A program made the translations under genes and the position numbers. Below the pieces are notes generated by a model that worked only from the letters and a program-made list of their open reading frames with translations, made no database searches and was not told where the DNA came from. Source: an uncultured Bacteroidota bacterium (GTDB lineage Bacteria > Bacteroidota > Bacteroidia > 2-12-FULL-35-15). From it: DNA of 34,462 nt. The stretch spans positions 1 through 34,462 of the forward strand of contig CAIQBY010000339.1 of the NCBI GenBank assembly GCA_903870175.1, in the 5' to 3' direction. The stretch's first letter is position 1, and the number at the start of each line of letters is the position of its first letter. Shown piece by piece: positions 1-34,462 of this stretch.

Positions 1-63
1 CGCATCGGAGTAACATTGCAACGTATCAGAGTAACATTGCAACGTACTGTTTTATGTTTGTAA
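1..63 (+). repeat. 21-bp tandem repeat array of copy A (partial)
   Basis: Three consecutive 21-bp units start at 1, 22 and 43. Units 1 and 2 are nearly identical, each with CG then ATC and ending in ACATTGCAA; unit 3 is degenerate. The period and the CG-TATC anchor match the array at 21579-21830, but the unit sequence differs. The array probably extends beyond the left edge of the window. Confidence 0.7.
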
Positions 64-475
64 CACGCGAATGCTTAATTAATAAACACTTACAGATATA
101 AAATTCTTGAATAATTACTTAATCGGGCAGTGTTATGCTCCATTTTCTGCTCAAAATGATTAAATAAACAGTAAAAAACCAGGAATTAATAACAATACAG
201 GGAAATAGAAAAAAGCAAAATATTTACACTATTTAAGTAAAACCGATTTAAGAATGATAATTATTTTCTGATGTTTTCAATTTAAAAAACTGATAAATAA
301 AAATCAGAATTTTAATAATTGCCACATGCCAAAAAATTGGCTTGGAAAACAAATTCTGGAGAGAAGTGATTTTTTAAAATTTATGTGTCAAAAAAATAAA
401 ACTTTGGCAAGGCTAAAAATCCAACCAAAGGAAGCAGATAAATAACGTGATGAAAACCAGGGGAGGGGTGGAGGA
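1..475 (+). repeat. Long non-coding dispersed element, copy A (left end cut by window)
   Basis: No credible gene lies here. The stretch aligns by eye with 21831-22346. Shared landmarks in the same order are TTTTATGTTT after the tandem array, ATTACTTA, TCAAAATG followed by TAAATAAACAGTAAAA, AACCGATTT followed by ATGATAATTATTTTCT, TTGGAAAACAAATT (TTTGAAAACAAATT in copy B), and TTGGCAA. Both end in AAAACCAGGGG or AAAACAGGGG. Copy A starts inside its 21-bp array (1-63) and its terminal block is 404-463. It lacks the palindromic insert seen in copy B. Divergence is substantial, so this is an old repeat and not a recent duplication. Function unknown. Confidence 0.7.
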
Positions 476-532
476 GAATTACGAATAGGCGAAAGAAGAG
501 AAAGGAATAAAGAGATAAATAGCGATGTTATA

Positions 533-689
533 TTTTTTGTTACACAGAGAAGAAATCAGAGAAGTCATAACTTGTCCCGATTTTTCGGGAGAGAACCACA
601 GAGTTTTATTTTTTGTAAAACAACCATTCTATATTTGTTCCCTCTGTGGTTCTCTGTGACTCCTCCTTTTAACTCTGTGTAACAAAAAA
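533..689. repeat. MITE-like inverted-repeat element
   Basis: A 17-bp perfect terminal inverted repeat (533-549 with 673-689; core GTTACACAGAG) encloses a second 13-bp inverted repeat (591-603, GAGAACCACAGAG, with 642-654) and a small hairpin, TCCCGA-TTTT-TCGGGA, at 575-590. It has no coding capacity. Nested palindromes built from CTCTGTGGTTCTCTGTG-type sequence recur in Bacteroidota intergenic DNA. It sits between two copies of the CAGGGG terminal block (404-463 and 698-770). A degenerate half copy lies at about 21305-21368. Confidence 0.7.
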
Positions 690-697
690 ACATCCCC

Positions 698-770
698 TTG
701 GCAAGGCTAAAAAACCAACCAAACCAAGCAGATAAATAACGTGAAGAAAACCAGGGGCGACATCATTACG
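698..770 (+). repeat. CAGGGG terminal block, second copy
   Basis: This repeats 404-463 almost exactly: TTGGCAAGGCTAAAAA, then CCAACCAAA, AGCAGATAAATAACGTGA, then GAAAACCAGGGG, continuing into CGACATCATTACGG. Together with the copies at 2944, 7209, 21411 (minus strand), 21481, 22279 and 31781 it defines a dispersed intergenic motif. The region from about 741 to the start codon at 870 was also duplicated upstream of the paralogous gene at 3075. Confidence 0.7.
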
Positions 771-836
771 GCTTATAAATAAAATTTCGAAACAAATAAT
801 TATCACGAATAATTTCCCAATTTACTTCACCATCAA

Positions 837-865
837 TTGATAACTCGTTTATTTAATTACATTTG
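837..865 (+). promoter_or_regulatory. Bacteroidota-type promoter, nearly leaderless
   Basis: A perfect -7 box TACATTTG (858-865) matches TAnnTTTG. TTG at 837-839 is a possible -33 element with 18 bp between them. The start codon is only 4 nt beyond the -7 box, so the transcript would begin at or next to the ATG. Confidence 0.6.
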
Positions 866-869
866 GCAG

Positions 870-2852
870 ATGAAGTATATTTTTTATCTGCTAATATTTT
901 TCCTGTCGATTTCTGTTAAGCTTGTTTCGCAGGACCGCAGCCTTACAAAGTTTGGAGTGGTGGATAAAAGCGATCTCGAAATGAAATATTACGACCGCGA
1001 TTCGTCAGCCGAAGCAGCAGTATTATATGACTATGCAGATACTTATTTTAAATGGAGCAGCTTTGAAGATGCTTACGTTATTATAACCAACTATAAACTG
1101 CGTATTAAAGTATTTAAAAAGTCGGCACTCGGTCGCGCTACACATATCATTCCTTATATTCACAGTACTTTCGGAGCCACAGAACGGATAACGGATATAA
1201 AAGGATTTACTTATAATCTTGTAAATGGTGAGATAGAAACTACCCGACTGGAGAAGGAAGCCATCGTGGAAGAGCAGGTGGTGAACAACAGGTATGCGAA
1301 AAAAATAATAATGCCTAATGTAAAAGAAGGCTCTGTATTCGAATTCAGCTATGTGCTCGAAACTCCTTTTAGTGTTACCGACAAGCCGCATACATGGTAT
1401 TTTCAGGAGGACATACCGAATGAGTGGAGCGAAATAAATGTGATGGTCCCCAATAATCTGGGATATAAAATTATTACGGGCGGATATTATTCGTTGGCAG
1501 TAAACCACAGCGAACCTGTTATAGATTATAAACGGGGAGATGGAACATCGAGTATACAACTAAAACTGGCAACAAAAAATTTGCCTGCTGTCAAAGAAGA
1601 ACCTTTTGCGCCGGTAAGGTCTGATTATATTTCGAAAGCGGAATTCGAGCTTTCTACGTATAAAGGGCCAAACGGTCCTACTCGGGTTTTTTCGAGAACA
1701 TGGGAAGACCTGAATAAATTTTTGGTAGAGAACGAACATTTTGGTGAACAGATGAAAAGCAGGGGCTATCTGAGAGATATAGCAGATGGCTTTCGCAACG
1801 AGAAAGATTCTATTGCCATTATTAATTCAGTATTCAAGTATGTATCTGCCAATATAAAATGGGAAGGGTTGAACAATACGATATATGCACAGCAAGACTT
1901 AAAAAAAGTAGTGCAAAACAGAAAAGGCTCCACAGCCGAAATAAATTTACTGCTGGTGGCACTCCTTCGCGAACTGGGCTTTGAAGCCAATCCTGTGATT
2001 TTAAGTACACGGCAGAATGGAAGATTTAAAAAGGATTATCCTATGCTTGATGATTTTAATTATGTGATAGCAGCAGTAAATCTTGGTGGCAGGGATATAT
2101 TGATGGATGCCACCGACCCGCTTACGTATCCTGGTCTGTTGCCCGAACGATGTCTGAATGAGAAAGGGCTGCTGATAAAGAAAAATGGTGGACGTTTTGT
2201 TTCGCTTGAGCCTTCCGAAAAATATTCAAAGTATGAATATATTACAGCTGATTTGAATGCTGCCGACGGCAGATTGACCGGAGAATATTCGCTTACATGC
2301 GGCGGATACATGGGGTTGATGGAAAGACATAGTATAAAAGACGGAAGTGAAAAAGAGGTGATGAACATGATTAAAGATTACCGCTCGCAGTGGCAGATTG
2401 ACAGTTTCAAGCTGGATGGAAAGGATAATAGTAGAGAACCATTGAAAATTACCTGTCGCTTTACTGCCGAAAATCCCGGTTCTTCATCTGGTATTATTTA
2501 TCTGAATCCGGTGCTGTGCAGTGCCATCACCTACAATCCTTTTAATGCTTCCGATAGAATGTATCCTATTGAATATGAAAAACCGGTTGATAGAATATAT
2601 GTTGCCACCATTAAAATACCTGCAGGATATAAAGTGGAAGAAATGCCGAAAGCCGCTACTATTGTGCTTCCCGATGGAGGAATGAAATTTGTATATTCGG
2701 TTGATACAGCCGATAATTTGATTCGTGTTTCCTGCCGGTTTTCAATTACCACTACCAATTATAAAGCTGATAATTACAGACTGCTGAAAGAATTTTATAA
2801 TAAAATGATTAAAAAATATTCGGAACAGGTTGTTCTGAAAAAAATTTCCTGA
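870..2852 (+). CDS. Secreted DUF3857/transglutaminase-like protein (paralog 1, catalytic triad lost)
   Basis: A 660-residue protein with a signal peptide (MKYIFYLLIFFLSISVKLVS, then Q). An N-terminal DUF3857-type beta region (about 40-260) is followed by a transglutaminase-like fold (about 290-420) and a C-terminal DUF3858-like beta domain. Aligned with the neighbour at 5198, the catalytic Cys position is Thr355 (in KGSTAEIN) and the His position is Tyr398 (in DFNYVIA); Asp413 (MDATDP) remains. It is therefore probably not a working cysteine enzyme. The start at 870 is preferred over the in-frame ATG at 837. It gives the same length and signal peptide as the paralog at 3075, and the promoter box lies between the two ATGs. 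Likely periplasmic or exported; role unknown. Confidence 0.85.
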   Translation: MKYIFYLLIFFLSISVKLVSQDRSLTKFGVVDKSDLEMKYYDRDSSAEAAVLYDYADTYFKWSSFEDAYVIITNYKLRIKVFKKSALGRATHIIPYIHSTFGATERITDIKGFTYNLVNGEIETTRLEKEAIVEEQVVNNRYAKKIIMPNVKEGSVFEFSYVLETPFSVTDKPHTWYFQEDIPNEWSEINVMVPNNLGYKIITGGYYSLAVNHSEPVIDYKRGDGTSSIQLKLATKNLPAVKEEPFAPVRSDYISKAEFELSTYKGPNGPTRVFSRTWEDLNKFLVENEHFGEQMKSRGYLRDIADGFRNEKDSIAIINSVFKYVSANIKWEGLNNTIYAQQDLKKVVQNRKGSTAEINLLLVALLRELGFEANPVILSTRQNGRFKKDYPMLDDFNYVIAAVNLGGRDILMDATDPLTYPGLLPERCLNEKGLLIKKNGGRFVSLEPSEKYSKYEYITADLNAADGRLTGEYSLTCGGYMGLMERHSIKDGSEKEVMNMIKDYRSQWQIDSFKLDGKDNSREPLKITCRFTAENPGSSSGIIYLNPVLCSAITYNPFNASDRMYPIEYEKPVDRIYVATIKIPAGYKVEEMPKAATIVLPDGGMKFVYSVDTADNLIRVSCRFSITTTNYKADNYRLLKEFYNKMIKKYSEQVVLKKIS

Positions 2853-2943
2853 TGATTGCATGGCGCATATTTACTGGTACTTAAGCGCATTAATAACCGT
2901 ACAGTATCTTGATTATTATTTTTATTATTCACTGAAATTACAA

Positions 2944-2975
2944 ACGTGAAGAAAAACAGGGGTGACATCATTGCG
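2944..2975 (+). repeat. CAGGGG core repeat (solo)
   Basis: ACGTGAAGAAAAACAGGGG followed by TGACATCATTGCGG, lying between the tandem paralogs. It was probably carried along in the tandem duplication, since the bases from here to the next start codon align with 740-872. Confidence 0.65.
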
Positions 2976-3062
2976 GTTGATTAATAAAATTTAGAAACAA
3001 GTACATATCATGAATAATTTCTCAATTTACTTCTCAGCACATTAATAATTCGTTTATTTAAT

Positions 3063-3070
3063 TACATTTG
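3063..3070 (+). promoter_or_regulatory. -7 box of the paralog 2 promoter
   Basis: TACATTTG, in the same context (TTTAATTACATTTGGCAG) as the promoter of paralog 1 and again 4 nt before the ATG. The duplicated unit carried its own promoter. Confidence 0.6.
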
Positions 3071-3074
3071 GCAG

Positions 3075-5057
3075 ATGAAAAAAATCATTTGTCTTATTAT
3101 AATATGCATCGTGTTTGCCGGCAATTATTTTGCGCAGGACCGCAGTCATACAAAATACGGTGTGGTGGACAGGCGCGACCTTGAAATGAAATATTATGAA
3201 AAAGATTCGTCAGCCGAAGCTGTTGTATTATATGATTATGCGGATGAATATTTTGTCTGGAATAAATTTGAAAATGCCTATTATTTTAATGCTACTCATC
3301 ATTTAAGAATCAAGATATTTAAAAAGTCCGGACTCGACCACGCCAACAGAACAATAAATTATGTTAATGGTAATTTCCTCACCAGCGAACAGATTACGAA
3401 TATAAAAGGATGTACTTATAATCTGGTAGATGGTAAAACAGTTACTGCAAAACTGGAGAAGGAATCAATATTTGACGAACAAATTTATGAAAATGATTAT
3501 CAGAAAAAAATAAAAATGCCTGATGTAAAGGAAGGTTCTATTTTCGAATTGGAGTACACGCGTGAAACTCCATTTACTGTCAGAAATAAGCCATACACAT
3601 GGGCGTTTCAATCGGATATTCCCAGCGAATGGAGCGAAATTAATCTTACCATACCTGATTTTCTGCATTATAAAATTATAATGGGCGGTTCTTTTCCTTT
3701 AGCTATAAATAAAAAGGAAGGCGCCACTATTAATTATAACAATAAATATACTGCAGGAACAAAATATATTTTTGCTGCAAAAGACTTGCCTGCATTTCAT
3801 AATGAATCATTCATAACAACAAAGAGCGACTATATTTCGAAAGTGGTATTTGAGCTTTCAGGTTATCAGTTTCCTGGTGAGATGAGTAAAAATTTTACTG
3901 AATCATGGGCAGATATGAATAATACGCTTTTAATGTCGGTAAAATTTGGCGAACGGCTAAAAGAATCAGCTGGTTTGAAAGATATAGTAAAATCAATTGA
4001 AGCGATAACTGATTCAATGGAGAAAATTAACGCTGCCTTCAAGTATGTTTCCACAACCATTAAATATGATAATTCATCACATAATGTTTACGTCTTTCAG
4101 GACTTGAAAAAAACAATTGAAAATAAAAAGGGAACTGCTGCCGAAATAAATCTAATAATGGTAAATCTGCTTCGCCAGCTGGGTTTCGATGCTAATCCTG
4201 TAATATTAAGTACAAGAAATAATGGTAAAATAAAAGAAGATTTTCCTATGCTTTCCGATTTTAATTATGTGATTGCAGAAGTAAAAATCGGAGGGAAAGA
4301 AATATTAATGGATGCCACTGAACCTTATTCCTATCCGGGACTTTTGCCGGAACGGTGCCTGAATGGAAATGGCAGACTGATTAAAAAAAATGATACCAGA
4401 TTTGTATCATTAGCACCTGCCGAAAAATTTTCGAAATTCGAATATATAACAGCAGAAGTGGATGCCGAAGTGGGTGAAATAAAAGGAATGTATTCAATCA
4501 CCAGCAGCGGATACAGAGCACTCGAAAAAAGAATTTATTTTAACAGTATGGCCGAAAAAATACTGAGGGAGAAATTAAATGAAGACAGGCCTGACTGGCA
4601 CAAGGACAGTATTAAAATTGAAGAAAAAATTAACCCGCAGGTTCCATTGAAAGTTTCTTATGGTTTTTCTTTCGATAATAATAATCTGACAAAATCAATT
4701 GTTTATTTGAACCCGATGATAACAGGTAAAATAACTGATAATCCTTTCAAAGCTCCCGAAAGAATTTATCCTGTAGATTTTACTTATCCGTTGGAAGAGA
4801 TATTTATGGCTTCAATAAAGCTGCCTGCCGGTTATACTGTTGATGAACTTCCGAAATCGGAAATGATAACTTTGCCCGACGGAGCAGGCAGATTTATGTA
4901 TACAATGGACGTAACGGATAATACGGTTCGTGTTTCGAGTAAGCTGTCCATTTACAAGACAAATTTTACTCCCGCTGAATATCACTATTTAACGGAATTC
5001 TATAATAAAATAATTCAGAAACATTCGGAAGTGATTGTTTTAAAAAAGAATAAATAA
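3075..5057 (+). CDS. Secreted DUF3857/transglutaminase-like protein (paralog 2, catalytic triad lost)
   Basis: A 660-residue tandem paralog of the preceding gene with the same length and domain order. The signal peptide is MKKIICLIIICIVFAGNYFA-Q. The catalytic Cys position is Ala355 (KKGTAAEIN) and the His position is Tyr398 (FNYVIAEV); the MDAT Asp is retained. Because both paralogs keep the fold, the LLPERCLN motif and the C-terminal TYP/KSE-type ending, they look like maintained non-catalytic proteins and not decaying copies. The upstream 130 bp are duplicated too. Exact role unknown; an exported binding or scaffold function is only a guess. Confidence 0.85.
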   Translation: MKKIICLIIICIVFAGNYFAQDRSHTKYGVVDRRDLEMKYYEKDSSAEAVVLYDYADEYFVWNKFENAYYFNATHHLRIKIFKKSGLDHANRTINYVNGNFLTSEQITNIKGCTYNLVDGKTVTAKLEKESIFDEQIYENDYQKKIKMPDVKEGSIFELEYTRETPFTVRNKPYTWAFQSDIPSEWSEINLTIPDFLHYKIIMGGSFPLAINKKEGATINYNNKYTAGTKYIFAAKDLPAFHNESFITTKSDYISKVVFELSGYQFPGEMSKNFTESWADMNNTLLMSVKFGERLKESAGLKDIVKSIEAITDSMEKINAAFKYVSTTIKYDNSSHNVYVFQDLKKTIENKKGTAAEINLIMVNLLRQLGFDANPVILSTRNNGKIKEDFPMLSDFNYVIAEVKIGGKEILMDATEPYSYPGLLPERCLNGNGRLIKKNDTRFVSLAPAEKFSKFEYITAEVDAEVGEIKGMYSITSSGYRALEKRIYFNSMAEKILREKLNEDRPDWHKDSIKIEEKINPQVPLKVSYGFSFDNNNLTKSIVYLNPMITGKITDNPFKAPERIYPVDFTYPLEEIFMASIKLPAGYTVDELPKSEMITLPDGAGRFMYTMDVTDNTVRVSSKLSIYKTNFTPAEYHYLTEFYNKIIQKHSEVIVLKKNK

Positions 5058-5197
5058 TGGTATGCGAATAAATAAGCATAAAAAAGAATAGTGCCTCACG
5101 CGCAACTTTCCCATTACTTATTTCAGGAAGAAGGATTGTTCATTTGTTTCAGAAGACAAGGGGCATTGGTTAAATGAAATTGTAAAGCAAATAAATT

Positions 5198-7114
5198 ATG
5201 AAACATGTTCTCTTTATTTTATTTTATTTTTTGTCAGCATTTATAATTGCACAGGATAATTATAATGTTGATTTGATACCAGCAAAATTAAAGGAGAATG
5301 CAGATGCTGTAATAAGGTTGGACGAACATGTTTTCACCATCATTAACCCCGGGAAAGCAGTTATAAAAGAACATCTTTCAGTTACTGTGTTTAACGAACG
5401 TGGTGAAGAAAAACACGGGGTGTACTATGTTCATTATGATAAATTCACTAAAATAAATTCGCTCGAAGGAATCCTTTATGATGCCACAGGCAAGGTAATC
5501 CAGCGGCTTAAAAAAAGCAATATAAAAGATATAAGTAAAGGAGCATTTGATGATGAAATAAGTGATGTAAGATATCAGGTTGCCAGTTTCGAAAAAAAAA
5601 GTTATCCCTATCCTTATACCATCGAATTTATTTTTGAAGAAGAAACGAAGAATATGATGTTTTATCCGGAATGGGAACCAATGAGAAATGAGCATACTTC
5701 AATTGAGAAATCAACATTTTCGATAATTCATCCGCCATCAATTAATTTCAGATTCAAAGAAATTAATATTGTAAATCCCGGCATTATCTATAAAGGCGAA
5801 AAAGAAATTCAACAAACATGGAAGCTGGAAAATTGTATGGCTTATGAGAATGAAAACTACATACCTGATTACCTGCATCCCGAAGTGATTACAGCACCCA
5901 TTGAATTTGAAGTGGAAGGTTATAAAGGTAACTTTAATACATGGTCGGATTTCGGGAAATTTTATTTTCAACTTAATAATAATAGAGGCGAACTGCCTGT
6001 AAACATTAAAACGAAAGTGAAAGAACTTACAGGGGGAGAGACATCAACTCTAAAAAAGATAGAGAAATTATATGATTATTTACAGGCAAATACTCGGTAT
6101 ATAAGTATTCAGTTGGGCATTGGTGGTTGGCAGACAAGGGAAGCGAAGGAAGTGGGTACTAAAGGATATGGTGATTGCAAGGCGTTATCCAATTACATGG
6201 TGGCATTGCTGAAAGAAGCCGGTATTAATAGTTATGTAGCATTGATACATGCAGGCGATGATGCACCCGAAATTATTGAGGACTTTCCTCATAACCAGTT
6301 CAATCATGTTATTGCATGTGTGCCTGTGAGCAACGATACCGTTTGGCTTGAATGTACCAGTCAGTTTGAATCTCTGGGTTATCAGGGAGATTTTACAGGA
6401 AACAGAAAAGCATTATTGATAACTCCGGAAGGCGGAAAACTTGTAAATACTTCTATTTACAGCCCATCGGATAATTTACTTTCTCGTAATGCTAAAGTTA
6501 CGGTGGATGAATCCGGAAATGCAATTGCATCCGTAGTTACTGATTATAAAGGGATTCAGCAGAAGAGATTAAATTATGTAATGCACAGTTATAACAGTGA
6601 AAAACAAAAACAATGGCTTCAAAAATCAATAAATATCTCCAGTTTCGAATTAAAATCATTTTCGGTTTCCGAGAAAAAAGGAAGGATACCAACGATAACA
6701 GAGAAACTGGAATTAGCGATAACCAGAAAAGCAAATGTAAGTGGTACTCGGCTGTTTATCACACCCAACTTAATTCCTGATTTCTTTCCGCAGCCGGTAA
6801 TAAAAGGAACAAGGAAGTCACCCCTGTTCCTGAATCCGAATGAATACAGCATTCAGGATATTGATACAATACGGTATCAGTTGCCACCGAATTATGAAAT
6901 AGAATCAATGCCCGATCCGGTAAAAATCCAATCTCCTTTCGGTGAGTATTCAGTTACAATAACATTCGCAAATAATAATTTAATTTATTGCAGAAATGTA
7001 ACCTTGAAGGGTGGAACGTACCCTGCTGCAACCTATCCGGATTGGAGCAGTTTTGTTAAGAAAGTTAAAAAGAATGATAATTTAGATGTCGTGTTTGTAA
7101 AGAAAAAGGATTAA
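5198..7114 (+). CDS. Secreted DUF3857/transglutaminase-domain protein
   Basis: 638 residues with the signal peptide MKHVLFILFYFLSAFIIA-Q. The DUF3857 region is followed by a transglutaminase-like core carrying Cys327 (GYGDCKA) and His370 (QFNHVIACV). The third position is Glu385 (WLECTSQ) where the upstream paralogs have Asp. This is the only one of the three neighbours with a plausible Cys-His pair. It is more distantly related than the first two are to each other. The ATG at 5198 directly precedes the hydrophobic signal. The 140-bp gap upstream shows no clear TAnnTTTG box. Probable periplasmic protein; substrate unknown. Confidence 0.85.
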   Translation: MKHVLFILFYFLSAFIIAQDNYNVDLIPAKLKENADAVIRLDEHVFTIINPGKAVIKEHLSVTVFNERGEEKHGVYYVHYDKFTKINSLEGILYDATGKVIQRLKKSNIKDISKGAFDDEISDVRYQVASFEKKSYPYPYTIEFIFEEETKNMMFYPEWEPMRNEHTSIEKSTFSIIHPPSINFRFKEINIVNPGIIYKGEKEIQQTWKLENCMAYENENYIPDYLHPEVITAPIEFEVEGYKGNFNTWSDFGKFYFQLNNNRGELPVNIKTKVKELTGGETSTLKKIEKLYDYLQANTRYISIQLGIGGWQTREAKEVGTKGYGDCKALSNYMVALLKEAGINSYVALIHAGDDAPEIIEDFPHNQFNHVIACVPVSNDTVWLECTSQFESLGYQGDFTGNRKALLITPEGGKLVNTSIYSPSDNLLSRNAKVTVDESGNAIASVVTDYKGIQQKRLNYVMHSYNSEKQKQWLQKSINISSFELKSFSVSEKKGRIPTITEKLELAITRKANVSGTRLFITPNLIPDFFPQPVIKGTRKSPLFLNPNEYSIQDIDTIRYQLPPNYEIESMPDPVKIQSPFGEYSVTITFANNNLIYCRNVTLKGGTYPAATYPDWSSFVKKVKKNDNLDVVFVKKKD

Positions 7115-7208
7115 AATCTTTTCATTAAAAATCATTTTTCCGTTTTCATTTACTTACAAAATAATACATACTGAATATTTCCTTTAATTGTTTTATTAGA
7201 TTTAAAAA

Positions 7209-7228
7209 GTGAAGAAAAGTAGGGGCGA
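7209..7228 (+). repeat. CAGGGG core repeat (solo, variant)
   Basis: GTGAAGAAAAGTAGGGGCGA, a solo copy of the core in which CAGGGG reads TAGGGG. It lies in the intergenic gap before the DUF885 gene. Confidence 0.55.
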
Positions 7229-7304
7229 GGTGAGCAGATAAAGAGGAGTAAAATATTCAATTATCAATAAACAATAATCACCAAGCAATAATCATTAAAT
7301 AACT

Positions 7305-7312
7305 TATCTTTG
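7305..7312 (+). promoter_or_regulatory. -7 box upstream of the DUF885 gene
   Basis: TATCTTTG, an exact TAnnTTTG match 20 nt before the ATG at 7333. No convincing -33 TTTG was found. Confidence 0.5.
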
Positions 7313-7332
7313 ACCATTATTAAAACCTGAAT

Positions 7333-9177
7333 ATGAATAAGCTTGCACTACCAGTTATCTTTTTATCATTCCTATTAATTTCTTCGTGCGGACAAAGGAA
7401 AGAAGAGTCGGCAGAAAACAATAAAACGTTTTCGGCAGAACAAATAAAAGCGCAGAGCCAGAAAGTAAATAAATTCTTCGACAGCATTTTCGATAACGAA
7501 TTATCGCGCGATCCACAGCGGCAGACACGCCTCGGCATAAAAACCGATTATGATAAATGGACTGACATAAGTGATGAACACGACCAGAAAGAACTGGAAT
7601 TTGTAAAAGCAGATTTGGAAGCGCTTCACAAAACATTCTCAATGGATATGATGGATGAGCAGGCAAAAATCTCTTATCGTCTGTTCGAGAAAAACTGCAA
7701 CGAGAAGATAGATAATTTCAAATGGAGATTTCATACGTATCCTGTAACGCAGATGGAAGGCTTCCATTCGGAGGTTCCTGCCTTCTTAATCAATATGCAC
7801 ACCATCGTAAATAAAGCGGATGCGGAAGCATACATTGCCCGTCTTTCGGCTGTCAATGCACTGTTCGACCAGTTGATTGTAAATTTGAAAACACGCGAAG
7901 CGAAAAATATTATTCCTCCCAAATTTGTTTTCCCGTATGTAATCTCCGATTGTAAAAACATATTATCAGGCGAGCCTTTCGAAAAAGGAAAACCTGCAAA
8001 TGCTTTGCTGGAGGACTTTACAAAGAAAATAAATGGTGTAAAAGAAATTGATGAAGCAACAAAGAAAGAGTTGATTAATAAAGCAAATGGTGCGTTGCTC
8101 GCCTCAGTAAAACCTGCTTACGAAAAGCTGATGACGTACTGGAATGAGCTCGAGAAAAAAGCGACAACAGATGAGGGTGCCTGGAAACTGCCTGACGGCG
8201 ATGCTTTTTATGATGCTGCATTAAAACAAACCACCACTACAAAAATGACAGCCGATGAAATACATGAGCTGGGCTTGAAAGAAGTGGCGCGCATACATGA
8301 AGAGATGAAAGAGATAATGAAGAAAGTGCATTTCAGGAATGACAACTTAACTGATTTCTTTGATTTTATGCGCACAGACATACAGTTTTATTACCCGAAC
8401 ACGAAGGAAGGCAGAGAAGCGTATCGTGTGAAAGCAGTGAAGATAATAGACGATATGAAACAGCAATTGCCGAAGTTGTTTGTTACACTTCCTAAAGCAT
8501 CTATAGAAGTGAAAGCGGTGGAACCTTTCCGCGAAAAGAGCGCAGGCGGAGCGTTTTATGAGGAGCCGGCACTGGATGGATCGCGTCCGGGCCTTTATTA
8601 TATCAACTTATATGATATGACCACTCAGGCGAATTATCAGATGGAAGCACTCGCGTATCACGAAGGAATACCGGGTCATCACATGCAGATAGCGATAGCA
8701 CAGGAATTAAAAGATATGCCGAAGTTCAGGAAGAATGGCGGAAATACTGCTTATGTAGAAGGCTGGGCTTTGTATTCGGAAAGAGTGCCTAAAGAAATTG
8801 GTTTTTATCAGGACCCTTATTCCGACTTCGGAAGACTGGCAATGGAACTTTTCCGTGCTGCGCGATTAGTGGTGGATACAGGCATTCACCGTAAAAAGTG
8901 GTCACGCGAAAAGGCATTGAAATATTTTAAAGACAATACTCCGGACCCTGAAGGTGATAACCTGAAAGAGATAGAACGCTATATTGTATGGCCTTCGCAA
9001 GCGACAGGATATAAAATAGGAATGAATAAAATACTTGAGCTTCGCGAAAATGCAAAGAAGAAACTTGGAAGCAAATTTGATATTCGCGAATTTCATGATG
9101 TAGTGATTACATCTGGTCCGCTGCCGATGGACATTCTGGAAGATGTGGTGAATGCATGGGTGGCAAAAAAATTATAA
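7333..9177 (+). CDS. DUF885 family lipoprotein, putative metallopeptidase-like
   Basis: 614 residues. A lipoprotein signal ends LLISSC-G, with Cys at about residue 19, so the mature protein should be membrane-anchored. The body is the long helical DUF885 fold. The family signature HEGIPGHHMQ starts at His443, followed by a downstream EGWALYSE motif; both resemble zinc-peptidase helices. The substrate is not known for this family in general. It has its own promoter box. A hairpin at 9200-9233 follows the gene. Confidence 0.88.
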   Translation: MNKLALPVIFLSFLLISSCGQRKEESAENNKTFSAEQIKAQSQKVNKFFDSIFDNELSRDPQRQTRLGIKTDYDKWTDISDEHDQKELEFVKADLEALHKTFSMDMMDEQAKISYRLFEKNCNEKIDNFKWRFHTYPVTQMEGFHSEVPAFLINMHTIVNKADAEAYIARLSAVNALFDQLIVNLKTREAKNIIPPKFVFPYVISDCKNILSGEPFEKGKPANALLEDFTKKINGVKEIDEATKKELINKANGALLASVKPAYEKLMTYWNELEKKATTDEGAWKLPDGDAFYDAALKQTTTTKMTADEIHELGLKEVARIHEEMKEIMKKVHFRNDNLTDFFDFMRTDIQFYYPNTKEGREAYRVKAVKIIDDMKQQLPKLFVTLPKASIEVKAVEPFREKSAGGAFYEEPALDGSRPGLYYINLYDMTTQANYQMEALAYHEGIPGHHMQIAIAQELKDMPKFRKNGGNTAYVEGWALYSERVPKEIGFYQDPYSDFGRLAMELFRAARLVVDTGIHRKKWSREKALKYFKDNTPDPEGDNLKEIERYIVWPSQATGYKIGMNKILELRENAKKKLGSKFDIREFHDVVITSGPLPMDILEDVVNAWVAKKL

Positions 9178-9199
9178 GTACGGATAACGAATTAAACAG

Positions 9200-9233
9200 A
9201 TTTACGAATCCAGATGTGTTTCGATTCGTAAAT
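9200..9233. terminator. Hairpin between the DUF885 and M42 genes
   Basis: An 11-bp perfect stem, ATTTACGAATC (9200-9210) with GATTCGTAAAT (9223-9233), and a 12-nt loop. There is no strong T-run after it, so it may be a repeat hairpin and not an efficient terminator. Confidence 0.4.
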
Positions 9234-9294
9234 TCGCAACCATCAGTGATCTGCATAAAGACTAATGAACAAATAAACAAGTAAACTAAATAAT

Positions 9295-10401
9295 ATGGCA
9301 AAGAAAGAAAAAACAAAGTCAATACTTAACAAAGGCTCAATAGAGTTTTTGGAAAACTATTTGAATAATGCATCTCCTACAGGGTTCGAGAGTGAAGGTC
9401 AGAAACTATGGCTTGATTATATTAAACCTAATGTAGATTCTACATTCGTTGATAATTACGGTACTGCTGTGGCAGTTATCAATCCGTTAGCGGAGTTCAG
9501 AGTGGTGATAGAAGCACATGCGGATGAGATTTCGTGGTTCGTGCATTATATCACGAAGGATGGATTTATATACGTATGTCGCAATGGCGGCAGCGACCAT
9601 ATGATTGCACCTTCCAAACGTGTGAACATTCATACAGATAAGGGAATAGTAAAAGCAGTATTCGGCTGGCCTGCAATACATGTTCGTGAACCGGGTAAAG
9701 AAGAACCTGCATCTTTGAAAAACATATTTCTGGATTGCGGATGCAGCAGCAAAAAAGAAGTGGAAGCATTAGGAATTCATGTAGGATGCGTAATAACATA
9801 CGAAGACAAATTCATGATACTTAATGACCGCTATTTTGTTGGCCGAGCATTGGATAATCGTATGGGCGGATTTATGATTGCTGAAGTAGCACGATTAATA
9901 AAAGAATCAAAAACAAAACTGCCTTTCGGATTGTACATTACTAATTCCGTTCAGGAAGAAGTTGGGTTGCGCGGTGCGGAAATGATTACGCAGACTATAA
10001 AACCGAATGTTGTGATTTGTACGGATGTGACGCATGATACACAATCGCCGATGATGAATAAAGTTACGAGCGGCGACATTTCTATGGGCGAAGGACCTGT
10101 ATTGACTTACGGACCGGCAGTACAAAATAATTTATTGAAACTTATTATAAATGCGGCAGAGAAAAAGAAAATTTCTTTTCAGCGTGCTGCGGTGTCCCGT
10201 GCAACTGGAACCGACACGGATGCTTTTGCATATTCGATGGGAGGAATTCCTTCAGCATTGATTTCATTGCCACTTCGATATATGCATACAACAGTTGAAA
10301 GCGTGCATAAGCAGGATGTTGAAAATGTTATCAAGTTGATATTTGAATCTCTGAAAGCAATAAAAAACAATCACGATTTCAAATACTTTAAAAATAATTA
10401 A
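9295..10401 (+). CDS. M42 family metallo-aminopeptidase
   Basis: 368 residues, no signal peptide, cytosolic. M42 features are visible in order: HADE (His75, Asp77), the RALDNRMGG motif (Asp187), the QEEVGLRGA motif (Glu221/Glu222 as catalytic base and ligand), CTDVTHD (Asp244), TGTDTDAF, and PLRYMHTTVE (His331). These are the expected residues of the co-catalytic dinuclear metal site. The family forms large tetrahedral assemblies that trim peptides. The ATG at 9295 opens a Lys-rich start (MAKKEKTKS). The specific subtype (glutamyl or broad) cannot be told from sequence. Confidence 0.92.
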   Translation: MAKKEKTKSILNKGSIEFLENYLNNASPTGFESEGQKLWLDYIKPNVDSTFVDNYGTAVAVINPLAEFRVVIEAHADEISWFVHYITKDGFIYVCRNGGSDHMIAPSKRVNIHTDKGIVKAVFGWPAIHVREPGKEEPASLKNIFLDCGCSSKKEVEALGIHVGCVITYEDKFMILNDRYFVGRALDNRMGGFMIAEVARLIKESKTKLPFGLYITNSVQEEVGLRGAEMITQTIKPNVVICTDVTHDTQSPMMNKVTSGDISMGEGPVLTYGPAVQNNLLKLIINAAEKKKISFQRAAVSRATGTDTDAFAYSMGGIPSALISLPLRYMHTTVESVHKQDVENVIKLIFESLKAIKNNHDFKYFKNN

Positions 10402-10443
10402 GAAAGATTGCGGTTTAAATTCATACCGTGAAAAACTATTGGG

Positions 10444-10451
10444 TAACTTTG
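10444..10451 (+). promoter_or_regulatory. -7 box upstream of the lipoprotein gene
   Basis: TAACTTTG, 23 nt before the ATG at 10475. Confidence 0.5.
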
Positions 10452-10474
10452 TATTCTAATCAATATATACCTCT

Positions 10475-11353
10475 ATGAAAAATAAAATAAAATATACTGC
10501 AGCAATAGTTTCATATATTTTTTTAATTGCCGTCTTAATTGCCGGATGCAAGGGTGATGTTACTCAGAATAAAGAAACAGTAGTTTCTCCGGCTAATGAT
10601 TCAACGATTGTTACCAGGGAGAAGGAGCCGTTAAAACTTAAATTGCATCTCTCGATGTCAATCAGCGACATTCCTTTTCCATTTGAAATACTGGATACAT
10701 TATACAGCAAGAAAATTCCTTTTGATGACAAGTCAATGAATTCACTTGCTAATTATTCAAAGTATACTCAATACAATTCGAAAGCAATGAACTTAGGCGT
10801 TTATGGCGCTGATTTGGCTTATGCAGTTACGTTTGAGCAGTTCCAAGTTATAGGACCATGTATAAAAACAACTAAAAAACTGGCGGAAGATTTGAATATT
10901 GATTTTGCTTTCAATCAGGAAATGATGGACAAGTACAGTAAGTATAAAAACAATAAAGATTCATTAACACAGATAGTTTTCGACTCGTATCAAAAAGTTG
11001 ATAATGCTTTGAAAAACGATGAAAGAGTTGGTATTGCTTCATTAGTAGTAACAGGCAGCTGGCTTGAAGGATTATATATTTCAACGAAAACATTTATAAA
11101 CTCCCCGAAAACAGATGACAATAAATCACTGTATAGAATAATAGGAAAGCAAAAGGAAAGTTTAAGATTGATAACTAATATACTGGAAGAGTATAAAACG
11201 GATGCGTATATTTCATCATTGTTAAAAAGTTTGAATGAATTGACATCCGATTATAATGCAGTTACAAAGGATAATATCATTAACGAACTTCAATTACTGT
11301 CAATTCATAAAAAAGTGGAGAAGATGAGAAACAGAATTATTTTGGGATTATAA
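10475..11353 (+). CDS. Hypothetical lipoprotein
   Basis: 292 residues with a clear lipoprotein signal (hydrophobic stretch ending IAG-C at about residue 25) and a Thr/Asn-rich linker. The rest is helical and ends in a basic tail, with no motif I recognise. It has its own TAACTTTG box upstream and about 240 bp of apparently empty DNA downstream. It is probably anchored in the periplasm or outer membrane. Confidence 0.75.
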   Translation: MKNKIKYTAAIVSYIFLIAVLIAGCKGDVTQNKETVVSPANDSTIVTREKEPLKLKLHLSMSISDIPFPFEILDTLYSKKIPFDDKSMNSLANYSKYTQYNSKAMNLGVYGADLAYAVTFEQFQVIGPCIKTTKKLAEDLNIDFAFNQEMMDKYSKYKNNKDSLTQIVFDSYQKVDNALKNDERVGIASLVVTGSWLEGLYISTKTFINSPKTDDNKSLYRIIGKQKESLRLITNILEEYKTDAYISSLLKSLNELTSDYNAVTKDNIINELQLLSIHKKVEKMRNRIILGL

Positions 11354-11605
11354 TTGCATTTTCCTTTAATGTAATTCGCCAAATTAATTGTTTTGTTCAG
11401 TCCCTTTTCTTTTAACCAATTTGAGCTTTATTGCTTTTGATTATAATATTGAATTGATTTATCATTAAACCATTATTATTTATAAACGTCATATCAATCA
11501 TTAAATAGAATAATTTTATACTTTCTTAAAGTTGTTGGAAATAGATTTGGCATTCACAATCTGATAAAATAGTACCAATAAATTAAAATCTTAGGTTTGG
11601 AATTT

Positions 11606-11613
11606 TATCTTTG
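11606..11613 (+). promoter_or_regulatory. -7 box that decides the start of the OMP gene
   Basis: TATCTTTG lies 7 nt before the ATG at 11621. An upstream in-frame ATG at 11597 precedes this box and would not be transcribed from it. Confidence 0.55.
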
Positions 11614-11620
11614 TGAAAAA

Positions 11621-12997
11621 ATGGAGAAGAATAAGTTAGAAGTACAATTGGTGAATATTAAAAAAGGTCTCCTCGCAATAACCGCATTTTCTGTTTTCTT
11701 TATGTTCTTCCTGAATGACTCGGTTGCACAAACTAAGGACACCGTGGTATATACCAATAAAGACACAACAAAAAAGGCAAACAAAAATCATGATGGGCTG
11801 GAGGGAGAAAAAGATGTAGGAGATTTTCTTAAGCCGTTGGTTATGCCTGTAAAGCATTTTTTCAAAAGAAGGAAACTCGAAGCACCACAAATTACTGAAG
11901 ATTCCACAATTGAAATCAATCCGCTTTCGCACCCTGTTTTAAATGCAGACTCCGTTAAGGTGAAACCCGGCAAACTCGATTTTGCTTATTTCCCGGCAGT
12001 AGGCTATACTTTACAAACGGGGACAACCGGTATTATTGCAATGAATGTTTCTTTCTATACCGGGAGCCCGGAGAATACCAATATTTCAGGAATAAATGTT
12101 AATCCGCAAATATCTTTTAATCATCCGCAGTTTATGTTACCATTGAATTTTAATATCTGGTCGAATAAAAACAAGATTGATTTTACAGGAGATATACGTT
12201 TTTATAAGTATCCAACATATACTTATGGGCTTGGCGGACATACACAATTATCCAATGCCGACCTTGTGTTTTATGATTATGTAAGAAATTATCTGGAAGC
12301 ATTAAAACAAATTTCGGCAACAAAATATTATGTTGGAGTTGGTTATAATTTGGATTACCACTTCAATATTCTCGAAGAAACTTCAGGTTCTGATTTTGCA
12401 GAGTACAATCAAGCGGAAACACATACTATTTCTTCAGGTGTTAACGTTTCATTTTTATACGATAGCAGGAAAAATCAGAATTACCCTGAAAATTCTTCCT
12501 ATACAAATCTTATGTATCGTTATAATTCAAAATTATTTGGAAGTACTTCTGATTATCATACTGTATATTTTGAATATAAAAAATATATAAACATTACTCC
12601 AAATTCCCATAATGTATTGGCTCTTTGGAGTCTTGACTGGTTTACTTTTGGCGGTAAAGCTCCCTATTTTGATTTGCCGAGTACCGGTTGGGATAACTAT
12701 TCGAACACCGGCAGAGGTTATATTCAAAGCCGATTAAGAGGTCCGAGTATGGTTTACCTGGAAGCAGAATATCGTTTCAGGTTTCTTAAAAGCGGCATAC
12801 TTGGAGGAACTGTTTTTGCAAATGGCGAAAGTGTTTCAGAGTGGGGAAGCAATAAATTTGAAACTGTATTACCCGGTGCAGGAGTTGGTCTTCGAATAAA
12901 ACTGAATAAAATTTCAGGAGCAAATCTCGCTATTGACTATGGTTGGGGAGTAGGGGGTTCAAGCGGATTATTCTTTAATATCAACGAAGTATTTTAG
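11621..12997 (+). CDS. Omp85-superfamily (BamA/surface antigen D15-like) outer-membrane beta-barrel protein without POTRA domains
   Basis: 458 residues from the ATG at 11621. A signal sequence (about 15-38, ending DSVA-Q) is followed by a polar linker, then a beta-rich region to the C-terminus. The late segment GRGYIQSRLRGPS with following alternating strands, and the terminal Phe, fit the 16-stranded Omp85 barrel. No POTRA repeats are present. It would insert in the outer membrane; substrate unknown. The stop codon overlaps the convergent gene by 4 bp (TTAG). Confidence 0.72.
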   Translation: MEKNKLEVQLVNIKKGLLAITAFSVFFMFFLNDSVAQTKDTVVYTNKDTTKKANKNHDGLEGEKDVGDFLKPLVMPVKHFFKRRKLEAPQITEDSTIEINPLSHPVLNADSVKVKPGKLDFAYFPAVGYTLQTGTTGIIAMNVSFYTGSPENTNISGINVNPQISFNHPQFMLPLNFNIWSNKNKIDFTGDIRFYKYPTYTYGLGGHTQLSNADLVFYDYVRNYLEALKQISATKYYVGVGYNLDYHFNILEETSGSDFAEYNQAETHTISSGVNVSFLYDSRKNQNYPENSSYTNLMYRYNSKLFGSTSDYHTVYFEYKKYINITPNSHNVLALWSLDWFTFGGKAPYFDLPSTGWDNYSNTGRGYIQSRLRGPSMVYLEAEYRFRFLKSGILGGTVFANGESVSEWGSNKFETVLPGAGVGLRIKLNKISGANLAIDYGWGVGGSSGLFFNINEVF

Positions 12998-13686
12998 TTT
13001 TCTGTTGGTTGATAATACTTTTTCCCTCTATATGAACCCGAGAAATAAACAATGGCTCTAAACCCTACCAAAGTTTGTTCTTTATTCCAATCTACAAATA
13101 GACTGGCACCAAGTCCTACATCAAAAGCAATCTTTTTAATTATTTCTGCCTGAGCAAATAATCCGGGTTGGTAATAATAACGAGAGTTTATTGTTGCGGA
13201 ATCAATCTGCGTGTTTTTATAACCTTCAGAATATGAAAGTCCACCAAACGCTGAGAAATGAACATCCTTATCTTCGAGACGCAAGCCATATCCAAAATGA
13301 AATTCGTAGTTTGAAAAGCCCTTATAAAACTTTAACTCCGGACTGGTTAATTCTAAACCTGTTTGAAAATAATTTCGTTTAATATGAAAATTAAAATCAG
13401 CACCTAATGCTTTACCTAACTTTGTATTTTCCGAAATACATTGTTGAACTCCATATCCACAGGTAAACCATTTATTATAATACCTGAATCTTTTATTATC
13501 CTTTACAAATTCACTGTCAATCGGAATTAATCTTTTCCCAGTTAAAGAACGGGGAACAGGAACTGGTTTCATTATTTTATAATGAGTACCATTTATAACA
13601 GTATCTTTTTGTGCCGAAAGATTTGTTGAAAAAAATAAACTAATGACAATAAAGAAAAAGAATGAAAATTGTTTTTTCAAAATCAA
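12994..13686 (-). CDS. Hypothetical exported beta-rich protein (possible outer-membrane protein)
   Basis: 230 residues with the signal peptide ILKKQFSFFFFIVISLFFS ending LSA-Q. The mature part is rich in aromatic residues and alternating strands (FHFGYGLRLEDKD, FSAFGGLSYSEGY), as in small OM barrels. No ATG is available: the start is TTG, at 13686 or 13680, and an in-frame stop lies just upstream. It is convergent with the preceding OMP gene with a 4-bp overlap of stop codons. Confidence 0.65.
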   Translation of the reverse strand: MILKKQFSFFFFIVISLFFSTNLSAQKDTVINGTHYKIMKPVPVPRSLTGKRLIPIDSEFVKDNKRFRYYNKWFTCGYGVQQCISENTKLGKALGADFNFHIKRNYFQTGLELTSPELKFYKGFSNYEFHFGYGLRLEDKDVHFSAFGGLSYSEGYKNTQIDSATINSRYYYQPGLFAQAEIIKKIAFDVGLGASLFVDWNKEQTLVGFRAIVYFSGSYRGKKYYQPTEN

Positions 13687-13722
13687 ATAAATAAAATTTC
13701 AGGGGATGATTTTATTTTATAA

Positions 13723-13755
13723 AATCACCACCAACATTTAGTGATGGTGGTGATT
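13723..13755 (-). terminator. fumC: Terminator of fumC
   Basis: A 10-bp perfect stem, AATCACCACC (13723-13732) with GGTGGTGATT (13746-13755), and a 13-nt loop. Read on the minus strand it is followed by a T-rich tract and lies 18 nt after the fumC stop. Confidence 0.65.
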
Positions 13756-13773
13756 AATTATGCAAAAATACAA

Positions 13774-15171
13774 TTATTTCATCGAACCGCACATATCTTC
13801 AGGTTTTACCCAAAGATCAAATTGTTCGTTGGTTACCAAACCTAATTCTATTGCGGCTTCGCGTAATGTTTTATCTTCTTTATGTGCTTTCTTTGCAATC
13901 TTGGCTGCATTCTCATAACCTATGTGTGTATTCAAGGCAGTTACAAGCATCAACGAATTTTCAAGATGTCTTTTTATTGTAGGTTTGTTTGGTTCAATTC
14001 CTACAGCACAGTTATCATTGAATGAAACGCAGGCATCACCAATCAATCTTGCTGATTGCAATACATTGGAAGCTATCAAAGGTTTAAAAACATTCAATTC
14101 GAAATGACCATTCATGCCTCCTATCGAAACAGCAACATCATTGCCAATCACTTGAGCGCACACCATAGTCAATGCTTCAGGCTGTGTAGGGTTCACTTTG
14201 CCCGGCATAATAGAAGAACCAGGTTCGTTATCAGGAATAACTATTTCACCGATTCCTGAGCGTGGTCCTGAACTTAACATACGAACATCATTTGCAATTT
14301 TCATTAATGCAACTGCCGAACGTTTCAAAGCACCTGATAATTCAACCATTGCATCATGTGCAGCCAATGCCTCAAATTTATTTGGAGCAGTAATAAAAGG
14401 CAAGCCGGTAAGTTCTGCAATCTTTTTTGCAACCAGTACATCATATCCTTTAGGAGTATTTAATCCTGTACCTACTGCAGTTCCACCCAAAGCAAGTTCA
14501 CGAACTACTTCAAGTGCATTTTTAATTGCACGGATACTGTTGGTTATCTGTTGTGCATATCCACCAAACTCTTGTCCGAGCGTTAATGGTGTTGCATCCA
14601 TAAAGTGCGTACGCCCTGTTTTTACAATGCTTTTAAAGTCCTGAGATTTTTTTACCAATGTATCTCTTAACTTTTCCATTCCGGGAAGTGTAATATCTAC
14701 CACTTGTTTGTATGCCGCAATGTGCATCGCTGTCGGGTAAGTATCATTTGATGATTGTGATTTATTTACATCATCATTCGGATGGATAAATGTTTTTCCT
14801 TCACCTAATTTATGTCCCTGCAACACATGAGTACGGTTTGAAACCACTTCATTCACATTCATGTTTGATTGTGTACCCGACCCTGTTTGCCATATTACCA
14901 AAGGGAATTCGTTATTTAATTTCCCTGCTATTATTTCATCACATGCAGTTGCTATCAAGTCTCGTTTATCCGCAGCCAGCACTCCCAGTTCATGGTTAGC
15001 CATGGCTGCAGCCTTTTTTAAATAACCGAAAGCATAAATAATTTCCTTTGGCATCGATGCTTCGGGTCCTATTTTAAAGTTATTGCGCGAACGTTCTGTC
15101 TGTGCTCCCCAATATTTATCGGCAGGCACTTTTACCTCACCCATCGTATCTTTTTCTATTCTATATTCCAT
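13774..15171 (-). CDS. fumC: Fumarate hydratase class II
   Basis: 465 residues, the usual class II length. It interconverts fumarate and malate in the TCA cycle without an iron-sulfur cluster. Visible motifs are [13 protein letters not shown] (97-109), [10 protein letters not shown] with the catalytic-site His189, and the fumarase/aspartase signature [11 protein letters not shown] (318-328) on the mobile loop. The ATG at 15171 gives the canonical N-terminus [16 protein letters not shown]. It is monocistronic, with a promoter box at 15200-15207 and a terminator at 13723-13755. Confidence 0.97.
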
Positions 15172-15199
15172 GATTTCTTTTTATATTTTTAAATGCCAA

Positions 15200-15207
15200 C
15201 AAAAGTA
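15200..15207 (-). promoter_or_regulatory. fumC: -7 box of fumC
   Basis: TACTTTTG on the minus strand, 28 nt before the fumC ATG. Confidence 0.5.
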
Positions 15208-15312
15208 AGGTTTATCTGATAATAATATTTACTTTTGAAGAATGATTTTAAACCTTTTTTATATTAAACAATCTCTCTATATTATTGCGCTTTAACTTTT
15301 AACTTTATAACA

Positions 15313-16083
15313 ATGAAAAAAATTCAACTTATCTCAATGCTATTATTAATCGCTATGGCATTTACTAATTGTAAAAAAGACAGTACCGAAGGACCTCAAG
15401 GAGCACAGGGTCCTGCAGGTCCTTTACTAACAGGAACCCTGGAAGGTTATGTTTCTTTATGGGATCAATACGGAGGCAGAATTCTGACATCACAGGCAGG
15501 AGATACAATTTCGTTGGTTGGAACCAATCAAAAAGCATATACTGATAGTACAGGTCTTTATAAATTTCCGGGATTGACTACAGGAGTTTATTCCGTGGCA
15601 GTAAGCAAGCCCGGCTTTGGTAATACAATGGTTCAGAATATTCAATTGGCAGGCGGAGGCAATACAATTGCAAATGCTAAAATATCACAGCCATCAACAA
15701 CAGTTGTTCCTGCATTGCTTGATTCAATTGGTGCTTTAACAGGTAATATTACAGTTTATACAACATTACCAAGTAATAGCCCACAAGCTCGTACATTTAT
15801 TCTTTATGTTGGAAATACAGCTTCTGTATCTGCCAATACTGCTACTTACCTTGTCTATTATACCAAATCGGTAAATGCTAATTCTCTCAAACTTCCTTTC
15901 GTTATTCCTAAAACTGATTTATATGATGCTGGATTTGTTACCGGACAGACTGTTTATTTTGCTGCTTACGGAATTGGTGCAACGCTTACTGCTTCTGCTT
16001 TTGTTGATTACAATAATCAGGGGCGAACTGTATTTACTGCTTTAAGTACACCACCTGCAACAATGAGTTTAATAGTACCATAA
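15313..16083 (+). CDS. Lipoprotein with short collagen-like segment and carboxypeptidase-regulatory-like domain
   Basis: 256 residues. A lipoprotein signal ends FTN-C (about residue 20) and is followed by KKD, then three collagen-type Gly-X-Y triplets (GPQGAQGPAGP, about 27-37). Next comes a carboxypeptidase-regulatory-like beta sandwich (about 40-125; motif TDSTGLYKFPGLTTGVYSV), then a Ser/Thr-rich beta domain. Cell-surface anchoring is likely. Short collagen-like linkers after the lipidated Cys are common in Bacteroidota surface proteins. The ATG at 15313 follows a TAACTTTT/TAACTTTA tract that may be its promoter. A strong hairpin terminator follows. Confidence 0.78.
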   Translation: MKKIQLISMLLLIAMAFTNCKKDSTEGPQGAQGPAGPLLTGTLEGYVSLWDQYGGRILTSQAGDTISLVGTNQKAYTDSTGLYKFPGLTTGVYSVAVSKPGFGNTMVQNIQLAGGGNTIANAKISQPSTTVVPALLDSIGALTGNITVYTTLPSNSPQARTFILYVGNTASVSANTATYLVYYTKSVNANSLKLPFVIPKTDLYDAGFVTGQTVYFAAYGIGATLTASAFVDYNNQGRTVFTALSTPPATMSLIVP

Positions 16084-16104
16084 TAATGTAAATTGATTAA
16101 AGTA

Positions 16105-16137
16105 AAAAGGTTCTGTTGTAATACAGAACCTTTTTTT
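16105..16137 (+). terminator. Strong rho-independent terminator
   Basis: The stem AAAGGTTCTGT pairs with ACAGAACCTTT and is followed by a run of seven T (16131-16137) that runs into the stop codon of the convergent gene. The flanking A-run suggests it can work in both directions. Confidence 0.85.
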
Positions 16138-16480
16138 ATTTCAAGAATTCAAGTACTCTTTCCGGAGGTCTGCCAATAATTGCCTTATCACCTTTCACTA
16201 TTATTGGACGTTCAATCAAAATAGGATTTTCTGCCAAGGCTTTTATCCATTGAGCTTCAGTTAGTTTTTTGTTTGCATACTTCTCGGTGTAAACAGGTTC
16301 TCCCTTTCGCACAATTTCTTCCGCTTTCATTCCAAGTATTCGCAATAATTCTTTTATTTCTTTTTGAGTTGGAGGAGTTTTCAAATATTCAATCACTTCT
16401 ACTTTTACTTTCTTCTTTTCAAGAATAGAACAAACTTCCCTGCTCTTCGAACATCTTGTATTGTGATAAATTTTCAACAT
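16136..16480 (-). CDS. arsC: ArsC/Spx-family protein, probable arsenate reductase (glutaredoxin type)
   Basis: 114 residues. It has a thioredoxin-like fold with Cys10 in NTRCSKSREVC, typical of ArsC enzymes that reduce arsenate to arsenite with a single active-site Cys near residue 12. The C-terminal segment PIIVKGDKAIIGRPPERVLEFL carries the conserved Arg residues around the oxyanion site. There is no arsenic-resistance neighbour, so a housekeeping Spx/ArsC-like role is possible. It is convergent with the lipoprotein and shares its terminator. Confidence 0.85.
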   Translation of the reverse strand: MLKIYHNTRCSKSREVCSILEKKKVKVEVIEYLKTPPTQKEIKELLRILGMKAEEIVRKGEPVYTEKYANKKLTEAQWIKALAENPILIERPIIVKGDKAIIGRPPERVLEFLK

Positions 16481-16567
16481 CTGATAGTATTTTAACTAAT
16501 AAATTCCGAATTGTTCTCTTGGGACTTTCAGCCCATAGACTAATAAACGAGTAAACAAATAAACCAA

Positions 16568-17657
16568 TTAACTATTCCCATATTCCATAAGATAAGCCTT
16601 AATGAAATCATTCAATTCTCCATCCATTACAGCCTGCACGTTCGATGTTTCATATCCTGTTCGAATATCCTTCACCAGTTTATAAGGATGAAAAACATAG
16701 TTTCTTATTTGCGAACCCCATTCAATTTTCTTTTTGTTTCCTTCAATTACATCAATGGCTTCACGCTTTTTTCGCATCTCGATTTCAAACAACTGCGATT
16801 TCAAAAGTTTAATTGCATTGTCTTTGTTCTCGAATTGCGAACGCGATTGCTGATTCTTGATAATAATCCCAGAAGGTTTATGATGCAGTCGTACAGCTGT
16901 TTCTACCTTATTCACATTTTGTCCGCCAGCGCCTCCCGAACGGAATGTATCCCATTCAATGTCTGCAGGATTCACATCAATAACTATAGAATCATCAATC
17001 AGAGGATAAGCATAAACTGAAGCGAAAGACGTATGGCGCTTGGCATTCGAATCAAAAGGAGAAATACGAACCAGACGATGAACACCATTTTCACCTTTCA
17101 AATATCCGAAAGCATAATCGCCTTCAAACTCAAGAGTAACCTGTTTTATACCTGCTACGTCACCATCTTGGCGGTCAGTCTCTATTATTTTATATCCATT
17201 TTTATCTCCCCACATAATGTACATACGCATCAGCATCTCTGCCCAATCGCAGCTTTCAGTGCCTCCTGCACCTGCATTTATCTGAACCACGCAACTCAAA
17301 ATATCCTCTTTTCGCGAGAGCATATTTTTAAATTCAATGTCTTCCAGTAATTTTAATGCAGTAGCATAATGATACTCGACATCCTCCTCTGAAGCTTCGC
17401 CTTCCTTAAAATAATCATACATCAAAGTAAGGTCATCCACTTCCCGATTCAATGCATCGTAGGCTTTTGTCCAGTCTTTTTTTATCTTGGTTTGTTTCAG
17501 CAGTTCTTCTGCTTTCTTTGGGTTGTCCCAAAAGTTGGGAGCAAGCGCTTTCTCTTCTCCTTCTGCTATTTCGCGTAACTTAACAGCGATGTCAAAGATG
17601 AACCTTCAAGGCATTAGTGCGTTCTTGAAGGTCCCTTAATTGGTCTGTAGTAATCAT
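16568..17657 (-). CDS. prfB: Peptide chain release factor 2 (RF2), expressed through a programmed +1 frameshift
   Basis: The product recognises UGA and UAA and releases the finished peptide. The main frame shows the SPF specificity tripeptide (RISPFDSN) and the GGQ loop ([12 protein letters not shown]). The ATG at 17657 reads 21 codons ([21 protein letters not shown]) and meets an in-frame TGA at 17594-17592. Slipping +1 on CTT TGA C continues as [23 protein letters not shown] and joins the long frame. The total is 362 residues, the normal RF2 length. Annotating from the ATG at 17452 would lose about 68 N-terminal residues. A TACTTTTG box lies 4 nt before the ATG. Confidence 0.95.
17591..17597 (-). 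promoter_or_regulatory. prfB: prfB programmed +1 frameshift site
   Basis: CTTTGAC on the minus strand at codon 21/22. Known biology: when RF2 is scarce the ribosome pauses at UGA and slips from CUU to UUU, giving autoregulation. An AAGG stretch (in CTTGAAGGTTCAT) lies a few bases upstream, where E. coli has its stimulatory Shine-Dalgarno. Confidence 0.93.
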
Positions 17658-17661
17658 GGCG

Positions 17662-17669
17662 CAAAAGTA
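17662..17669 (-). promoter_or_regulatory. prfB: -7 box of prfB, nearly leaderless
   Basis: TACTTTTG on the minus strand, 4 nt before the ATG. A TTG about 21 nt further upstream could be the -33 element. Confidence 0.5.
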
Positions 17670-17704
17670 AAAATAATAAACAGACAGGTTCAATAAATTA
17701 AAAG

Positions 17705-17712
17705 TATTTTTG
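17705..17712 (+). promoter_or_regulatory. -7 box of the small membrane protein gene
   Basis: TATTTTTG, 18 nt before the ATG at 17731. It faces away from the prfB promoter 36 bp away, making a compact divergent promoter region. Confidence 0.5.
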
Positions 17713-17730
17713 TCCCTGTTAAAATTAAGT

Positions 17731-18207
17731 ATGCAAACAAAGTATTTTAGAATCAATAAAAAAGAATATTGTCACATTACTGACGATACTGTTTTTATTA
17801 TCAACAGTAAAGAAGTTACCCGAATACCATTAGAATTAGAGCTAGGAGAAGGATGGGGAATTGTAAGTGTTTTAAACTATATACTTTTCGCTTTCCTGTT
17901 TGTTTATACAGCGGTCTGTACTTCTTATTATGGCATCAACTTTTTTAAAGAGCCGATAAATTACGGAGCATTATTCCTTCTGTTTCTTTCTTTTGTCAAA
18001 ATAAAGAACGGCTTCGTAAGCAGCCGTACACCTACTATTCCTCGCCGTAAAATAAAGTCTGCATATTTTAAAACACCAAAGTTTTCTTACCCTCGTCTGG
18101 TTATTTATTTTGTAGGTCCCGAAGGTAAAGTGTTGCGTAAAATTATTCCGGTAATGTATAAGCAGGAAGCTTTACCTATTCTGAAAGAAACAGGAATATT
18201 AGTTTAA
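17731..18207 (+). CDS. Hypothetical two-TM membrane protein
   Basis: 158 residues from the ATG at 17731; a longer frame opening at a TTG at 17710 would overlap the promoter box and is rejected. A short N-terminal beta segment is followed by two hydrophobic segments (about 50-70, ILFAFLFVYTAVCTSYYGI, and about 80-95, YGALFLLFLSFV). A basic C-terminal domain follows, about 60 residues long with PRRKIKSAYFKTPKFSYPRL. That layout resembles small PH-like membrane proteins but no family is recognised. It is convergent with recX, with a 4-bp gap. Confidence 0.6.
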   Translation: MQTKYFRINKKEYCHITDDTVFIINSKEVTRIPLELELGEGWGIVSVLNYILFAFLFVYTAVCTSYYGINFFKEPINYGALFLLFLSFVKIKNGFVSSRTPTIPRRKIKSAYFKTPKFSYPRLVIYFVGPEGKVLRKIIPVMYKQEALPILKETGILV

Positions 18208-18211
18208 GCAA

Positions 18212-18694
18212 CTATTCATCTATTTTAAGAACATCCCAAATCAAGTCCTGTTCGAAGCCGCGGGAAGCAATGTATTGAGCTATTTTATATTTCCGCTGGT
18301 AATCCTTTCCGCCTTTTATTTCTTTTGATTTCTTGGCAATAAGTTCCTTTAATGTCTTCAGGTAATCCTTGTCGCTGATTTCCTGCATTGCTTTCTTGAT
18401 GCAGTATTCGGATATCTTTCTTTTCTTAAGTTCAATCTTAATCTTTACTTTTCCCCATTTCTTAATCCTGAACTTTCCGCCTGCGTATGCCTTTGCAAAA
18501 CGTTCTTCATTCAAAAAGTTATCAGTGATAAGATTTGCAATTATGTTTTCGACATCAGTACTATACAATCCCCATTCATACAGCTTGTCACGCATTTCCT
18601 GCTGACACCGCTCCTGATAAGCACACGATTGCTGTGCTTTTAATAAAGCCTGCTGTGGATTAAGTTTCTTCTTCGGTTTACTTTCTTCAAACAT
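18212..18694 (-). CDS. recX: Regulatory protein RecX
   Basis: 160 residues in three-helix repeats. The RecX hallmarks CQQEMRDKLYEWG, ITDNFLNEERFAKAYAGGKFRIKKWGKVKIKIELKKRKI and YIASRGFEQDLIWDVL are visible. RecX binds the RecA filament and damps its activity. The N-terminus is Lys-rich and includes the start of repeat 1. The neighbour recA is not in the window. Confidence 0.9.
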   Translation of the reverse strand: MFEESKPKKKLNPQQALLKAQQSCAYQERCQQEMRDKLYEWGLYSTDVENIIANLITDNFLNEERFAKAYAGGKFRIKKWGKVKIKIELKKRKISEYCIKKAMQEISDKDYLKTLKELIAKKSKEIKGGKDYQRKYKIAQYIASRGFEQDLIWDVLKIDE

Positions 18695-18731
18695 AACTAA
18701 CTTATAAACTTACAAACTTTGAACTTATAAA

Positions 18732-20066
18732 CTAAATTAGTCCTCTTGCCTTAAGCTCCAGATACTTATTAATAGTGTTAACCGAAAGTTTTTGCGGTGA
18801 TGTAAGAATGCTTTGTATGCCATACTTCTCGAGCTCCTTTACAATTAACTTTTTTTCGTAAGCAAACTTCTCTGCTATAGTTTTATTATAAACTTCTTCG
18901 GTAGTAGTTGCCGGAGTATCAAGGAAGGTGCGGAGTTCGGTGTTTTCGAAGAAGATGACAACAAGTAAATGATCTTTCGCTATGCGACGCAGATATTTTA
19001 TTTGTCGCTGCAAGCCTGATAAACTCTCGAAGTTGGTATAAAGCAACAACAGACTCCGTTGATTTACTTTTGTTTTGATGCTGGCATATAAGTGTTCGAA
19101 ATTACTTTCGAGATAACCTGTTTTTTGATTGTAAAGCAATTCAAGAATCTTGTGCAACTGTGCATTTCTTCTATCGGCAGGCAATATGGATTGCACACGG
19201 TTACTAAAACTTATAATCCCGGCTTTGTCTTGTTTCAGCAATGCGATATTTGAAATAACAAGTGATGAGTTGATGGCATAGTCAAGAAGACTCAATCCTT
19301 CAAAGGGCATCCGCATTATTCTTCCCATATCAATAACAGAATAAACCTGCTGCGATTTCTCGTCCTGATATTGATTAATCATCAGTTTATTCTTTCGTGC
19401 TGTGGCTTTCCAGTTGATGGTACGATAATCATCACCTGCCACATATTCCTTTATCTGTTCGAATTCGGCATTGTTACCGCGTCTTCGTATCTTCTTAATA
19501 CCTGCATCGGTGAGTTGATTGGAGATGGCAAGCAGTTCATATTTCCGCATTTGCATGAACGACGGATAAACAGGAACTGTCATATCCTGCGAAAAACAAT
19601 AACGGCGCTGAACAAAGCCAATAGGACTTTTCACAAATACATTTACTGCGCCAAAGTTATATTCGCCACGCTTTACAGGGCGAACATCATATTCTATAAT
19701 CTTACTCTTTCCTGAATCTACATTCAGCTTGAATTCCTTATCGCGTATCTGAAACTGAAAAGGCAATTCGTCAATCACCATAATTCTTGCAGGGAATAAA
19801 TAACGATTCTCGAGTACTATCTGCACTGGATTATCATCTCCGTTGGATAATTTATCAAGTGTATCTCGCCTTGCGAAGAAGCCGTTTTTATTAGCAAACA
19901 GAATAACTGCATCAACTACAACTAACGCAATAATAAAGATTAATGCATAATTGGCAATTGGATAAATGGCAGGGAAGAAGAAACCGAAAACCAATAAAAC
20001 TACTTCAGCCGCTATAACATAGTATAGCAGATTTACAAAGTATATTGATTTGATAAATGATTTCAT
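18732..20066 (-). CDS. DUF58 domain protein, partner of the MoxR ATPase
   Basis: 444 residues. Two N-terminal TM segments (about 8-55) precede a beta domain (about 70-180). The DUF58 core shows RRRGNNAEFEQIKEYVAGDDYRTINWKATARKNKLM (about 195-230), then a VWA-like region (VIDMGRIM; LLLLYTNFESL). The in-frame ATG at 20084 lies inside the inverted repeat 20078-20206, so the ATG at 20066 is the better start. Together with moxR (20217-21194) it forms a conserved MoxR-DUF58 chaperone-like module, often tied to envelope maturation or methanol-dehydrogenase-type assembly. The substrate here is unknown. Confidence 0.88.
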   Translation of the reverse strand: MKSFIKSIYFVNLLYYVIAAEVVLLVFGFFFPAIYPIANYALIFIIALVVVDAVILFANKNGFFARRDTLDKLSNGDDNPVQIVLENRYLFPARIMVIDELPFQFQIRDKEFKLNVDSGKSKIIEYDVRPVKRGEYNFGAVNVFVKSPIGFVQRRYCFSQDMTVPVYPSFMQMRKYELLAISNQLTDAGIKKIRRRGNNAEFEQIKEYVAGDDYRTINWKATARKNKLMINQYQDEKSQQVYSVIDMGRIMRMPFEGLSLLDYAINSSLVISNIALLKQDKAGIISFSNRVQSILPADRRNAQLHKILELLYNQKTGYLESNFEHLYASIKTKVNQRSLLLLYTNFESLSGLQRQIKYLRRIAKDHLLVVIFFENTELRTFLDTPATTTEEVYNKTIAEKFAYEKKLIVKELEKYGIQSILTSPQKLSVNTINKYLELKARGLI

Positions 20067-20077
20067 TTTAGTTTTAG

Positions 20078-20206
20078 ACCACACCCCCAGCCCCTCTCCT
20101 TGAAGGAAGGAGAGGGGTGACGAAGTGTGAAGTACTATGTTTTATTATGTTTTTCATCTAATGCCCCCTCTCTTTTTTTCAAGGAGAGGGGATAAAGGGG
20201 TGTGGT
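20078..20206. repeat. Inverted-repeat element between moxR and the DUF58 gene
   Basis: Outer arms ACCACACCCC (from 20078) and GGGGTGTGGT (to 20206) are near-perfect inverses, each followed inward by CCCCTCTCCTTGAA-type sequence. An internal hairpin, CCCCTCTCCTT-GAAGGA-AGGAGAGGGG, lies at about 20091-20117. CCCCTCTCC/GGAGAGGGG palindromes are familiar intergenic repeats of Bacteroidota. It separates two genes expected to be co-transcribed and could form a strong RNA structure. Confidence 0.7.
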
Positions 20207-20216
20207 ATTGTTTCTT

Positions 20217-21194
20217 TTACCTCGGCACTTCAATCTTTTCAATAATCTGTTTGATGATATCATTAGACGTGATGCCTTCCATTTCCTTTTCAGGAGTAAG
20301 CATCACGCGGTGTTTGAGTACCGGAGTGGCTACAAACTTTATATCATCAGGCGTAACAAAATCACGGCCGCGCATGGCAGCAATCGCTTTGGAACTGGTA
20401 AGTATAGACAAAGATGCGCGAGGCGAAGCACCAAGATACAATGAAGAATTATTACGTGTTTGATTTACAATCTTGGCGATGTAGGAAATAAGATTGGCAT
20501 CAATATGCACCATACTTACCTTCTCGCGATATTCCTTTACCTGTGCAGCATTCATCACGCTGTCAACTGTATTTATATCAACAGTATTTTTGCGGGCATG
20601 GTACTCGAAGATGATTTTTGTTTCGTCTTCGAGTGATGGATAATCAACTTCAATCTTAAAAAGAAATCTATCGAGTTGCGCTTCGGGTAGGCGATACGTG
20701 CCTTCCTGTTCAATTGGATTTTGTGTAGCGAGAACAATAAATGGCGCAGTAAGCGGATACGTTTTGCCATCCACTGTTATCTGCCGTTCTTCCATTGCTT
20801 CAAACAGGGCGCTCTGTGTCTTTGCAGGGGCGCGGTTTATCTCGTCTATCAATATTATATTGGAGAATAACGGACCGGGTTTGAATTCGAAATCAGCAGT
20901 TTTTAAATTATAAATACTGGTACCTATTATATCCGAAGGCATTAAATCGGGTGTGAACTGAATACGCGAGAAACCAACAGACATAGTACGTGCAAGCAAT
21001 TTGGCAGTTAGTGTTTTTGCAACACCGGGTACGCCTTCTATCAATACATGACCGTCGGCAAGTATGGCTGCTATCAGTAGTTCTATCATATCGTTTTGCC
21101 CGACAATGATTTTGTTTACTTCGTGCTTTATATTGCCTACTGCGAGTTGTAAGCCGGAGAGGTCGACGCGGTTTTGAAATATCTGTTCTTCCAT
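20217..21194 (-). CDS. MoxR-family AAA+ ATPase
   Basis: 325 residues. Walker A GVPGVAKT (54-61), Walker B IILIDEINR (Asp117, Glu118), sensor segment FIVLATQNPIEQEGTYRLPEAQLDRF, and a C-terminal lid with LGASPRAS. This is the MoxR clade typical of operons with DUF58 and VWA proteins, where the ATPase acts as a chaperone for assembly or metal insertion. It is upstream of the DUF58 gene on the same strand, with a promoter box at 21234-21241. Confidence 0.93.
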   Translation of the reverse strand: MEEQIFQNRVDLSGLQLAVGNIKHEVNKIIVGQNDMIELLIAAILADGHVLIEGVPGVAKTLTAKLLARTMSVGFSRIQFTPDLMPSDIIGTSIYNLKTADFEFKPGPLFSNIILIDEINRAPAKTQSALFEAMEERQITVDGKTYPLTAPFIVLATQNPIEQEGTYRLPEAQLDRFLFKIEVDYPSLEDETKIIFEYHARKNTVDINTVDSVMNAAQVKEYREKVSMVHIDANLISYIAKIVNQTRNNSSLYLGASPRASLSILTSSKAIAAMRGRDFVTPDDIKFVATPVLKHRVMLTPEKEMEGITSNDIIKQIIEKIEVPR

Positions 21195-21233
21195 AAGGTA
21201 TATTGTTGTATTGTTTTACTTTTTTATTGTTTT

Positions 21234-21241
21234 CAAAAGTA
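21234..21241 (-). promoter_or_regulatory. -7 box of the moxR-DUF58 operon
   Basis: TACTTTTG on the minus strand, 39 nt before the moxR ATG. Confidence 0.5.
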
Positions 21242-21304
21242 CATATTTAATGTTAACAAGCAAGATTGGGTTAGAATGCAGATATATTTTTTAAGATTCA
21301 GCTA

Positions 21305-21368
21305 CTACATATTTGTTCCTTTTGTGAATCTATGTGATTCCTCATTCTAACTTTGTATAAAAAAAATG
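21305..21368 (+). repeat. Degenerate half copy of the 533-689 MITE-like element
   Basis: Aligns with 630-690: ATATTTGTTCC, then TGTGAATCTATGTGA (TGTGGTTCTCTGTGA in the intact copy), then TTCCTCATTCTAACTTTGTATAA (CTCCTCCTTTTAACTCTGTGTAA). Only the right half is recognisable. Confidence 0.5.
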
Positions 21369-21410
21369 CATTTTAATTTTTTATATTTTTATTTCTCTTT
21401 ATTTCCTCAC

Positions 21411-21455
21411 GTCGCCCCTGTTTTTCCTCACGTTATTTATTTGGGCATCTTCGCT
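21411..21455 (-). repeat. CAGGGG terminal block, minus-strand copy
   Basis: Read on the minus strand it gives AAATAACGTGAGGAAAAACAGGGGCGAC, preceded by GATGCCCAAATA, matching the block at 698-770. It points away from copy B of the long element. Confidence 0.65.
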
Positions 21456-21480
21456 TTTATCAATCAAATTAATACTTCGG

Positions 21481-21502
21481 AGAAAAGCAGGGGCTGCATC
21501 AT
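21481..21502 (+). repeat. CAGGGG core at the left border of copy B
   Basis: AGAAAAGCAGGGGCTGCATC, then A. Together with the core at 22327-22346 it forms a direct-repeat frame around the 21-bp array and the non-coding body. Confidence 0.55.
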
Positions 21503-21578
21503 TTTTATTAGGGAAATAGTATTACGTATTTTCTAACATCAGAAATATAGTGTTTGCATAAGCTATACTTTTCTTCAA

Positions 21579-21830
21579 ATGGGTAATAATAGTGTAATGT
21601 CCTATAATAGTATTCATGCGTATCATAGTTATAGTGTTGCGTACTATAGTTATGTTATTCCGTACCATAGTTATGTTATTCCGTATAATAGTTATGTTGT
21701 TCCGCATCATAGTTATATTGTTCCGTATCATAGTTATAGTGTTCGGTACTATAGTTATTGTGTCCGGTATCATAGTTATGTTATTCCGCATCATAGTTAT
21801 AGTGTTCGGTATCATAGTTATGTTGTTCAG
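21579..21830 (+). repeat. 21-bp tandem repeat array of copy B
   Basis: Ten units in strict 21-bp register start at 21621, 21642, 21663, 21684, 21705, 21726, 21747, 21768, 21789 and 21810, with two degenerate units before them (21579, 21600). The invariant part of each unit is ATAGTTAT at unit positions 5-12 (one unit has ATAGTTAT with a following T, others G or A). The first four bases and the last nine (mostly TTRTTCCG or AGTGTTCGG) vary between units. Because 21 is a multiple of three, several frames stay open on both strands; these are artefacts and not genes. Confidence 0.9.
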
Positions 21831-22346
21831 CACTCTTTTATGTTTTGGATGCGTGAGTGCATGATAAACAAACACTTGCGATGATACAATTCATAAAAAA
21901 TTACTTATTCGGATTGTTTTAAGTTGCATTTTCAGGTCAAAATGTTTAAATAAACAGTAAAATGCCGGGAATTAAAATCAATAACCGGAACTGAAAAAGG
22001 ATAAAAATTTTACAATTTTAAAACAAAACCGATTTGAGTATGATAATTATTTTCTAATGTTTTCAGTTGAAAAAACGAATTATTAGGTTGTCGGTTAATA
22101 CCCCGAGGCTCTGCCTCGGAATTAAAAAAATCCTTTAACTGATACCTCGAGGCTCTGCCTCGGGGTAATTCATTAAAAAGCAAAAATTTAATAACGGTCA
22201 TACACCGTAAAATTGACTTTGAAAACAAATTTTGGAAAGAAGGTACCTTTTAAATTTATGGCACTAAAAAATAACCTCTTGGCAACGCCACAAAATAAAC
22301 CAACGCAGCCAAATAAATAGTATGATGAAAAACAGGGGCGACATCA
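21831..22346 (+). repeat. Long non-coding dispersed element, copy B body and terminal block
   Basis: This is the collinear relative of 43-463. Matching segments include ACTCTTTTATGTTTT, AAACACTTGCGATG, ATTACTTATTCGG, TCAAAATGTTTAAATAAACAGTAAAA, AAAACCGATTTGAGTATGATAATTATTTTCT (longer motifs quoted in part), and TTGAAAACAAATTTTGGA. It ends in the block CTTGGCAACG to AACAGGGGCGACATCA at 22279-22346. A palindromic insert at 22099-22167 interrupts it. No shared ORF is conserved with copy A, so the element is probably RNA- or DNA-structural. Confidence 0.7.
22099..22167. repeat. Nested palindromic insert (CGAGGCTCTGCCTCG type)
   Basis: Two hairpins with CGAGGC-TCT-GCCTCG (22104-22118 and 22148-22162) sit inside an outer 10-bp inverted repeat, TACCCCGAGG (22099-22108) with CCTCGGGGTA (22158-22167). 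Copy A of the surrounding element lacks it, which supports a separate insertion event. GC-rich palindromes of this kind are widespread small dispersed repeats. Confidence 0.75.
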
Positions 22347-22389
22347 CCTGCAATTAATACCAAAATAAAACAAGAAATTAATTACGGGG

Positions 22390-23691
22390 TTATAAAACTT
22401 CAGCTACCGTAAACGTACTTCCACCAACAAATACCAAATCATCTTTACCGGCATTTCGGGTGGCAGCAGCAAGTGCAGCAGGTACTGTAGTATATGTTTC
22501 GCCTTTCAGATTAAAGGCAGCAGCTTGTTTCGCAAGTTCATTTTCATCCAGCGCACGAGGTATCGTAGCTTTTGAAAAATAATAAATAGCATCCTTAGGC
22601 AGCAAACCAAGTATGGTGGTAATATCTTTATCATTCACCATCCCTATCACAAAGTGCAGTTGTTTGTGCTGAGTTGTTTTTATCTGTGCAAGCACTTCTT
22701 TTATTCCTGCTTCATTATGTCCGGTGTCTGCTATCACCAGCGGCTGTTGCCCAAGTATCTGCCATCTGCCAAGCAATCCTGTTTTGGCTACCACATTTTT
22801 TATTCCGTTACGCACGCTGGTTTCCGTGATGTAAAAATCTTTTTTTCTTAATTCTTCCACAGCAGCAATTACAGTTGGAATATTTTTCTGCTGATAAAAA
22901 CCAAGCAGTTCACTCTCCACTTCAGTCAATAGAACAGTGCTTTTCCGGTAAATGTCCATTGATAACAAAAGGCGATCTGTATTTTTATAGTTAAGATTTT
23001 TTACTCTGTAATATTCATCGGCAAAAATCAGCAATGCGTTTTTCTCGATGCATTTATTATTAAAAACATGTTTTGTCTCTTCCTGCTTTTCGCCCACCAC
23101 CATAGGGATTCCCTGTTTTATGATACCTGCTTTTTCGGTCGCTATAGCTTCCAGCGTGTTGCCGAGCAAAGCAGTATGATCAAAACTTATATTGGTAATG
23201 ATTGATAATTCCGGAGTGATAACGTTAGTCGAATCAAGCCTTCCGCCGAGTCCTGTCTCGATAATGGCAATGTCCACCTGCTCTTTGGCAAAATAATCGA
23301 ACGCCATACCTACCGTCATTTCAAAAAAAGAAAGCTCCAGTTTATTATCTACGGCAGGCACGATATGCTGCTCCACAAAGGAGGTTACAGCTACTTCGGA
23401 AATCATTACACCGTTTATTTTTATTCTTTCTCTGAAATCTTTAAGATGAGGAGACGTATACAATCCTGTTTTATATCCTGCACATTGAAGTACAGAAGCG
23501 AGGAAATGCGAGGTCGACCCTTTGCCATTGGTCCCTGCAATATGTATTGATTTAAAATTCCGTTCGGGATTGTCGAGCAGTTCGCAAAGTGCAATCGTAT
23601 TATCCAGATTGGCTTTGTATGCAGCACTGCCTATGCGCTGAAACATAGGCAATCGGGCATACATATAGTCAAGGGTTTGCTGATAGTTCAT
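22390..23691 (-). CDS. folC: Bifunctional folylpolyglutamate synthase / dihydrofolate synthase
   Basis: 433 residues, normal FolC length. It adds Glu to dihydropteroate and extends the polyglutamate tail of folates in the cytosol. The ATP loop GTNGKGST (53-60) is followed by YTSPHLKDFRERI, then the Mur-ligase-type TGLGGRLDSTNV and SFDHTALLG segments, and a C-terminal domain with ADTGHNEAG. It is last in the minus-strand TonB/ExbB/ExbD cluster, 45 nt after the TonB-like gene, and may be co-transcribed. Confidence 0.95.
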   Translation of the reverse strand: MNYQQTLDYMYARLPMFQRIGSAAYKANLDNTIALCELLDNPERNFKSIHIAGTNGKGSTSHFLASVLQCAGYKTGLYTSPHLKDFRERIKINGVMISEVAVTSFVEQHIVPAVDNKLELSFFEMTVGMAFDYFAKEQVDIAIIETGLGGRLDSTNVITPELSIITNISFDHTALLGNTLEAIATEKAGIIKQGIPMVVGEKQEETKHVFNNKCIEKNALLIFADEYYRVKNLNYKNTDRLLLSMDIYRKSTVLLTEVESELLGFYQQKNIPTVIAAVEELRKKDFYITETSVRNGIKNVVAKTGLLGRWQILGQQPLVIADTGHNEAGIKEVLAQIKTTQHKQLHFVIGMVNDKDITTILGLLPKDAIYYFSKATIPRALDENELAKQAAAFNLKGETYTTVPAALAAATRNAGKDDLVFVGGSTFTVAEVL

Positions 23692-23736
23692 ATATGAACT
23701 GTGAAGGAGATATTATGTAAGGGATTAATAAAAAAA

Positions 23737-24546
23737 TTATTCAAGTGTGAATACGAAAGTGTAAGTACCTCTCTGTTCCTTTATTCCATCAGCGCTGGCA
23801 TTGAATTTTACTTCGTAAGCCGCCTGAGTTGCTTTCGCAAATAATTTAGAACTGGTAGTGGTGGAGCCGCGCTGTCCCGGTGTTGCTTTTATAACTTTAC
23901 CGTTTTCATCAACAATAATTTCAACTACTACTATTCCTTCTTCCTCGTTGTCGGTCATACGTGCAGGCTTTTTCAGAAGTTGTCTTCCTCTCAAATCGTA
24001 TCCGCCTTTTCCGTTATATCCAGGAGTTCCTTTTCCATGTCCGGTATCGCTTCCTGGTCCTACTCCTTGTTTGGTACCGGTTCCATCACCTCCTGTATCT
24101 CCACCACCTCCTCCTTTGCCAACACGATTCTTTCTACTATGGAGTGCTGCCAAAGCAGCGTTTAATTCGGCACTCGGCTGTTCTTCTTTCACTACCGGCG
24201 TTTCCGACTTGTTTTCTTTTTTATTCTTTAGATTCTTTTTTATTGCAACAGCATTTTCCTTTTCATCAGTTACAATGTTTTCTGCACTGTTATTGCTTTT
24301 CTGAGATTTCACTTTGTTTTCAGAAGTAGCAATATCTTTATCATGCTGCCCGCTGCCTCCTGCATCTTTTCTGCCCAATCCTTCCATGCCAAGTCCTATT
24401 TCAATTTCTGGCACAGGCTTAATTTCAAAGGGCGGAATAGGAGTAATAAATACCATATAAATGAATAATAAAAACAAAAGTACATGGAACAATATGGTAA
24501 GACCCATTGCCATATATCTATTCTTATTTTCTGCTGAAGCGTCCAT
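23737..24546 (-). CDS. TonB-like energy transducer with glycine-rich linker
   Basis: 269 residues. One N-terminal TM segment (about 14-36, MGLTILFHVLLFLLFIYMVF) is followed by a Pro-rich PIPPFEIKPVPEIEIGLG stretch. Then come a charged Lys/Glu/Asn linker, a Gly-rich tract (about 143-182, KGGGGGDTGGDGTG then TKQG), and a C-terminal TonB-like domain (about 185-269, ARMTDNEEEGIVVVEIIVDENGKVIKATP). It spans the periplasm from an inner-membrane anchor. Its gene follows exbD by 2 nt, so it is probably the partner of this ExbB-ExbD motor. Linker length and Gly content differ from the TonB at 25913. Confidence 0.83.
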   Translation of the reverse strand: MDASAENKNRYMAMGLTILFHVLLFLLFIYMVFITPIPPFEIKPVPEIEIGLGMEGLGRKDAGGSGQHDKDIATSENKVKSQKSNNSAENIVTDEKENAVAIKKNLKNKKENKSETPVVKEEQPSAELNAALAALHSRKNRVGKGGGGGDTGGDGTGTKQGVGPGSDTGHGKGTPGYNGKGGYDLRGRQLLKKPARMTDNEEEGIVVVEIIVDENGKVIKATPGQRGSTTTSSKLFAKATQAAYEVKFNASADGIKEQRGTYTFVFTLE

Positions 24547-24548
24547 TT

Positions 24549-24950
24549 TTACTTGTTTGTAGCTTTTGTTGCCAGCACCATTTTCACTCCAAGGCTGTAT
24601 CCTATCTGCATCACATCAGCCAAATCCTGTATGGATAAAGTATTGTCCATTTTTATAATAACAGTAGGAGATTGTGTTCGGGCAAGTTCTATTTTCAATG
24701 CGTTTTCCAAATCCGTAAAAGCAATCGGTGTTTTATTAACCATGTATTTATGGTTGGCATCCACTTCAATTGTTACCTGTTGTTTGGCAAGCTGTTCAGC
24801 TGTTTTCGAACTTGGTAAGGTAAGTTTCAATACCGAAGGATTGGCAAGCGTAGAAATAATAAGGAAGAAGAGCAATAAGAAAAACATGATGTCGTTCAGT
24901 GATTCTGTGCTTACTTCAGCGCCTTCTCTATGTCGTCTTTTAAGTTTCAT
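24549..24950 (-). CDS. exbD: ExbD/TolR biopolymer transport protein
   Basis: 133 residues. One TM helix (about 20-37) follows the cytosolic start RRHREGAEVSTESLNDIMFFLLLFFLI (quoted in part), with the conserved Asp in LNDIMF that carries protons. The periplasmic domain ends in QIGYSLGVKMVLATK. It works with ExbB to power TonB. Confidence 0.92.
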   Translation of the reverse strand: MKLKRRHREGAEVSTESLNDIMFFLLLFFLIISTLANPSVLKLTLPSSKTAEQLAKQQVTIEVDANHKYMVNKTPIAFTDLENALKIELARTQSPTVIIKMDNTLSIQDLADVMQIGYSLGVKMVLATKATNK

Positions 24951-24973
24951 TTTTAATGTTTATTAAATTAAAA

Positions 24974-25702
24974 CTATTTACCGGGCTCCTGCAGCATGTC
25001 CATAAATTCGACAGAAGAAGTTTCCATTTTGTTAATGGTTTTATCAAGCATCGCATTTAAAATATAATATCCGATGAATGCCAATAACCCAACAACAAGG
25101 CCTGATGCCGACGTAATCATTTTTTGATATAAACCTGTCGAAATTACTCCTATACTTATATTATCTGTTAATGATATGTCATAAAATATTTTTATAACCC
25201 CGGCTATCGTACCTATGAATCCAAATATCGGACCGATTCTGCCTATCAAACTAAGCACCGAAAGATTTTTTTCCAGCCTGTTTATTTCCAGTTTCCCCAC
25301 ACTTTCCATCGCTTCTTCAATTTCTTTTAACGGTTTTCCTATTCTTGTTATCCCTTTCTCCACCATGCGTGCAGCGGGTGCAGTAGTATTTTTGCACAAT
25401 GCTTTGGCGGCATCCATATTTCCGTTATGAACATAATCTTTTATATGATTCATAAAGTTGTTATCCAGTTTCGATGCTTTCCTGATAGTGATAAAACGCT
25501 CAAAGAAGAAATATATTGTGAGTACAGATAAAATTCCCATCGGAATCATTATCGGGCCTCCCTTGATTATTAAATCCAACAGCGACAGCGAAGCTTGTTT
25601 TGGAACTACCATCGGCGTAGGAATGGCGGATACAGAATGTTTAGCGGTATCTGACACCGCGGCTGCACCACTTACAATTTGCAATAAAACGGAATTGAGC
25701 AT
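24974..25702 (-). CDS. exbB: ExbB/TolQ/MotA-type proton channel protein
   Basis: 242 residues with three TM segments: about 50-70 (MIPMGILSVLTIYFFFERF), about 150-175 (LSLIGRIGPIFGFIGTIAG) and about 190-220 (SASGLVVGLLAFIGYYIL). The RIGPIFGFIGTIAGVI signature of the family is present. An N-terminal extension of about 30 residues (Ala/Ser-rich) precedes the core. First gene of the exbB-exbD-tonB-like set, with a 210-bp gap to the TonB gene upstream. Confidence 0.92.
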   Translation of the reverse strand: MLNSVLLQIVSGAAAVSDTAKHSVSAIPTPMVVPKQASLSLLDLIIKGGPIMIPMGILSVLTIYFFFERFITIRKASKLDNNFMNHIKDYVHNGNMDAAKALCKNTTAPAARMVEKGITRIGKPLKEIEEAMESVGKLEINRLEKNLSVLSLIGRIGPIFGFIGTIAGVIKIFYDISLTDNISIGVISTGLYQKMITSASGLVVGLLAFIGYYILNAMLDKTINKMETSSVEFMDMLQEPGK

Positions 25703-25847
25703 ATTTATTTTTTTAGATTGTTTTAATTTAACTGATGAATTCTATTTATTCACGAAGCTAAATTACTTGTATGCTTAAGGCAAATAATTTTAAAATGCTT
25801 TACTTATAAACACTCCATTGTTTATATGAAATGTTAAATTCAAAATA

Positions 25848-25897
25848 CCGATATCCAAATTCTAAAAATAAGTTGCACTTTAGAATTTGGATATTGG
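25848..25897. repeat. Long perfect hairpin between tonB and exbB
   Basis: A 16-bp perfect stem, ATATCCAAATTCTAAA (25851-25866) with TTTAGAATTTGGATAT (25879-25894), and a 12-nt loop, extendable outward by CC/GG pairs and a G-T wobble. A further degenerate TTTGGAATTTC follows. It may be a terminator or processing site after tonB, or a small dispersed repeat. Confidence 0.6.
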
Positions 25898-25912
25898 GAT
25901 TTGGAATTTCTA

Positions 25913-26695
25913 TTACTGCAACTTAAATTTCACCGGAATATTATATTGCACACGCACCGGAACACCATTGTTTTTGCCGGGTTTCCATTTCGGCATCGAT
26001 TTCACTACACGTATTGCTTCCTCTGTGCATCCATCCGGCACACCTCTTAATATTTGTACATCGCCTATCTCGCCGTTCTTCTCTACCACAAACGACAGGT
26101 ACACTGTTCCCTGTGTTCTCAATTCTACGGCCAATGTGGGATACCTTAATTTATGGGTTAGGTAGCCTGATAAATCACCGTTAAAATCAGGCATTTCAGA
26201 AGCCCACTTAAGTGGTTCACTAGGCCCGGTTCCAGCAGTTGTATTTATTAAAGGAAGAATCTCTGTTGGCGGCACACTGTCTTTTCCTTTCACATCACCG
26301 TCTTTTTTTATGTTAAGAGTTTCATTTGGTTTCAATGAAGTCTCCACCTTTTTATCCGAAGCTTCAACAGTTGTAATATCGGTTTTAGGTTTTGGCAATT
26401 CCTTTGTTTTTAAAGGTTCTATCGGTTTTAGTTTCTCCGGAGGAGTAACAGTAAACTCGGTAGAAAAAATAGAGTCGAGCTTTTGAAGAGGGGCCAATTT
26501 TATTTTAGGTAAATTTTTGTTGCTTAATGCAACACCTATTAAAACCAGTAAACTGAAAAAGAGAGTTGACAGAAGAAGTGATTTACTCACATTTTCATGA
26601 TACGATTTGCGGATAACATAAGCTCCATAAGCTTTGTTCCTGTGTTCGAAAACCAGTTCGTTAAAGTTTTCGATTGATTGATTTTGATTTTTCAT
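25913..26695 (-). CDS. tonB: TonB energy transducer
   Basis: 260 residues. The N-terminus FNELVFEHRNKAYGAYVIRK is the characteristic Bacteroidota TonB start. It is followed by a TM helix (about 38-57, LLLSTLFFSLLVLIGVAL), a Pro/Lys-rich periplasmic linker (about 85-145), and a C-terminal TonB domain (about 165-260, LRYPTLAVELRTQGTVYLSFVVEKNGEIG, quoted in part, then ILRGVPDGCTEEAIRVVKSMPKW). It transmits proton-motive force to outer-membrane receptors. It lies directly upstream of exbB-exbD, so the cluster carries two TonB-like proteins for one motor. Confidence 0.92.
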   Translation of the reverse strand: MKNQNQSIENFNELVFEHRNKAYGAYVIRKSYHENVSKSLLLSTLFFSLLVLIGVALSNKNLPKIKLAPLQKLDSIFSTEFTVTPPEKLKPIEPLKTKELPKPKTDITTVEASDKKVETSLKPNETLNIKKDGDVKGKDSVPPTEILPLINTTAGTGPSEPLKWASEMPDFNGDLSGYLTHKLRYPTLAVELRTQGTVYLSFVVEKNGEIGDVQILRGVPDGCTEEAIRVVKSMPKWKPGKNNGVPVRVQYNIPVKFKLQ

Positions 26696-27220
26696 GGCTT
26701 TTTGTTTTTATTGATTAATAATTACTCTTTACTGTATGATGCACTTTTATTGATTATTCCATATATTATAAGGAACAATTTTAAAATCATTAATTAAATC
26801 GTACTTTAGAAAGAACTATAAATAAAGGATTTCAGGATGAAGACTCGCTCCTTAACTTCTTTATTTATTTTAAAATTCAACCGGCAGTTTATTGTTTTGC
26901 CAAAACAGTAATAATGTAAGCGTACTCGTTTTTCTGATTATTTACTTAGGGTAGGTGTGTTTCAAATCTTTTAATTTTATTTGATTTGTATGAAGCGATT
27001 ATTTTATTTGACAGTTAATTTTCAGAACTCTTGATTTTGTTATAACTTGATTTCGGGTGCAAGTTATTACAAAGAGAAACACGAAAATATCAAATCCTGT
27101 GAGCGGTATGAATTGGCACTGTGAGCGGTCGTTTTTTCAAGTAAGCGGTAAAAGCAAAAATGTGTTTTTTCATTTTCACAGCATATTTGGCTTATTGACA
27201 AGTGAAATTATTCTTAGTAA
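26696..27220. other. Non-coding gap upstream of tonB
   Basis: About 525 bp with no credible gene. It presumably carries the tonB promoter, but no clear TAnnTTTG box was found near the tonB start. The only visible structure is the triple GAGCGGT repeat at 27098-27149. The transposon starts just after it. Confidence 0.6.
27098..27149 (+). repeat. Triple GAGCGGT repeat, possible relic of an IS end
   Basis: TGTGAGCGGT at 27098 and 27120, and AGTAAGCGGT at 27140, spaced 22 and 20 bp. Multiple short repeats near TG-ended termini are typical of IS21-family ends, but no transposase is present. The assignment is inference only. Confidence 0.35.
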
Positions 27221-27228
27221 AACAAAAT
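27221..27228 (+). repeat. Left 8-bp target site duplication
   Basis: AACAAAAT, identical to 31764-31771. Eight base pairs is the known duplication length of the IS1595 family. Confidence 0.85.
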
Positions 27229-27254
27229 CGCACCTATCCCTTTTAGTACAGAAA
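27229..27254 (+). repeat. Left terminal inverted repeat of the transposon
   Basis: 26 bp starting CGCACCTATCCC and ending AGTACAGAAA, a perfect inverse of 31738-31763. Confidence 0.9.
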
Positions 27255-27336
27255 AATGAAAAATTTTTCAAAAAATTCTGTTTGTAAAGGTTGTTAATAT
27301 TGAGTTTTAGTAGAAATTAATAATGAAAAATGCTTT

Positions 27337-27546
27337 ATGGCAACCAAAGTAGAAGCGAAATTGGAAATGTATATGAAAATTGAAGTCATTACATATAGTG
27401 GATTAAAAGATTTAATATTAAATAGCAAAGATAAAGAATTAATACAATATTTTAATGATGCTATTGAACGGGAATCAATAACGCTTCATTCGCAAGTGCT
27501 TGGATTTTCTCATTATGAAACACAATCTCCTGATGCGAAAGAGTAG
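27337..27546 (+). CDS. Hypothetical small cargo protein (69 aa)
   Basis: 69 residues (MATKVEAKLEMYMKIEVITY then SGLKDLILNSKDKEL), helical and charged, with codon use like its neighbours over the first 45 codons. Its last 28 codons overlap the convergent small gene at 27461-27724, which has the better promoter. It could be a real tail-to-tail partner or a chance frame. No family recognised. Confidence 0.4.
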   Translation: MATKVEAKLEMYMKIEVITYSGLKDLILNSKDKELIQYFNDAIERESITLHSQVLGFSHYETQSPDAKE

Positions 27547-27724
27547 TATTAGTCATATATTTGACAAGCGGTATTGCGTTTCCGTTAAAATGAACTTCAA
27601 TAGTCCCATTAAAGCCGTTGAAATAATCGGTGTTTTGTTGGTAAATAATTTCAAACTGCTTTTCTGTTTTCTCTTTAATTGCAACAATAATTTCACCGTC
27701 GAATACAGGAATAAACTTACCCAT
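27461..27724 (-). CDS. Hypothetical small cargo protein (87 aa)
   Basis: 87 residues starting MGKFIPVFDGEIIVAIKEKT; strand-rich first half (FEIIYQQNTDYFNGFNGTIEV) and helical end. A TATATTTG box lies 23 nt before the ATG on the minus strand, giving good expression evidence. It is divergent from the gene at 27763. No family recognised; it might regulate the divergent pair, but nothing in it looks like a DNA-binding helix. Confidence 0.6.
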   Translation of the reverse strand: MGKFIPVFDGEIIVAIKEKTEKQFEIIYQQNTDYFNGFNGTIEVHFNGNAIPLVKYMTNTTLSHQEIVFHNEKIQALANEALLIPVQ

Positions 27725-27747
27725 TGTTTTGATAATTTAACATTATG

Positions 27748-27755
27748 CAAATATA
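27748..27755 (-). promoter_or_regulatory. -7 box of the 87-aa cargo gene
   Basis: TATATTTG on the minus strand, in the 38-bp gap between the divergent genes. Confidence 0.5.
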
Positions 27756-27762
27756 GAAATAA

Positions 27763-28062
27763 ATGAAAAAAGAAAGAAATACAACTATACAAACGGTTTA
27801 TTGTGCAAGTATAATAATTAAAACATTCAAAGAATTATATGATTTGGACAATAAAAAATACTATTCAATAAAAGAATTTTCCAATAAAGTAACACACACA
27901 CACCTATACGATTCACTTATTAGTGTTTACGGCAATTTCAGCATCAATGACTATAAAGATATTATTATGGGGCTTAACAAAGGATGCTTGTTGCATAAAC
28001 GAGTAAGCGACAATAAGTACCAATTTTGGAATATACAGGGAGGTGGACTACTTGATAAGTAA
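27763..28062 (+). CDS. Hypothetical cargo protein (99 aa)
   Basis: 99 residues (MKKERNTTIQTVYCASIIIK then TFKELYDLDNKKYYSIKEF). Helical, with a compact C-terminal segment LNKGCLLHKRVSDNKYQFWN that could be the wing of a winged-helix fold; this is a guess from pattern only. It overlaps the next gene by 20 nt, so the two are probably translated as a coupled pair. Confidence 0.6.
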   Translation: MKKERNTTIQTVYCASIIIKTFKELYDLDNKKYYSIKEFSNKVTHTHLYDSLISVYGNFSINDYKDIIMGLNKGCLLHKRVSDNKYQFWNIQGGGLLDK

Positions 28063-28465
28063 TTCTATTGTATATTCTTTATCGGCAGAGGCAATAGGTG
28101 ATATATTGCCTTTTGGTGCGCAGGTTATAGCCAAACCAATAAAAACAAGTTGCGACCTTAATGATATGTTAGAATATATATTTTCTCAAATTGAATTTAA
28201 TATGTCAGAAACAAAGGAAAAAGAACTTTTATTAGGGTTGGTTTATAATTCAATAAATAATTACTTTTCACAGTTTACAGGTAAAACAGATAAGCTACTT
28301 AGTAAATATAAACGCGATTCAATTATAGGCTTTATCGTTTATAAATTCGGCTTTCAGTTGTCAAAAGAGATAAGAGAGTTTAACCAAGAAGAGCCGTCAA
28401 ATGAGTTGTTGCACCAAGCAATAAAGTACCGTACTACTACACTACAAAAGAAAAAGAGTAAGTAA
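28043..28465 (+). CDS. Hypothetical cargo protein (140 aa, GTG start)
   Basis: 140 residues, probably from GTG at 28043, preceded by AGGGAGG; a TTG at 28052 is the alternative, and no ATG occurs in the first 30 codons. The start is hydrophobic and Gly-containing (NSIVYSLSAEAIGDILPFGA), then helical and charged, ending in a Lys-rich tail (TTTLQKKKSK). It overlaps the 99-aa gene in a different frame. The gene's end forms half of a terminator hairpin. No family recognised. Confidence 0.6.
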   Translation: MDYLISNSIVYSLSAEAIGDILPFGAQVIAKPIKTSCDLNDMLEYIFSQIEFNMSETKEKELLLGLVYNSINNYFSQFTGKTDKLLSKYKRDSIIGFIVYKFGFQLSKEIREFNQEEPSNELLHQAIKYRTTTLQKKKSK

Positions 28466-28483
28466 TTAAACCTACTCTTTTTT
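28451..28483 (+). terminator. Terminator overlapping the end of the 140-aa gene
   Basis: The stem AAAAAGAGTA (28451-28460) pairs with TACTCTTTTT (28473-28482), loop 12 nt, ending in a T-run. The stop codon TAA (28463-28465) lies in the loop. It closes the left cargo operon before the iteron region. Confidence 0.75.
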
Positions 28484-28532
28484 GCACTTATTACATCTTA
28501 ATAAGCATTTGCACTCGACAAGCATCACAAAG

Positions 28533-28670
28533 GTAGGTAAATTTTCAATACGAATTTACCTAAGTAAAAAATAAACAAATTTTACCCAGTAAAAACACTT
28601 CCACTTTTTACCTAAGTAAAAAAAATGCAAATTTTACCTAAGTAAAAACAGCATACGATTTTACCTATTC
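28533..28670. repeat. 26-bp-phased palindromic iteron array
   Basis: The sequence TTTACCTAAGTAAAAA starts at 28555, 28607 and 28633. A variant, TTTACCCAGTAAAAA, starts at 28581, a half site TTTACCTA at 28660, and an inverted half site (TAGGTAAA) at 28534-28541. The start-to-start spacing is 26, 26, 26 and 27 bp. Each full unit is itself palindromic (TTTAC-CTAA-GTAAA), as expected for a dimeric binding protein. The array lies upstream of the tRNA-like sequence and transposase, where an operator or transposition enhancer would sit. Confidence 0.85.
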
Positions 28671-28712
28671 ACATCGGTATCTATTCCTGAACTTTGCATA
28701 AAAAAGTTAAAG

Positions 28713-28785
28713 GGGGAGTTAGTATTATGTGGTAAAATAACGCACTCGACAGGCGAAGTAAAGAGTTCGATTCTCTTATTCTCCA
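28713..28785 (+). ncRNA. tRNA-like sequence (73 nt), degenerate
   Basis: Seen: a seven-pair acceptor stem GGGGAGT with ATTCTCC (two G-U), T8-A9, a D-loop GG, and a perfect 5-bp T arm AAGAG-TTCGATT-CTCTT with TTCGANT loop. The unpaired 3' A is not followed by an encoded CCA. Weak points: the D stem has about three imperfect pairs, and the anticodon stem only three good pairs around CTCGACA (anticodon would be CGA). Variable loop 4 nt. It may be a decayed tRNA or a tRNA mimic. The motif GCACTCGACARGC also occurs at 28511 outside this structure. A GAACTTTG box (28689-28696) upstream is close to the -7 consensus. Confidence 0.35.
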
Positions 28786-28828
28786 TTTAATTTTTGAATG
28801 GTTTAGTAACAATTTAAAAACAAAAGAA

Positions 28829-29998
28829 ATGAATTTAATTAACTTACAAGAAGACTTTAATACGCATTTGAGATGTATTAAACATTTGGAAACGGTACGC
28901 TGGGGCGGTATTCCAGTATGTCCGCATTGTGAATCTGAAAGAGTAACGGCACGTTCAATGATAAAGAAGTCGCCAAGAGGACGTAAGAGAATACGTCCCG
29001 AAAAACTTTATCAAACACCAAAGTACCATTGCAACAACTGTAACAAAGACTTTACAGTACTTATGGGTACTATTTTTGAAGGAAGTAAAATGCCGTTGGA
29101 AAAATGGTTTATGCTTATAACGCTTATGCTTAATGCAAGAAAAGGTATCAGCGCAATGCAGATACACAGGGATTTAGGAATAACTTACAAATCGGCGTGG
29201 TACTCTGCAATGCGTGTAAGGTGTGCTATGCTTGACCAAGCACACTTATTGGAAGGCGTGGTAGAAATGGATGAAACGTATATTGGAGGTAAACCACGAA
29301 AACGCAATACTCCCGATAATGTAGCAAACATAGGATATACAGACCTTGACGAAGACCAATGGGACAAAAAGAAATTTCCACCAAGCAAGCGTGGACGTGG
29401 TGCAAACAAAACGGCAGTAGTAGGAATTGTTGAACGTGGCAAAGGAAAGCGAGTAGTGATGCAGGTAAAGGACAGGTTGCGAAGCGAAGACCTTTTAAAA
29501 ATGTTGCATCGTTTTGTAAATATGAAAAAAGGCGAGGTGGTTGTAATGACTGACGATTTTACTTCATACAAAGCGTTTGACAAGGTAATACAGCACTTTA
29601 CAGTAAACCACAGTAAAAAGGAATATGTAAAATACCTAAAAGGCATTAAAGATTCAATACATACAAATACTATCGAAGGCGTGTGGAGTATTATAAAAAA
29701 CGGCATCAGAGGGCAGTACCACGTTTTAAGTAAAAAGTACTTGCCGTTTTATTTAGCCGAAGCAGCCTATAAATACAACCGAATGGATAAAGAAGATAAA
29801 GCAACGGCATTTGATGAAACTATTGACAATGCAGTCGTCAATGAAAAGTGTGAGGTTAATTACAAACCAAAGGCGTATCCTCGTTTCCTTGCGAACAGAA
29901 ATAGGAAAAGTAAAACAAAAGTCGCCAAGAAAAATGAGCGTATTTCCCTTTTGAAAAAGAAAAAGAAGTTGAAGAAAATTGGGAAGAAACGGAAATGA
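28829..29998 (+). CDS. IS1595-family transposase (ISXO2-like DDE)
   Basis: 389 residues. N-terminal zinc ribbon Cys31-Cys34 and Cys68-Cys71 (CPHC, CNNC), a helix-turn-helix-like stretch (about 105-130, AMQIHRDLGITYKSAWYSAM), then the ISXO2-like catalytic domain. Acidic triad candidates are Asp148 (VEMDETYIGGK), Asp242/243 (VMTDDFTSY) and Glu283 (NTIEGVWSIIKN). The C-terminal 70 residues are strongly basic. It should catalyse cut-and-paste or replicative movement at the 26-bp ends. Start at the ATG 28829, well after the tRNA-like sequence. It appears intact. Confidence 0.95.
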   Translation: MNLINLQEDFNTHLRCIKHLETVRWGGIPVCPHCESERVTARSMIKKSPRGRKRIRPEKLYQTPKYHCNNCNKDFTVLMGTIFEGSKMPLEKWFMLITLMLNARKGISAMQIHRDLGITYKSAWYSAMRVRCAMLDQAHLLEGVVEMDETYIGGKPRKRNTPDNVANIGYTDLDEDQWDKKKFPPSKRGRGANKTAVVGIVERGKGKRVVMQVKDRLRSEDLLKMLHRFVNMKKGEVVVMTDDFTSYKAFDKVIQHFTVNHSKKEYVKYLKGIKDSIHTNTIEGVWSIIKNGIRGQYHVLSKKYLPFYLAEAAYKYNRMDKEDKATAFDETIDNAVVNEKCEVNYKPKAYPRFLANRNRKSKTKVAKKNERISLLKKKKKLKKIGKKRK

Positions 29999-30019
29999 AC
30001 ATTATTTGTTGAAAAGTAA

Positions 30020-30053
30020 TTTGTATATACAAAGAAAATAATTTGTACCTTTG
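30020..30053 (+). promoter_or_regulatory. Full promoter of the right cargo operon
   Basis: -33 TTTG (30020-30023), 22-nt spacer, -7 TACCTTTG (30046-30053). This is the best complete Bacteroidota-type promoter in the window. Confidence 0.65.
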
Positions 30054-30112
30054 CCTCTGAATATCCCGTAAACAATCGGATTGAGGGGGAAGCAAAATTT
30101 CATATTGCCGTC

Positions 30113-30150
30113 TTAAAATTAGTTTAACTACTTTAGCAGACTAATTTTAA
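30113..30150 (+). promoter_or_regulatory. Hairpin in the 5' leader of the right cargo operon
   Basis: An 11-bp perfect stem, TTAAAATTAGT with ACTAATTTTAA, and a 16-nt loop, between the promoter and the ATG at 30163. The leader is about 105 nt, long compared with the nearly leaderless genes elsewhere in the window. It might act in attenuation or stability. Confidence 0.4.
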
Positions 30151-30162
30151 AAACGAAATAAT

Positions 30163-30747
30163 ATGAAACAAGTATTTGCAAACTTAAAGAGAAGAATTGA
30201 AAATAATCTTATTTTTATTTTCCTGTTATTTAGTGCAAAAATTGTAGAGGTGTTCGTTTTACTCAAGGAAATATACCAAAAGATGAAATTAACTATTACA
30301 GAACCGCAAACAAAAGCAGTATGGGAGTTAATCTGTAATTTTAATTGGGTTGATTTTTGCACTCAATTCATTATCATATTAGCGTTATATTTGATACTAA
30401 AGAGGTACGTTAAAATAAAGAATGGGTTAGGTGTTATGGTAACTGAAATTAATGACGGTTTTACTCAAATTACAGACAATGTGTATAAGTCTGAAAGTAT
30501 TTTAAATACAAAAATCAGATATGTTGATTTCCGAATAACGAACAAGGATTTAGATAATGACAAGTACCTTCAAAAACTACATAGTGAAGGTTTTTCAAAA
30601 GAAGACTTGATAGAAATTGGGGTTGATGAAAAGTTTTTAGAACAAAATAAAGATAAACTTTTACCAAGAACAGTTATTGAAAAGTATAAAGAATTTAAGT
30701 TTGAATTAGAAAAACACAATAAAGAAAAAAAGAATGGAAAAGAATAG
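30163..30747 (+). CDS. Hypothetical two-TM cargo protein (194 aa)
   Basis: 194 residues. TM1 about 14-34 (NNLIFIFLLFSAKIVEVFVL) and TM2 about 66-81 (FCTQFIIILALYLILKRY), followed by a soluble helical domain of about 110 residues with a charged coiled-coil-like tail (EKYKEFKFELEKHNKEKK). First gene of the right cargo operon, with its own promoter. Overlaps the next gene by 14 nt. Function unknown. Confidence 0.65.
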   Translation: MKQVFANLKRRIENNLIFIFLLFSAKIVEVFVLLKEIYQKMKLTITEPQTKAVWELICNFNWVDFCTQFIIILALYLILKRYVKIKNGLGVMVTEINDGFTQITDNVYKSESILNTKIRYVDFRITNKDLDNDKYLQKLHSEGFSKEDLIEIGVDEKFLEQNKDKLLPRTVIEKYKEFKFELEKHNKEKKNGKE

Positions 30748-30931
30748 CTTTATAATATTAGGAAGTGTTTTAGTTGGCTACGCTTTTGCCTCGCTTCAAA
30801 AAACAAACGAAATAAAAAACTCTGATTGCGAAACATTAAAAGCGGAATATGCGAAAAGTAGTAATATTACAACTGGAGGCATAGCTTTGGCAGGCTTGAT
30901 ATTGGTTGCCGTTGGTATATTTGGAAAATAA
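30734..30931 (+). CDS. Small hypothetical membrane protein (65 aa)
   Basis: 65 residues with two hydrophobic segments: residues 5-20 (SFIILGSVLVGYAFAS) and 46-63 (TGGIALAGLILVAVGIFG). Short charged loop between them. Overlaps the end of the two-TM protein by 14 nt, suggesting coupled translation and perhaps a membrane complex. Small holin-like layout, but no family recognised. Confidence 0.6.
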   Translation: MEKNSFIILGSVLVGYAFASLQKTNEIKNSDCETLKAEYAKSSNITTGGIALAGLILVAVGIFGK

Positions 30932-30949
30932 GTTTGAACGTCTTTTATT

Positions 30950-31726
30950 ATGGCAAAGAAACCAAAGAAAAAGTGGAAAATGTGGGCGGACGACACCACC
31001 GAAGAAGAAAAATTGAAGTATAAAGAATTAAAAGAGGAAATGTCTAAAATGTCTATGAAGGCAATAACTGACCACCTCGCAAAACACGAAAAAGTTTCAG
31101 AGGATAATGTTTGTTATGAGTTATCGAAACCTGTTTTAGCGAAAGACTGGGATAGCAAAGAAGACGACCATTGGGACAATATTAAAACTAATAAAGCCAA
31201 AAAGCTATTATAGGACGGTTCGTGGAAAGGTTTGTTAAAAGCCTTTTCCGAACATAATTGGGCTATGATAACAGCAATTCCCAGTAAAGTGGACACCTCT
31301 CTTTCGTTTAAAGAAATGGCAAGGTTAGGTAGTAAGGCATTAGCAAAACAGAAGACTGTTAGTTTAAACCAAGCGAGGGCGCAAGCTCTAAATATAAGAA
31401 TACGAAGCACCTCAAAAAATAAAGACGATGGTATTAAACATCTTTTAAAAATGTATTTTAAGGAATGGACGGAGGAGCAACTTAATGACGGGTTAAGTGA
31501 GTTATACGCTATTTATAACGAACAAGCATTAACACTTAAAATGTTTCCGATAGAAGGAAAATATATCAATCAATTTCATAAGGAAACAACAGGGCGAACA
31601 TTGAAGTCAATAGCTGAAATGAAAAAAACTCCAATGAGTTACGAGGAAGAATACGCAAGGCACAAAAAGATGGCGGCAGACGAAAGAGAGAGGGAAAGAC
31701 GTGAACGCGAAAATGAAAAAAATTAA
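30950..31726 (+). pseudogene. Cargo gene split by a single in-frame TAG
   Basis: One reading frame runs from the ATG at 30950 to the TAA at 31726, broken only by TAG at 31211-31213. Upstream part: 87 residues, basic start (MAKKPKKKWKMWADDTTEEE) and helical. Downstream part: 171 residues, beginning DGSWKGLLKAFSEHNW directly after the TAG and ending in a charged coiled coil (RERERRERENEKN). The bases just after the stop still look coding, so a C-to-T change of CAG to TAG is the simplest history. Alternatively the stop is read through, or the second part restarts at TTG 31232 or ATG 31265. No family recognised. Confidence 0.6.
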
Positions 31727-31737
31727 AAAAAATTCTA

Positions 31738-31763
31738 TTTCTGTACTAAAAGGGATAGGTGCG
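31738..31763 (-). repeat. Right terminal inverted repeat of the transposon
   Basis: 26 bp ending AGGGATAGGTGCG, a perfect inverse of 27229-27254. Confidence 0.9.
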
Positions 31764-31771
31764 AACAAAAT
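31764..31771 (+). repeat. Right 8-bp target site duplication
   Basis: AACAAAAT, identical to 27221-27228. Confidence 0.85.
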
Positions 31772-31780
31772 TTATTTCTC

Positions 31781-31804
31781 GGTGAAAAGTAGGGGCTACA
31801 TCAC
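31781..31804 (+). repeat. CAGGGG core repeat (solo, variant)
   Basis: GGTGAAAAGTAGGGGCTACA, then TCAC; same layout as the core at 21481 (AGGGGCTGCATCA). The transposon inserted about ten bp to its left. Confidence 0.55.
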
Positions 31805-31852
31805 GTGCTTATTTGACAGATTATAAAAAAAATTTATTCGAAAAATAGTTGA

Positions 31853-32962
31853 TTAAGGAACCTTTTTATTTAGAAGCATATCAATGGTTGTATGGGCAAA
31901 ACCACTTTCGTATTTTTCTACAATCTCCATAATTTTAAAATTTATTTCTTCACGAATATTAAGCAGAAATTTATATTCCATAGTATCCACAGTATAGGAA
32001 ATCATTATGTTTATGCCGCTTTCACTGAAATTAAATAGTTTGATTAGTGTTTCATTTTTAACAATCACAGGATTATTCTCCAGATAAATTTGAATATCCG
32101 TTATTATATTTTTCACCTGTGCAGTTTTAGTTCCGTAAGATAATGCCATATTGAATTTTACTACGCGCTGCATCCGCATTGATAAATTATCAAGTTCGCT
32201 ATCCACCATTTTTTTGTTGGGTACTGTTACATAACTTTTCTCGGCAGTGCGAATACGCGTACTTCTGAAACCTATTTTTTCTACTGTTCCTTCCAAAGTA
32301 CCTACTTTTATTAAATCGCCAACAGTAAATGGTTTGTCTAAAAAGATGGTAAACGAACCCAATAAATTTTCCAGAGATTCCTTTGCAGCAAGTGCTACCG
32401 CCAATCCTCCGATTCCTAAACCGGCAATAAGCGATGCTACATTCAACTCGAATACAGCACCGAGAATAAAGAATAATGAAAAGATACTTACAATAACTTT
32501 TGCCGCATCCTTTACAAAAGGAATTATTTGGTCATCTGTCTTTGATGCTGTTCCGGCTGCTCTGTGCGAAAGTACCAAAGCAAGAAAATCAATTACACGC
32601 AATATAATCCAGGTAATACTTACTACCATAAATATTTGGAACAACCGAAATAAGATAAGCCGAAGCCCAAAATGTTCAATAGTAACTAAATTCCATTCAG
32701 TCGGGAAAGTAATTCTGTCAAATGCCAGATAAAATGAAATCAGTAAAATAAGGAGGCCAAGCGGTTTTTTCAACAGGAATAAAAGACGTTCATACCCAAC
32801 TCCTTTCGAATACTTTTGAAGAAACTTAAAAACAAATAATGCAAGCAGCTTTGATAATAGCTTCTTGAAAAGCAAGCCTGTCAATATAATCCCGACAAAC
32901 CAACAGTATGACTCAAGCGTGTTTCCTAAAAATGTCCGGTGAAATATTTCCTGTATTATCAT
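31853..32962 (-). CDS. MscS-family mechanosensitive ion channel
   Basis: 369 residues. About four TM segments lie in the first 190 residues. The pore helix follows, with the Gly/Ala pattern AGLGIGGLAVALAAKESLENLLGS (quoted in part), then the beta domain (FLDKPFTVGDLIKVGTLEGTVEKIG) and the motif RSTRIRT-YVTVPNKKMVDSELDN. It opens under membrane tension to release solutes during hypo-osmotic shock. Promoter box TACCTTTG at 33003-33010 on the minus strand. Confidence 0.92.
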   Translation of the reverse strand: MIIQEIFHRTFLGNTLESYCWFVGIILTGLLFKKLLSKLLALFVFKFLQKYSKGVGYERLLFLLKKPLGLLILLISFYLAFDRITFPTEWNLVTIEHFGLRLILFRLFQIFMVVSITWIILRVIDFLALVLSHRAAGTASKTDDQIIPFVKDAAKVIVSIFSLFFILGAVFELNVASLIAGLGIGGLAVALAAKESLENLLGSFTIFLDKPFTVGDLIKVGTLEGTVEKIGFRSTRIRTAEKSYVTVPNKKMVDSELDNLSMRMQRVVKFNMALSYGTKTAQVKNIITDIQIYLENNPVIVKNETLIKLFNFSESGINIMISYTVDTMEYKFLLNIREEINFKIMEIVEKYESGFAHTTIDMLLNKKVP

Positions 32963-33002
32963 TGTATTTATTTGTTTTTAGATGTAAAAAAATGATTGGT
33001 CG

Positions 33003-33010
33003 CAAAGGTA
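33003..33010 (-). promoter_or_regulatory. -7 box of the MscS-family gene
   Basis: TACCTTTG on the minus strand, 40 nt before the ATG at 32962. Confidence 0.5.
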
Positions 33011-33131
33011 TATTGAAAATTTCAACTATTTTTTTGTAAAATAATTTTGTTTTGAGTTATAATTTTTTAGAAATTTGTATTATTAATCTTTTAAAAATAA
33101 CATTTAGTTTGAAAAACAAATTTCATTACAA

Positions 33132-33368
33132 ATGAAAAAACTAAACAATTCAAAAAAAGTTGCCGCTAAAAAAGGCACTGAAAAAGCGAAGGATTCGGAC
33201 GAATTAAGAAAACCGACTAAGCTTAAACCTCTTAAGGAAAAAGAAAAAAAGGGATGGAAACATAACCTTGATGATGATGAAGAGGATTTCCGAATGGAGG
33301 ATGATGTCAAACTTGACAGCCACTTTGATGATGACGAAGATGAAGATTTTTACTCAGAAGATTTTTAA
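33132..33368 (+). CDS. Small charge-segregated protein (78 aa)
   Basis: 78 residues with a strongly basic first half (MKKLNNSKKVAAKKGTEKAK, then KPTKLKPLKEKEKKGWKHN) and an acidic second half (DDDEEDF, DDDEDEDF). It is likely disordered. The layout is that of small conserved Bacteroidota proteins of unknown role and could bind nucleic acid or ribosomes; that is inference. Followed by a strong bidirectional hairpin. Confidence 0.7.
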   Translation: MKKLNNSKKVAAKKGTEKAKDSDELRKPTKLKPLKEKEKKGWKHNLDDDEEDFRMEDDVKLDSHFDDDEDEDFYSEDF

Positions 33369-33396
33369 TTAATACTGCTTTTAGCTGCAGTGTTGC

Positions 33397-33429
33397 AATA
33401 AAATTCATTTTCCTAAAATGAATTTTATT
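33397..33429. terminator. Bidirectional terminator
   Basis: A 15-bp perfect stem, AATAAAATTCATTTT (33397-33411) with AAAATGAATTTTATT (33415-33429), and a 3-nt loop CCT. It lies between convergent genes, so it can serve both. AT-rich but very long. Confidence 0.8.
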
Positions 33430-33452
33430 TATCCTTGATACAATAATTGTAT

Positions 33453-34462
33453 CTACTGGAAATGATAAATACTTCCTCCGCAACTATCCATACTTGCACC
33501 TGTTACACTTTTCAAACAATTAATTTCATTCCGCATTCTTAACACACCAAGGAAAGCAAATATCAGCGCTTCCTTGTATTCAATTATTTTTTTATCCGGA
33601 ATAATCAACCGATGAGAAGTATTGTTTTTAATACAATCAATTAAAAAAGAATTATACGCACCTCCTCCGGTTATCAGTATTTTTCCTTTTGGTTGAGCAT
33701 TTAAAGCTTTTGAAATTTGAATAGCTATGTGCTCACAAAAAGTTCGTAACAAATCTTTTTCATCTAATTCATATTGATTCAAAAGAGGATAAATATTTTT
33801 TAATACCCATTCTTTTCCCAATGATTTAGGTAGGTTTGCCGTCTGTTTATAATATGCCAATTGATTAAGTTCGTTTAATAAATAATGACTCAACATTCCA
33901 TCTTTTGCAAGTTCTCCTCCTTCATCATAAAGTTTACCGATTCTATTGCAAAGTGCATTCAGCACAATATTTACCGGACAAATATCGAATGCTATTCGCT
34001 TGTTATTATATTCATAAGATACATTTGAAAATCCACCAAGATTTAAACAGAAATTATAATCAGCAAATAATAATTTATCGCCAATTGGCACTAATGGCGC
34101 GCCTTGTCCGCCTAAAGCAACATCCAGTGAGCGAAAATCAGATACAACAGAAAGTCTGCAGCGGGAAGCAATCGCGCTGCCAGCCCCAATCTGAACAGTA
34201 AGTTTATTTTCCGGCTGATGAAAAATAGTATGGCCGTGAGAAGAAACAAAATCGGCCTTTATGTTATTTTTAATAATAAAGTCGGAAACTCTTTGCCCAA
34301 GGAAAAAACCATAGTCGACGTTGGCCTGCTGAAAATCGAGAGCATTAGTAGATTCTAGTGACAATAATTTTTGTTTCCAAACATCTGTATAATTAATCGT
34401 TTCCGCCTGAACAATTTCATAATTCCAGATGTTATCATCTAAAGTGAACTTACAAAAGGCAA
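33453..34462 (-). CDS. anmK: Anhydro-N-acetylmuramic acid kinase (5' end beyond the window)
   Basis: The frame is open to the window edge: codons before the internal TTG at 34364 read AFCKFTLDDNIWNYEIVQAE then TINYTDVWKQKLLSLE, which matches the family's N-terminal part. Only about a dozen residues (the MSGTSLDG-type ATP motif) are missing. Present: SSHGHTIFHQP, DFRSLDVALGGQGAPLVPIGD, NLGGFSNVS, FDICPVN, ITGGGAYN, and KEALIFAFLGVLRM. The enzyme phosphorylates and opens anhydroMurNAc to MurNAc-6-phosphate in cell-wall recycling. Cytosolic. Confidence 0.94.
   Translation of the reverse strand, partial: AFCKFTLDDNIWNYEIVQAETINYTDVWKQKLLSLESTNALDFQQANVDYGFFLGQRVSDFIIKNNIKADFVSSHGHTIFHQPENKLTVQIGAGSAIASRCRLSVVSDFRSLDVALGGQGAPLVPIGDKLLFADYNFCLNLGGFSNVSYEYNNKRIAFDICPVNIVLNALCNRIGKLYDEGGELAKDGMLSHYLLNELNQLAYYKQTANLPKSLGKEWVLKNIYPLLNQYELDEKDLLRTFCEHIAIQISKALNAQPKGKILITGGGAYNSFLIDCIKNNTSHRLIIPDKKIIEYKEALIFAFLGVLRMRNEINCLKSVTGASMDSCGGSIYHFQ

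Follow-up and report, generated by a model that had tools for sequence, protein, structure and literature searches.

A short non-coding element, dispersed in the genome of an uncultured Bacteroidota bacterium, is accompanied by runs of single genes that are bounded by directly oriented ~20-bp cores and point away from the element on both of its sides. These runs are the more unusual part of the locus, and they are absent from the interpretation given by an earlier sequence-only reading, which had dealt with the element itself. We tentatively describe the whole as a possible form of non-integron gene capture, in which a non-coding, two-sided platform with a linear ~20-bp core would receive single-gene units stacked in both directions by a putative recombinase, and in which a satellite array is fixed within the platform. 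For the narrower proposition that units are stacked outward, on either side of a platform, by trans-acting site-specific recombination at the core, we regard the case as evenly balanced. The window, that is, the whole stretch of 34,462 nucleotides analysed here, is contig C339 of the source assembly (G000), a fragmented single MAG of 3.95 Mb in 423 contigs with a completeness of ~97% and an estimated contamination of 3.6%. Other C-numbers denote contigs of the same assembly unless prefixed with G012, the sister species, which is itself a single MAG (an uncultured Bacteroidetes bin; element contig C546, CAIRRW010000546.1).

The element is about 0.85-0.95 kb long, and its complete copy in the window (copy B, 21411-22346), which lies between genes for MoxR and FolC, consists in order of a double-core hairpin, a 21-bp array, a body and an outward CAGGGG end. 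On the left, a core pattern scan places an outward core on the minus strand (GTGAGGAAAAACAGGGGCGAC; 21411-21431), which forms part of a hairpin predicted by ssDNA folding (21409-21500) whose two cores face apart across a ~45-bp spacer; the z value of this fold is about -3 in copy B, -3.6 in C93 and -5.4 in G012. The inner core of the hairpin (GGAGAAAAGCAGGGGCTGCATCA; about 21479-21501, plus strand, from sequence and core scan) is the left member of the CAGGGG-type direct repeats by which the sequence-only reading had framed the copy, and this frame stands (CAGGGGCTGCATCA at 21488, CAGGGGCGACATCA at 22333), but the start assigned to the element does not, because it begins 70 bp further left, at the inverted core. 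The remaining parts are all read on the plus strand: a conserved left arm homologous to C93 and G012 and ending in TTTTCTTCAAATGGGTAATAATAGTG (21502-21618), ten copies of the 21-bp tandem repeat identified with Tandem Repeats Finder (21619-21828), the post-array flank with the first part of the body (21829-22079) and the second part of the body with a type-2 right end (CCAACGCAGCCAAATAAATAG; 22175-22321), both delimited by comparison of copies, and the right outward core located by pattern scan (ATGATGAAAAACAGGGGCGACATCA; 22322-22346). At its outer ends the element has inverted repeats of 34 bp (21411-21444 and 22309-22342, 88% identity). Left of the copy, positions 21280-21410 on the minus strand are probably a decayed hairpin unit, as judged from a 73% match between 21280-21371 and 602-693 and from a AAATAAAGAGAAATAAAAAT-type leader. 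Two occurrences of ACGTGAGGAAA straddle the left core at a distance of exactly 21 bp (21411-21450, minus strand; ACGTGAGGAAAAACAGGGGCG and ACGTGAGGAAAT), which gives the core itself the look of a degenerate 21-bp unit.

A 95-bp repeat (22080-22174, unstranded) splits the body of copy B. It holds two CCGAGGCTCTGCCTCGG palindromes, is missing from copy A and has more than 15 near-identical copies elsewhere in G000, with shorter matches in other species; it is a separate nested insertion and lies outside the element proper. At roughly this position, the body on C303 carries a different nested insertion, which has AGACCTCTTTCATAATT as its inverted ends and TAATA on either side.

Copy A lies at the start of the window (1-467, plus strand), where the contig begins within the array, and comprises the array end (1-42), the body, a type-2 end and a core; the body of copy B is shared with positions 43-458. 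Both copies have the array flanks and the body in the same order, which bears out the proposal of a dispersed element made of array, body and CAGGGG end. The count of two copies did not survive a search of the genome and its relatives, which added C303, C209, C214, C93 and G012. A third body lies at C303:16204-16843, C209 has the array with a body cut after about 100 bp, C214 has a diverged copy with a different array unit at about 7.57-8.19 kb, and the sister species has one copy on G012:C546; C93 and C92 hold left parts of the element and C65 its left edge. Three left-end and three right-end contigs stop, unjoined, in or near the same type of array, so three A-type copies are likely. In the post-array flank, CGTACTSTTTTATGTTTGTAACAC is conserved in copy A and C214 and differs by one change in G012. 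Nothing similar to the element was found in a phage collection or in viral contigs, and a match to the post-array motif in G028 was dismissed as chance because no array adjoins it; a short match in G033 has no element in its surroundings. Rfam models, run on the window and six loci, matched only a tRNA. Just ahead of the tRNA gene at 28713-28785 lies a 26-bp tandem array of TTTTACCTAAGTAAAAA units (28547-28667).

The copies had been said to share no open reading frame, which needs correction: a 101-aa frame spans the array of copy B and can be aligned in copy A, with an ATG and a similar start and C-terminus in both. The element is nevertheless non-coding, because the frame contains stops in the G012 and C214 copies, the latter also has no ATG, and in the non-repeat parts the differences fall on all codon positions (3/11/9 and 25/25/35 at positions 1/2/3). 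An alternative interpretation is that a heptapeptide-repeat gene is intact in A and B, as the ATG frame and its similar ends would allow, and decayed in the other copies; we find this scarcely credible, given those stops and the missing ATG, the lack of an excess of differences at third codon positions, and several other 21-bp arrays in G000 that contain no open frame of any kind. Thus neither of the outcomes named beforehand as arguing against the element, a body found at two loci only or the decayed remains of a protein-coding element, came true.

The CAGGGG end belongs to a core of ~20 bp, GTGAAGAAAA-NN-AGGGGCGA, which at ≤2 mismatches has 36 matches in G000 versus 0 for the reversed pattern, far beyond chance, with 0-3 matches in relatives, close to their own controls. 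The cores cluster on element-bearing contigs, and on every such contig they are directed away from the element. When the species genomes of GTDB, a collection that may omit the source genome itself, were scanned for exact matches, one relevant match was returned, at the G012 locus, plus scattered single matches in unrelated genomes, and a scan of viral contigs returned 0. The core has no clear dyad, and ordinary cores fold no better than shuffles (z 0.1 to 1.4). Core scans of the plus strand of the window also located a core between two transglutaminase-type genes (2946-2966) and one with two mismatches and a unit-type leader ahead of a DUF885 gene (7209-7228), the place of which is taken by unrelated sequence in G012. 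The former, C339:2957, is one of the cores with unique sequence on both sides; the others are C92:10956, C93:3461, C214:12536 and C214:11087, the last of which sits inside a gene. Core-like sequences at C339:1760, C303:13356 and C214:7134 lie within open frames and were set aside as possible background. Three consecutive transglutaminase-type genes occupy 837-7114 of the window, and the first two (837-5057) are a tandem duplication with a period of 2205 bp that includes the core. Further right, a perfect 27-bp inverted pair (TTTCTGTACTAAAAGGGATAGGTGCGA; 27228-27254 and 31738-31764) spans 4.5 kb, its right arm lying 25 bp ahead of a sequence at 31790 that resembles a degenerate core (4 mismatches).

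Beside the platforms, cores in direct orientation bound units that are arranged in single file, each of them either one gene or a hairpin unit of ~300 bp that holds no gene. The run on C92 has 12 same-strand cores in 11.7 kb, all of them intergenic, and includes nine consecutive genes that each have a core on both sides. Cores join two kinds of left partner (platform type 1 and unit type 2) to a common right partner (GAGGTGGAGGAGAATTACG) in varied combinations, and they also adjoin unique sequence. Units recur in different surroundings: HNH_repeat gene units on C92 and C93, both 609 bp long and 78% identical, have unrelated flanks, and their homology extends from 19 bp before the first CAGGGG to 12 bp into the second. 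The gene-less hairpin unit, which runs from core to core beside copy A (458-762, plus strand, by sequence comparison) and measures about 270-340 bp (525 bp in C209), is found beside several platforms and within the C92 run. Many units have about 110 bp around the core in common, at 88-93% identity, and several cores share just ~20 bp with other cores.

Comparison with the sister species gives one orthologous platform, G000:C65 and G012:C546, where the same genes of 471 aa and ~200 aa adjoin the element. G012 has a single core between gene and platform, and G000 has two cores with a 336-bp hairpin unit between them; as read from the two sequences, one unit with cores at its borders was gained or lost, which suggests an integron-like turnover of units, although the difference could be a deletion in G012. 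Synteny between C92 and G012 ends 30 bp ahead of the first core, and for the genes of the C92 run G012 contains nothing close at the DNA level beyond weak matches to one gene of repeat type and to short stretches. MoxR and FolC, whose genes lie on either side of copy B, are encoded on separate G012 contigs with other neighbours. Two odd junctions, at C92:18558, where element-internal TTTGAAGAAAAGT is joined to AGGGGCTGCGTG, and on G012:C403, where AAACGTGAAGAAAA is joined to TTAAAACC, suggest from their sequence that the exchange point lies between GAAGAAAA and AGGGG.

We propose that the element may be a platform at which site-bounded units land on either side, with its outer cores pointing outward. 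A putative site-specific recombinase, acting in trans, would join the core of an incoming unit, perhaps a circular intermediate entering beside the platform, to one that belongs to the platform or run, and the crossover would fall within the core, immediately after GAAGAAAA; units would then stack outward as in an integron, yet on both sides. The 36 cores versus 0, their clustering and their outward direction count for such site-specific recombination, as do the C92 run, the HNH units that match from core to core, the C65/C546 difference, the break in synteny on C92, the recurring partners and the odd junctions. The element had been called mobile or structural, and the mobile part of that description is the one upheld by its dispersal, its edges at cores and the one orthologous core-bounded difference, from which we infer mobility. 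Several observations count against the site-specific reading. G000 encodes XerD, a XerC-like protein, a 361-aa tyrosine integrase, a partial tyrosine recombinase and two large serine recombinases, and none of these adjoins or is linked to a core; a tyrosine-recombinase site with no clear dyad is unusual; some cores are unique on both sides and one of them is inside a gene; the C65/C546 difference is possibly a deletion in G012; and the evidence comes from one MAG and one sister MAG, with contigs broken inside arrays.

The main rival explanation dispenses with a dedicated recombinase and holds that a dispersed repeat with the ~110-150 bp around the core multiplied beside the element, and that tandem duplication together with homologous recombination between its copies moved the genes and hairpin units. 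The ~110 bp conserved beyond the core in many units makes homologous exchange possible and so also weighs against the site-specific reading; the evident duplication of the transglutaminase genes with their core and the failure to identify a recombinase agree with this rival. We nonetheless consider this explanation unlikely, if still worth serious consideration, because the HNH units resemble each other from core to core and no further, their flanks being unrelated, several cores have just ~20 bp in common, and the outward orientation is uniform. The inverted 34-bp ends of copy B, its fitting size and the dispersed, non-coding nature of the element are those of a MITE-like transposon, in which case the core runs would be remains of nested insertions. 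This is a decidedly improbable account, because no target duplication was seen beside copy B, the cores of neighbouring units are direct rather than inverted, those units carry genes, and the bounding of single genes on both sides in a uniform orientation is left unexplained.

A functional parallel is with integrons and CALINs, in which single-gene units likewise follow one another in the same orientation, every junction bears a site, the run starts from a platform, and units are gained or lost there. The system described here works like an integron but does not belong among them, because no attC match was found, ordinary sites do not fold and no integron integrase was found: in the ~97% complete assembly, the four tyrosine recombinases score at most 137 bits against TIGR02249, far below its cut-off of 265. 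Instead, the core is linear and the platform is non-coding, with runs on both sides. That the runs are an integron remnant (CALIN) of canonical cassettes with diverged attC sites would account for the tandem run of single-gene units with a site at each junction, and is very unlikely in view of the lack of attC or other Rfam matches, the junctions without GTTRRRY, the integrase scores and the two-sided arrangement. Xer-bounded (pdif) plasmid modules have a short border site, a 28-bp XerC/XerD dyad, and contain no recombinase. Our units resemble them in having short sites at their borders and no recombinase inside, and XerC-like and XerD genes are present in G000, but the core has no clear dyad of the 28-bp XerC/XerD type and each run has one orientation. 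A partial search of the literature on integron-like systems in Bacteroidota found none describing such a system.

The element had been matched to no described class, but its 21-bp array is not of a new kind: arrays like it occur throughout G000, and it is a member of a published class of bacterial satellites whose repeat size is constant (20-21 or 52 nt) while the sequence varies (Subirana and Messeguer, PMC8161180). As to their function, those authors suggest small RNAs or a protein that forms polymers along the DNA. In 20 arbitrarily spaced contigs of G000 (166 kb), 11 of 12 tandem arrays had a period of 21 or 42 bp and the remaining one 20 bp, with unrelated units; shuffled sequence gave 0 arrays, and only two, whatever their period, turned up in 388 kb from six congeners. 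Most of the surveyed arrays fall in the gaps between gene predictions, and several contain no open frame; 21-bp-phased intergenic arrays occur about once per 14 kb of the sampled contigs, each locus with its own unit. As in the published class, a 21-bp period is held over many intergenic loci with unrelated units, the non-coding units are homogenised per locus, and abundance is species-specific, high in G000 and its sister and low in the sampled congeners. The difference is that one type of array is here fixed in a dispersed element with conserved flanks and recombination-like ends, of which we found no report in the literature examined; a partial search on 21-bp repeats in Bacteroidetes also found nothing. 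The units of copy B (CGTATCATAGTTATGTTATTC) and C214 (CGTATCAGATGAAACTTCACG) are each 62% identical to that of copy A (CGTATCAGAGTAACATTGCAA), versus 74-81% for the non-array parts of A and B, so the array unit changes no more slowly than its flanks; the motif CGTATC is common to the copies of this element, and apparently to these only. On G012 contigs C205 and C112, two genes that in G000 border the core-bounded runs of C92 and C93 each adjoin a diverged 21-bp-phased array with another unit. We suggest that the array is a passenger satellite with no part in recombination, in which units would change by slippage and homogenisation and a period of about two helical turns would be kept, perhaps for a DNA-binding protein.

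This genome thus provides a dense Bacteroidota set of constant-size 21-bp satellites, and the sister species allows the turnover of their units to be followed, so that the question of why size is fixed and sequence variable becomes more directly testable. If the recombination reading holds, the core-bounded runs would represent a second, structurally different way of lining up single genes next to a platform; its sites are simple enough for a plasmid assay, and the two species offer natural test loci.
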